From Amanita rubescens (lineage: Eukaryota; Basidiomycota; Agaricomycetes; Agaricales; Amanitaceae), in contig WION01000244.1 of assembly GCA_015039365.1 (NCBI GenBank), forward strand, positions 16,135-80,134: a stretch of 64,000 nt of DNA. Reading direction: 5' to 3'. Below the pieces are notes generated by a model. It did not search any database. It was not told the origin of the DNA and saw only the letters and a program-made list of their open reading frames with translations. A program made the translations under genes and the position numbers. Positions 1 to 64,000 of this stretch are shown here, piece after piece (position 1 is the first letter of the stretch; each line of letters starts with the position of its first letter).

Positions 1-1
1 T

Positions 2-3000
2 AAAGCCTTTAAAGATTTCCTTAACAAAAATGGCATTCAACACCAAACATCGGCACCTCATATACATCAGCAAAATGGACGAGCTGAACGAATGATTCAG
101 ACTTTAAATGATAAGTCTGAAGCTATGCGGCTCGATGCATGTATACCGAGATCATGGTGGGAATTTTCAATCGAAACAGCTGTACACGTATACAATAGAA
201 CCCCAATTGTGCGTGGCAACTGGAAAACGCCTTCGGAACTTTTATATAGTTCCCTTCCTGACGTTCAATACTTTAAAGTATTCGGATGTGAAGCTTGGGT
301 TTTTATCCCAGTTGAAAAACGTTCTGATAAACTATCTCCAAAATCAGAACTTATGACCTTTGTCGGGTATGAACTAGGATCAAAAGCATATAAATTTATG
401 GATTCCAATAACGCGCTAGTCATATCCGCCCAAGCCACATTCTTTGAAGACAGATTTCCTCGTAAAGGAAAAAGTGATATAATTATTACTAAAGATCTTG
501 CACCAATCCTTCTCGATAATCGAGATACTAATAATGGTATTCCATCCCCTTCCCCTGTTAGGGGAAGACAACTTGGTCGCAGGCGCACACAATCTCCTCT
601 ACCAGCTGACTCTGTAGAGGGAGGAGATCCTGAAAGCGACTCAAGCTCCAGCTCCGGTCACTCGGGCGATAAACCGGCATCAGTAAAACGAGAATCATTA
701 TCACCCCTATCAGATGGCCTTAAAACTCCGTCTTGGGGATTAAAATCTCGTAGTCCAACACCGGACGATGCTGATAGACCGGATAGTCCTGATATCAGAA
801 AAGGTTCCACCATGGATGATCTTAGAAGGAGATTCCAAGAAACCATGAGGAACATTGACGATGAACTAGAGGACCTGGAAGCAGGAGAAAGAACTCGCCT
901 GCTGGAAGAAAACAGTGGACTTCGTGACAGGCACACGAATATAGAAATTCGTAGACGCAATGCGGATGAAATCTTAAAGAAATTCATCCCTGACAGAAGT
1001 CCACCACGCACGAATACTAGAGAACAAGTCTTGGATATTAGAAAAAGACTTGCAGAAAGATTCGCGCCAAATAGGAACCTTGAACAAGGAAATAAAGATC
1101 GTATACCAATCTCTGAATTCAAAAAGGAGATTGATGAACAAATTCCGATGCCAGATCTAACTTTTAATAAAGTTAGAGAGGAATTTGGCAAACGATCAAC
1201 CGTTCAAAAGCCTATAAATCCAGCAGATTATATCCCTGAAACGATTAGACCATCATCCAAAGCCATGGGAAAACGTAGAGAAAGATCCAAATCTTTAGAT
1301 AGATCTCATAGACCTCGTAGTAAACAGAGGCTAAATGAACCCACTCCAGTGGTACCCCCACCGGCAGTAGTTCCCCGGAGATCTAATCGCGTTCCCAAGC
1401 CAATTATACGTAAAGACAATGCGTATGGTGAAAAGAAGGCAGTTGAAATAGAAAAAGAAATTCTCAGACAAAGAGATCTGATCAAATATCAGATTGACAA
1501 TTACGAGAATGACTTTGGTGGTCGTATCCCAAATAAGGATGCGGCTACACGCTTTAATCCAACTGCTAAAACACCGCCTTCAAGATCTATGGATATAGAT
1601 CCAAAGGCAACGATGGCTAGGATGATCAAAGAGTGTGGAAATGACTTCATGCATTTCCTACTCATGAATATGATACCAAGAGAAGAAATTCGAACGTATC
1701 AATATAGGGATATATATAAGATCAAAGGTGAAAATATTGATCTATATAAGCAGTGGCGAACTGCTATGGAAGACGAGTTCAAATCTCTACAGAATAGAGA
1801 TATATGGGAATTAATGGAATTACCAAAAGGGCGTAACCCAATAAAGTGTCGTTGGGTTTATGATATTAAGTCGGATGGCCGTAAAAAGGCACGACTTGTC
1901 GCCAAAGGCTTTAGCCAACGCCCGGGATTGGATTATGATGAAACATTCTCGCCGGTAGCGAGATATGAAACAATTAGACTTCTTCTGGCAACAAGTGCTT
2001 TAGAAAATTGGGATATTGAAGCACTTGACGTTAAAACCGCTTTCCTCTATGGCGACTTAGACGAGGAAATATATATGCAACAACCAGAAGGTTTCATCAT
2101 TAAAGGACAAGAATCTAAAGTATATAAACTTAAGAAAGCTATTTATGGCTTAAAACAAGCATCGTACGCTTGGAATAAACAAGCAGACAAATCCTTGAAG
2201 TCCCTAGGATTTAAACGATGCTTAGCCGACTCTGGCATATATGTCAGAACCACAGATAAAGATATTACCATATGTGTAATATATGTGGACGATATACTTT
2301 TCATGGGAGACAGAACCGAAACAATTTCATATATCAAAAAGGAGTTTATGAAAATGTGGGAATGTCGTGACCTAGGAAAAGTCAAAGAATACTTGGGCAT
2401 CAGAATCAATTACGACCGAGCGATTGGTACGCTTGTAATAGATCAAGCTGCCTATGCGAAGACAGTCGTAGAACGCTTTGGTTTGTTAAATTGCAAACCG
2501 GTGTCAACTCCTTTACCTGCAGGATATGTACCTGCTAAAAACACCTCTGAAGCATCCTCCGAGGATAGATCCTATTATCAACAAATAATTGGATCGTTAT
2601 TATATCTCGCCTTAGGAACTAGGCCTGATATTGCTTATGCTGTTATCTTAATGTCACAATTTTCTGTTAATCCATCATACGACCACATCCAAAGGGCGCT
2701 TTATATAGTAAAATATATAGCGCACACCCTTGATACACGAATCACTTATTCCAGAAATGGGAAAGGCTTCGTTGCCTATGCAGACGCAGATTGGGCGTCT
2801 GACAGAGAGACTAGAGTCTCGGTTACAGGCTATGCCTTAACTTTGGCAGGGGGTGCAGTTTGTTGGGTTTCTCGAAAACAGAAAACAGTTGCGTTGTCAT
2901 CAACGGAAGCTGAATATATGGCAATGTCCGATGCCTCACGTCAAATTATGTGGGTGCTAAACCTATACCAAGAATTAGGTTTCCCCTTGGGCGGCATTGA

Positions 3001-3601
3001 CCTTCTTTGCGACAATCAGGGTGCGATATTTCTGGCATCAAACCCTGCACAACAGCACAAGTCAAAACACATTTCCATTCGCTATCATTACATTAGGGAA
3101 CGTGTTGAACAAAAAGAGATCAATCTTTATTACGTTCCCACCAATCAACAAATAGCGGACTTAATGACTAAGAATCTGAATAGAGAAAAGATTCAGTTCT
3201 TTATAAATGAATTAGGAATCACCGTTAATGTCACTCCATATCCCACTATCAAAATGCATAGTGCAAGTCACTGGATACACCTTTCAGCCGAAGGGTTAAA
3301 TGGAGTTGAAGCAACATTCATGTATACGAACTGGCGACAAATTTTCGTTCGTGATATGCTTGATCCGAAAGTACCAAAGGATACGTTCATGAATAGAAAA
3401 GAAGATCTTCTGCCGAAACCAGTTAGAGATCGTATTATGAAGACATACGAACCTATAAGGCAGTCAAAGATCAAAAGATCCTTTAGACGAGAAGACATTG
3501 ATATGTTGGACTCGTGGAATCTTTTAGAAACATTGACGGATGAAAATAAATTCCTAGTAGAGTTCATTAAGAAGAAATGGCGAATAAATGTTCTAGGATG
3601 A
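2..3601 (+). CDS. Ty1/Copia polyprotein, 5'-truncated by window edge
   Basis: This is the C-terminal part of a Copia-type retrotransposon polyprotein, the enzyme set for reverse transcription and integration. The frame is open from base 2, so the true start lies outside the window. Counting from the first ATG (base 92), the integrase core ends near residue 1 (QNGRAER lies just upstream and spans it). A charged linker covers about 150-540, reverse transcriptase about 550-800 with YVDD at about residue 731, and RNase H about 890-1040 with STEAEYMAM and a C-terminal ADLMTK motif. The frame has no stop or shift over 1.2 kb of pol, so the copy looks young. About 115 extra residues follow RNase H; most Copia proteins end soon after it. 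A polypurine run and an LTR follow directly. Confidence 0.95.
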   Translation, partial: KAFKDFLNKNGIQHQTSAPHIHQQNGRAERMIQTLNDKSEAMRLDACIPRSWWEFSIETAVHVYNRTPIVRGNWKTPSELLYSSLPDVQYFKVFGCEAWVFIPVEKRSDKLSPKSELMTFVGYELGSKAYKFMDSNNALVISAQATFFEDRFPRKGKSDIIITKDLAPILLDNRDTNNGIPSPSPVRGRQLGRRRTQSPLPADSVEGGDPESDSSSSSGHSGDKPASVKRESLSPLSDGLKTPSWGLKSRSPTPDDADRPDSPDIRKGSTMDDLRRRFQETMRNIDDELEDLEAGERTRLLEENSGLRDRHTNIEIRRRNADEILKKFIPDRSPPRTNTREQVLDIRKRLAERFAPNRNLEQGNKDRIPISEFKKEIDEQIPMPDLTFNKVREEFGKRSTVQKPINPADYIPETIRPSSKAMGKRRERSKSLDRSHRPRSKQRLNEPTPVVPPPAVVPRRSNRVPKPIIRKDNAYGEKKAVEIEKEILRQRDLIKYQIDNYENDFGGRIPNKDAATRFNPTAKTPPSRSMDIDPKATMARMIKECGNDFMHFLLMNMIPREEIRTYQYRDIYKIKGENIDLYKQWRTAMEDEFKSLQNRDIWELMELPKGRNPIKCRWVYDIKSDGRKKARLVAKGFSQRPGLDYDETFSPVARYETIRLLLATSALENWDIEALDVKTAFLYGDLDEEIYMQQPEGFIIKGQESKVYKLKKAIYGLKQASYAWNKQADKSLKSLGFKRCLADSGIYVRTTDKDITICVIYVDDILFMGDRTETISYIKKEFMKMWECRDLGKVKEYLGIRINYDRAIGTLVIDQAAYAKTVVERFGLLNCKPVSTPLPAGYVPAKNTSEASSEDRSYYQQIIGSLLYLALGTRPDIAYAVILMSQFSVNPSYDHIQRALYIVKYIAHTLDTRITYSRNGKGFVAYADADWASDRETRVSVTGYALTLAGGAVCWVSRKQKTVALSSTEAEYMAMSDASRQIMWVLNLYQELGFPLGGIDLLCDNQGAIFLASNPAQQHKSKHISIRYHYIRERVEQKEINLYYVPTNQQIADLMTKNLNREKIQFFINELGITVNVTPYPTIKMHSASHWIHLSAEGLNGVEATFMYTNWRQIFVRDMLDPKVPKDTFMNRKEDLLPKPVRDRIMKTYEPIRQSKIKRSFRREDIDMLDSWNLLETLTDENKFLVEFIKKKWRINVLG

Positions 3602-3614
3602 CTTAGCGAGGGGG

Positions 3615-4026
3615 TGTGACGAAGTTATCTTATCTAATCTAAGATAACAAGGAGATCTTATCTTATCTGCTTACTAAGCAGATTAGGATATATATAGATA
3701 GAACCTTGTAGAAGGTTCTAGTACGCTTGCGTCATCCTTACTGCGGATGGCGCCATATGACACCATAGCTGCGCATGACATCAGCGCAGCTCCATATTTC
3801 CATATATGAGTATGACATATGTAGTTACATATATTTACCTATGTTGTTACCTATTAGGACACAGACAGTATATAAACCTGCCATGTACCGTAGAATAGGA
3901 ACAAGCTCTCTTAACCTCGTACCACCATCTTCTCAGCTGAGTGGTCAGCTACTGTACACATCGGGTAAGCTATCGCTTTAACTCCTCGACGCTGCGCTAC
4001 TGGGCGTTTCCCTTTCGTCAGTTACA
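3615..4026 (+). repeat. Copia 3' LTR
   Basis: The segment begins TGTGACGAAG just after a GAGGGGG polypurine tract behind the Copia stop codon, and ends CTTTCGTCAGTTACA. The ends pair as imperfect inverted repeats in TG...CA form, giving a 412 bp LTR. A TATATAAA box lies near 3869. The Gypsy protease frame starts on the next base, so the Copia element is inserted inside the Gypsy coding region. The 5' LTR and the matching target duplication are outside the window, so the exact boundary is inferred from the TGT/ACA ends. Confidence 0.8.
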
Positions 4027-4565
4027 TCCAAGGGAAAGGAAAAAACCAGATGACGGTTAGCGGCACAGTCACCACCTTAGATACTTTCCAAAGGCACAAG
4101 ACGGAGATCCTCATAGACTCGGGATGTACCGGATCCTGCGTTAATGAAAATTTTGTACGGAAACACAATATTAACACGCGACGTCTAGACCGACCCATCC
4201 CCGTATACAACGCCGATGGTACGCCTAACTTAGGAGGAGCATTAAAAGAGATGGTACAATTGAGGATGCAAATCGGAGCTCACTACGAAGTCTTCGAATT
4301 CGGAGTATCAACGCTCGGAAAGGTCGACATATTCTTAGGACACGATTGGTTAAAACATCATAACCTGATTGTGGATTGGAAGAAGGGCTCACTCCTCATG
4401 AAACGCTGCCCAGGTGACTGCCATATAGACGAAAAGGATGAGGAAGGAATAGATACAGAAGGCGATGATAAGACCGGTGGAACACATGAATGGGAAGAAG
4501 GCGATAGATTGATAGCGGTAATGGAGGAAGAGCAGTACTTTACACTCCCCCCCCAGTCCGATTAG
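4027..4565 (+). pseudogene. Gypsy gag-pol fragment: aspartic protease
   Basis: This is a retropepsin-like protease domain from a Ty3/Gypsy polyprotein. The catalytic motif is visible as LIDSGCTGS, followed by a typical FLGHDWLKHHN segment about 80 residues later. The frame is already open where the Copia LTR ends, so the upstream gag part was cut off by the Copia insertion and lies outside the window. At the other end the frame runs into an inserted element at about 4547 and stops after a few unrelated codons. The rest of pol resumes at about 6990. It is a broken piece of one element, not a separate gene. Confidence 0.85.
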
Positions 4566-6989
4566 ACTCCGACAGACTCCTAGGACTCCTATAGGACTCC
4601 TATAGGACTCTGATCACTTTCTGATAAAATGTAAAAAAAGGTAAAATGGTAGGAAACATGTTTGGCTTTGTTTGTTTATGTTTGTTTATATTAGGCATCT
4701 TAACTTGCAAAAGAAATCCAAAATCCTTAAAAATAGGGAACCATGTTTGGTATTGTTTATTTATGTTTATTTATATTAGGTATCTTTAACTTGCAGAATA
4801 AATTCAAAAAAATACTGAAAAAATGCGGAAAATCCATGTGATCCAGGTTATATAAGAATTATAAAACCAAACAATGGCAAACTTGACATATTTGCAAAAT
4901 ACTTTTCAGATGCAAGTGTGATCTTGAAAAATGCACACAAGGTCATGCAAGAATTAGGACACAAATCTGAGCCAAATTCTAGGTAAATGTAAAGGAATGT
5001 ATCACCACTCCATGTGACCACCTGCAAAGCCATAGTTGAACCCAACACAATTTGGGTGTGTCTGGCTGGTGATGATGAGTCAATGTAGTATGTGTGATCA
5101 GTTAGAAAGGGCTGGCAGTGGTGAAAGTCAGTTTCAGTAATGTGACTTGAGTGGTGAGTAGCTGCTGAGGTCAAGGACATTGGCAACATGCACATGGCAG
5201 TGGCTGCTGGAGGTGCAGTGCAGAGTGCCAGTTGAAGTGATGATCTAGTTTTAGTTCCACAATCCCACATGTTTGTTGCCAGCAACAACCAATGACTCAC
5301 CACCAATCACCTATGATTGTCAATTTGTCATAGGTATGTAAATATGAGGGATTTGTGATTATGTATGTATTGAAGTCAAGGGGTGAAAGCAGGTGGAGAT
5401 GAGTTCTTGGTTATTTGGTCGGATGGTATGGCACAGTGAGCTGTGGTTGTTAGAAGCATATTAATAATTGTCTGACTGTCTGACTATCTGACAGGCACTG
5501 ACAGATGCTAACACACTAATTGTCTGGTTGTCTGACTATCTAATAGGCACTGACAGATGCTGACACACAGATTATCTGACTGTCTGACAGACAGTGTTTC
5601 ATAAGTTGTCTGACTTGTCTTCAGACTATCTAACCATCTGAGCAGTGAGAGACACTTAAGCATCAGATAACATCAGACAAGTCTGTGATCAGACTTTTGC
5701 TGTGTTAGCTGATGTACTAAGCTTCCACACTAGAAGCATACGGTGGCAAAGTTAACTCAGCAATGGTTAACTCAAATACTAAGAGAACAGTGATGATAGA
5801 AATTGAACAGAGTGTGGACAATGATAGATAATTTGATGATGAGTAAGTAGAGATACATAAGTGGGTCTGTCACTTCCAAAACTAATCAGGCATGCATAAT
5901 GTGGGAGTCAATACTATTAGTAACAGAATGGTGGCTCAGTGACATGTAATAGGCTAGTATCAACTTCAAGTTCCAATCACAGTGGCAGTGACATCTGGCA
6001 CCTGTGACCTGCCACACTGAGTGCCCTACTATGGATCATTATCAGCTACCTCCAATCACAGGTACTATTAGTAATTTGAAGTTAAGTACAGTGCCTAGGC
6101 CAATATCAGTCAGTCTCACCTTTACTAGTACTATAACTTTATGGTTGTCCATGCTCTGTTCCAGAATTGCCTCAAACCTAAGACTATGATATTCTATTGT
6201 TTTACCTAATATGTTTGAAGTTTCTCTGACCCCACACCCCCAGTGGTTCAATTGTCTTATCAACATAACCAGGGGCCCTTGTACAAAGTCACAAGATGTT
6301 TTGGCAACCTATCAATTTTCTCTCCATTATATCTGAAGAATAAATTACAAATATCTTGGGTTTGGCTCTGTTCTAGAGCATGATTCTTGCACCATCTTGA
6401 TCACATGATTTTTCCAGATTTTTCAAGATTTTTAGCAGCCTTTCAATTTTTCAACATGAAGTGTTTAAAACAGTATTTTGCAAATATCTTGAGTTTGGCA
6501 TTGTTTGGCATGTTAATTTCCACACTAATCTGATCGCATGATTTTTCCAGATTTTTCAAGATTTTTGGCAGCCATTCAATTTTTTAACATGAAGTGTTTA
6601 AAACAGTATTTTGCAAATAACTTGAGTTTGGCATTGTTTGGCATGTTCATTTACACACTAATCTGATTACATGATTTTTCTGCATTTTTCACATTTTTTT
6701 TTCCAAATTTTCCCACGGTCACACAGTACTCTTGGCAAATGGTAGTATTACAAATGAGACTACAAAGACTACATTAAAAAGCGCAGAATTGTCGGAGTCC
6801 TATAGGAATAGTCCTATTAGAGTCCTATGTCCTATTCGAGTCCGTCGGAAGGCTTCCTATTCATCCGATACCAGTCCGATTGAAAAATGTAGTGTTAAAA
6901 AATTTGTAATGTTAATGTAATCTTATTTGTAATAAATTCCGATGTGACTCCTATAGGACTCCTCGGACTCCGATCGGAATAGGGGGGGG
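4547..6989. mobile_element. Nonautonomous element with C8/G8 inverted ends, inserted in Gypsy pol
   Basis: The block splits the Gypsy protease from reverse transcriptase. It starts with eight Cs plus AGTCCGAT and ends with ATCGGAATA plus eight Gs, so the ends form an imperfect terminal inverted repeat. Both subterminal regions carry many copies of GGACTCCTATAGG-like words (4565-4610, 6790-6870, 6945-6975). The interior is AT-rich, almost free of CG, has no credible gene and holds local duplications: a unit of about 85 bp at 4650-4810, TCTGACTGTCTGAC-type repeats at 5465-5720 and a 128 bp unit repeated at 6400-6680. ACACT on the left against ACAGT on the right may be a diverged target duplication. 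The superfamily is not recognised. Confidence 0.65.
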
Positions 6990-9900
6990 ACAGTAAAGAC
7001 CTCGAGGAAGAGACGGAAGGATGGGAATTGAGAGCATACGCGACCACGGCGACTGAAATAGCAGCGGCGAATCAGACAAAACGTGATACGAAAGATATCA
7101 TAGTACCCGCTCACTATTTGAGTCACCGAGAAGTATTCGAAAAAGAAACGTTTGACGAGCTACCAAAAAGGGGAAGATGGGATCATGCGATTGAATTGAT
7201 ACCAGGCACAAAGGCCGTAGATTGCAAGATTTACCCACTAAATAAAGAGGAACAAACCCAATTGGACGCGTTCCTGAAAGAAAATCTAGAGACGGGACGG
7301 ATAAGGACCAGCAAATCCCCGATGGCTTCACCTTTCTTTTTCATTAAAAAGAAGGATGGAAAACTAAGACCAGTACAAGATTATCGGAAATTGAACGAGA
7401 TGACGATCAAAAACCGATACCCCTTGCCGCTAATATCGGAATTAATAGACCAACTCAGTCACGCCCGAGTATTTTCGAAAATGGACATCAGGTGGGGGTA
7501 CAACAACGTACGGATAAAGGAAGGAGATGAGTGGAAGGCGGCGTTTAGGACCAATCGAGGATTGTTCGAACCGCTGGTGATGTTCTTTGGACTTACGAAT
7601 TCACCGGCTACATTCCAAACGATGATGAACGACATATTCCGAGAAGAGATAGCAGAGGGATGGGTAGTGATATATATGGACGATATATTAGTGTACTCCC
7701 AAGACGAAGAGACGCACAAACTACACGTAAATAGGATCCTAAAAAAGTTGAAAGAGCACAAACTATCGTTAAAAGCGGAAAAATGCTGGTTCGACCAGAA
7801 AACGATTGAGTTTCTGGGATTGATAATATCACACGATTCAATACGCATGGATAAAGCCAAAGTCCGGGCGATATTGGATTGGCCACGACCAACGAATAAA
7901 TGAGAACTTCAGCAATTTTTAGGATTCGTGAACTTTTACCGACGATTCGTAAAAGGATTCGCAAAAATAGCCAAAGCACTCACACAACTGACGGGAAAGG
8001 AAGGATGGATGTGAACAGTATTACAAGAGGAAGCATTTATGGGACTGAAGATGAGGATTGGGGAAGAAGTGGTGTTAGCGATACCATCAGATAAAGGAAA
8101 ATACAGAGTAGAGACAGACGCATCGGACTTTGCCATGGGAGCGGTACTATCGCAACAACAGGAAGACGGCACATGGAGACCGGTGGCCTTTATTTCGAAA
8201 TCGCTCAACCCAGCGGAACGAAACTATGAAGTCTACGACAAGGAATTGTTAGCAATCATGCACGCCTTGTATGAATGGTCTCACTACCTGAAAGGGACGG
8301 AGGAACAGATCGAGATCTTAACGGACCATCAAAACTTAACATACTTCCGAAAACCTCAGAACGTCAACCGAAGACAAGCGAGATGGGTGTTGGATTTACA
8401 GGAGTACAATTTTGTCCTGAAACACAGACCCGGGAAAACCAACACCAAGGCCGACGCCTTGTCTAGAAGAGCGGACCATGATAAAGGAGAAACGGATAAT
8501 GAAGGGACGACGTTGTTAAAAGAAGAATGCTTTATAAGAGTATGGGAAGAGGGAGACGATTTACATAAAATGGAAAATGAGTTGAGGAAAATAAATCCTC
8601 GTCAATGGGAAGAGAAAATTAGGAAAGCGGTAGAGAATAAGGAAGACGGGTGGCAGGTGCGAGACGGAGGATTGGTGACTTGGCACGAGAGGGTGTATAT
8701 CCCTGTTGTACGAAAGCTCCGAGAACAATTCATCGCGGAACACCACAGATGGGGACATTCAGGAGTAGACAAGACGATAGAATTGATGTTACGAAACTAT
8801 TGGTGGCCGGGACTACGAAGGGATGTGGAAGACTACGTGCGAAGTTGTAGGACATGTCAGACCGCTAAACCGGATAGACAAAAGAAAGCCGCGCCTCTGC
8901 ATCCGAACAAGACGCCGAGAGGACCATGGAGTGTAATATCGGTGGACATGATCGGACCGTTACCCGAATCCAAAGGGTTCAACGCCGTGTTAGTAGTAGT
9001 AGATCGATTTACGAAGAAAGCGTATTTCATACCTACAAATACGACACTTTCTAGTCAAGGAACGGCTATACTATTCAGAGATCATGTTTTCAGAGAGCAC
9101 GGAATACCAGAAAAGGTTATCAGCGATCGAGGACCTCAATTCGTATCCAAATTCATGAAGGAACTGTATCAAGTACTTCGAATTAAAGCCAACCCTTCCA
9201 CTGCTTACCATCCGCAAACAGACGGACAGACGGAGAGGGTAAATCAAGAAGTGAAAGAATTCTTAACGATGTTCGTAAATCATCAACAAGATGATTGGAG
9301 TGACTGGTTAGCAGTGGCTCAATTCTGTCATAACGACCGAACACATTCGGCTACTGGATTTTCCCCGTTCTTCTTGAACAACGGACGTAATCCTAGGAAA
9401 GGACTTGAACTGACGATGGAGAGGAAGGTACAAGCAGTAGACGAATGGGTGGATAGGTTGGTGGAAGCGTGCGATCAAGCGAGGAAGGGACTGAATAAGG
9501 CGGCGGAAAATATGCGAAAACAATACGATAAAAAGAAACAACCAGCGAGAAATTACCAGAAGGGTGATAAAGTCTATATTAGCGCCCAAAATCTACCTTC
9601 GCTACGAACGACAAAGAAGTTAGATGGGAAGTTCATAGGACCGTACGATGTGGTTGAAAAAGTGGGATCAACGGCTTATCGAATCAGAATACCCGTATCA
9701 TGGAAGGTCTACAATGTTTTCAACGAAGCGTTGTTGAAACCCCATGTACCGGCTAAATTCCCTAAGCAAATAGCGCAGGAAAAAGAATGGGCAAAAAGGA
9801 AGGAAGAGGATCACGCCAAAAAAGACGAGGAGTTTGAAGTAGAGGAAGTAATCGATAGCAGGCAGAGGACGCAGAAAGGAGCACGTACGGGGAGGTTAGA

Positions 9901-10237
9901 ATATTTGGTGAAGTGGAAGGGATATCCCAACGAAGAAGCGACATGGGAACCGGCGGGTAATCTGGAGAACGCTCATCGCAAGGTCCAAGAGTTTCATAAG
10001 AAGAAACCGAATGCACCCAGACCGTTGGCGATGCCCGCCAAGTTCTTTCAGAGGTACCACAACTATACGGATCCGCCGGTACATAAGAAGTTATTTGGAT
10101 GGGAAGACGGGAAATTCGACAAAGGATACTTGAAGAATATGAACAAGAAGTGGGCAGAATGGAAACATATGAGAAAAATCGTGGAGGAAGACGATGATGA
10201 TTCTCGGGACGAGAATCTTAAGGAGGGGGTGATGTAA
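6990..10237 (+). pseudogene. Gypsy (chromovirus) pol: RT, RNase H, integrase, chromodomain
   Basis: One reading frame carries the rest of the Gypsy polyprotein. Reverse transcriptase lies at 7090-7900 (YMDDILVY near 7672) and RNase H at 8100-8480 (ETDASDFAMGAVL). An H2C2 zinc finger is near 8740-8850. The integrase core has Asp near 8944, Asp near 9124 and Glu near 9232. A C-terminal chromodomain lies at 9835-10000 (EYLVKWKGY, ATWEP). Two in-frame TGA codons, at 7901 and 8009, interrupt it; the second replaces an expected TGG and both fit C-to-T-type transitions. There are no frameshifts, so decay is recent. The chromodomain places it in the chromovirus lineage, whose integrases usually aim at histone-marked chromatin (family knowledge). 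Confidence 0.93.
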
Positions 10238-10491
10238 CGGTCGATATTTCATTATCTTTTCTTTTCCTTTTCTTTTCTTTTTATTTACAAGAAGTTCCCA
10301 CGCTTACATAAGGATTCCGCGGAACGACAGCGTGGGAGTAACGAGTCAGAGTATATATACTGAAGTCTACCTATGTATTCCTTAGCCTTATGATTGTTTC
10401 TGTCGTCCATAGACTCAATCTAGTCTCATTCTCTCATTCGCGTTCGAGTCTCGAGTGTCTTAGTGATTGTGTCAGGGATCACCTCCTAACA
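10233..10491 (+). repeat. Gypsy 3' LTR
   Basis: It starts TGTAACGGTC at the end of a GGAGGGGG polypurine tract and overlaps the last bases of the pol stop codon. It ends CACCTCCTAACA and is about 259 bp long. A TATATATAC box lies near 10353. The 5' LTR is outside the window, so the right end is inferred from the TG...CA rule alone. Confidence 0.65.
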
Positions 10492-10550
10492 ATAGTACTT
10501 TAACCACAAGACTGTTTCCATTACTTAACATTCAAATAGAGTGCTCCATG

Positions 10551-10996
10551 TATCGTCTCTTCATCAGTAGATGCTATGTCCAAATATATGATCTAAGTAA
10601 AGAATATCTTCCGCCGATCTCAGCGGTGTAATCGGCGGAATGCTATTTACAAAATATCAGAGTTTAAGAGATCCGCCAATTCAAACACTGACATCCGCGG
10701 ACGAAAAGATGCAGAAATGTTCCGCCCATTCCAGTGTTGTCATTGGCGGATCATAAAATATCCTATGTTCTGAAGGCAGACATCATTCCGCCTATTCTGA
10801 TGTCTTCATCCGCGGTTAAATATCTACCGAATAATATAATATATTGTGTTTCATGTGTGTTATATACATATTAACAAAAATATATCCGCGGATTATTTTT
10901 AGATTTTGAGCCATGCTATGCGAAAAACCAATACCCTTAACCCCCCCCTGCTTACCCTAAACCCCCCACCCTTACTGACTTAGGCCTATATAATAG
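10551..10996. repeat. Long direct repeat, copy 1
   Basis: This block and 11381-11852 share the same order of sequence: TCTCTTCATCAGTRGATGCTATGTCC at the left, then GTTCCGCC...TTGGCGGATCAT, CTTCATCCGCGGTTAAATAT, a TATATACAT stretch, and at the right a C-run plus ACTGACTTAGGCCTATATAAT. A perfect 10-bp inverted repeat, TTCCGCCGAT/ATCGGCGGAA, sits at 10609-10618 and 10631-10640. No coding frame is seen. The pair could be LTR-like ends of a short element, but no TG...CA termini were identified. Confidence 0.6.
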
Positions 10997-11380
10997 TCTA
11001 GCCATTGTAATGTACACTGTATATTTAACATTCACTGCCGCCTCTTAGCATTTGACCATTGCTGCTGCCATTTCTATACCTCCTCATCTATTATTTCTGA
11101 TGAGCAAAAGGATGTTTCCTTATATCATACATTCCAATTGAACAGTCCAGAGGGGTGTGACAGCAGTGGAGAGCAGAGGGTAAGCGCTCCTGGTGTTGTG
11201 ACCTATATGTCACTACAGGTCACAACTTGACGAATATTGAAGGCTCAATAACTCAAAAACTGGACCGCCGATTTCTTAGCTATTGCAGGGTTAGTAAGTG
11301 GTATATGATACCTTTCCATTGATACAATAAGATTTGAAAAAATCTATGATATGTTTATAGTACTAGTGTTATAAAAAGGT

Positions 11381-11852
11381 GTATAATCTCTTCATCAGTG
11401 GATGCTATGTCCAAGTTTATGAGATCCACCTATTTTAACATTGACATCGGCAGAATAATAGTTATTCAAATGCCATCATCGGCTGATGAAAAGACAGAGA
11501 AATGTTCCGCCAATTCCAATGTTGTCATTGGCGGATCATAAGTCATGGTATGCTCTGAAGGCAGAAATCATTCTGCCTATTCTCATGTCTTCATCCGCGG
11601 TTAAATATGTACTGAATGATATAAATACCAATTCAGAACCCTGAAACTCATCACCCGCACTTCTAGATGCCTCAGCCACATATGTTTTTATGTCAATATG
11701 TTAGGTTTCATATGTGTTATATACATTCTAACAAAATATATCCGTGCATTATTTTTAAACTTTGGACCATGCAGTGGGCAAAATTGATACCCTGAACCCC
11801 CCCCTGTATACCCTGAACCCCCCACCCTTACTGACTTAGGCCTATATAATTA
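11381..11852. repeat. Long direct repeat, copy 2
   Basis: Second copy of the block at 10551-10996, with an extra stretch of about 65 bp after CGCGGTTAAATAT. The spacer between the copies (10997-11380) is noncoding and holds a 9-bp inverted repeat GTTGTGACC/GGTCACAAC at 11195-11203 and 11218-11226. Two shorter copies of only the right-hand end lie at 12121-12180 and 12184-12241, so the C-run plus CCTATATAAT motif occurs four times. From 11853 to 12120 nothing coding is seen, apart from an 11-bp inverted repeat AGTCCAGTCCA/TGGACTGGACT at 12062-12106. Confidence 0.55.
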
Positions 11853-12290
11853 TCACCCCATCTATGTTCCGAGTTCAATTCCTTCTGTTCCCTTCGTTCC
11901 TCAGTGCTTCGGACACCTTCCACTCGTTCACCTTCATCTTCGGCACCCTCTCTGCACCTGAGACTCCCTTCAGACTGACCTCCGTAGTCCCTTTGGCTGA
12001 ACGCACTTCCACATCGGCCTTCTTCTGATCGTTTCACCAGTCCCAGTCCAAATCTGGTCACAGTCCAGTCCAGTTCTGGTTTTTTTCAGTCCTAATGGAC
12101 TGGACTTTCAAACACTACCCGTAACCCCTCCAGTGTATACCCTGAACCCAGGACCCTAACTGAATTAGGGTCTATATAATACCATGAACCCCCCCTGCTT
12201 ACCCTAAACCCCCCACCCTCACTGACTTAGGCCTATATAATCCAGGAGAAAATGGTTCTTTATTATACATATATAGGTATAAAATCCACA

Positions 12291-15200
12291 TTAATGTGCT
12301 GAAGATATATCAGCTAGTATTCCAGCCCAAAAGAAACTGGACTTACATAATAAATTGTTAAGAACTAATTTTCTGTATTCAGCACACTCTTCTTCAGATG
12401 GGCAATGCTTCATGATGAACCAATCATTGATGGCCATTGACCTCAAGTAGTTGTCCAGGTCTTGGTCAACCAGTGCATGCTGGGTGTTGAGATAATATTG
12501 CCAGGCCTTGGTGAATCCATCATTAGAATTGCAGCCTTGCTGGACAAGCCAGAAGGAATGTTCAAGACAGATGAGGATGGCTGTACAGGTAATGGTAAGA
12601 AACTGTAAATATAAAAGAAATGGCAAAATTAATCAGACCAATGAAACAATGCAAAGAAGGTACCTATGTAATTGGGAATACTTAAGTGAAGGGAATGAAA
12701 AGAATGAAATATGATCCTACATTGAATTGAGTGTCCATAAGACCTTGAACATGTTTCACCTGTGAATTCATGCCTATTAATAAAGTAGGGCAAAGAGAGT
12801 AGGTGGGAAAGACAGGTACAAACTAAACAAGATGTGAGAGTGATGTCAGGAATTCAGGAGATGCACAGTGACTCACTTTCTGGATGGGATTTCATGGTAA
12901 CATGTCAGCAATTCAAATTGGGCTAGGAGGCACACAGTCACTCACAACCTGTATGAGATTTCATTGCAACATGTCAGCAATTCAAATTGAGCTAGGAGGA
13001 ACACAGTCACTCACAAACTGGATGGGATTTCATTGCAACATGTCAGCAATTCAAATTGAGCTAGGAGGCACACAGTCACTCACTCGCTGGATGGCAACAT
13101 GTCAGCAGTTCAAATTGAGCTACTGAGGCACATAGTCACTCACTTCCTGGATGGGATTTCATGGCAACATGTCAGCAATTCAAATTGAGCTATGTACAGT
13201 CACTCACAAACTGGAGGGGATTTCATGGTAACATGTTAGCAATTCAAATTGAGCTAGGAGGCACACAGTCACTCACAAACTGCATGGGATTTATGGCAAC
13301 ATGTCAGCAATTCAAATTGAGCTAGGGGGCACACAGTCACTCACAAACTGGATAAAATTTCATGGCAATATGTCAGCAATTCAAATTGAGCTAGGAGGCA
13401 CACAGTCACTCACTCGCTGGATGGGTTTTCATGGCAACATGTTAGCAATTCAACTTGAACTAGGAGGCACACAGTCACTCACTCCCTGGATGGGATTTCA
13501 TGACAACATGTTAGCAATTCAAATTGAGCTAGGATGCACACAGTCACTCACTGACTGGATGAAATTTCCAACATGTCAACAGTTCAAATGAGCTTGGAGG
13601 CACAGTCACTCACTCCCTGGAGGGGATTTCATGGTAACATGTCAGCAATTCAAATGCACTAGGAGGCACAATCACTCACTCCCTGGATGGGATTTCATGG
13701 TAACATGGCAGCAATTCAAATTGAGCTAGGAGGCACACAGTCACTCACTTCCTGGATGGGATTTCATGACAACATGTCAACAATTCAAATTGAGCTAGGA
13801 GGCACACAGTCACTCACTCCCTGGATGGGATTTCATGGTAACATGTCAGCAATTCAAATTGAACTAGGAGGCACACAGTTACTCACTCCCTGGATGGGAT
13901 TTCATGGCAACATGTCAGCAATTCAAATTGAGCTAGGGGGCACATAGTCACTCACTCGCTGGATGGATTTCATTGCAACATGTCAGCAATTCAAATTGAG
14001 CTACTGGAGGCATACAGCACTCACTTGCTAGATGGGATTTCATGACAACATGTCAGCAATTCAAATTGAGCTAGGAGGCACACAGTCACTCACAAGCTGG
14101 ATGGGATTTCATGGTAACATGTCAGCAATTCAAATTAAGCTAGGAGGTGCACAGTCACTCACTCCCTGGATGTGATTTCATGGCAACATGTCAGCAATTC
14201 AAATTGAGCTAGGAGACACACAGTCACTCACTTCCTGGATGGGATTTCATGGCAACATGTTAGCAATTAAAATTGGGCTAGGAGGCACACAGTCACTCAC
14301 AACCTGGATGGATTTCATGGTAACATGTCAACAATTCAAATTGAGCTAGGAGGCACAAAACCACTCACTTCCTGGATGGGATTTCATGGCAACATGTTAG
14401 CAATTCAAATTGAGCTAGGAGGCACACAGTCACTCACTCCCTGGATGGGATTTCATGGCAACATGTCAGCAATTCAAATTGAGCTACAGGGCACACAGTC
14501 ACTCACTTTCTGGATGGGATTCCATGGCAACATGTCAGCAATTCAAATTGAGCTAAGAGGAATGGAGTCACTTACTCCCTGGATGAGATTTCATGGCAAC
14601 ATGTTAGCAATTCAAATTGAGCTAGGACTCGGCACACAGTCACTCACAACCTGGATGGAATTTCATGGCAACATGTTAGCAATTCAAGTTAAGCTAGGAG
14701 GCACAGTCACTCACTCCCTGGATGGGATTTCATGGCAGCATGTCAGCAATTCAAATTGAGCTAGGAGGCACACAATCACTCACAAACTGGATGGGATTTC
14801 ATGGCAACATGTTAGCAATTCAAATTGAGCTAGGAGGCACACAATCACTCACAAACTGGATGGGATTTCATGGCAACATGTCAGCAATTCAAATTGAGCT
14901 AGTCAGAGGCACACAGTCACTCACTTCCTGGATGGGATTTCACAGCAACATGTCAGCAATTCAAATTGAGCTAGGAGGCACACAGTCACTCACAAACTGC
15001 ATGGGGTTTCATGGCAACATGTAAGCAATCCAAATTGAGCAAGGAGGCACACAGTCACTCACAACCTGGATGGGATTTCACAGCAACATGTCAGCAATTT
15101 ACATCAAGTGAAGGAGGCACACAGCAACTCACCTTCCAGATAATGAGGTGAATCATTTCTATCAATTTGGAATCCTCCAAGTAACTTGCTTATTACCTCC

Positions 15201-16806
15201 TATACACTGCATTCACAGGTTGACTTCCTAGTATGACTTTGAAATTCTCACATTTCTCTCCTTATCATTTACATAATTAGTATATTGTTAAATCAGCTTA
15301 ATGTCACACCCACATACTGAATATCCAGGTTAAACCTTGTCACCAATATTGGGTCATGATACTTACATCCTGAAATATCTGTCATCACCATCTTCCCTGG
15401 CTCAAGCAGAAGTGGATTCTCACATGATGCTTCACAATGTCAGTCATAGGTCAAGAAAATGTATTTCAATTTTCATACCTGCCAATAGCAATGTCCAAAC
15501 CAAGATGCAGCCTTGTAAATCAAGCCATGCTTTGTTTATTTGAGCACTCAAATCTCTACAATTGAAGAAAAATGTACCACTGTTGAGGTATTCTCAAAGA
15601 TAAACCTCATAGAGAGATAAGTTGCAGCAACACTGGTATATGAGTGGATGACAGACTTGTTCACTGCATATTCAATGCAGACCTCTAGGTTATTCTGTTG
15701 GACAGTGACAAACAACATCTTCAGTGCCAAGTCATCAATTGATGCTGCTGTTTGTTTGATTAGTTCCCCAACTTGTTCCTGATCATTACCATTTTCCTCT
15801 TGGATGGCTGGCCATGCTATAAGTCCCAAGATTGGTTGCTAAAGGATAAGAGACATACATTCAAATCGCACATATGCACAAGGTGGAAACTTGTAGCCCT
15901 TAAGTGGCTTCTCAAATTTCTTCTCCAAGGTAGCACAAGCAATTTCTCTATTCTTCTCATCTTCTTCATTCCTATCATAGACTTGTGTGATGAGATCATC
16001 AAATTTTGTGAAGATTGCCACAACCGGAACTGTCTGTGGTCAGTCACAGTGAAGATTCTATTGAACAATCTTACCATTCCCACAATATTGCTCATTGAAG
16101 AACCTCTGTTCCAATTCCAATAATGGGCGAGATACATCTGGAGCAAAACAAAACCTGAACACATTGTCAGTTGCACTGCCACATAAAGGAAGGATAACAC
16201 ACCATATCGCATGGATTTGGTCCTTTACTTCAGTTGCTTTTGCCTTCTCCTGTATGAAAGAGAGTACATCCTGAAGTTCCTGCTCGCCTCCTGCCTCAAA
16301 ACCAGGAGAGTCATGGAAGATAAATTGTGGGTTGCTCTTGAATGAAAACTCTTCCTGTACATTATGAATCCCTCGCTAGAGCATCCGAGTCAAAGTCAAT
16401 GACCTGTTTAGAGAAATACGCAAGGATCACCTTCGAGGACGGGTTAATCTGTCGGTGAAGGGGTGATGATGGTGGGGTATCAAGCAAAGTGGATACTATC
16501 TCTTACCTGGTTGTAAACTGGATCCTCCCTCGTATTGCAGACCCGCTTCAGCAGCGTCGTTTTACCAGCATTCGCCCTCCCGATGACGAGGATACGGAAG
16601 TGGGTGTACTTGGCCCGAAGTTTCGCAGCTTCTACCGGGTCGGTCGTCATCGTTGGTACAGTGAGTGCTAGATCAGCTGGAGCCACATCAACGGTTGGAG
16701 GCGCCGAATTCGAGAGGCTAGGAGGCGATCCCCGTCCGAACATCTTCCTCAGGCGATTACGAAATCCCTTGGACTCTTTGGCAGTCTGCGACCGTTGGTC
16801 AGCCAT
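12291..16806 (-). CDS. GTPase (P-loop G-domain) gene with giant array-bearing intron
   Basis: A fungal GTP-binding protein family with a hydrophobic C-terminal part. Exons read in frame on the minus strand are 16806-16507, 16448-16431 (an 18-nt exon), 16375-16203, 16154-16075, 16029-15859, 15807-15606, 15555-15479 and 15429-15367. The last exon is 12602-12291, with a hydrophobic start (TITCTAILICLEH). Exons between 15366 and 15133 are uncertain. The G1 motif GRANAGKT is at residues 76-83, the G3 motif DSPG near 128-131 and the G4 motif TKFD near 200. The start ATG at 16806 (MADQ) is preferred over one 14 codons upstream. The intron before the last exon contains the tandem array described separately. 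CpG is frequent upstream of about 16,360 and scarce through the rest of the gene. No function beyond GTP binding is assigned. Confidence 0.75.
12822..15132 (-). repeat. Tandem array of 33 mini-intron units with variable triplets
   Basis: Thirty-three units, mostly 69 bp (range 60-72), lie head to tail; a degenerate extra unit occupies 12822-12876. Read on the coding (minus) strand of the GTPase gene, each unit is GTGAGTGACTGTGTGCC... TTGCTGACATG... CCCATCCAG, a complete fungal-type intron of about 66 nt. Donors are GTRAGT in 33 of 33 (one GTAAGT). Acceptors are YAG in 33 of 33 (one TAG). The branch motif is CTRAC in 28 of 33, and 32 keep the branch A, about 25 nt before the acceptor. Between each acceptor and the next donor are exactly three bases. 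In coding sense these are GGA x9, TTT x7, GAA x5, GTT x4, CGA x3, AAA x2, and TCA, CAA and CTT once each. The units themselves are nearly identical. Confidence 0.9.
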
Positions 16807-16849
16807 ATCGATGAGGGGAGGAGATAAGAAGAGCTTTAGGCTCGTCACT

Positions 16850-18857
16850 TGGAACGCTACTTATGGAAGGCGATCGTTACACAGTTCTCCCACGTCGTCC
16901 ATCGCGTCCTATAGTAACCCTCATCAACACCCCTTCCCGACAGGAGGTCTCGCAGACTCTGTTCTCAGCAACCTGAGAAGACCTCAGCACTCAATCTGGA
17001 ACTCCGACCTCATCTTTCTCAGTTCCCAATCTTGTTCTTCCCACGGAAAACCCGCTGCTGCTGTCCTTCTTCCGCTCGTCATCATCGGCGCCATCGTGAT
17101 CTGGGACATGGTCGAATGACGGTGTCTCCTATGCCACCGACCTCGCCCTTCCACAGATTCGTCCCTTCATTGACCGTCCTTCCACAGACTACAAATTGAC
17201 CACCCCAATGGCCATAGTCACGTCTCGGCCAATTCATCGCAACCTAACCTCAAGCTACTGGCGATATGCGGAGGATAAGGCTAACGGACTGGGTATGCGA
17301 GCTGTTCCGAACAGGCTGTACGGCGCTACACGCAAACGACGGAGATGGACAGTGGGGACCAACACTTACGAAGGTGTGTTCATCCCTTACCGTATCAAAA
17401 CTTGACTGACCCCCTTCCTCAGGCTTCCGAGTCAGGTCCTTCATGCGCCCGTCAACGTCTATAAAATCCATATCTGCGCCATCTCCTACCCGATATCCGT
17501 ACGTCACGATCCAACCTGACCGACGCACAGGCCCATGGCATGTCATCGAACGTAATCCAGCTACCAGCGTCGTTCATGTCTGCCTGCCGCCTACTCCGCT
17601 CTATCTAGTTTGGTCCCTGCTGCTGCAGACATGTCTCTCAACATGGCCTCATCTTCCTCGGCTGCCTCCCAATCTTCTTCCCACGGAAAAAATCGTCGCT
17701 GCCGTCCTACTTCCTCTCTTCCTCCTCGTCCCCCCGCATGATTGGAGACCTTACTTCCCCCTCACCCGACACGGCTTAGATCCGCTGTCGAGGTATAGGT
17801 CCGCGAAATGCCGCTCTGGCTGATACTATTGGTTCCGGTGAACGTGTATCTCGCGTTCAGATATTTCTACCCGTGTCTTCTTTGCTACCGACCCCGCCCT
17901 TCCACAGATTTCGTCATACACCCGGCACTTCCTACGCCTCTCGCGCATTCCATTCTGCTTATGAACCGCCTGTCCTTTCTCTTCCTGCCGTGTACAGTCA
18001 CAAGGAAATAGGAAAAGAAAACTCGGTCGAAGTCGACGTCACCCTAGTCCATGACAAATCCAGCGCAGAAGATATCGCGTCGAGACGCAGAGTGGTTAAA
18101 CAATGAAGACTCCAGTTAGTAAGTCGTTTACTCCTCGTACAATGGATGATCCATGATGCCTAATCCACTACCTCAGTGATGCACACCGGATCATGTGCCT
18201 CTACGAGCGATCCCTTCATCAAACCCTACTGATCTTCTTTCATGGTCCAAATCAAGGAATAACCGGCCGACGACCTCCTTCCTCCCGGCTCCATTACTAT
18301 GCCAGAACCCACTCACTACGAGTCCACTACTGAGGCCGCACCCGTGTCTTCCGGCTGTCGCCTCATGAATCGGATGAGCTACCCGATGCACCGGTCATAC
18401 GAAGCGCAAATCTCAATAGTAAGTTCGGTTGATATCCTCCTCGCCCTTATCTGTCCAATCTAACTACCGAGTGTAACAGTGATTATAACCGCATATCATC
18501 TTCACTCGCTCTCCTTTAATCACACCATGGTCGACACCAAGGCTCCTGTACAAAAATACAAAGGTGTACCCACAAATCATTACTACTCCTTCTCGCTCAA
18601 CCTAATGACCTCCAACAATTTGGAGCGGTTAGATTTGTACAACCATAGTGCAAATGCGAATAGTAAGGAAATTATTTGCTTGAATGCTCCCTTCGCTACG
18701 CTTGGCGAATGCGTTCACGAGGAAGGACCTCATTCCTGCCCGGGTCTTAGCACTGGTATTACGTACAGACTGTATAACAATTTTTTCTTCCTTATTTCGA
18801 AAAATTAAGATAAATTACACCGATAACGATACTCATTCCGCCATAACTCGTACTCAC
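16850..18857. other. Region without a supported gene; degenerate internal duplication
   Basis: No frame here matches a family I recognise. A diverged duplication is visible. The words TCTTCCCACGGAAAA...CGCTGC and CGACCYCGCCCTTCCACAGAT occur at 17035-17165 and again at 17680-17910, in the same order and orientation. The plus-strand frames are short and interrupted. This may be the 5' flank of the GTPase gene mixed with old gene debris. Confidence 0.4.
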
Positions 18858-20011
18858 TCAGCCAATCAAGGTCTTTCGCTCCCGGTCCACCCCCAATCGC
18901 CCCTGAGCTGCCTGCGCTTTCAAGCTGTCTTGGGTCGACGAACTATCGACACTAAACTCCCTCTCGCAGTACTTCCTCTTTGACGATGTACCGCAATTCA
19001 TCGTGCACCGAGATGAGGCATCGCGCTCGGATATGGTCCCGCATGATGAGGTATAGATCAGTATGTGGAAATAATCCACACCCGAGCAGCCGTTTGTGGA
19101 AGCCTATAGATCTTCCACGTGTTTTTTAGCTTCCAGTATTGACATCGTCACATCATCGCGTTGGCTTGGATGAGTGGCTGAGTATCTTTCGAATGCAAAT
19201 CCGTTCCAGCGCTTTTCGTCCCTTCGAGTATCATCCGCCCCGATGCCGTCGCATTGTGCATACCAAACTGCGCGTCTCCCAACCCGAGATCCACACAGCT
19301 ATTCTGAATCCATACCCCCACCGACGATCGTGTAGCCGGGTGGTGCACAGACTACTGCTTTCAGTTCCGACCTGAAGTTGTTCTTCCCCACGTTGGAAGC
19401 AGTTAACTTTTGAAGTCTTTTCAATCGCGCGGTAGGTGACGGTGCCCCTGAGGATGACTTGAGGGAGAATCATGCCGCACTTGTCATCCTTATCCTCGAC
19501 GTTCTCGGAACCCAACTTCCGCCCACGGCCCTCCCAAACGATCTATCTCTCAAGCGCATCCAATACCCACACAGCGCGTCCAACGCCTCTTTCACCTCTC
19601 CACCCGGACTCGTTGGCAGCATCTCATGACAATCATCTTGCCGAGGGAGACCCACGTTGACTTTTCACCGTCTTTATGAGGCAACTTGGGGAGCTGTGAT
19701 GAAAAAGTAGCGAAGGTCGAATCGTCGGGGTTGGATGACATCAGAGATGATCCGTGCTTGGAATTTTCCGAGGTGGAAGACGGAACGTGTTATACACAAC
19801 CGCGTTCTATAGACTGAAACAAAAGGTAGCCTCTCCAACGCCAACTTGAGCAAGAGTGGTGCGATTCGGTTTCGAGGCATGAGAGGGAGGTCGCCCCAGC
19901 ACCGCGCTTTCGGCTTCTCCTGCTCTTTCGGCTTTGTCCTTTCCCCGGCTCAAATCGAGTTGAGAGAACCACGGTCCTTGAACAATGACCGATTCGGGAT
20001 CCTTCCATCAC
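18858..20011 (-). pseudogene. Mitochondrial DNA polymerase gamma remnant
   Basis: Several frames on the minus strand together match the polymerase domain of the nuclear-encoded mitochondrial family-A DNA polymerase (MIP1/POLG). In order they are RIAPLLLKL (about 19,870), MILPQVILRGTVTYRAIEKT (about 19,470), SELKAVVCAPPGYTIVG (about 19,370), LGDAQFGMH...LEGTKSAGTDLHSK (19,300-19,180) and VDYFHILI...RARCLISVHDELRYIVKEE (19,080-18,970). Frame changes occur between almost all of them. The polymerase segment between the GTDLHSK block and the VDYFHIL block is missing. A functional enzyme cannot be made from this copy, so the true gene must be elsewhere. No poly(A) tract or target duplication was found, so the copying route is unknown. 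Confidence 0.75.
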
Positions 20012-21122
20012 GCGAGCCGCGGCCTGTATTCGGTCATCCAGGTTTTAAGAGCCAGACAGTAAGACCATCTCTAGCTCGTTATCATGATATGTCATCTCCC
20101 CCAATGCTAACGCCACCTTTGCCTGGCACGGACAAAAGATCTGATTCGTCTTCTTACCGCGAGCGGTACGCAGTTTGTCCACTTCCCCTTTGTCGTCGAA
20201 GCAATCCCAGCCTTCTTTTGCTCGAGAATTCGAGTGGACAGCCTTGCCGTTGGGATGTTGGGTCCGAATGCGACATAAGCTCGCTCGCCTTGCCCTGTTC
20301 CAATTGATATTGCGACCGAGTCTCGCGACGTCCACGGCGGGTGAGTTGAGTGATTCCCAAGTTCTATTTCGTCGACTCTAAGTTCCACTTGAGTATTCAT
20401 TTTCGATGCGGGCGCGATCGAAAGGAAGATGTGGCCCAAAGCGTGGCCCGTGATAGAAAAGGACTAGGCACGCAAAGCGTTGAACTTACCACCGCGGTGC
20501 GGAACGGGATCTAGATCTAAACTGAGACCTCAGACGGGTGGCTGTGCTGCCACGTCAAAGTTACTATGGTACGTATTCAAAAGTGGGCGCATTCTTCACT
20601 AACTTCAAGAGCTAGCTTGCCTGCTGTGCTCACATTTTGACTCGGAGTCTAAGTCAGTTCGGAATATCGAACGCCTGCTCACTGGAAACTCCGACCACGA
20701 GCGCCCACGTAGGCCGTGAACTTTTCTTTACACACAGCAGGACTCGGAACTCATCGTCGGCCTAGGTTGAAGTGTACACAAATCAAACAACAAGTACCAT
20801 CGGGAGGCACGAGATATGGTTTTGAAACGCAAGATAAGCCAAGCCACCCACCTCGTACACGCCATTTTCTGAACTGGTTCTGATTGCTCAGTTTCGTGCT
20901 CGCGTTTGCGTATGCCCGGCTCAAGACCCATCCTTCTAATGAAATTGGAGGATCTCGAACAAGGACTCAGGAACTGGACCGTTACAACAAATGATTCACG
21001 GAAAATGAGTGGCGACTACGGTACCACTCAGGCTACTTTACAAACGACTGCGATAACATACTGATCAATATATTGAAATTTACAAAAACTATATGCATAA
21101 ACCGGGAGTATTGGACCACCGT
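20012..21122. other. Region without a supported gene
   Basis: Short overlapping frames exist on both strands, but none is long, intron-consistent or recognisable. A HPNGKA-like piece near 20,270 (minus) could be another scrap of the neighbouring polymerase gamma copy, but it is out of the expected order, so this is not claimed. Confidence 0.3.
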
Positions 21123-21471
21123 TCACCCAGTACGACGCAAGCCGCTCGTATAAAGACGTGTTAAGGCAGAGGCGGCAGCCTTTTCCTGAGCCTCCGTCTT
21201 ACTACTGCCCGTTCCGTCGCCGTAACTTGTGCCGTCGACTAATACACATTCAATTTACACAATCGATCTATATGGCTGAGATGCTCACTTGTGACACTAG
21301 ACGTCCACAGTCGTGACCTCCGTTTGTCTGTATATCTAGGTGCGGCCATGCGGTATTCAGAGGTCAGCTTGGAGAGAAGCTCACACCACGCTGTATTGAC
21401 TTTCGATCAGCGATTCATTACAAAAAATAAAGTTAAATGATTGTCTTACACTGTTCCGACTTCGTGCTCAT
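21123..21471 (-). CDS. Single dsRNA-binding-domain minigene, copy A
   Basis: A small gene for one double-stranded-RNA-binding domain (alpha-beta-beta-beta-alpha). Exon 1 starts at ATG 21471 and splices at GTGTAAG into an exon reading WCELLSKLTSEYR...LWTSSVT. A third exon reads VDGTSYGDGTGSSKTEAQEKAAASAL, with the GxGxSKxxA signature of the RNA-contacting helix. Unlike its relatives, the third donor is changed (AACACG in place of GTAYGT), so the frame reads through to a stop near 21123 and the C-terminus differs. A TATAAA box lies at about 21,517, roughly 45 nt upstream. It may be functional or a first step in decay. Confidence 0.6.
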
Positions 21472-22205
21472 TCCGCTTGATGCTTTGAAACGACATCCTA
21501 GCTGATAGTTGGCGAGCTTTTATAAACTCTCAGGTCACCGGATTTGACTTGATTCCACAACGCCGTGATAGGTTAGGTTACGGTCATGATCTCGCTGCAG
21601 TGAAGGGTCTGAAAGATCGTCACATTTTCTTGTTCAAGATGGTGAAGCAATAGCGAATTGGTGCTATAGAAGTGAAGAAGAGCAGCGCCTATGGGAGGCG
21701 CTTCGAAGTCAAACTCGACAATGCAATAAAAATGTTTCCAATTTGAGCGCTTCGTAGGTCCTGTTCGGATAGCATGATATTATGGTCATTGTCTGTCCGA
21801 GAACATAATTTGCAATACAAGAACGTTTGACTCGCAGCAGTATAATAGATCCCTTATAAGGGAACCGCCAAGGATATTCCAATTCCCGTATTGTGATGCG
21901 ACTAGCAGCAGCGCACGTTACATTGAGTAGTCACTCCGGGAACAAAAAAGAGTTTCGAGATAGATAGAACGTGAACGGGGATTGTACGAGACAGATTTTC
22001 CCGCTATACGGCGCAAGATGCGGAAAGAGCCAAATGGAGATTGTGGGTCATGGCGGCCCCTTCATTGGGGAACGATGTCGAGAAAGGGCCGAAAACCCAT
22101 CATACCCCCACTTGCAACATTTTATTCTATTCATGCTGTTGCAAGATGTCCTGTACTCTAATCAGAAAATATTTTAACACCATTGCCTGAAAGTACTAGC
22201 GACGT

Positions 22206-23390
22206 TCAATATGAAAAGTATTTTTGGTCGTGAACGAGGGCGTTCTCAACCTGTATGATATACAAGTGTTTAGTTATGGAGGGCGTGTAAGAGCTGGAGT
22301 CCAGACGTACCAAATCCTTCAAAAGACCTAGAACAAGTGAGAGGTTTTCCAAGTTGGCGCCCAAACTGATTTGATCCGCAATAGATATCTGCCGGGAGGC
22401 ATCACCACCCTTGTAAACGAAGAAAGACCACTGTTCGCCCGACGTGATGCAACCTCGCAAAACAGGCAGCCTATATTAATCCAAGTCAGGTAAGTCAAAT
22501 ACAGTGGGAAATGATCAAACTCGTGTTGCTTGCAGTATGACGCCACTGCCATTGCCGCCTGTGGGACTGCAGCTGGTAGGTTGTCTTTCTTGGCTTCGAT
22601 AATGGTAGGAGTGAGAGGCCAGTCTATCGCAGTCGGGTTTGCGAGTGCACCAACAGGATTTTGGAGCAAAAAGCCTAGAGTGTTGGTGTTGTAAGCAGCT
22701 ACCAGAAGGAACAGATATGAAGAGCTTACGGGAGTACTTTGGGGGCACGCTGGCCAGCAGGACATCAACCACTCCGCTGAATGAACGACTCCCTGAAGTT
22801 GTCCCGAAAGTTGTCTTGGAGATAGGAAACTCTGGGATAATATTGACCTCGCTTGTTTCATTTCGCATTGTCGAAGCTAGGCGCAGCAAGATTATATTGG
22901 TCAGTATACGGCACCCGGCCCCAGTCCCGAAATGTATGAGATGGTATGAACATCGGTGGCTGACAGTGGCTTACTACGACAGAGACATGATTACGGACCA
23001 ACTTGATGAGTTCTACGGTGGCGTCGAAAGATAAAAAGCTGGTTGGGAGATCGGCTTTCCCAATAGCTTCGATCTCATCCCTCAGATGGAAAGATAGAAA
23101 GAGAGGGCCAGAACGTATTTGAGCTGCAACAAGAGTAAATGGGTCGACTTTCGAAAACGACGTATGCTGAAGGCCAATTTGTATAAGTAACGGCAGTATC
23201 AGGAGTTGAGGATACAAACCTGAACGACTCCCAATTTTGCACGTAGCTTATCAAGGGCGGGGACAAGTTCCGGAGGCAGATCTTCATCATCTTCATCAAG
23301 CGTTGATTGGAACGTTGCCAGAGCGGTAAGTAGAATGGTTGTGTCTTCTTGTGTTAGGCCAGACAACTTGCGTTTCTTGGGTGCAGTCAT
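22206..23390 (-). CDS. PD-(D/E)XK nuclease-like fungal protein
   Basis: Six exons join in frame to give 282 aa: 23390-23220, 23166-22995, 22876-22730, 22674-22521, 22470-22311 and 22250-22206. The N-terminus is basic (MTAPKKRKL, a likely nuclear signal). The middle has SGVVDVLLAS and then, after an intron, IIEAKKDNLPAAVPQA, fitting the D...ExK core of restriction-endonuclease-like folds. GCITSGEQWSFF follows, the usual next block in a basidiomycete family I recognise by pattern only. The exon 2 donor (GTAATC) and its 118-nt intron are the least certain parts; the other introns are 50-60 nt. Substrate and role are unknown. The gene lies head to head with the MAPKK remnant. Confidence 0.7.
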
Positions 23391-23462
23391 GAATGATCAC
23401 GAACTTTCTCTCACGGTAACTCTGCTCTTGTCTCCGACTTCAACATACGATTATGGCAAAAA

Positions 23463-24160
23463 TGGTGCGCGCGCGTCCTTCAAAGTTGGAATGGTCGCTA
23501 ATCTACCCCCACAGATCGTCCTTATAGACGCCAAACCGGCCGTCCGCAAACAGATCCTCAGAGAACTCCAAATCCACCACGAGTGCCACTCTTTTTACAT
23601 CGTCTTATCCTATGGCGTATTTTGGCGGAACCCAACGCAGGGATTACATTGGATAGAAGTTCTTTTGACGGGATATACAAAAAGATGAGCTATCGATATT
23701 GCGGTTATTGCCAAGGTTGCCTTGTACGACGTTCACAGGTGCGTGCCCCGTTTTCTTGCAAAAAAAATACCTAACATCATCCCTGGTAGACATCAAGCCG
23801 TGCAATATCCTCTGCAACACCAAAGGGGAGATCAAACTCTGCGACTTTGGCGTCTCGGGAGAACTCATCAACTCTATCGCAGACACGTTCGTAGGGACCT
23901 CGATATACATGGGCGTGAGTGTGCTCTGTCTTTGCGCTGTGTTATCTAACAAGGTGCAGCCAGAACGGATCCAAGATTCCGTCAAACCAGACGTATGTTG
24001 AGGATCTCCCTCATTGAACTCGCCAACGGCCGTTTTCCTTTTTCGGGATCAACTGAAGACGACGACGACTTGGAAGACGCCCACACCCTCAGTCTCTCCC
24101 CCGTCCCTGAATCGGAACTCGACCTAGCTCAAGAAAAAACGTCCACACACCGGTGATACG
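23463..24160 (+). pseudogene. MAP kinase kinase (MEK-type) remnant
   Basis: The plus strand carries pieces of a MAPKK catalytic domain in different frames. They are VLIDAKPAVRKQILRELQI (about 23,520), SSFDGIYKK (about 23,660), [20 protein letters not shown] (about 23,795) followed by [30 protein letters not shown], and an acidic tail starting GRFPFSG (24,030-24,140). The DFG motif and part of the activation loop survive. The HRD triad before DIKP is lost, frames shift between blocks and the N-terminal lobe is incomplete. The order matches an intact MAPKK, so it is a decayed copy of the STE7/PBS2-type family and not a new kinase. Confidence 0.75.
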
Positions 24161-24678
24161 ACTTTTTCAGCCAGCAGTCGTTCCCGCGCACGGTCGAGCA
24201 CCATCAAATCCGACGGCGGGAGACGTAAACGGAGAAGCACAGGCACCAATCTGCATGGTGAGGGAATGACAATGAGCATTCTCGAGCCGACGCAGCGCAC
24301 AGGTTATCCGCACTTCGGAAAACCCTACCTTAGGGTTCAGTCATGACTTCTTGTTAGCCTTCGCCCATAGAAACCTTTTTCCCCGCGATAAAGTCACTTC
24401 AACACCCGGAGGCCTCAGAGAGATGCAGCGAGGCCGCACCTGTCGCCACTGGAACAACTGAACGTAAACGTAGCAGGCCCTGCTGATCATTGAGGCGAGT
24501 CTTGCCCTTTGTACTTTCGTCAAGTCGTGCCGGGGAAGTTAACAAACCACCGCAGTGTGGTGGTATTCCGTCTTGGATGATACGAGATAGACTTCCATCA
24601 CGGCCTCGGATTCCGAGATGGAAACGGTTCCGATAACAAACAACGGTGTTCAATCAGTCAAATATATATAAGAACTAT

Positions 24679-25081
24679 TTACTGTCGAAAAGGGAATAAT
24701 CGCCCGCCGAGTTTCAACTTTGTTGAGAACTACGTTAATAAAACTTTCTTTATACCAACTTGATTGAAAAACATACCAAAAAATCGAACGCGGCAAGTTC
24801 CCGAGCTCGGTCTTGATAAACATGATCTGCCATGCCACCATATTCGCCACCAACTGAAGCCTATTCAATTCATACAATCGATCTACTCAGAAACCACTTA
24901 CCTTTAACCACGGACACCCAGATGTTTCTGTCGGGGAACCATCGGTCCACATATTCGGGTGCGCCCATTCCCATTTCTTGGGCATAGTTATAAACTAATA
25001 TACGGTTCCCTGTGTTGACCTTACTTAAATACAACCTTATGAATATGTCAGGATGTTCTTACTACAGTGCTCGCTGTTCAT
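24679..25081 (-). CDS. Single dsRNA-binding-domain minigene, copy B
   Basis: Four exons starting at ATG 25081 (MNSEH, then a phase-1 intron). Exon 2 reads ILVYNYAQEMGMGAPEYVDR...WVSVVK, exon 3 GGEYGGMADHVYQDRARELA, and a short final exon ends in a stop at 24679-24681. The layout and intron phases match copies C, D, F and H. The basic KKxAK-type residues that contact RNA in canonical domains are mostly absent, so RNA binding may be weak or lost. A TATAAA box (GGTTATAAAG) lies about 50 nt upstream near 25,130. Confidence 0.6.
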
Positions 25082-25570
25082 TTGTGGTTGGTGCCTTGAA
25101 TGAGATTCCAGCTGCAAGCCAGACACTTTATAACCGCGACATAGCATTCTGAGTTTCGGCGACATCATAGTATAGCAGCTTATGGTCATGATTCAATTGC
25201 AACAAAGGTGAAGAGGGGAGGCCCGCCGACATCACCAAGTCCGACGTTTTGTTAATTGTGAATGGATTTGACTGCATTACCAAAGTGAATCATCGCATTG
25301 CCTATCTGCGTATACTTCCCTAGGAATGAACCGTCGTCGACACCCTGAGTCGTACAGATGTTGCGCACCTTCTTATTATCGAGTACAGGGCGAAGCGATG
25401 AGAGGGCATCTTTATCTGGATCATGTAGCCTTCGCGACTTTCGCAACACCTGCCCTCAGATTTAACACGTAGTTTGTCTCCTTTTGACTAGTGGCGTGTG
25501 GCATGGCCTCAAACTCAGGGATTTTACAATCATCACCATCAATTCAAACGTATTATAACCATTTACATTG

Positions 25571-25970
25571 CTATACTGACAGGAGAAACCCAACGAGGTC
25601 TGTATTGTACTTTGTCGAAGGTTATGTCAATAAAAGTAACCGCAGCGATTTCAATGAAACATACCAAAGCAGCGCGCGCGGCAAGCTCGTCAGCCCGCAT
25701 TTGATCACGACTTTTCCCCTCGCCATAACAGACACCATTGACTGACACACGGTCAACCCATACAATCAATCTACGCCGAGTTAAGACTCACTTTTGACCG
25801 TAGACGTCCACGTCCACTCTAGTCCATCCCATTGGTCAACATATCGGGGTGCGTCCCTTTGGTGTTCTAGAGTCCAGTTGTGAAGCAATCTACGGCTCGC
25901 TGTGTCGATGTTGCGTTAGTACAAGTATATGAATAAGTTGAAACGTCTTACACCAGAATGGGGCGTTCAT
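25571..25970 (-). CDS. Single dsRNA-binding-domain minigene, copy C
   Basis: Start ATG 25970 (MNAPFW, phase-1 donor GTAAGAC). Exon 2 reads SRRLLHNWTLEHQRDAPRYV...TSTVK, exon 3 VNGVCYGEGKSRDQMRADEL, then AARAAL, and exon 4 YNTDLVGFLLSV with a stop at 25571-25573. All joins are in frame. The beta-3 and turn segment (VNGxxYGEG) is well kept, while the SKK lysines of the second helix are replaced by SRDQMR. The TATA box TTTATAAAG sits about 45 nt upstream (near 26,015). Confidence 0.65.
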
Positions 25971-26049
25971 TTCGCTTTGAAAGTTGAACACACTAGCTGC
26001 AAATTGGCGGAGCTTTATAAACTTGCGACACAGCATTCTGAGTTTCTAT

Positions 26050-27189
26050 GACGCCACTGTAGTATAGCAATCCGCTGTGACGAAGGTGAAGGACGTGGCG
26101 ATAGCATTATTGAACCTTCGAATATGGACCTCTTCTGAACATATTTCCTAGGAATGAGCTGTGGCCGACACCTGAGTCAAATACATAGTCATGACTCATG
26201 TTCGTGCAACGTGGAGCAGAACGGCGGCGAAAGTCTAAATTGCATTCGAGGCACACGTATCAGCCCGCTTCGTCAATCTCAATTCCTAATCACTCACTTT
26301 TGCAACCTAGACTTCGTATCATTTCAATCGCCACTGCCGCCACTTACACTGCTGTTAAAACAAATTCATGAGTCATGATGTCAGTAGTATGTAGCGGTGG
26401 AGCAGTAGTTCTATTCACCTCTGAGTTTGTATACACAGGCTGTGAGCCGTGTGCCATTATCGTTCAGTAGAAGATACCCAATCAGCGCAAGTCGCGTGGC
26501 GTTTCGTCGTGGATGAATCGTACAACAACGATTGATTGATTCCATAAAGCCCTTTGAGTTCGCGTGTATGATGTATCTCTTAGTACTGGGGTTGAAGCTT
26601 CTGAAGGGCTAAGAATGACGTTAAAAAGAAGTGTGGGAAGAATGGCGGTAACAGATAAGGGGCAGGACGCGAGTGACAGGACGTTCGTAACGGTAACGTA
26701 CTTGCACTAAAAAACTGGAACGAACGGTCGTTCTCTCAAACACGTGACTTCTAAGATAGTTTTTGCAAACTATCAAACGGCAAACGGCTCAGACTTGCTT
26801 TCGCATGGTACGCCACCACCGCTGCATGTATGGTCTCACCGCACCGCTCAGCGCTTATCTCACTGCTCACTATTCTCCCCTGCAGATCTTGGCCTATCCC
26901 ATGCGTGCTACCGGCATCTACGGTATACCAGTAACATTGTTAGGGCTGTCGTGGTTTTGCGCAGCCTGTTACTCACCTACTCCGGTGCTCCAGCACCATC
27001 TCTCGCCCTACTACTCGTAGCTTCCCTTCACCACCGTTACTCTCTGCCTGGCCTGTTCTTCATCTGCCGCCTGTCGTTGCTCGTCGTAAGCGAGCAGTGC
27101 CACATCGGATCTGGTGTCAGCCCCTGCGCGGACTTAGTCCCGCCTTGGTAGTACCAGGCCGCACAAGTCGCTAAGTCGTAGCCGGTTGA
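26050..27189. other. Region without a supported gene; dsRBD-unit spacer debris
   Basis: The first few hundred bases resemble the spacer that accompanies each dsRBD minigene (GCATTCTGAGTTTC... near 26,030, ATTGCATTCGAGGCACACGTATCAG near 26,240, CTCACTTTTGCAACC near 26,295), so a partial unit probably ended here. From about 26,700 the sequence turns into CCACC/CTGC-rich DNA leading into the minisatellite. No credible open gene was found. Confidence 0.35.
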
Positions 27190-28030
27190 CCACCATGCCA
27201 TCCGGATTGCAGCCCCTAGTTTCTGATCACCGCCACCACTCCTTGCCTTGACAGTAGCCCAGCACCATATCTCATCCACCACCCATGATTTCCATTCATC
27301 ACTACCGTTTCTCGCCTCGATGGTGCCCCAGTGCCAGCTCTTACCCTGCCACCTATGATTTCTCTTCACTGCCGCCACTTCTTGCCTCGATGGTTCTCTA
27401 GTACCATGACTTGGCCCACTGCCCATGGTTTTCCTTCACCATCGGCGCTCGTTGCCTTGACGGTGATCTGGCACCATCACGCGCCTCACCACCGATGGTT
27501 CCTCTTCACCACCACCATTTCCTGCCTCGATAGTTCTCCAGCACCATGGCCCACCCTGCCACCCATGGTTTCCTTTCACCACAACCTCCTCCTGGCGAAA
27601 TGGTGTTCTGGCACCATGACGTGCCTGATCGCCGACGGTTTTTCTTCACCACCACCATTTCTTGCCTCAACAATTCTCCAGCATCATGACGCGCCTCGCC
27701 GCCCACGGTTTCCCTTCACCACCACCTCAACAGTTCTCACTGCCCATGGTGTCCTTTCACCACGACTGCCTCCAGCCTAAACGGTGCTCGTGCACCATCA
27801 CTCGCCACTGCTCACGGTTTCCATTTACCGCTGCCACTCCCTGCCTGCACGGTGCTCCAGCACCATCACTTGCCTGACTGCCACGGTTTCTATCCACCGC
27901 TGCTGCCACTCTTTGCTTCGACGGTGCCCCCGCACCACCTCTTGTCTGACCGCCCGTGGTTTCCATTTACCACCCTGGCCTGAATGGTGCACCTGCACTA
28001 CTCGCCCTTCTGCGCATGGTTTTTCTTCAC
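27190..28030. repeat. Degenerate minisatellite, unit about 70 bp
   Basis: About twelve diverged units follow the pattern CAYGGTTTYYNTTCACCACC...TTGCCTYGANGGTNCTCCRGCACCATGACNCGCC. Units are imperfect in length, so several short frames open on both strands; these follow from the repeat and are not genes. The core words TGGTTTTTC and CACCACC also occur, as the reverse complement, in the 36-bp array at 31,700-32,790, so the two arrays may share ancestry. Confidence 0.65.
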
Positions 28031-28488
28031 TCTTTCTCCCTCTCGCCTGTGCTCATACTTTATATGTGTAGCTATGTACAACATACACGACAATATACCC
28101 ATCAACATCAATTCATGCCCAGCCGTTTACCGATCATTAGATGACTTCAAATAGAAATAAATGTTTTTGTATTCAAGAATTATTCTCCACTCCCTGGCAC
28201 CCACCCGACAGTAACGACCATCCTCTGCGCCCCCACGATGTCACCATCCAGCAACCCCGCGCTATTCCCGCTAAGGTACCATCATTTTTGCATTCGTATC
28301 AAACAGAATCTGATATCATAGGCTGTACATCACTGATGCAATCAGGTACTTATCACGACGAGCTCGCCGTATACTTCCGAAACAATATATCAACTACAGT
28401 TGGGCGTTACAGGTTTCATCACTGATATTGATGTTACCCACCTTCCTGCTGCCCTGTTTTCACTCTCCGATGCACGTGGAGCCCACAA

Positions 28489-28932
28489 GTATAAAACAAA
28501 CGACTTTTAAACGGTGACTTGCCGTCTCCCCTTTCCTTTCGTGATCATCGCGTTCCATCATCTCTCCTCGACGCCTATGGACCCGATTACCAATGAGCTG
28601 GACACATTGCCGAAGGGTAAGTTTGTATTCATCTAGCGATATGATGTTCTAATCATGATGCTAGGCTCATAACCGTCTAATATCCTTTGATTAGATGTTC
28701 TGCTGAAAAGTGAGCATGTAACTTATTGTGCAATCTCCCTCATCTCATCAATCTTAGCATGGAAAATTCAGATAGAGAGTGGGCATGGAGTCATCCCCGA
28801 TGCGCTGTTGTCGACCGCGTCCTCCCCTTCTGGACTGCGCCCACACCTTGCACCCCGAACAGGGTCACAACAGGACCCAACTACCCGCCAACTTGCAGTT
28901 GGGTATGCTCAATTGTAGTAGTTGTAACCTTG
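28489..28932 (+). CDS. Possible small gene behind a TATA box (unrecognised)
   Basis: A TATAAAAC box at about 28,496 is followed 80 nt later by an ATG at 28576. A model with exons 28576-28615, 28694-28709 and one from 28758 stays open and ends at a TAG near 28,930, giving about 75 aa (MDPITNELDTLPKDVLLK at the start). The donors GTAAGT and GTGAGC and the TTAG acceptors are good. No family is recognised, and the third exon is Pro/Ser/Thr-rich and could be chance. The gene may continue further: an EPLPKRRKLRYS stretch near 29,245 looks exon-like. Confidence 0.25.
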
Positions 28933-28949
28933 TCTAACAGTTACATTCG

Positions 28950-31690
28950 CCATCTCCCCAAACCAAAGTTAGGTATTTCGGTCATTGGTTCTATCATACT
29001 ATAGTTCCCTTGATCAGAATTGAGTGGCGCATGCTTATATTATACTTTATATTTTTTTTGCATGCTGCTATGTTACGTACAGGGAGATTCTCTGTCCTAC
29101 TCCCACCTCAGATGCTTGCACAGGAAAGCAAAACTGTATAGCCACTACCTACAACATCGTATATACCGTAGAAGATGTACCTGACCCTATTGATGCCTTA
29201 GTGAACACTGCCGATACTGGGAATGCTGAACCACTCCCGAAGAGGCGGAAACTGCGGTATAGCCTACTGCTGTAATGCCGAAACACCCAACAGTGAACTC
29301 GTATGACTCTTCTTTACACCAACGGTCGTTGTCGTCTTGTGGCTCACTCCCGAGTCCCCAGGCCCCATTGGCGATGACTTTGGGTTTGGCGCCTTGGTGC
29401 AGTGCCGGGGAGCCTGTCAACCGTGAATTTGAGCTGTTTGGTGAAGAGGCGGATGGGGCGGAAGGTTTGGTCAGTTTTGGTGAGTTCGGGGATGCAGTGG
29501 GTGTCCCAGAAACCCGAGTAGGGCATGAAGAGGTCTAGGAGGCGCTTTCTTGGGAGACTGTGCGAGGGGGCTTTACGAGTCTCAGGGGTGAAGACAGAGA
29601 GGGAGAGGAGACGTACACGACGCCGACTCTACAGAGTCTACTAGTTTGGACGAAGAGTTTGTCGTATGTTGAGCGAACGGTTATATGATATATAACAATG
29701 TCAATGAATTTTGTACACACGTACCAAGCGCTTCCGACTCCATCCTACATGATGCTCATGATCCAGTGCTCTTGTGGCTCCCGTCCCAGCCTCAGGCTGC
29801 AGGGAAGTGGACAAGTGACAGGTCGGAGGCGAATGGAGGGAAAGTTTGGTCAGTTTTGATAAGTTCGAGGATGCGCTGATCTGAATGTAACTTAACAGGA
29901 ATGGCATTCGATTGTCAGAATTCCGAGTCATGATGTCAAGACTCAAGGCTTGCTCATCCATCTTAAGCGAGTTGATGTGATACACCAGTGGTAACTTGGA
30001 AGATTGAGTTATAGTAGTCAAGTTATTGATGGATTTTGCTGGATTTGACGCATTGACGCCGAGTAAGCAACCTCGATATGTTCACATGGAATGAGTCTAT
30101 TCAACACGCATGCATGAGCCGGTGGTGACAAATCGCTCTCAGCTACTTTCGCTGAGCAGCTGACTTTTGCAGCCTCAGGTTGTGAATACTGTGGTTCACG
30201 TTCAGCGTTCCAAGGACTCGGAGATCATGACTGCTTTTAATCAACTTCCGGTCGATCCGTTTGTCAGACAAGCAGCTTGACACATGATACATATCATCAT
30301 GTAGGCCTGGGATACCTTCATCATTCATCGCACAAAGGAAATACCCCTCCAGTCATCCACAATTACAAAATGGGCATCAAGTCTGGAACTGCGTCGGGAA
30401 GGGTCGACTAATAACTATTATGAAATACCAATGGTCTGTGTTGGGTTCCACACGAACGTTAATGTTTAGAGCAGGGATGAAATTCGGAGCTGTGGCAAGC
30501 AAGTAGGTTTCAGTGATGAATGCAATGAGGATGCTAACTCAGTGGGCGCAAATGTGAACAATATAGTTTTTTGATTGGAGTAAGCAGCCCAACAACGCGA
30601 TTTCGCGCAGAAAGCAAGGGCAGGACGGGGGAGGGTGTAGTCCTCACAAAAGGGTAGTGGTGTTCGCAGGTAAGGATGGTGTTGTGCCCGAATCTAACTT
30701 AGAGGGCAAGCAGCTCAAAGTTGGCGAGGCATTCAAAGAGCAAATAGCGCATCAAATCCTGATCGTCCATCAACTCCTTGGCATCACGCATCATGCCCAT
30801 CACGCCCGCGTCAACGCTCGCCGGGGTTTTACCATCCAACGAGGAAGAGGTGGAAGAGCCAGTTGAGATGGGTCATCTTCCTCAAATTTAGAGAATATTT
30901 GGAACAGCCAGCTGGTCTGAGTTGTTCGTCACAACAAGGAGGCACAAGGGAACCACTCCGATCCACTAGAGTTAATGCAGTTTCAACCAAGGTTAACCCT
31001 GCAGTGGGTCTCAAGCCCGAGCAAGCAGGAGGCGAGTTGTAGCCTCAATTAATTTATAATTTGCATTTTAAGTACATACACTATTATGTAAGTAATATAA
31101 TGTATCGCCGTATGTCAGATCTAATTCTTTATTAACTGGCAGTGCATCTGTTGCTAGAAATGTGCACTCACCCCGGTATCACAACAACACATTGTTCCTG
31201 CTTCGATTTGCAAGTTGCTGACCAGGCCTGCAAGAGAGGAGGGAATGATGAGGCAGTAAAAGGAGAGGAAAGATTATTCACCGCGAAAAAAACTTATCCG
31301 TTTCTTTTATACCTGTGGCAGGCTGCGGGAGGCTGTGGGGTGGTGGAGCCTGATGGTGGGCAACCATCAATATCTGTGATACGCTTAGCAGCTGTATGTA
31401 ATGTAACACAGGTAACACCTGATCGTGGTTGATAAGTACGGTGAGCCCCATATAGGAAATTGCATCACGCATGTTTATGGAGATATCAAATCATGCTTGA
31501 TGACTGAAGGAAAAAATGATAGTACCTAAGTTGAGCGGAATAGCATCGCCTAGCATGTAAAAATGAGACGACAGGTGAGTGTGGGTGAGCGTGCTTGATG
31601 AGTAGTGGTGCGGAGGCGTTGAAGGGTGATGAGTATGCGAGAAAACTACGACAGCTAGGTGGGGTCGAGATGGTCCTGGAAAACCAAAAC
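28950..31690. other. Region without a supported gene; a diverged duplicated segment
   Basis: No recognisable family was found. A short duplication is visible: GGAAGGTTTGGTCAGTTTTGGTGAGTTCGGGGATGC near 29,462 recurs in diverged form near 29,840, so the minus strand repeats a TKTDQTF-like phrase. The rest holds short frames on both strands with no consistent splicing. An AT-rich patch lies at 31,040-31,130. Confidence 0.3.
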
Positions 31691-31699
31691 TAGACAGGG

Positions 31700-32790
31700 G
31701 TGCGACGGTGCCAGCTGGGCAAAGGTCTGGTGGTGCCGAAAAACCACTGTTGGGCGAGGGTCTGATGGTGCCAAAAAACCACTGCTGGGAGAGGGTCTGG
31801 TGGTGTCGAAAAACCACGCTGGGAGAGGGTCTGGTGGTGCCGAAAAACCACTGCTGGGCGAGGTTCTGGTGGTGCCAAAAAACCACTGTTGGGCGAGGGT
31901 CTGATGGTGCCAAAAAACCACTGCTGGGAGAGGGTCTGGTGGTGCCGAAAAACCACTGCTGGGCGAGAGTCCGGTGGTGTCGAAAAACCACGCTTGGAGA
32001 GGGTCTGGTGGTGCCGAAAAACCACTACTGGGAGAGGGTCCGGTGGTGCGATAAAACCATCACTTGGTGAGGGTCTGGTGGTGCCGAAAAACCACTATTG
32101 GGCGAGGGTCTGGTGGTGTCGAAAAACCACTGCTGGGCGAGAGTCTGGTGGTGTCGAAAAACCACGCTTGGAGAGGGTCTGGTGGTGTCGAAAAACCACT
32201 ACTGGGAGAGGGTCCGGTGGTGCGATAAAACCATCACTTGGTGAGGGTCTGGTGGTGCCGAAAAACCACTATTGGGCGAGGGTCTGGTGGTGCCGAAAAA
32301 CCACTGTTGGGTGAGGGTCTGGTGGTGCCGAAAAACCACTGTTGGACGAGGGTCTGGTGGTGCCGAAAAACCACTGTTGGACGAGGGTCTGGTGGTGTCG
32401 AAAAACCACGCTGGGAGAGGGTCTGGTGGTGCCGAAAAACCACTGTTGGGTGGGGGTCTGGTGGTGCCGAAAAACCACTGTTGGGTGGGGGTCTGGTGGT
32501 ACTGAAAAACCACCCCTTGGCGAGGATCCAGTGGTGTGATAAAACCACTGCTGGGTTCAGTGGTACGAAAAAACCATTGCTGGGCGAGGATCCGGTGGTA
32601 CAATAACACCAAGATTGGGAGGGGGTGTGCTGGTGCGAAAAAACTACTGCTGCGCGAGGGTCTGGTGGTGCGAAGAAACCACTGCTGGGCGGGGGTCCAA
32701 CGGTGCGAAAAAACCACTGCCGGGTAAGGGTCCGATGGTGCAAAAAGACCACTGGTGGGCGAGGGCCCAGTGGTGCTAAAAAACTACAGT
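31700..32790. repeat. 36-bp minisatellite, about 30 units
   Basis: The unit is GAGGGTCTGGTGGTGCCG plus AAAAACCACTGCTGGGCG, with variants. GTGGT and ACCAC inside each unit are complementary around an eight-base loop, so every unit can fold into a small hairpin. A higher-order repeat of about 174 bp (five units) is duplicated at 31,965 and 32,139. Because 36 is a multiple of three, long frames open on both strands (up to about 200 codons). These are judged to be by-products of the repeat. The array lies between the two dsRBD minigene clusters. Confidence 0.85.
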
Positions 32791-32799
32791 CTACAGCCA

Positions 32800-33877
32800 G
32801 GCGTGCAAGAGAATTATGACCAGTCGAGAGTGAGATGGTGTGAGAAAATCGCAATGGGTGGGGCTAAGATGGCGCAAGAAACCTGGCTGGGAGGATATGG
32901 AAATGAGAGGTAAGGATTGTATGCCGGCGCTCAATTACCACGTACTTGTGCAGGCAGCGCTGGTTGGCTATCGTGGGCGGGCGGTTGAGGCAGCATCGGC
33001 GTAATTGCACGCGGCCAGTCGACGCAGTTGACGGTTACGTGTTAGCGCTCAATCACACAGGCGGGCATCGGAGGCTGGACGAGAAGCAATAGGAATTTGG
33101 CAGTGGAAAAAAAGCATATTGGTGGTGCTCGAGTACTACAGGGTTGATGGTGCATAAGGACTAGGTAGACCCTGCGATATAGTTGCTAGCGATACGTGGC
33201 GTGATTGTCACCGCGAGAGGAACGAACGGGCGTGCCAACTTTTGGCGGGAAGTGTGTGTCTGTTTGGAACGGCTGGGAGGTCACGGGTTATCCGACAGAT
33301 AACCTTACCACGTAAGCCGCATCTTCCCCGACTTGCACAATGCACTGTTCGCGTTGTCTGATCGTAAACTGGTAGGTGCAGACTATCGGTTTTTTGTCCA
33401 GAGTCCCATGTCTGAATGTGCCGCTGTGAGAATCAATAGACTGACGCTCGTTGCCATACTGGTGGAGATTTAGAAGAAAACTAGGATAAACCTTACGTTA
33501 GGGTCCCAACATTTTACCGACTCCTTGTTAACCCACCGGTCGTGAAACCCTACGTTCCCACAATCAAGTGGCTTGGAGGCCTAGACTATATGGCCATTAG
33601 CAGGAACTGAGCGCGGGTGAGCCTGGGATTTGTTCAGGAGACAGGTGAATCTTGCCCTTGGTGTTTTTGTGCCCGTCTAACAGGAAAAAAGGCTCCAGTC
33701 ATGATGCACGACGCTTAACCCTGGCGTTTGAACAAGTTGAAGTTTCGAGATGCGGCCGTGTCGATCCCGTTCAATCCATCTAGCATCGAACTCAATATGA
33801 TTATTCAAAGTGATTACGATAGTAACTACTAATGTGTCAATACCCATCTACATTGCAAAGGAAAGAGTTGTAGGTCG
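32800..33877. other. Region without a supported gene
   Basis: Nothing coding is supported. The first 100 bases still show decayed minisatellite units (GGTGNGANAAAAYC). From about 33,300 the base composition becomes even and only very short frames occur. Confidence 0.3.
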
Positions 33878-34278
33878 CTACCGTGATGTGAGCAGGTTGA
33901 CGAGTACCGGATTGAACTTCATCGAGAGTTGAGTATATGATTAATATTCTTTCTTTACCGATTCCGCTGAAAACTTACCAACGCAGCGTTGGCGGCAATC
34001 TCCCGGGCTTTTCGTTTACTACTGCTTCTCCCCTCTCCATAACATGTTCCATTAACTGATGCATGCTCAATCTATGCAATCAGTCGACACGAGGTGCCAC
34101 TCACTTTTGACTCTGGACGTGCACTTCATTCCGTTCGATTCATCCTCATATTCGGGTTTGCCCGCTTTCTTCTCAATGGTCCAGGTAAAAAGTAACCTTC
34201 GGCTTGCTATGTTGATGTGAGTTTGATACTCTTTACGGGCAGATTGGACACCTTACGCAAGTTCACTGTTGTATTCAT
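33878..34278 (-). CDS. Single dsRNA-binding-domain minigene, copy D (best preserved)
   Basis: Exons 34278-34257, 34206-34105, 34055-33979 and 33916-33878 join in frame to 79 aa. Exon 2 reads SRRLLFTWTIEKKAGKPEYE...TSRVK and exon 3 reads NGTCYGEGRSSSKRKAREIA, ending AANAAL. This is the full dsRBD signature with a basic SKRKA helix start. The short last exon reads FNPVLVNLLTSR. dsRBDs bind the A-form double helix without sequence preference (family knowledge), so a role in RNA silencing or antiviral defence is possible, but there is no second domain to show it. TTTATAAA at 34327-34334 lies about 50 nt upstream. A short uORF (ATG TCA TTC TAA) precedes the start. Confidence 0.8.
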
Positions 34279-34326
34279 TTTCGTTTGTTGCTTTAGAATG
34301 ACATTCTGGCACTGTGGCTGGCGAGC

Positions 34327-34334
34327 TTTATAAA
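34327..34334 (-). promoter_or_regulatory. TATA box of dsRBD copy D and its repeats in other copies
   Basis: The string GTTTATAAAGCTCGCC (minus strand) stands 45-55 nt before the start of copy D. Near-identical versions precede copy A (about 21,517), B (about 25,130), C (about 26,015), E (about 35,232) and F (about 36,055). A second shared word, AAACTCAGAATGCT, follows 20-30 nt further upstream in B, C, D and E. The promoter was therefore duplicated with each gene and stayed more alike than the coding exons. Confidence 0.65.
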
Positions 34335-34735
34335 CCCAGGCTGCGCAGCATTCTGAGTTTCAGCGCAACTATAGGATAGCGGTTTACGGTCATGACTACA
34401 AGAAACATGAAGAGCGGAGCATCTAATGTTGGCAATCAAATCCCCGATAGCTACATAAGGAGTCAATGAGTCGTATACGGTAAGAAGTTTCAGTTGTGTA
34501 TTCCTTTCGTTGCCTTATACCATATCTTACTGGGGAAGAGTGACAGAAACGTCAAAAACATCCCGTTTTGGTCTTTCCTCTGATGGCGTTGAAATGCCAA
34601 GCCCACGTATCAAATGCCGTGTCAGAATTGACTTCGTCACGGCTTCAGGTAGGGCTTAGCCTCTCGAGACGATCGCCCCAAGCGATTAAGATAACAAGAT
34701 AATGATCATTCAAATACACAATAATCATGTACAGT

Positions 34736-35153
34736 TCAAAGACGAGAATATTGATGTTGCTAGAATTGTGAGAGATAGACTCGGACCCTTGGATTATTCT
34801 TTATTGGGGGTTAGTATCAATTAAGCTCTCAGATGTTCGAAGCATACCACAGCTTCGGTGGCGGCTATCTCCCGAGAATCCTCCAGATACCAACCTACTC
34901 CGAAACTGCCGAAGTATATACCGTTAACTGATGCATGGTTAATTTAACTCATCCAAACGACCTAGTCGGAAGCGCCACTTACTTTTGACCGTGGTCGTCC
35001 AACAGCCCACGGATTCATTCCATGTGTCTTCATAGTGAGGTGCGCCGAATCCCTTTTCCTGGGTCCAAGATTCAAGTAATTGGTAGTTCCCTGTGTTGAC
35101 GATGGTTGGTTCAGTACAACTTCTCCATGGACAAGACAGAATATCTCACCCAT
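34736..35153 (-). CDS. Single dsRNA-binding-domain minigene, copy E
   Basis: The ATG at 35153 gives only one full codon before a GTGAGA donor; the next exon reads NYQLLESWTQEKGFGAPHYE...WTTTVK. Exon 3 reads VNGIYFGSFGVGWYLEDSRE, then IAATEAV. The final exon is uncertain; one reading stops at 34736. The SKK lysines are replaced by GWYLED, so this copy probably binds RNA poorly if at all. The spliced frame has no stop, and the TATA box near 35,232 is kept. Confidence 0.55.
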
Positions 35154-35599
35154 ATGCAGTCGTCTCGTTTTGCTTCAAGTTGCTAGTGATTCTCTTGAAC
35201 GACATTGTAGCTGCGAGTCTACGAGCTTTATAAACCCAGACAACATAGCATTCTGAGTTTCCGCCACGCCATAGTATAGCAATTCACGGTTATGATTCTG
35301 CCTCAACGAAGGTGAAGAATGGACCTACACACAACGCCCGATGTGATATGTGAAATTCGCAAAAAATAGTTTGAGCATAGCATTGCCCACTCCGAGCGTC
35401 GACATGTTTGACTCGACATTACAGTAGCGCACGTCACAGGGTGTAATGTATCAGTGGCGAATGCCTACTAAGCGCGCCACCCACCGTCAGATCGCTGAAC
35501 TCGAGTTCGTCGCCCGGAGATTACAAAACGACTAGCCAATATATTCAAATGTGTAAATAACTACTAGTACTATACACTCGGACAAGTAGATTGCTACGG

Positions 35600-36032
35600 T
35601 CACGCAAAAAGCCACGCGAGTTTCGAATTGTTCTACATTGAAGATCATATTAATAAGTCCTGCTTGGTACCAATTTCATCGAAAACATACTAGAGCATTG
35701 GAGGCAGCTATTTCCCGGGCTTTCAACAGATCGTCACTGCGTCCCTCGCCGTAACATTGGCCACAAACTGACGCATATCAGTCAGTTTACGGTGCAATCG
35801 ATCTAGTACTCAGAGGTATTACTTGTGATAGAGGATTTCCATTGGCGCTGCAGCTCGTCCCATACCTCTTCATATTGGGGAACATCCAGACAGTTTCTTG
35901 TGGTGGAATAACAGAGCGACTCGAAAACTGCATTGTTGACGTTGGTTCAATTAGTACAACTTCATGGACAGTTCGGAAGGCGCCCTTACATACACCCATT
36001 TCACTTGACGGTACTCGGGAGTTGAACGACAT
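35600..36032 (-). CDS. Single dsRNA-binding-domain minigene, copy F
   Basis: The start is either ATG 36032 (MSFNSRVPSSEMGV) or the in-frame ATG at 35999. Exon 2, in phase with it, reads FESLCYSTTRNCLDVPQYEE...SSIT. Exon 3 reads CGQCYGEGRSDDLLKAREIA, then ASNAL, and exon 4 reads NNSKLAWLFA with a stop at 35600-35602. Every join is in frame. A TTATAAG box is at about 36,050. The longer N-terminus uses the upstream ATG that copy D carries only as a uORF. Confidence 0.6.
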
Positions 36033-36439
36033 TTTTGTCGCACTTTCGCGAGCCTTATAAACCTATACGACATCACAACTGCTGTGGAGTCGGATCAATG
36101 TCAAGAAGCAGGATATCTAATGTGGGGCGCCAAATTTGGAATAGTTCATATCACGCATTACCTCTACGTCATGTTGACTCCATCTTACCACAAAGGATAC
36201 CGAAAATGTCTGAAGGTCCTAGTGTATCGGCGAAACCCTAAATTGTGTTTGAAGCGCACGTATCAGACGCAATGGCGAAACCGGATTCCGTTACGGCTTC
36301 AAATCTGGTTGGACTCGAGGTAGCAAGTTAAATGTTCAATATTTAGACATACAATAATATTAACCATGTATAGTGCAAGCGCGAGAGCCGCAGTTGGTAC
36401 CGTGTCGTGAGCATCCTCATTAGCAGTGGATTGTACTTC

Positions 36440-36760
36440 GTTGAGAGTAATAAAACACTCTAGTACAGATCGCATTGAAAAGGAACAAAAGCAACATTGG
36501 CGGCAACGTCCCGAGCTTGCAGCTTATCCCGGCTTCTTCCTTGACCGTAATAGGCTCCTTCAACTGACGCACAGTCAATTCATACAATCGATCAACTACG
36601 AGATCCTCACATTTGACCCGGGATGTCCACTCTTGTCCACCCTACTTGTCGTCATATCGGGGTGTTCCCGTTTGCTTTCCTACTGGTCCAATGGTTCCGC
36701 GTGAATTGTTTGCAACTTGGACTCCGACTCATTTTGGTCGCCACTGATGCCACTGTTGTA
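36440..36760 (-). pseudogene. dsRNA-binding-domain minigene, copy G (broken)
   Basis: Same gene plan, with recognisable exons: WTSRKANGNTP and RYDDK, then EGAYYGQGRSRDKLQARDVA, and a final YNPLLMRMLTTR that matches the last exon of copy D. Intron 1 appears to be lost, the second exon has a frameshift and a TAG follows RYDDK, so no full protein can be made. It marks the end of the 33.9-36.8 kb cluster of four copies, spaced about 0.8-0.9 kb apart. Confidence 0.6.
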
Positions 36761-37659
36761 TGTGTTTGACCGCGCTCGCAGATACTCAGTCTGTACGGCG
36801 CCACACAGCCGCGGTGAAATGACGAGAGATTGTCGGGGACATGATCATTGAGTTGTACAACTTCACCAAAATTTCCTGAATAAAAACGTCAGTCTTCGCG
36901 AGACGATTTCTTCTGCGGCAAGAACGCTAGGACGAGGTAGCAGACCCAAGTGTGCTAGCAGTGCTCGTGGTACTGGTGGTACCCTAATCGGCGTTGACGG
37001 GCAGTACGGGTAGCAGAGAGGTGCTTGTGCTCGTGATGGTGATGCGTTGGTGGCGGTGCTTGAGCATTACGTAACCCCAGTCTTCCTACCTGTCCTCGCC
37101 CACTTAGCATAGATGGACCCTATTCGAGCCCAGATCAATCCGTTAACAGAAAAAAGGATGAAAATGCCATGACCGGGACCTGACTATGAATGAAACAATC
37201 GGAAGGCGATGTCAGTACAGGCATAAAGCTCTTTGTGTCGTGGTCCAGAATGTAAATGTACGTCGATTTGCGGTCACACAGACGTATTTGACACATAGTG
37301 GATGGGACCAGATCCTATTTGGATCGTTGGGTATGCCTCGAGGCTTACTAGCTTCGAGTGTGAGCATTGACTTCACGCAAGTAGAAGACGATGGATGTCA
37401 ACATAACCCCTGGAGCTCATGACGCCACCCGTCTTTGTTCGATTCATCATTGCCATCCTGGGCTATGCTTATTGAGGCTGGAGGACTTCAATGTGACATT
37501 TCCTAGTGCTGGCAAGCACATTGTCCCCTTCGCTTTTCCCTACCGGCTTCTTACCCTGCTCATACGTTCGCTTGCCAGCATTCTCTGTAATATCATGCCA
37601 TCACGATAGCCGAAATCGTATGCATGCTTCTATAGAAAATATTTGAAGCCAAGCACGCA

Positions 37660-38350
37660 GTGCGAATGTTGGTCTTAGTTGGCAAGCCATTCAAGACGGA
37701 CGTTAGCAACCTTCAGATGTTGGACCCGTCACATTTCACACAGACTCTAGAACAGGAAAGAAAGTACTATCGTGACGCGAAGGAGACGTCAGCTCACGAG
37801 TTACAGACCACTGAGGCGTCTACCGGCGGAGCACGCTCGCAACAGCGGCGAGGCAGATCTGGATCCCCTGGACGCGGTCCATCATCTTCCTTCCGCTAAC
37901 AATCACCCGGAGGCCGTGGTCGCAATCAATCACCTGAGCCTTCTGGCCCCTCCAACCGATACTCACGATCCAGACGCGGACGCTCCCAGACGTGGACGTG
38001 ACTCTTCTCCCAGTAATCAAGGCTTCCGGAGTGGTCATGGACGAGGCTACGGATAATCTTCTCGTAGTCGATCACCAGCTCCCCGGCGTAACGGAGCCTC
38101 GTCTTACCGTCAACGCTCACCCTACGGTCCCTACCGCTCGCGCTATGGTTCACAAAGCACTTCACGAGGTGGACAAAGAGGATTTTCCCCTAGCGGATGT
38201 GTGGAAACCGAGGCTACCGCCAAGATTCCCCTAGCCGTGGTGGACAAAGAGGACCTTCTTTCGGTAGAGGCGGTGGAAACCAACCTTACCGTCAAGGATC
38301 ACCACAAAGAGGATATTCCCCCTGACGGAGGTGGAGGCGTTAGGAGATAC
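37660..38350 (+). pseudogene. Arg/Ser/Gly-rich (RS/RGG-like) gene remnant, copy 1
   Basis: A plus-strand frame opens with LEQERKYYRDAKE and turns into a low-complexity tail (RSQQRRGRSGSPGRGPSS), then stops. Arg/Ser/Gly-rich coding continues in other frames to about 38,330. Such tails are typical of splicing or RNA-binding proteins, but no RRM or other folded domain is visible, so the family is not named. A second, shorter relative lies at 40,190-40,600. From 36,770 to 37,650 nothing is supported. Confidence 0.35.
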
Positions 38351-38887
38351 TAGACACAGCTGTTGGTTACTAACGTTGGCAAACGACGATGCATGAATGT
38401 CGAGTAGTTATATTGTACATCCTTTTATGTACCTTAGAAGGGCTTTTCAGAGTTGACGACGTGCTTATTTGTAATATCCGACGGTTGGATCAAATGATAA
38501 ACGCCCCTTGAAGTAAACCTGTTGACATTCGGTCTCACTCTCTATATATGCCATCCACTCATTTCTGCAGGTTCTGAACCTGAACATCCCTTCTTCTTCA
38601 TGATCAGTACTATTTCCTCTCAGGAACGCGCTCCCAAAGCCAAGCATTCACAAAGTGAGCGCTGTCAACGCCTCAGCAACCCATATTGCGTACGGGTGAT
38701 AACTGCAACTTACCATGGCTTCTGGCCGGGGATGATGGTAGTACGCTATCTAGTCGTGCGCTGCCCTAATAGTAGTAACAACCAACACCGCTTGTCTATT
38801 GGCTAACTCCTTTTGTCTTCCCACGCAGCCTATTATTTATATTATAGTGCCCCTGTCACGGTGCCATTATGGGCGGTGCGTTCCTCG

Positions 38888-38895
38888 TATAAAAG
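38888..38895 (+). promoter_or_regulatory. TATA box of the proline-rich secreted protein gene
   Basis: TATAAAAG stands 62 nt before the ATG at 38957, with a pyrimidine-rich leader between. It supports the 38957 start over the overlapping longer frame that begins at 38799, upstream of the box. Confidence 0.6.
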
Positions 38896-38956
38896 CTGTC
38901 ATTGAACGTAAAACCCTCTTCCCCCAGAGCTGGTCTCTCCAACACCTTTTCGCCAC

Positions 38957-39724
38957 ATGCGTCTCTTGCCCGCCGTCGCCATCGCCCTCCTCTTTGACTC
39001 TTATGTCACTGCCGATCCCATGCCACGTCATGCACAAATTGCATTTCCTGAGCCTGAACCTTATCATCGGGCCGCGCCAACATTTCCTCAATGGGAGCCG
39101 TTTGGTTATCCCCCGGCGCAAGCATTTCCTCATCCCGTCATACCATTTCCTCAGCCCTACTATAGTCATCCGAGTAGCCCACCAAAATTTCCTGAGCCCC
39201 AGCCGTATATTCATCCGAGTCGCCCACCACCATTTCCTCAGCCTCAGCCGTATATTCATCCAAGTCGCCCACCACCATTTCCTCAGCCTCAGCCATATGG
39301 TCGCCGCCCACCACCATTGCCTCCTCGACCCAATGGTCGCCGCCCACCACCCCTGCCTCCTCGACCCAATGGTCGCCGCCCACCACCACTACCTCCTCGA
39401 CCCAATGGTCATTCGACGCCATCTTCTCTCCAACCCTCCACCGGTCGTCGCACGAGTACAGTGCCCCCGCCGTCGTACTCCGGCCCGGAGCCCGACTGGG
39501 ATCACCTTGACGACCCCCCGCCCCCGTACGTTGATTCCCGGCCCTCATCTCCCGCTGAAGATGATGGCCCTCGCGACCCCCCAATGCAAATTTTTCGCCA
39601 CGGGCCCCCTCGAGGGCTGCCAAATTGGCCAAGTACAAAAGCGATCAAAGCGGTCAAAGCAGATGAAATGCGACGCCAACTTGCTAGGCAACAGCGTGCA
39701 TCGCGGAACCCAGGGCAGAATTAA
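38957..39724 (+). CDS. Secreted proline-rich repeat protein
   Basis: An intronless 255-aa protein. Residues 1-20 form a clear signal peptide (MRLLPAVAIALLFDSYVTA, cut before DP). The mature part is mostly proline-rich repeats: FPQPQPYIHPSRPPP-type units, then three copies of NGRRPPPLPPRP. A tail with a PPPPY motif and a basic, helix-prone C-terminus (KAVKADEMRRQLARQQ) follows. Repeat and composition point to a cell-wall or extracellular matrix protein, or a secreted intrinsically disordered protein. No enzyme domain is present. The overlapping 325-aa frame shares the repeats but lacks a signal peptide and starts upstream of the TATA box. Confidence 0.75.
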   Translation: MRLLPAVAIALLFDSYVTADPMPRHAQIAFPEPEPYHRAAPTFPQWEPFGYPPAQAFPHPVIPFPQPYYSHPSSPPKFPEPQPYIHPSRPPPFPQPQPYIHPSRPPPFPQPQPYGRRPPPLPPRPNGRRPPPLPPRPNGRRPPPLPPRPNGHSTPSSLQPSTGRRTSTVPPPSYSGPEPDWDHLDDPPPPYVDSRPSSPAEDDGPRDPPMQIFRHGPPRGLPNWPSTKAIKAVKADEMRRQLARQQRASRNPGQN

Positions 39725-39743
39725 CGGTTCTGAAAACGCCTCG

Positions 39744-39766
39744 ACCGCTCTCAGAGCGGTTTTTTT
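39744..39766 (+). terminator. Hairpin plus T-run downstream of the proline-rich gene
   Basis: ACCGCTCT-C-AGAGCGGT is a perfect 8-bp stem with a one-base centre, followed by a run of seven Ts, 20 nt after the stop codon. It looks like a bacterial intrinsic terminator. In a fungal RNA polymerase II gene such a structure is not a known terminator, so it may be chance or part of the 3' processing region. Confidence 0.25.
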
Positions 39767-39779
39767 GTCTTTGTAGAGC

Positions 39780-42052
39780 CACTTAAGCATGATGTAGTAA
39801 TGGAACGCAAAAATCCATAGGTTTATTCTAATTTACGAACATTCTGCTCTAGAGCAATTAGTAGTATAGGCTTTGATAGGTTTGATAGAGGTAGAGCATT
39901 GTATGTTGTTCTGAGGCGTAAGCAGAGCAATAGCATAGGGACTGAAGAGCATAATGATAATGATGGCAAGACTGGTGACAGCTGTTCGTTCTTCCATCCT
40001 ATTCATTACAAGTCTTTTCTATCACTACTACTTATGTATGATGTGCACATGCCGTAGCGCTGCAACGGAATAATGGCTCATGTGAACCGATCGTAGTGAT
40101 TGCCGTCAGTGATTTACTGATGACATCGGACGCACTGCGTAGCTTCTTTGTCCTGAATTTCCATCATTATCCGAAGGAGATGGGCGATAGTAGTTTGCTC
40201 CGCAAGATCAAAGAGCAGAAGGAAGCATCAATATCGGGCGAACCGCCTACTGGTACAGGACCTTCACTGGAGGAGCAAGAAGGGGAACGTCTGAGTCGGC
40301 GTAGTACATCGCCTTCCTATGGTCCAGAGTTGGCAGAGGGCAGAACCTCAGTCGGGCGTTATCCTTCCTAAGCGGTATTCACGATCTGGACGCCAAATTC
40401 ACCCGGCGGTAGTCGCAGCGATTGATCACCTACTAACCGGCGTCCCGCTTACCGTCACAGACTCACGTTACGGGTCAAGCCGCCGCTCAGGAGGACCATC
40501 TTCTCGTCGCAGTGCTTTCCTCGGCGTACCAGTCGAAGATATCCGAGTCGTTCACCTACGCCACAGAAAGCGGTACCAAATCTAACTGTTGGTTGCCAAC
40601 GTTGAATATTGAGTCCCAGTACTTACCGTAGCGTGTTGTTGAGGTACGGTATGCAGGCATTTCTGAATCAGATTTCGGGTTGTGCACCTCACACTTGCGA
40701 CAGCGTTAAATATTCCATGCACGTTCCCCAAAGTCGTTTATGCAATCGGTCATGATGTTCCAACGGTCAAGACGGTCATTAACGACATCAATAGGACTTG
40801 CATGTTAGGACGAAGCGGAAGTCCGGCCCGATTGCAAAATTGTGTTGATGGGAATTCTGCGAAACAATGAATTTCTGCAAGGCTCCGAAAACTTGAAAAC
40901 TTACCGTCCATCGATGACCGCCCCCAATTCTTTCGGGCTCACCTTTGTTTGGTGGTATTTAGAATCAACGTCAGTGACGGTCACCGGTCACCGGTCACCA
41001 CGCCATGACAAAAACTCTCTGCTGGCTCGAACCCGCCGACAAGGACTGAAGAGAGCGAGCCAGAATCAGGAAGCCTGAGGGCCATGACAATCCCTCCGGT
41101 CAAGAGAGAAACTGGGACTCTGCGCGCCATCCTTCTCGAAAAAAGGTTTGGGTGGAAGTGAGATGACGGTCTATGGTCACGCATAGAACCTACGGTCCGA
41201 AAAAAAGACTTACCCATACCATTCGAATCCCATCTACCAGCTGGTTGATCTTACTGCGCACCGCAGATGACTATATGGATGCTTTCAAAATTCGTGCTTG
41301 TCCGTCTCTTATGATGTGCTTTGGATGACTGCGCTGAACGGGCGTAGGCTTATACTTGGAGAAAGAAAGTGGCGTGAAAGTTATGAAAGAAGCGATTGGG
41401 TCGACGGGACCAGTGATGAAACTTTTGCGTGGCGATCTCGGATGTCTCATGGTGCATGAAGTGCTGGATGTCCACCGGTGCTCATTATCACCGGACTACA
41501 CCATGATAACAGTCAGCAAGTCAACTTGGTCATGGAGCCTTTGGCACCACCGGATCGTGCAAATGTGTACTTGTTGGGATTATTTATGCGTCGTGATGGA
41601 TCAGGGAACGATCACAAAATTTTGAACAAGTCGATCACGCAATCAGCTGCATGATCATACATGATTTGAATTTTGAACTTCTGGACCTTTTGGATGAATG
41701 TTTTGAGACCATGGGGCCGAAGGAGCTGACCAGTGACGACGGCAAGTATCACTGCCCCGCTTTTAACAAATCCACGCTGATGAAAGTTGGCGGCAGTCGT
41801 GCTCCGTTCGACATTTACAATTTGCCGCAACCGCAGCTGACCTTCCCCTTATCGTCGATTCCCTCACTTGGATCCCGTTTATATAGCTGCAGTCTGTTTG
41901 TCGTAGGGGGGCTATTCATCTTTTGACTACGCATTTTCCCGCGCTCGTCAAGACTGAGCTTCCTTGTGTCGAATCCCAAAGTACGCTCAACGCCTCATTT
42001 GACCCGCTACAGCCTATAACTCGCTCTCTTTATCGCTGCCCTCCCAGACAGT
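39780..42052. other. Mostly unassigned; RS-like remnant copy 2 at 40,190-40,600
   Basis: At 40,190-40,600 a plus-strand frame (IKEQKEASISGEPPTGTGPS) leads into Arg/Ser-rich coding in shifting frames, ending GTTGGTTGCCAACGTTG, which echoes the end of the 37.7-38.35 kb remnant (GTTGGTTACTAACGTTGGC). At 41,340-41,850 weak kinase-like phrases (NLVMEPLAPP, LLDLLDECFETMGP) hint at a decayed SRPK-type kinase, but they are too broken to claim. A TTTATATAG box near 41,880 may belong to the permease gene that follows. Confidence 0.3.
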
Positions 42053-44385
42053 ATGGCTGCACAAAATCCGCTGGTCGCCACGTCCAATCTGGGCGCTGCC
42101 AAGGGGATATTAGGCACCGACGACGAGTTGTTGGCTAGCCTCGGCTACAAGCAAGGTCATCTTTATTCGTCCCGATAAGCAAAGACAATGACAATGTACA
42201 TAGAACTCAAACGCAACTTTACCCCGTTGGAAGTCTTTGGTATTGGTTTCTCTGCCATTGGTCTCGTGCCATCCATAACGTGTGTTTTGTGATGCTTCGA
42301 CTCGAACCAGAAGAAATGTTAACAAAATATAAATACGAATAGATCCACCCTCATATTTTCAATACCATATGGAGGCCCGTCCGCCATGGTTTGGGGAGTA
42401 AGTGAAAACAACGTTATTGCGTTCTTGGAGCGATGACGCGATCCTTGTTGTATACAGTGGACGACATGCGGAGCGTTTCTCACGTGCATGGCCCTCTCAA
42501 TGGCAGAGCTGGGTTCTGCAGCACCAACTTCGGGAGGATTGTACTACTGGACGTTCAAGTTCTCGTCTCAAAAATGGAGGCATTTCTTAGCGTGGATCGT
42601 CGCTTGTAAGTTTGACCGAGCTCGAAACGGCAACCGTTTGTGTTGATCTCAATACGGAATGCAGATTGCAATACGATCGGAAACATCTCAGGGGTAGCTT
42701 CGATCGATTGGGGATGCGCCGTCCAAATAACGGCTGCTGCTAGCATAGGCTCAGGTTTGAAATTCCAAGCAACCCCTGCGCAAACATTGTCAGTGTACTT
42801 TGCCTTGTTGAGTGATAATCTAATTATCTCAAGCTTTACGCTGCAGTGGTGTATATTCCGCTGTCCTTCTGTCTCACGCTCTGCTCTGTACTCTCAGTCC
42901 GGCCGTCATTGCGCGATTGCAGCGGCTTTACATCGTTCTCAACGTCCTGTACCGTATCCATCTCTATCGTTGGTCCGTTATCTGCCTAACCAGTTTTTTA
43001 GTCTAGTTTTTGCAATTATCATCGCCCTCCCTGCCGCTACTCCATCAGAATTCAGAAATAGGGCAGAATACGTTTTTGGAAATTTCACCAATCGTAAGTC
43101 GAACTTTGCAGCTTCTAATTATAATCATGTTCACCAATGAGCAGAAACGAGCTGGCCAAATGGTTTTGCATTCATACTCAGTTTCTTAACGCCTCTGTGG
43201 ACCATCAGTAAGCGAATACTTAGCTATCGCGTAGGTGCTCATGAGTCAATCAAACCTTTTAGCTGGACTAGATTCAGCTGTTCATATCAGTGAAGAGGCT
43301 AGGAATGCAAACATCGCGGTACCCTATGGGATCTTGTTTGCCACGCTGTCGAGCATAGTCCTCGGATGGGGTAAGCATTTTGAATTCATTTTGGTCCTGT
43401 TTAAAACGTGTATGAAAGGCATCATTGTCGCCTTGACTTTCTGCATGGGAACGAACTTGCAGAATATCGTGAATAGTCCTATCGGACAGCCAATGGCTAC
43501 AGTTGAGTGAGATGGTAACACAGTCATTCGTCACTGATAAAAACGGCTGACAGATCTTGTTCAACTCGTTTGGGCAAAAGGGGACACTTGTTATATGGGC
43601 CTTCATCATTATTCTACAGTACGCAGTCGTTCAAGAAATGTGATTGCTTCTCTCAACGCTGATTATATAAAGGTTTTCAATGGGTTCGAGTATAGTAAGC
43701 TGTTGTTTCCTATCTCTCGTCATTCGCGCTCACGCCTTCTAGATTACGGCAGCGTCCAGGCAAATATTCGCCTTTTCTAGGGACGGAGGGTTTCCCTTGT
43801 CTAATTGGCTTTATCACGTTAATCATCGAGTTTACTCACCTGTCAGATGTGTATGGTTTGCGGCGGTGGTCGCGTTGCTTTTGGGACTCTTGGCTTTTGC
43901 CGGTCCGGATGCGATAGGCGCCATTTTCTTGCTTTCTGTTATCTCACAATACGTGGCCTACATCATTCCCATATCCGCCAGACATCTCGGAGGCGAAAAG
44001 ATATCGCCTGGACCCTTCCATTTGGGGACATTCGTACGTGTTCTGCGTCGTTCTAAGGAAACTAATTCGCATACTTGTAGAGCTTACCTGTCTCAGTTAT
44101 TGCAGTGTTGTGGATGATGCTCATATTTGTCGTTTTCCTCTTCCCTACGATTCCTAATCCAGGAGTACAAAGTATGAATTATGGAGTAGTCGTTTTTGGT
44201 ATGTTTTATTACCTCCATGTTACTGATGTCGCTAACGTTCAATAGGGGGTATTCTGATCCTGGCGATCGTATACTTTTACTGTCCGAAGTACGGTGGGAA
44301 ATATTGGTTCAAGGGACCTATAAGGACATATGAAGCTGTTGACTCCCAGGATGATACCATATCTGACGAAAAGGCTGGGTTGTAG
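42053..44385 (+). CDS. Amino acid / GABA permease (APC superfamily)
   Basis: Fifteen exons join in frame to 532 aa: 42053-42155, 42204-42279, 42343-42397, 42458-42605, 42665-42848, 42898-42948, 43002-43093, 43145-43207, 43263-43370, 43419-43501, 43554-43618, 43673-43694, 43743-44033, 44081-44198 and 44246-44385. The N-terminal DDELLASLGYKQ, then FTPLEVFGIGFSAIGLVPSI, APTSGGLYYW, DSAVHISEEA, SPIGQPMAT and NPGVQSMNYGVVV are the usual landmarks of fungal GABA/choline/amino-acid permeases of the plasma membrane (about 12 helices). Exon 12 is only 22 nt, and the donor after exon 10 is GTTGAG. No stop or shift is seen, so the gene looks functional. Substrate choice cannot be read from sequence. Confidence 0.9.
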
Positions 44386-44389
44386 ACAA

Positions 44390-45247
44390 GGTTCCAGGAA
44401 TGTGACAGTAATGCTCCTTATGATGCGCCAGCACAGTACTCCATTTGGTACAAGGCCGGCTTTCACTTTTGATCGGACGTAAAAGGAAGTATATGACCGC
44501 ATTTTGATTCTAACTGACAATCATCAAGATCTCATGACTATCGTAACCCCAAGAAGTAACGGGCTTCATGTTTTTATCTCCTAGGATCGCTAAAGCGACG
44601 GAACAGCAGCGCATCGATGTCCATGAAGAAAGGAGAGAAAATAACGCCTGCAGGCCCCGAGTTCCCTTTGGGCTTGGGCTGACAACACCACCCAGGTCCC
44701 TCCTGGCAATTTCCAGTCCTGTCTGACTCTGTATACCGTGAATGTCTTAGTAAGGCACGGCGTCTGGTCTACTGCAATCGTACCTGCTTCCTGAACGTTC
44801 CCCAAAATCGCCCAAACTGTCCTATAACATCCGTTTGCGGAATATACCCCGTTGCGGACGTTTTTACCCAATCTGCGGGTGTTACATGCGCACTCCCATG
44901 ATTGGTTCCCTGTTAGCCGCCTTGCCGGCTGGGAACAGGACGGCGAATGTGTTGAAAACTTCCTCCACCCAGGATCGACGCCGATATGACATTATACCTG
45001 CCCACTGCGACGTTAGTGCAAAGACTGCACGACCTGAAACGATTTGGTTTAAGATTTGGGGAGAAAGTAGATGGAAGAAAATGTCAATAGCGGGCATTTT
45101 GCGTCTATACAGAATTTGGACCATAAATAAAAGAAGGTCATAAACCACAATGGTTGCAAAATTTTCATCTGCGACAATGTCGCCAGGGGAAAAAGGGCCA
45201 AGGCAACAGATTCAAAGTACTATCTATTTGTCATTCGAAATTTAAAT
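44390..45247. other. Intergenic region between permease and DUG3-like gene (tail to tail)
   Basis: Two minus-strand frames (44,590-44,871 and 44,882-45,148) are open but unrecognised and have no convincing start context. The genes on both sides converge here, so it should hold both 3' ends. Nothing else is supported. Confidence 0.3.
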
Positions 45248-46780
45248 CTATAACTGGTCGAATGTGACTTCCGTCTCCTCCACGGCGTTGTTCATCAAAT
45301 TAGTTACTTTACCCTCCGTCTCATTGCTTTTTTTGCCTATCATGATAAACTCGCCCTTCTTTAACAACAACCATTGATCCTCGACAAAAGCTACAAAATA
45401 GCGTTCGTTCAAAGAATATTTGGCCAACAAAATCAACTTACTGACTGGCTCGGAAGCTACGATGACGTGATAGCCGTGCGGGTTATCTATGTCCTCCTGT
45501 CCGTGTACTTCGGAAGCATGCCTTGCATTTTGGACAAGGTCCTGGGCGCTAATCGTGTTTTGATTGGCATTCCATTCATCGTTATGTTTGCGGTTCAACG
45601 AGGCAGCAGCCGTGAAAGAAACATAGAGAGAAGGGGGGTCTTCCGTCGGGTGGTTGCGATATCGGAGCGCAACAAGACTCTCCCCATCAGCTATGTGAAA
45701 TCGTGGTCAATTTTACGCACAGTGGACCAGAAGCGACGCCTTACTGGCACAGAGATTCATAGAATTAGAGACTTCTTTTCCGAACACCCGGATTTGGGTA
45801 TCCCGGACAAACTCGACAGTTTTTTTCATGGCGTCTCTCATATAGCCGACGGGGTACTGACAGTCGATGTCACCGAGATAAGTGAAATAGAGCGCAGCGA
45901 GGTGCTCCGAGTCGGTGTTTCCGTAGATCATAGCACCATATTTCGCCGACGTCTCTTTTAACATTTCGAGTCGCTTGCGGAAAAGAGTTAGTCTATAACA
46001 AGTACAATAAAAAGTCACCCACAATGTCAGTAAAATTCGTAATTCCTCCGTTCTGCATGAAACTGTGACGTCCAAAAATGAAAGGATGGTTGTTCGTTGG
46101 CGCCACAGGAGGACGGCTCGCGGCTCGCACGTGCGCAAAAATGCACTTGGATGCCGTGTTACCGCAAACAAAGTTAAAAGTTGCGTCTGTGATGCTGCAA
46201 TGCGACAATCGTGAATCTGATGTGGTTTTTATGACGATATTCACTTACGGAATTGAAGTCGTTTTGTACAGTGCCGGATAGGGGCCACGGACATTGTCAT
46301 CAAATTCGCTGCGCGTCTTTGTGTACCAAGCGATACCAAAGCCATCAAGGTTATACGGCGCATTCCCTAAGGAGATTAATAATCAGTAAAGTCTTTCGAT
46401 AATCGACGTCTACTAACGCTCGTCAAAATCGAGATGGCGAACTATGCCTGGTGATAACGTTCAGAGGGATGGCTAGTAGAATTATGTTATGTTAAATACC
46501 TGGGATATAATGGTCATGAACTCTGCATAGAGGAGGTAAACGATTAGTATACAAACGAAGAGGAAAGAAGCGGAATATTTTACTCTTGACTAGAAGAACG
46601 AATGCGAGTTAGTTTATCTTGCTGGGATATGAAGAAAGCGTCCTGACGTGATAGGGTGTGGAGCATTGATCAAGAGATCTTCCAGCAGCATAGGCTGGCT
46701 AAGAGAAGTATATGTAAGGAATTGTTGTCGAGATTGCAGGTATCCACGTACTCAGAGATGAAAGCAAGCCAGCGACACAT
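45248..46780 (-). CDS. DUG3: Class II glutamine amidotransferase, DUG3-like
   Basis: Ten exons join in frame to 349 aa: 46780-46752, 46698-46648, 46589-46584 (6 nt), 46522-46500, 46447-46418, 46366-46249, 46194-46023, 45973-45745, 45690-45442 and 45390-45248. The protein starts MCRW, so Cys2 becomes the N-terminal nucleophile of class II glutamine amidotransferases. NLDGFGIAWYT, AHVRAAS, PTNNHPFIFG, MQNGGITNF, YGNTDSEHLAALYF, RYRNHP and HVIVASEP are family landmarks. In yeast, Dug3 works with Dug2 in glutathione degradation in the cytosol (family knowledge). The 6-nt exon is in phase but could be skipped without breaking the frame, so its use is unproven. Confidence 0.85.
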
Positions 46781-46799
46781 GTTGATCTATGTAGGCGAG

Positions 46800-49700
46800 A
46801 GACACGGGATGGGATGACGCGAGGTAGGAGATTACGGTCATTATATACGGCAAGTATAATCGCTAAAAGGTCAGGAAGCACAGAAATATATGAAATCAGA
46901 AACTTGTGGCTCTGATTCTCGGAGTGCGTGTGAAAATTAGATGCGGAGGCGAACAAGGTAAGTATCTGTGTACTCACATGACTACTTCGGATAGAAAGAC
47001 AGGAAGAATGTACGGAAACGCCGCTATCAAGAACAGAAGGAAGGGTTTCTGTTCGGTTAATCGAATCAATCGATTGTAGTAAAAGCCCAAGGCTGCATTC
47101 CCTGAGTTAATCACTATATAGTTTCGGTTTCGGGTAAGCTTCATCGGCAGCATCAGTCTCCGAAATAGACGAGGGCCAAGGGTATCCGCGGTGGCTATGA
47201 ACATGTGGGCTACTGTCGACAAATAGCGATCAAGAGGCAGAACAGGCATCAGATTGTGGTGTCATTCGATAGCTACGACACAAATGACCTTGATTCGAGA
47301 CCCAGAAGGACTGGTAGGGCGTTAGACATACGTCAACCAATAGCTAGGAGAACGGGATGGAGACATTGCCATGTCGTAGTACCCTTCAGTCCTCTCATCA
47401 GTTGTACAACATCAGGTTGCAAATGTGCCTTCGACACGCGAGAGCGTGGATGGCTGAGCTAAGATCGTGTCATCAGTCGGGTTCGTATATGGCGGAAAAA
47501 CTCTTACCCTGCGTCAGTTACGATGTTCCCTTGTATCACCCGTCGGATCCGTCTACGGCGTCCTAGTCTGCCAGTCGGACGCGATGGAGCACTACGCGTC
47601 TGCAGGTATAGTTCCATCAAGGAGGATGTTCGAACGGCACTCTGAAGTTTGGAGCTTCGAAAACTGCGTCTGTGGCTTGGTACTATGTGCGGGAAGATGA
47701 TATGCATTATAACCCTTTTTTCGCGAGTTATGGTCAAATTGCCTGTAAGCCAGAGTGAAAGGACACACCTACGCGACTGAAAAAAGATTATGGCGCCTGC
47801 AAATAAACCAAAACAACAAATGACAATCTGACGTGATGACGTCACATCATGACGCTTGGCGCTTAACCGTTTCACGCACTGCTGCTTTTCAGGAGGGTAC
47901 AAAGGGATCGAGGAACATATTCGGGAACGCAAGGTGCAATGGTTTGGCCAAATGGCTACTTGACCACGGTTCTATGAAATCGACCCAACGAAAGCAAACT
48001 TACCTTCGATCGACAGTCGGAACAAACAGTTTGGAACATCCCCGGACCATCGGGATAAGGAAGGTCCACTTTCCTCCGATAGTGTAGTTTGTATATTCAT
48101 TGGCTATGAGTGTCGCAGAGACGATATTCAGTAGGATGCGAATGTCAACTTGACCATGGTGGACGAGATTTCTGGTGTTGAGGGAATAAGAGTAGCGGCG
48201 AACGCCGTATAATGGTTAAGTATAGACCTCCTTGTTATATAGGTGGAGTTTATGTGGCTATTGCATAACTGCCATGCGTTGTGGCCAGCCTAGTACACAT
48301 TCAATTAGTACGAATTGCAAGCGAATAATACATATACTTGCCAACTATGTTCTAGCGTAAACTTCCGGTTGCCTCATACGTGTACAGGTCGACGAGAAAT
48401 TTGGCTGTGAAATTGGTATATACCTTCAGTCAAAATGTGGTTACTCTATCACCCAACACGACTTACGTCGTGTCATGTTATAGTAGCAGTACGAACACTT
48501 TCCCTTCCGGGTTTACCGGTTCCCAGCCTCGAACCAAACAACGATCCGCAAGGTACGAACGGCAGTTCATCAGCCTAGAAAGAGATCTGCTTCTGGAGGA
48601 ATTGAGGTCTGTGTCGCAGTGCCTTGGCCTAGGACTGTGACCGTCGGGTACAAGCGAATCTCGCCGTGACAAGGGCGTGACCGTAAAAAAAAAGCCGCGA
48701 CTCCGAGTCCGTCGACAACAACGAGTACTCAGTGAGTACTCGTGCCTGGATTAATGTAGAGATATCTGATGGATCTACCCTAAGTCAGAGGTGCTTCGCG
48801 AGTCGAGTGCATGGTTTTCACATCGTCCACAGGTCGGGTTAAAGACCAGAGTGATGATGGACAGTGCGTTGTACCTCTCGCATCTCGTCTTATACTCATG
48901 TAATATGCACATTCTGACACCAGATGATTCGTATACCACGTCTCGCGATTACCACACATAATTTTCCAGTAGTACGTGGTCTCTGTTGACGCAAACACCT
49001 CTGACGAGGGAGTCACGTTTTCATTACCAATTCCCGGGTCATCGGGGTTTCCCCCAGAGATGAAGAGCTGAGTTCGATGATGCTGTCAAAGATGCAGTTG
49101 TCAACAAGCCACTGCCTCCTTATGAAGTGGCCGTACTCCTTGATGAACATCGGATCCCACAGCTAGACGAATCCATCGACAGCGACACGCGGCACAGGCA
49201 CAACAAATAGTGGTCCAGTGAGTTGGTATTCTTTCGCATTTGCGTGCGGTACTGATCCGCAGTCTAGGTTCATAGCGGGCAATTGAAGATCAAACCATAC
49301 TGCAAGATGTTACCTTGGTCTGAACTGCATGAGCAATTGAACGATTTTGATTCCTCAGTCTGCTACTTGCCACTTAAAGGGGTGAGGAATACTACGCCAT
49401 TGTTTTTTGTTACGTATAAACGTTTCCTGGCCTTCAGGTGATCTGGGGGTTTCGCGAAAGAGTGCGATCTCTTGGTACGACGCGGTAATCAACGCGGTAA
49501 TCCAAACTTATGCGGAACTACCAGTCCCGAGGTCAGTTTATCCCCTCCTGACGTCCTGTTGACCGAAGCGATGCACATATAGTGGCTTGTTTTTAGATCC
49601 GCCCAAGGTTCCTCCCTTATGGTACTAGTCGCCCACGTGAGTGCTACTTCCGGCGTTTGATTAAATCGCTATCATACAATAACCGCTCAAGCGCTTAATT

Positions 49701-49942
49701 AGCCTCCTACAGCGTCTAAGTTGTTCTATCTCGAGTAGACAACTTGATTCTGTTGTATGACGAGTCGCATAATACCACCAAATTCCAGGATGGATGCTGG
49801 ATTATTCCAGCGTAATTATAACATGATCGGAATCCATCACACCTTATCATGCCCGGTTAAACTTGTGAAGATTGTCCTAAGTAATCTGACAACAAGCTGA
49901 TCGATGTACAGTAACCATGCCCAAAACCAGGATCAGAAATCA
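46800..49942. other. Region without a recognised gene
   Basis: A minus-strand frame at 46,974-47,249 (91 aa, hydrophobic C-terminal half FLLFLIAAFPYILPVFL) could be an exon of a membrane protein or the 5' side of the DUG3-like gene; a GTGAGT donor follows it. Plus-strand frames at 47,467-47,700 and 48,380-48,640 are open but unrecognised. From 49,020 to 49,940 nothing is seen. Confidence 0.25.
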
Positions 49943-50340
49943 CTAAGGGAACATGCAGGCGAGTAGTGAACTGCACTTTCGAATTGAGCCATGTCATTAT
50001 CAAAAATCTCTTGGATCTGATTATTGAAAACGTACCAGAGCGGCGGCGGCGGCACTTTCTCGAGCCATTACCTTACTAGTGCCTGAACCCACACCATAAA
50101 ATGTGTCATCGACTGCCACACGGTCAATTAACTCAATCGATCTGTGAGAGGCACTTACTTTTCACTTTGGACGTCCACAGCTGACCGTTGTATTTGTCGT
50201 CATATTGGGGGGCACCCACGTGGTGTTTACGGGTCCAGTTGTGGAGCTCTGCACGGCTCGCTGTAATGATGCTACTTTAGTGCACCAGTATAGTCAATTC
50301 GAAGGTCTTACTTACTCTGGCTCGACTCCGATGAACTCAT
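49943..50340 (-). CDS. Single dsRNA-binding-domain minigene, copy H
   Basis: Exons 50340-50316, 50260-50159, 50112-50036 and a last exon ending at 49943 join in frame to 78 aa. Exon 2 has SRAELHNWTRKHHVGAPQYD...WTSKVK, and exon 3 has DDTFYGVGSGTSKVMARESA followed by AAAAL. Exons 2 and 3 are exactly as long as in copy D (102 and 77 nt), although the proteins are only moderately alike. This is the farthest copy, 13 kb from the nearest cluster, so the family moved or was separated by later insertions. Confidence 0.7.
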
Positions 50341-51179
50341 TTTGCTCCGGCGTTTATGACACATGTTAGCTGCAAGGTCCGGAGGCGCCTATGCCTACAT
50401 TTCATAACTCCCACGCCACTGCGAGATTGTCCTCCCGGAAACCGTAGGATATGTGTATTGTCATGAAATTGTGCTGCGGAAGTAATAATAGCATTAACTA
50501 GGAAAGTGGGGGCGTTCGGAACGAAATTTTCGAAATTCGAGTGGCACAGCAGTGATAAAAAAAAGTAAGACGTACTTAGTGACGACTGTGGAATCTCATT
50601 CGAGGCGCGCAGTCACAAAGGCATTTACAAATATTTAAGTAACTTTCATGCATACGCAATAGAAATAAAGTTGGACACATCTCCCCACACCCACCGCTAT
50701 CATGACTCCACCCACTCACTCAACTCCATTCTGGGAATGTTCAGACTGTGGCGTGCTGCTCACTCCCGACAAAGATAAGCTGTCCGACGTATCACGTCGC
50801 GACTGAGGTGCAACAGACTGCCTTGACTCTGCAACACTTTGATCTCCACCGCTGCTGTACAACCTCGTGTTGTCGGCATACAGGGGCGCATCCCAGACCA
50901 GTTCCACTTGCCTCTGTTTGATTATGGATGGGTTGCAGACGACTCAGAGGGGGGCGGAATCTGGTGCGCAGTACGCGAGGATGGCGTTGGCGCAAATTAT
51001 ACGATCGTCGTCTTCGCCGTGATTGGATTCGCCAGCGCTCAGGTGAGGGAATCTGCGACGTGCCTTCGCTCGAATCTTCAGTGCAGTATCACGGTATGCC
51101 ACTGGTGCTGGCGATGGCGGTGGCGATGATGATCTTGGTGGTTGTGGAATCGGTGTAGCTAATGTTGGCGGAACATGTA

Positions 51180-51866
51180 TCAATTATTATGATTAAGGTG
51201 GCCAGGCGGTAGTATTGATGACATGGGAGCGGTTGGCGTGGAAGTGAAAAGCTGAGAAGCTCGATATGATCTGCTAGTACGGCTATATGGGTTCACCCGC
51301 CGTGATGGCACACGTGGCACATGCATTCTCGTGAATGGTAGAGCTGTTGCTTCTGCTGACGTTGGTCCTGCTGTGGGAGAGCCTGGGATGCCTGCTACAG
51401 GCTCATTCACCAGCGCTACCGACTGGATAGTATGAGTAAATCGCTCACTCCAGGCCACGGGGTTGACCTGATGTTTGCCAAATGACAAACACGAGGGCGG
51501 CCATATGATAAAGAGGACGATGGACATGGAAAACGTTGTTAGGTAAAGTATACAAATAAAAATAGCGGCGATACCATGCGAGCCAGACGAAGGGAAGGGA
51601 AAGTAGAAGAAAAACGTTCCACCAGGTGTTACGGGAAGAATGAAGCACGTTCTAAGAATGAATTTAGAAGAAAGTTTCATTATAAGGTCAAATGGGGACA
51701 TGACATACAAGCATCCGAAGATAAGGCTCGTGAGGACGCTGATCAGAGACATGAGTGCTGTGCATTGCAGTGTAACACCGATACGACATTAAGAGTGTTC
51801 CACTCTTTCAACGTGGAATCGATGAAGCGCTTCCGAACTTCTTTCCAGGGTTTGGGTCTCCAATAA
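51180..51866 (-). CDS. Multi-pass membrane protein, basidiomycete family (partial model)
   Basis: Minus-strand exons show WKEVRKRFIDSTLKEWNTLN, then LISVLTSLIFGCLY, then HSSRNTWWNVFLLLSLPFVW and LAWY, and a further hydrophobic stretch before a Ser/Pro/Thr-rich, Arg-containing tail that ends at 51180. A TWWN block inside a transmembrane segment, spaced this way from an upstream WNTLNVVS block, is typical of a large unnamed basidiomycete membrane-protein family. The joins around 51,790 and 51,530 are not settled, so the gene could be intact or frameshifted. Function is unknown. Confidence 0.5.
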
Positions 51867-51869
51867 CTG

Positions 51870-53050
51870 GGTGGATGGACGCCTACGTAATGTCATTCTC
51901 TGTGTGTACACACAGGTGTACTGAGAAGGGGGGCATAGCCTGTGGGGAGACGGCCATGGCAAGCCGATACCACCATCACCGTGGGAAGTCCGACATCAGG
52001 ATAGCGTGACCGCGTTACACCTGCCTTCTCGAAATATGACGTTGGACGGTCGCTGGCGTTTAGACGTGCTCGTGATCTGCCGCTCCTACATAAGCCAGAA
52101 ATGTGGCACCCGGGACAACTTGCATAGTGGTGCAGGGGACAGCGTGGAGCGAAGGAATCAGGAACAAGTACAGGTGGCCGCATGCTTGGAGCCGAACAAG
52201 TGCAGGCGACAATGTTAATGTTTTACGACATGGTCGCTGTCGGCTGCCTGCACGTCCAATCCGGCCTAGCAGTAAGTAGCGCGCACGGAAGGATGGCTGA
52301 AAAATGACCCAAAAACAGTTAAATATTGCCGGAAGCGGCCACTAGCATGCCGTCATGGCAATCAGAAAGTAAGGAACTATTCCAGACTATTCCACGTTTA
52401 GTATAAACTCCACTTACACTGTAATTAGTGCTAACCACACGTGCACGTGTCAGCATAACCGGTAACCCTCGGTAACCCCGAACCCTCAAGTTACCTCAGA
52501 CGGCACCAGGTTAGTCATAAGGATGCATAGCGCACGGAGTCTTTAATACTAAGTGAATGTTCTCCGGTTGCCACTTATAGCTAACATCCGAGGCCTCAGA
52601 CTGTCCACCACCTTCAAGTTACCGGCGTCAGCAACATGATCTGCTGGCCTTCTGGCTATGACTTTCAACGATCACTGCGGTGTCACTGGGGCCCGAGGAG
52701 CGATCTGATCTGATGGGAATAGTGGCCGGATAGGTAAGTACAGGGTCAAATGCCCTTTTTCGGACAATGCCTTTGTAGGCATGTCACAGCCGACAGCGAC
52801 TACGTCATAAAACCCTGAGCATTAGCGCGATCACCTGCACTTGTTCAGCTTCAAGCAGCTCCAAGCCCACCACCTGACAGACTTACTTATGTACGTATTC
52901 ATCCTATCAACTTCAACCCTGACTTCCGAGTCATGGCTCAGGATTTTTTTTTTTTTTTTCAGTTAGGTAGCCGACAGCATTGTTCGGCTCCAAACCCGCC
53001 ACCTGACACACATTCATTCTGTCGACTTCAACTTACGTCATGGCTAGAGG
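51870..53050. other. Region without a supported gene
   Basis: No recognisable frame. The right part (52,780-53,000) repeats words also found upstream of the paralogous gene at 59.9 kb (GCCGACAGC, CACCTGACA, GACTTCAACTT), so it is probably the promoter of the small paralog that follows. A T17 run lies at 52,945-52,961. Confidence 0.35.
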
Positions 53051-53098
53051 TATAAAGTCTCGTCGTCTTTCTACGACACCCAAAGTCTTTTTACTACC

Positions 53099-53723
53099 AT
53101 GGTCAAGTTCCCCTCTGCATCTATGTATATTCTTAACCTTTGCCTCTATATTCGCTTTCGTCTCCGCCGTTCCTGCGGCATCCCCATATAGCATCGCCAG
53201 CATCATAGGCTCCAGGCCCGTCTTCAGCGATGGCACAGAACATGATGGCGACAGAGTACTCACCGTTGCCTATTCCGAAGAGAATGTTGCCAATTCGGTA
53301 GGTGGTCCTATCACACTGATTCCGTAAACTGGGTGAATATTCCGGGCAGAAGGTCCTTACTATCAAACCCTCGCTTGCACCCAGCGGAGCGTCCTTCTCC
53401 ACAGTGCAAGGCAAGGCCGGACTTTACATCTCAGCCGTCGATGTGAGCCTTAAGCCTACTTTTACTTTCCTTAAGTTTGCTGATGTTGATGTGACGTGCG
53501 TAGTTCCCGGGCAATTCATCTCTCTTTTGGAGAAAGACGCCATTCACGTGGGGCTTCTCCTTGCAACCAACCTATGGCGATTATACGTTGGTCATCACAC
53601 ATTCAGTTCCAGCAGAATACCTAACGCATTTGGTGATACAGGATTTTTATCCCCGATAAAGATGGTTACTGGTGTAATGATCCCAGCGGAACTGGTGTAC
53701 GCTCTCTTTCAAAAGAGAAATAA
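53099..53723 (+). CDS. Small beta-trefoil-like protein, paralog 1
   Basis: Exons 53099-53124, 53192-53297, 53350-53442, 53504-53586 and 53642-53723 join in frame to 129 aa. Key stretches are RPVFSDGTEHDGDRVLTVAY, KAGLYISAVD, SSLFWRKTPFTWGFSLQP and YTIFIPDKDGYW. A repeated beta pattern ending in W with a GLY...W spacing resembles beta-trefoil protease inhibitors of mushrooms (I66/cospin type), but this is pattern recognition only. A TATAAAG box at 53,051 places transcription start downstream of the other in-frame ATG (53040), so 53099 (ACCATGG) is preferred. The first intron is absent in paralog 2. Confidence 0.55.
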
Positions 53724-53999
53724 AAATTCTCACAAGTTCACACAGCAGCTGGCCGTACTGCCTGGCAGTGAGATTGCCATGCAGAATGAAATGTCTTTCG
53801 GGATAGGCCAGTAACCTGTTACTAGTGATCCGTGGTAGGTCCTCCACAATATGTTATCGGATTCGTCGCTAGCACTACTGATTACTCGCAATATGTCTAA
53901 AATGTCAATTGTGATGTCGCGTGCCAACGACACATCTTTCAACATGCCACCTTATTTCCCTTGCGCGAGTCTCTGACTGAGACGGCGGGCTTGAATCTT

Positions 54000-54840
54000 A
54001 ATTGCATAGATGTAGTCCAACACGGTACATCTTTGGAAATGCCACACAGGCTGTCATCAAAGATTGGATTGGTATTGGTGGGTGTTGGTGATAACATAAA
54101 TGATAGTTCTGTCTGGATAGATAGATGATACAGTGGGCCGTATCACCATCCCCGCAACCTGAAAGATGATTGTGTATAAGATCTCGACCATATACATAAC
54201 ACTCCCCGCGCAAATAATCGAGATGCTTGATGTGCTTTCGAGCACTTTTCCGTACTCCTCGGAATATTTTCGTCAGAAAGTGGATTCCAAACGTAGTTAT
54301 CACTCCGAACGTCTGTTTTCTTTCTTCGAACCCGCTCTGCCGTAGTACTCAACTCGTCTTGAAGTATCTTTCTTTGTCCCTTCTTCATTTTCCATGACGG
54401 CATTGGTTCTTCTTCGGGCTAGCCTCTTCCTCCGATTTGTCGTTCCGGACGTCAAATGTCGGTGGCACGGCGCCATCTGGCCCTTCTTCTCCTCGGCATG
54501 CTTACTTCTGAGGTTCCTTCTCAGGCTTCTCCAGGACGTCTTGTAATCCGGCTCATGGAATGGCTCGTTTCCTTCCTCATCGTTGTCGTCCTGATGCATC
54601 CGCATGAAGCTGGCGTATTGAGGCCCGGGAACTAAGTGGAAGGGAGCGCGCATGAATAACGCAATTTGCATCATCCCTGTCAAGACTCAGAGCATAGTCG
54701 ATGGCATCGTATTCGGGAGAGGAGGGCCGTGCACTAGTTTGGACAGTCTCGACTCTCGAAGGTCCCACGCTGGTCCCTTCGGTCGATTTCGACGGTGCAG
54801 GCACATTGTCAAAATGCGTTTCACAAATCAAGCCTAGCTA
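54000..54840 (-). other. Unrecognised minus-strand coding-like region
   Basis: Three overlapping minus-strand frames between 54,143 and 54,831 are rich in charged residues (EPDYKTSWRSLRRNLRSKH, RRKRLARRRTN). No domain is recognised and no splice model was consistent. It could be the decayed N-terminal part of a membrane-protein gene or noncoding. Confidence 0.25.
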
Positions 54841-54928
54841 CAGCAAGGTTTATTTGAGCAGTACTATGAGAATACTAAGTAAGAATGTGATGCAAAAAAG
54901 TGAAATTAGGGCCGTGCTAATTAGCAGC

Positions 54929-56247
54929 TTAAAAAATACACGCAAATGTGATCGCGATGGATCGCAAACGGTGAAGAAGTATCACCACCAGTACCGTGCA
55001 CAGCACTCTCGTGACAAGTACCCCATGCAACAATACCCAGAGCATCACTCCCGCGACCACGAAACCCAATATGGCTGGGTGACCCACGGCAGGCAATGCA
55101 CCTAAGAGCAATATGTCGATATGTGCGGTAACAGGGATCATGATAGATCGCAAACGGTGGCGGAATAATATCACCACCAGTACCACGCTCACGGCAAGCG
55201 CCTTGTGCAACCATACCCAGAGCGCGAAAGCTTGGTAGAGAGAGGCAATCAATGCAGCTAAGAGCAACAGGATGATACTTGCAGCCCAATTTACGCTCTC
55301 TTCTTCTCGCCTTTCTTTCCCAGCCTCATTCTTGGTTTGTGGAGACGACGGAGTTGCCTTTTTAACCCGCTCGGCCTCTTTTGAACGAATCTCTTCCGCC
55401 TCTTTGCTTCCGCTACGCCATATCTCTTCCTTTTTCCTGTTCAAGGTATCATACACCTCCTTTCCGTTCCTGCCAAACTGAGTAACCACCTCGCAATGTT
55501 TTTCGTCCATTTCGTTTATATACGATTGAAGATCCAAGTATGTGCGGTTTAAGGGCTGGAAAAAAAAAACCCCGATAATACGTCAGAATTCCTTACTCGG
55601 AACTGAAGAAATATCATCCTTACGCCGAGGAACACAATATCTAGACATTTTCGCTCCATCCCCCACTTCCAGAAATCGTCGATCGAAAGTTCTGAAATGC
55701 CAAAATCCTTTATGGAGTGGTTGCCGCAGCGACAATCTTGGCGCAGTACTCGGAGGAAATAGCGGGTAATGAGTAGCGTGAGAGTGCGTGCAAAGAAGTA
55801 ACAGTTGAACTGCATCAACGTGTATTTCTCGGTGTCGGGGTCCTTGCGGATGGTATTGCAAAAAGCAAAAATGGTATACAAGTCAGGTTTGGGATTGGCA
55901 TTAAAATGAACCGACATCTGTCGAACCGCTGCTCCGCCATACTCCCAGCGTAGGTGAGTGATGGTATCCTCTACTGTGCAACCTCGTATCTTGGAGATAG
56001 GACCTGCTTCTTTCGACGGTCGCCGTTCGACGCGATAGTATATTTTCTCCGCACTGTTCGTTGTGAAAATGACAAACTCGTGCTTTGGCTCCTCTCTTTC
56101 CTTCCAGAGTTCGAGACTGCGAATAGAATGGTTCTTGGGAAAACGTCCGTAGATACCATCATCTATGGGGAGAGATGACTGATCGCGCAAATGTGGGGTG
56201 GACTCGGAGGATCGAACGGCCATCGATAATAATAAGTGGGTTGCCAT
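54929..56247 (-). CDS. Basidiomycete NCYFFART-motif protein with coiled stretch and membrane tail
   Basis: Two exons (56247-55597 and 55555-54929) with a 41-nt intron join in frame to 425 aa. The N-terminal part has HEFVIFTTN...IYYRVERRP and KDPDTEKYTLMQFNCYFFAR; the NCYFFART block is one I know from many unnamed agaricomycete proteins. It is followed by a charged helical stretch (RSKEAERVKK), then hydrophobic segments. The last two hydrophobic blocks are an internal duplication: LWVWLHKALAVSVVLVVILF and LWVLLHGVLV...VLVVILL, each followed by (H)RLRSI. The DNA repeats accordingly at 54,955-55,000 and 55,140-55,190. Function is unknown; a membrane location is likely. Confidence 0.65.
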
Positions 56248-56407
56248 GACTTTCAGTCAACGGAGAGTCGCTGTTGGGCCTTGGCAGTGTCTGCGAAGTT
56301 TGAAGCTTGAACCCTGTGAAGGCTGGAGGCCTCATGGCTTCAGTCGAGAGGAACGTGCTGAACAGAGAGTGCTTGATGTGCACGGTCCCGGCTCAAAGCC
56401 CTGAGCC

Positions 56408-56431
56408 ATCACGTCGAAATTCCGACGTGAT
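56408..56431. promoter_or_regulatory. Inverted repeat ATCACGTCG/CGACGTGAT
   Basis: A perfect 9-bp inverted repeat with a 6-base centre lies about 40 bp before the left copy of the TATA-containing target duplication. Each arm carries ACGTC, the half-site of CRE-type bZIP factors (family knowledge). It probably belonged to the promoter of the beta-trefoil-like gene at 57,876 before the LINE fragment inserted. Confidence 0.35.
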
Positions 56432-56708
56432 TTACGTAACCTCCACGGTCTACCGGTCCGAGTCCATGGATATAAAAGAACTCTTTTTTTTTTTTTTTTC
56501 CGAATAGAACGAGTGTATTGCCACATACACTACGGAGGTACACTGGGAAAAAAGCCAACACTACTAGAGCGAGGAAAAAGAACCCGTAAGACTAAATACT
56601 TATACTAAACACGTCATCGGCATAGCGCCGCATATGGTGGCCCGTTAGTCCAACCCCGCACATGTCGTTTACAGGGGGTGGATCGATGATCCTTGAAAGT
56701 GACGGGGC

Positions 56709-57782
56709 CTATCGATAAGACTCGAGGCCGTCGTAGCGAGCAGCGAACCGGGCGGCGTGCTTATTTTCATGTCGTTGATCGCGCGTCTGGCGGACTTGCT
56801 TCAACCGTTTAGCCTGCAGGATTGCAAGCGCTTTGTCGTCGAATCTGGACGTGAAGAAGGGGCAGTCCCGCGAGATAGCGGGGTGTTGCCCACGGCAATT
56901 GATGCACTTGATGACTTGTAGAGCGGAGTCCTTCTGGACCGCTTGCTCGTGGACGGCGGTACTGTGACAGTTTGCGCACATGGCACACCAAGGGAGGCGC
57001 GACGAACAGACATGGGATGTGTGGCCCCACCGAAGGCAGATGCCACACTGACGAGAGGCCTTGCGCAAGACCCAAGGACGGGCACGACAGGGGATGCCAT
57101 CGAAGTGGACATCCGTCTGGAGGAGGCGACGCGCGACAGAGGATGCGCGGTCGTCGGCGACTTCAACCACAACAGTGGCGGTGTGACCAATCGTCTTGCC
57201 CGAGGGTATGACGAAGTGGGCTTGTTGTACAAAATGTACCCCTTTCCAGCGGGGGTGAGCGGAAATCGTGGCCTGAAGCCAGTCGGATGTGGCCGCACCT
57301 CCAATCAGGCGGTGGGTCGGGACGTGCATAAATTTGATGAGGGACGTGGTGTCCCGGCTGAGGAGCTGGACGCCCCCTACATGCAAAGTGGATAGGAGGG
57401 ATATGACCTCCTTCTTGAGTTCAGGGCCGATCGCCTGGGAGAAACGCACCAGGAGATCGCCACGCAGGGTATAGCCTACATGAGCAGGCGGGGGGGAAGA
57501 GCCAGCAAGGACTCTTTGGACGTCCGCAAGGAGAGGAACCACAGGCCCATCGGCGCTGGGGAGGAAACGGAGAACCAAAGCCGAAGCCTTGGTCCCCTGA
57601 CGAGTACAGGACTTGATGTGGGCAGCTTGCTTCGAGGGACCAGGAGGGGGGGAAGGCTGCGGCAGGACAGGGGGGGGACCCTTGCCTGCAACGCTGGCGT
57701 AAGACCGCCTACCAGGAGGCGGGGGGGGAGGGCGGCCGAGAAGCCGCTTCTTGTTGATGCGAACAGTGAGGGGTACCTGGGC
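56709..57782 (-). CDS. LINE ORF1 (gag-like, zinc knuckles), 5'-truncated
   Basis: An open frame of 357 codons runs from the element edge to a stop at 56709. A proline-rich, basic N-terminal part (GRPPPPPPGRRSYASVAGK) is followed by a folded region and a C-terminal zinc-knuckle cluster: CGICLRWGHTSHVC (CX2CX4HX4C), a central CAMCANCH stretch and CINCRGQHPAISRDC (CX2CX4HX5C). This is the plan of ORF1 proteins in fungal L1/Tad-like elements, which bind the element RNA. The frame has no stop, so the copy is recent. Confidence 0.85.
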   Translation of the reverse strand, partial: AQVPLTVRINKKRLLGRPPPPPPGRRSYASVAGKGPPPVLPQPSPPPGPSKQAAHIKSCTRQGTKASALVLRFLPSADGPVVPLLADVQRVLAGSSPPPAHVGYTLRGDLLVRFSQAIGPELKKEVISLLSTLHVGGVQLLSRDTTSLIKFMHVPTHRLIGGAATSDWLQATISAHPRWKGVHFVQQAHFVIPSGKTIGHTATVVVEVADDRASSVARRLLQTDVHFDGIPCRARPWVLRKASRQCGICLRWGHTSHVCSSRLPWCAMCANCHSTAVHEQAVQKDSALQVIKCINCRGQHPAISRDCPFFTSRFDDKALAILQAKRLKQVRQTRDQRHENKHAARFAARYDGLESYR

Positions 57783-57790
57783 ATATAAAA
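57783..57790 (+). promoter_or_regulatory. TATA box recreated by LINE target duplication
   Basis: ATATAAAA here lies about 90 nt before the ATG at 57876 and is part of the 16-bp target duplication; its twin is at 56470. The core promoter of the gene therefore survives, but all elements further upstream are now 1.3 kb away. Confidence 0.6.
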
Positions 57791-57875
57791 GAACTCTTCA
57801 CTTACACGTATCATTAACCTGTCCCCCTACAAATACCACCCCCACACTCGAACTCGAAGACTTTCTCATCTGACA

Positions 57876-58387
57876 ATGCCGACTTACGCCGTCCAAAGCA
57901 TTTCGACCGGTAAATTTGTTTCTGACGATGACGACTTTGGCTCTGTCAAAATCACGGCGACTGGGCCTAACCACAGTGTAGATACCTGCATCTGTCCTCC
58001 GCTTGCGCGTGCTCAGCTGATTTGTATCCAAGCGCCTCCATTTCAGCGAACCTCTTGAAGGCCCCGAAACTTTGACGATCATTACAGGCCAAGACGGCTG
58101 GTACGTTAGCATAGGAGCTGCGGTAAGTCCAGAGTTTTTGATCCAGTCTGAAGGACTCAATGATAGTATTATTATTTTTTGAAGAGCGAAGGTGGAGGGG
58201 CACTATTTTGGCTACCGACTGAAACTACTTGGAAAGTTGTTAGCACCCCCCATGGCTATCAGTGAGTTAAAAACGAAACCGCCGAGAACCCATGACCTTA
58301 ACGAGAGATAGGATCTCTCCCACGGACGGTCCATATCGAGACTTTTACTGGTATCCGAATTCCCGAACTGTAAGCGCCGTCGGGTGA
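57876..58387 (+). CDS. Small beta-trefoil-like protein, paralog 3 (shortest)
   Basis: Exons 57876-57975, 58061-58122, 58185-58261 and 58312-58387 join in frame to 104 aa. MPTYAVQSISTGKFVSDDDD opens the protein. GQDGWYVSIGAA, GGALFWLPTETTWKVVSTP and YRDFYWYPNS align in order with paralogs 1 and 2 (KAGLYASI, VWGKMQYEWYFLLQPS, DQDYYW). This supports one fold and a likely beta-trefoil inhibitor type (I66-like), not proven. There is no signal peptide, so it is probably cytosolic. A LINE fragment sits immediately upstream of its TATA box. Confidence 0.6.
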
Positions 58388-58389
58388 AA

Positions 58390-59900
58390 TCAAAATGAAA
58401 AGTAATTCACGGTTTTTGTTGTTCAGATCCACCTCGTGCCTAAAAGTGGTATCGCAGACTTGAGAGAAGTCTCCTTCCGTATTTTCCCCTCCAATTAGAC
58501 GACGGGAATCCGAGAACGTCGCTGACAAAGTGTATAGTAAAGTGAAATGTATATATGTGTTCAATATCTACGCAGCCATCGGATGAGTGCATGTACGGTG
58601 GCTTGTAAACGGTGAGAAAGAAGTCGATCTGATCCTTGCGATGTGTCCTGATGGATAATTCTTGCATCACCGGACAGATACATATGGACCTACAGTCCCA
58701 CTGGATAGAGAAAGCAAAATCTCACCCGCGACCTCCCCTGCTGTTCCTAGGCGCGTTCTCTTTGTGATCCATCCCATCCATCGGGGCATAGGTCTTCCGT
58801 ACAAACCCGGCTTCGTTTCAAGCGACGCGGGGGGTAAAGGACACGCTTGAGGTGAGATCCAAGGAGGTATATGCTGAGGGTGTAATAATTAACGATGAGT
58901 CATGGTCAGAGGTTGAGCGATCATTATACATCGAGCGTCACGCGTCATCAATGGATCTTGCCTCGCGACTACTGCAGATTAGGAGCGGCTGCTACTCATC
59001 CCTGCCCCAAGAACGTGCATACTTACGCACCCGGCGCTATCAACAGCATCTAAGCAAAGATTTCAGAGAGAGAAAGACAAAGCTCACTGTTGTCTGTGGC
59101 AGGCAGGGCAGATGCTACGCCGCCGGCACGACAATTGATGACTCGGACGACAGGCTTCCCACAGCAATGTTGGACAAGCCATTTGATGGCAGCCAATCCA
59201 TGTGGCAAAATTTGTGGATATCCACTGGCACGTGTATCCATATCCACATTCTCCATAGCCTGTCCACGTTCGCATGGATTCAGGGATATCCACGGGATAT
59301 CCCGTGGGTCCAACACTGTCTCACAGTGCGTCTTGACATCGCGGCCCGAGCACAAGTTTAGTACAGGGGGCTTCATGCCGGTCATCGCATCCATCAGGCA
59401 AAACGTGTCTTGTCAGTACGTAATTAAAGATAATTTTAATTTTAGAAGCACCAGCTGGGTTGGATTTCTCTGAACCCGAGTCTTCCATGCTTGACGACAT
59501 AATAACTGACGACGCGGTACACCTGGGAGCGCATAATGACTCGACATTGCTCTTTGAATCCAAACATAACGTATTGGCGCAATTAGTTACACGCAAACAA
59601 GGTCGAAGAGAAGAAGCATGAGGTGGGGGGGTTAGAACGGTGCACAAGTGTAAGATGAAGATGGGTGAGTGACAGCATACTGGTAAATTTTCGACTGGTT
59701 AGGCCTTACTATGGCCAAAAGCGATGATATCGTAAAAACCCGGGCATTAGCCCTGTCGCCGAACATGCCAGCTGACTTCCATTACCTGAAGCTTGTTCGG
59801 TTCCAGGCATGCCGTTTGAATTCATTCCGTCAACTTCGACCATTTCATGGCTCCATTTAAAAGTCGTTCGACACCGTCGTAAGACCCTCGCAGACTTTCC
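58390..59900. other. Region without a supported gene; 18-bp palindrome
   Basis: A minus-strand frame at 58,440-58,670 and a plus-strand frame at 58,852-59,361 (169 aa) are open but unrecognised. Near 59,210-59,310 the words GGATATCCAC and ATCCATATCCAC are repeated, and CCACGGGATATCCCGTGG (59290-59307) is a perfect 18-bp palindrome. From 59,700 the sequence resembles the promoter of paralog 1. Confidence 0.4.
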
Positions 59901-59927
59901 TTGATCCTCCCAAATCCTTTTACCAAC

Positions 59928-60501
59928 ATGGCCGTCTCTGCTGCTCCTCCAGCCCATTTGTTTCGCATCTCCAACGTTAAAACCTCCCAGTTAATATTCA
60001 GCGATGGTAGCGAAAAGGAGGGCGACATTGTCTTCACCGTCCCCGCCAACCAAGCGAATGTTCGCAACTCCGTAGGTCCTACAATTCTAATTCCGCAATG
60101 CGACTGAATGTTCCTGGCGGCAGCTTGTTACTATAACCCCCCCGCTAGCATTGGGAGGCGCGGCAGGAACAACGTGCACGGTGAAAGGAAAGGCCGGGCT
60201 TTACGCCTCAATCCAACCTGTACGTCTCGAGTCCATTACTTACTTTATAGATATTTCTGACGTGTAACGTGCGCAGGGCCCAGAAAGCGCATATCTCGTT
60301 TGGGGCAAGATGCAATACGAATGGTACTTCTTATTACAACCATCTAAGTCTTATTATACGTTAGTCTCCACATCCTCAATTCTCTAGCCAAACACCTAAC
60401 GCGCTCGGTGATACAGAGTTGCTATCCCTGATCAAGATTACTACTGGAATGGGGGTTCCGGCGCTACTGGTGTATGTTATTTTTTCGAGAGAAGGAAATA
60501 G
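59928..60501 (+). CDS. Small beta-trefoil-like protein, paralog 2
   Basis: Exons 59928-60071, 60124-60219, 60277-60359 and 60417-60501 join in frame to 135 aa. Landmarks are MAVSAAPPAHLFRISNV, IFSDGSEKEGDIVFTVPANQ, GTTCTVKGKAGLYASIQP, VWGKMQYEWYFLLQPSKSYY and VAIPDQDYYWNGGSG. It ends FFERRK at the same position where paralog 1 ends SKEK. Intron positions match those of paralog 1 apart from its extra first intron. Sequence downstream of the stop is also conserved between the two (CTCACAARTTCACACAG), so the duplication covered the 3' flank. A TTTAAAAG box lies about 75 nt before the ATG. Confidence 0.6.
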
Positions 60502-60509
60502 AGATTCTC

Positions 60510-61256
60510 ACAAATTCACACAGCTCTACATCATGCCTGAAGCTGGAGGCACGAAGACTCCTGAGATCTTCTTCAAGGTCGCGCCAGTTTAGTGATATGT
60601 AGAGGGCCTATATCGTATCGACTCATTAGTTAGCTTTACTGGCAATGGTAAAAAATTGGCTAAATGGCGTAAGGTGCAGGAAAAAACGCACAAAGCGTTG
60701 ACGCACCTCCGTTCGCTCGCCCAGTCACGACTCGGAGATTGATCTCGATTAGGAGGTGCAGGTGGTGGTGGCATACTACAGCTGATCGAGATCCCCAACC
60801 CGACTCACAGACTGTGCCAACACCGTACATTCGATTCTCAAAGCATCCGAACTTCCGTTCCGAGGCCGACTAAAAGGAGGAATCGGTTCCGAGGCCGACT
60901 ATAAGGAGGAATCGGTTTTTTTAAGCTCATGTTTTTTGTAACACTTTAAGTTGCCGATGATGGCCGAGGCCCTCTGAAAAAAACAAAATAATCACCATGT
61001 TTTTTGCCGATGTTACTTGCATCTGGTTCTCACAAATATTATACATATAGGTCTACAGATTTAATAATAGATTATAGCTGGTCGTATTTAGAGATTCATA
61101 AGTTTTGGGAAACTCTTTTTCATTTCATGGTTGAATTGTTTTCGCAAGCTGTTGCGGCAAATACCGACGCGCGGGATGGAAAACAGGACCAAATAGTGCA
61201 CGAGCCGCTACAAGTTTTATATACTTTTTCTCTACTAGGAAGAGCTACATGTATAT
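60510..61256. other. Intergenic, with a 29-bp tandem duplication
   Basis: CCGAGGCCGACTAWAAGGAGGAATCGGTT occurs twice in tandem at about 60,857-60,914. An AT-rich stretch follows (60,960-61,250) with no credible frame. Nothing else is seen. Confidence 0.4.
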
Positions 61257-62981
61257 TTAATACTCTATTTCCTCGTCACGGTATATAGTACGCGTCGCTT
61301 CTTGCCGGGTAATCTCTTTTTCTTTGTATTTGCTCCAAACGTATGGTAGCCGCTTAGGTGTGACGATCGCTAAGCCTCTTTGGCAGCATTCTGGATTATC
61401 GTCGTCAGGGGAGAAGAGTTGCAGACTTGTACCATGAAAATGATTCGGTTGCCAAGCGATGAGAGTATTCTTGGCACCTGAAATTCGTATACCATATTGA
61501 GCAACGTAAAATGCTCCACCTATGTCGTCCTCGCGTGTTCGTTCGGTTGTCCATGAGATCGACCATTTGTGAGGTTGATCTTCGCGATGTATCACTCTAA
61601 TAAAATTGGCAAAGTCAGGACTGTAATTCTAATCGTTTGAATGGCTTTACCTGGAATAGTTTGTCGACATCACTCCAGATGGTGGTGCAAGAAGAGCGTC
61701 GTGAAATTCGATTTCGATGCCATTTATATTAACTGTATATGTTCCATGGGTTGCATCTTTTCTGTGATGGCCGTCCATTAAGGCCATTTGATTTGGACTG
61801 GTAAAGTTTGCAATGTCTTGGATTACGAAACATGGTAACCATGCTCGACATAAGTTCCAAAACATAGCAAAAACAGCACTGGTCGCGACGTCGAGATTTT
61901 CGGCGAGTTGTTTTGTTGTGCGTTTAGATATGATATTACGAGCCCAATCGAACGTAGGAGCGCAGCGAGCTCCGGTCGAATATCCTATTTGAACTATAGA
62001 CCCAGTGTCCTCGAGCTGGATAAAGAATCAGCGATTTAAATAGTAATGTATAATCGAAACCTGTGCTGACGCGACAATTTTTCAACATATCCACCGCCTG
62101 AACCACTACAGAATCTGCCTTATCTACAAGTTCATCGGCTGCACATATGTTGCGATAAACGACAAGGACAACCTCACCGGTGTCTTTGTCATATACGATC
62201 GCATCTTCGTCGGGTCCTATCAATGCAAAAAGAGAATTCATGTCGATCATGTGTAGCGGTGCATGGGATCCTCGTTTGTCAGGAAGTTTTCTCTTCGTGA
62301 GATATTTCTTCCATAAATGCATGACATCGGGGTGCTCGGCGATCCATTCTCCCCGTGGGGGATAAGGGATTTGAAGGTATGGGGCATATATTTTGCGAGC
62401 ATTTTCGAATCGTTGGTCTCTGGAGATCTTTTGTTTTGAAGATTTCCAATTTAGACCTGCATCTCGTATAATTTTGCGGTGGTAATTTCGGCGGAATGAA
62501 CATATTCGTTTTCGAGATTTAATGGCCTGTCGTAAATTTTCCCCTATGTGTGGTGTGGATGATGTAAGATTGCAGTAGGATAGGAATGTGCCAAATATGT
62601 CATTATTATCGTCGTACACAGTTGCCGGAGCGCCGACTGCAACAAAAAGGGTAATCAGATGGTTTACGCATGCGCTGGTTTCTTCTTTTGATACGGCGAC
62701 GCTAAGAAGCGAGCAGAAATCATCATCAGCATTTATTATCTGCAAGATCTTGCGAAAAAATACGCCATATTCTTTCAGCATGTCGGATGATTCGATGACG
62801 TGGCAGTGAGGTGGGTTATTTGCACTTATTTGTACTTTGCCTCTTGCGCGTCGAATTTTTTTCTGTGCTCCGCTCTCCCCATGCAGAACGACCACTGTGC
62901 AAGCGTAGGTGTTGCGCGGCGCCTTCACCTTAGCTCTAATTGCTGGGCGAAACCCAGTGCCGTTGCTCACTGTGTTTGCAT
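61257..62981 (-). CDS. 2-oxoglutarate/Fe(II) dioxygenase, TET/JBP-like fungal family
   Basis: A model of exons 62981-62971, 62935-62071, 62015-61651 and 61596-61257 joins in frame to 526 aa; the first exon is the least certain. The N-terminal half is basic and unassigned. YDKDTGEVVLVVYRN begins the recognisable part, followed by DTGSIVQIGYSTGAR, LLAPPSGVMSTNYS, VIHREDQPHKWSISWT, GGAFYVAQYGIRISG, NHFHGTSL and QRGLAIVTP. His, an acidic residue, a distal HGTS His and a following Arg fit the double-stranded beta-helix iron site. Fungal relatives of TET/JBP oxidise 5-methylcytosine and often spread with transposons (family knowledge). Whether this copy acts on DNA is inference. Confidence 0.55.
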
Positions 62982-63391
62982 GGGTAGGAGTTCTACGACT
63001 TGGTGGTTGGCTGTGCTGGCTCGGTCGCCGAAATTTGGTATGTGTTAAGCTTCATGCACCATTGGTTGCTGCTGATTACATATCAAAGCAGGGTCCTACT
63101 GTGGTGGTAGTCACGACTCATGCTCCCCACTCCCGCTCTGGTGTTAGCCGCCCGCTTAGCACACACTGGTAAGTGTGCTCTCTCTCGCTGGTTTCAGCTG
63201 TAATCTCATTTTATATCCCAGACGAATTCTGGCTGCCCCACCTACTACTTCTACCAATGCGAAGCTCCCCGGGCTCCGCCGCTACCCGATGCTTGCTGCC
63301 TATGACGCTCAGCATCGCGCTATGGTATGCAGATAGGGATCACCGCGGGTACGGGTACGGGTCACTGTCTCTGTGACCGGTTGACCCATGA

Positions 63392-63474
63392 CCCGACGAA
63401 TACCCGCCACTCAGCATTCCCTACCCATAAACGTTGAAGACCCGACGAATACCCTCCACTCAGCATTCCCTACC
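63392..63474. repeat. Tandem 36-bp direct repeat
   Basis: GACCCGACGAATACCCKCCACTCAGCATTCCCTACC occurs twice, starting at about 63,392 and 63,439. GGGTACGGGTACGGGT lies just upstream (63,348). The rest of 62,985-63,680 has no supported gene. Confidence 0.5.
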
Positions 63475-63682
63475 ATCTTCCACCACGCAGGCAGTGAACG
63501 TGAGCCCATCTTTCCCCTCGTTTTCACCCATCTAACCTTGTCCCAAGAGCTGGTACCCGTCTACTTCCCAGCAACCCTTGTGACCAACTCACCCTAGTCT
63601 ACAACATCACCTGCCGCGCCATGGCCTACCTCACCGGTTTCGCCCTATCCAGCTGCGTGGTCGACAGCACCTCCTCGCTACC

Positions 63683-63999
63683 ATGTTCGCCGAACTCAGC
63701 ACGAACAATCCCACCATCGCCACCCTCGGCGCACTCCTCCTCGTGTCTATCTCCTTGATGTGGTGGAACGACTGTGAGTTTCGCGAGGGAGATATTTCTT
63801 CTGTTGCTTGGGATATCAGCCCCGAGACGAAAGAAACGGTGTACCACCTCCCCAAACACAGCCGCTCACCTCTCCCACCATCTCTGCCTTCGCTCCTCAT
63901 CCATGGATACTCAACCCACCACCTCAACCCACCACCTCAATCCACCGCCCACTCCTCGCCATCTGCTCGTGGTTGAGGAAGCTCAAGGCAGATGATGTG
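63683..63999 (+). CDS. Possible first exons of a membrane protein gene (runs off window)
   Basis: ATG 63683 opens a hydrophobic stretch (IATLGALLLVSISLMWWND), then a GTGAGT donor with a CACAG acceptor about 80 nt later, followed by a Pro/Ser/Thr-rich exon. A single N-terminal membrane anchor is plausible. No family is recognised and the rest lies beyond the window. Confidence 0.3.
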
Positions 64000-64000
64000 G

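Follow-up and report, generated by a model that had tools for sequence, protein, structure and literature searches.

The 64,000-nt stretch of Amanita rubescens DNA analysed here (the window) carries a GTPase gene on its minus strand. Exon 1 (16507..16806) opens with the start codon (MADQRSQ...), contains the P-loop GRANAGKT and agrees with the NCBI models P0001 and P0002. It is followed by exon 2 (16431..16448; INPSSK, phase 0), by exon 3 (16203..16375; RGIHNVQEEFSF...IHAIW), whose start was set by a TAG acceptor so that it reads RGIHNV, like P0010 and P0001, and by exons 4 (16075..16154) and 5 (15859..16029; VPVVAIFTKFDDL...). The junctions of exon 6 (15657..15807; SIQEENG...EYAVNK) follow P0005 and P0001, exon 7 (15578..15605; FIFENTSTV) has a homologous exon in P0005, and exon 8 (15479..15529; HGLIYKAASWFGHCYWQ), which ends in phase 0, has its homologues at the ends of P0001 and P0005. 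Seven A. rubescens NCBI models (P0001-P0003, P0005-P0007 and P0010) stop upstream of the tandem array described below. In the predicted spliced protein of a paralogue (L018), Pfam returned MMR_HSR1 above its cut-off and no NACHT or ankyrin match at E<=0.001.

Downstream of exon 8, a series of micro-exons is predicted on the same strand, most of which recur as a pattern in the 27 array-bearing copies of the gene that were fetched from the genome. These are a 6-nt micro-exon CATCAT (15424..15429), which is GATTAT in the nine of 27 copies where the pattern resolved it; the 3-nt micro-exons GAT (15367..15369; 27/27 copies, GAG in L026) and TAT (15314..15316; 27/27); a 9-nt micro-exon GAGAGAAAT (15252..15260), 9 nt long in all 27 copies; and the 3-nt micro-exons GAG (15197..15199; 15/27) and AAG (15133..15135). 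The last of these is preceded by TGG here and by TAG in most other copies, and the acceptor before the first AAG has therefore probably been lost in the window copy. Next comes the array itself (12823..15132), parsed as 34 introns and 33 putative single-codon exons, which read VFEFFGVGKGEVEGLQRGGEGGSGRFFFERFVK 5' to 3' and lie at 15063-15065, 14994-14996, 14925-14927, 14853-14855 and so on to 12877-12879. Beyond it are a 3-nt micro-exon TTT (12820..12822), the exon VKHVQGLMDTQFN (12721..12759, phase 0), found as a pattern in 22 of the 27 copies and reading V(N/K)HVQGLMDTQFN after TTT across copies, and the C-terminal exon FLTITCTAILICLEHSFW...LVLNNLL (12347..12602, phase 0), whose end at GTAAGT is our reading of the sequence. 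The reading frame would close in a last exon placed at 12291..12298, with the stop codon at 12291-12293.

Elsewhere in the window, two long open frames on the plus strand (92-3601 and 7028-10237) read in translation like copia-type and gypsy-type retrotransposon polyproteins, respectively. A 35-bp tandem repeat (31714-32784; about 31 copies, higher-order period 174 bp) overlaps a 206-aa open frame (32234-32854), and 45-bp and 36-bp tandem repeats (39142-39410) lie within a 255-aa proline-rich open frame (38957-39724). Downstream of the GTPase gene, a motif resembling ATTATATAGGCCTAAGTCAGTRAGGGTGGGGGGTTYAGGGTA recurs several times in the region 10930-12300 and may belong to a mobile element.

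Tandem Repeats Finder (TRF), run on the window, reported a repeat at 12864-15132 with a period of 69, 33.2 copies and 86% matches. The initial annotation had described 33 complete mini-introns inside one gene here, and our parse recovers them, adding, if the last one is counted, a thirty-fourth: between a first donor at 15132 and a last acceptor that ends at 12823, 34 mini-introns run head to tail on the minus strand, 33 of them alike and the last one diverged and 54 nt long. A donor and an acceptor are indeed kept in every unit (34/34), the donors being GTGAGT in 33 introns and GTAAGT in one, and the acceptors CAG in 32 and TAG in two. The further claim that each unit also carries a branch point holds for most units only, as a [CT]TRAC motif whose A lies 15-25 nt before the intron end is present in 32 of the 34 introns and absent from introns 2 and 21. 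The substitutions named at the outset as preserving the signals agree with our counts, including the CTAAC form of the branch-like motif in eight introns. Intron length ranges from 54 to 69 nt, with 23 of 34 introns at 66 nt and 11 at other lengths.

The distance from each acceptor to the next donor is exactly 3 nt in all 33 gaps of the window array, and these gaps are the most variable part of the repeat unit, two features absent from the initial annotation. Their triplets are GGA (9), TTT (7), GAA (5), GTT (4), CGA (3), AAA (2) and CTT, CAA and TCA (1 each), with no stop triplet among the 33. A count of [CT]AG-N3-GTRAGT over the whole window gives 36 minus-strand sites, of which three are not in the array, and a single plus-strand site; the same pattern with any other gap of 1-9 nt occurs 0-4 times per strand. 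With regard to phase, exons 7 and 8 end in phase 0 in the NCBI models P0005 and P0001, and the C-terminal exon opens in phase 0. Phase 1 for the array codons was ruled out because neighbours such as TTT-GAA would create stops, and exons 7 and 8 are in phase 0 in P0001 and P0005. The gaps are codon-like in that phase 0 fits both flanking exons, in that none of the 610 gap triplets parsed from the 27 arrays is a stop, and in that homologues have similar residues in a peptide at the corresponding place. The idea of an intron made of introns is thus not supported; the units appear instead to be separate introns between codon-like 3-nt gaps.

A search with 401 bases of the array found at least 27 arrays in the genome, a lower bound grouped by eye, and all 27 were fetched. 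The upstream flanks of all 26 other loci align to the window gene in the same orientation, as do the downstream flanks in 25 of 26 (the exception being L035), and tblastn placed the G-domain exon in 26 of the 27 fetched loci and the C-terminal exon in 25; in L012, a C-terminal exon is located about 8.6 kb farther along. Copies outside genes and in either orientation would have spoken against introns; such copies were looked for, and all of these arrays (at least 27) occupy one position and one strand in copies of one gene. The proposal that the units are intron-like, lie on the sense strand inside a gene and multiplied together with their splice sites is supported. Outside the array, four exon pieces of 20 copies give a pN of 0.058 and a pS of 0.167 (ratio 0.35) and contain no internal stops, after removal of duplicates (three loci) and of matches that were partial or contained gaps. 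Individual lesions occur in L014 (a frameshift in the C-terminal exon), L030 (TAG in the C-terminal exon) and L025 (TGA in exon 3). In L010, L013, L017 and L026 the array start appears fused to the upstream intron, and in L010, L013 and L026 the array end likewise appears fused to the downstream intron; by our reading, the hybrid introns of these four loci keep a donor and an acceptor that preserve phase 0. In L015 the array is down to a few units, and other DNA of about 1.1 kb separates unit matches.

From the 27 arrays, 616 units were parsed, and 610 of their gaps are triplets: GGA 186, GCA 92, TTT 77, CGA 77, CTT 68, CAA 46, GAA 20, GTT 19, AGA 9, TAT 6, TGG 3 and seven rarer ones, amounting to nearly one codon per amino acid, and TAA, TAG and TGA are all absent. 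The six remaining gaps comprise three of 6 nt, two of 4 nt and one of 2 nt, and L011, L014 and L016 each hold one frame-breaking gap; 75 of the 616 introns differ from 66 nt, and in six more intervals a unit has a donor that is not GTRAGT. Because indels are at least as frequent per base in the gaps as in the introns of the homogeneous arrays, the constancy of gap length there was not used as evidence.

Gaps and introns differ sharply in how they vary. In an alignment of 557 rows in which splice sites were not required and three duplicate arrays were dropped, the gap has a mean mismatch of 0.44, compared with 0.0021 for the donor, 0.0024 for the acceptor, 0.0090 for the branch motif and 0.0152 for the other intron columns; the branch motif is thus only mildly better kept than the rest of the intron. 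This alignment repeats the comparison of an earlier random-column test of the splice signals, which was partly circular because its units had been cut at GTRAGT and AG. Gap variability exceeds intron variability in all 23 arrays with at least six units. Among 3,040 pairs of units from the same array with identical 66-nt introns, the codon differs in 2,492 (82%), compared with 81% of all pairs. Since ordinary duplication would copy intron and codon together, the introns must, on this evidence, have been homogenised, or the codons diversified, separately. Equal adjacent codons are in excess (147 of 522 observed, 97 expected), which is what local tandem duplication predicts. Linkage between codon and intron variants is weak and clearly exceeds expectation in two cases only: 18 against 10.1 expected (sd 2.8) for intron positions 57-65 with the next codon, and 63 against 56.9 expected (sd 1.7) for intron positions 7-16 with the previous codon.

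The codon strings also differ between copies, with 24 distinct ones among the 27 arrays. L014 and L023 have flanks that are 99.8% alike over 4,051 bp and codon strings that are 0.62 alike; L018 and L023 have flanks 100% alike over 1,286 bp and strings 0.64 alike; and L021 and L024 have flanks 99.1% alike over 4,229 bp and strings only 0.27 alike, where shuffled codon strings give a mean similarity of 0.33 and a 95th percentile of 0.50. L024 and L025, on the other hand, have flanks 98.4% alike and identical codon strings. Comparisons of this kind indicate that the arrays can turn over faster than their flanks, yet do not do so uniformly.

One diverged paralogue, the only diverged copy fetched, with 60% identity in the searched exon, was examined through the 2-kb stretch 3' of it (L036). 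No tandem repeat is detectable in this stretch. AG-N3-GT nevertheless occurs 20 times on its sense strand, compared with a mean of 0.37 and a maximum of 3 in 300 shuffles, whereas AG and GT separated by 1, 2, 4, 5, 7, 8, 9 or 11 nt do not occur and separations of 0, 6, 10 and 12 nt occur once each. The triplets read NDWTEEDYHEKWFKERKEYK. The introns of L036 have thus diverged and the splice signals and 3-nt spacing alone remain, a survival for which a satellite would have no reason.

Genome-wide site counts on both strands show the same preference, although these counts, like those of the arrays, are of sites that include related copies and not of independent events. CAACAG and GTRAGT are separated by 3 nt at 3,490 sites, compared with 48 for 2 nt, 22 for 4 nt and 66 for 6 nt, and reversed-pattern controls give 17, 25, 35 and 20 for gaps of 3, 2, 4 and 6 nt, respectively. 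The triplet is TAA or TGA at 3 of the CAACAG-N3-GTRAGT sites (all three being TGA), compared with 1,716 of the class VRA and 136 of the class TRY. For the looser pattern YAG-N3-GTRAGT there are 10,421 sites (reversed 3,009) and for YAG-N4-GTRAGT 1,799 (reversed 3,384), so that N3 exceeds N4 by about 8,600 and its reversed control by about 7,400. Among the matches listed, the N3 sites form single-strand runs. A GTPase match lies just upstream on the same strand in three of 12 groups, formed by eye from the first 100 listed N3 places and with 150 of 322 candidates scored. On the minus strand of contig C749, a cluster of two-nt gaps (10 of 48) and four-nt gaps (3 of 22) lies at about 2137-4150 and is perhaps a decayed array.

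Homologues in other species were compared at the place of the array. P0100, P0120, P0121, P0106 and P0097 come from contigs of 960-1,554 bases and run uninterrupted across it, and because they do so on such short contigs, they probably derive from transcripts. They carry a low-complexity peptide between WF.H...DYG and ICLE[HN]SFW, the tract being ARGFAFAGFRRFAVGAGAGRFGAGADAF in P0100 and GGLGGGRLGGRLGHLRLGLGGRGGGLGHLRLL in P0097. The residue alphabet of P0100 and P0097 resembles that of the A. rubescens array codons, and Y, K, D or E is more frequent in P0120, P0121 and P0106. With residues 290-450 of a predicted spliced protein as query, eight matches were retrieved among 72 candidates, the best being P0100 (5.4e-40). 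In P0122 and P0123 the C-terminal exon seems, by our reading, to be joined to the read-through of an array of similar kind. P0011, from Phlegmacium glaucopus, has a hydrophobic run MMLILMMVMMLLLLLIML at this place, which is either another type of peptide or a gene-model artefact.

A structural model of the homologue P0038, built on a 29-sequence alignment, has a mean pLDDT of 82.6. Residues with pLDDT below 50 are 1-18, 74-78, 296-314 and 316-320, and the longest internal low-confidence stretch (296-320) falls inside the variable tract, which lies between WFRH (287) and LCAENSFW (353). The first two PDB ranks in a Foldseek search with this model were GM4951 and Irga6, both weak matches (TM-scores 0.34-0.41, rmsd >10), so that a resemblance to immunity-related (IRG-like) GTPases is a lead at most, too weak to build on.

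Read from the genome, the signals, the phase, the gap length, the avoidance of stops and the variability of the codons, together with the change of arrays between near-identically flanked paralogues and the survival of signals and spacing in L036, point with high confidence to a hypervariable part of the GTPase gene that is written as single-codon exons and would be spliced in phase 0. Each unit of about 66 nt would be a normal intron, recognised by intron definition and removed singly. Once one intron is removed, its 3-nt exon would become the new end of the upstream exon and make the next donor usable, and the 3-nt exons would link exon 8 to the C-terminal exons in phase 0, adding about 33 residues in the window copy. 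Near-identical introns may let units recombine and so reshuffle the codons, and since the gaps are of 3 nt, the number of units would be neutral to the frame and the peptide free to grow, shrink and be reshuffled. The encoded peptide may be a loop selected for variety, perhaps in recognition. A more ambitious version, which we regard as possible though doubtful, is a diversity generator in which the near-identical introns act as recombination tracts within and between the paralogues (at least 27), the codons act as one-residue cassettes, and in-frame splicing yields hypervariable recognition loops, possibly multiplied by exon skipping.

A related reading is that the codons are spliced alternatively, each micro-exon being skippable in frame, so that one gene would give many peptides. 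This is a form of the single-codon exon reading rather than a departure from it, and we put it at slightly under an even chance. Gaps of 3 nt let every donor pair with any later acceptor in phase 0, alternative splicing is described for the 3-bp mini-exons of Tuber in the portions of the reviews available to us, and the 2- and 4-nt gaps found in three copies would be passed over if exons were skipped; against this, the sequence gives no sign of skipping, and the avoidance of stops suggests that the codons matter as written, although that is compatible with skipping too. The history of the arrays could also have begun with mobile, introner-like introns that inserted at the codon boundaries of a low-complexity exon. 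Near-identical introns between diverse codons, and a peptide at the same place in homologues, would fit such an origin, which we consider improbable in view of the confinement of the arrays (at least 27, with their 69-bp unit) to one place in one gene family and of the excess of equal adjacent codons, which fits tandem duplication.

That the array is a minisatellite within one long intron, with incidental splice-like motifs and only the outer sites in use, is very improbable. Such a reading would account for the high identity, tandem arrangement and variable number of near-identical units, for gap indels being no rarer per base than intron indels, and for gene models that end upstream of the array. 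It does not account for a unit whose parts are singled out (mismatch of 0.44 in the gap compared with 0.015 in the intron and 0.002 in donor and acceptor), for the lack of stops in the gaps, for 3-nt gaps and signals that persist in the repeat-free L036, or for 3,490 genome-wide N3 sites compared with 22-66 for other gaps. Least credible of all is a nested or composite intron of the stwintron type, with units lying within one another and removed together: many introns are adjacent here, and stwintrons are known in fungi from the literature as far as it was accessible, but the 34 units are complete, stand head to tail 3 nt apart, and none interrupts the donor, branch point or acceptor of another. 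The readings as a plain minisatellite, as a stwintron and as dispersed introners were accordingly rejected after these tests.

If arrays of single-codon exons are indeed what the gene contains, a genome in which 3-nt exons follow one another probably by the thousand would offer a natural test of the spliceosome below exon-definition size. Constant introns between hypervariable codons would also allow the turnover of the region to be measured from DNA. Exons of this kind can escape annotation: the seven public A. rubescens models all end before the array.

The closest parallel is in truffles. Iotti et al. reportedly described, in 2012, nank genes with 3-bp mini-exons in Tuber melanosporum. According to the parts of later papers available to us, these NACHT-ANK (nank) receptors contain dozens of 3-bp mini-exons (PMC9815663, PMC4986451, PMC3689799, PMC10197012), for which alternative splicing is reported and which are said to diversify the C-terminal recognition region. 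So far as those accounts go, the Amanita gene is like the nank genes in having tens of codon-sized exons in an expanded fungal family (33 in the window and 20 in L036, as predicted from DNA alone), and unlike them in that the nank product is an ascomycete NLR and the Amanita gene encodes a basidiomycete GTPase without a NACHT or ankyrin match. We found no mention of homogenised introns in Tuber nank genes in the portions of the reviews accessible to us.

Other systems share single features, again as far as the accessible text describes them. The NLR repeats of Podospora NWD/HNWD genes are under concerted evolution (PMC4986451) and likewise combine near-identical repeats, a few fast-changing codons, a varying number of units and reshuffling; the constant part of the repeat is protein there, whereas it would be intron in Amanita. 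Aphid bicycle genes form a micro-exon-rich effector family (PMC9168663), and these genes and schistosome MEGs resemble the Amanita gene in producing fast-evolving proteins from many very small exons; their proteins are different, however, and we found no tandem 3-nt exons with near-identical introns described in the parts of that literature consulted. Exons of 1-3 nt do exist, per the passages available, in Drosophila hth (3 bp; PMC7392893), in exon 2 of Ganoderma gpd (3 bp, a basidiomycete case; PMC8379801) and in Arabidopsis APC11, whose 1-nt exon led to a proposal of intron definition with stepwise removal (PMC4674806), but these are isolated, whereas Amanita has runs of tens. Stwintrons and introner-like elements are, in the descriptions we could consult, multiplied fungal introns too, although nested or dispersed rather than head to tail in one family; introner-like elements are near-identical across many unrelated genes, and the Amanita arrays (at least 27) belong to one gene family.

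A 2024 abstract states that functional micro-exons had not previously been described in filamentous fungi (PMC11121469), though the work cites the truffle paper. Our literature search, conducted mostly without subscription papers, found no published case of single-codon exon runs in basidiomycetes. As predicted from the genome, and relative to what the accessible accounts say of truffles, the architecture of the Amanita array gene is of the Tuber type, with a different protein and in a different phylum. If true, this would extend arrays of codon-sized exons to a second fungal phylum and to a protein that is not an NLR, and would suggest that fungi have more than once reached the same way of diversifying a protein.
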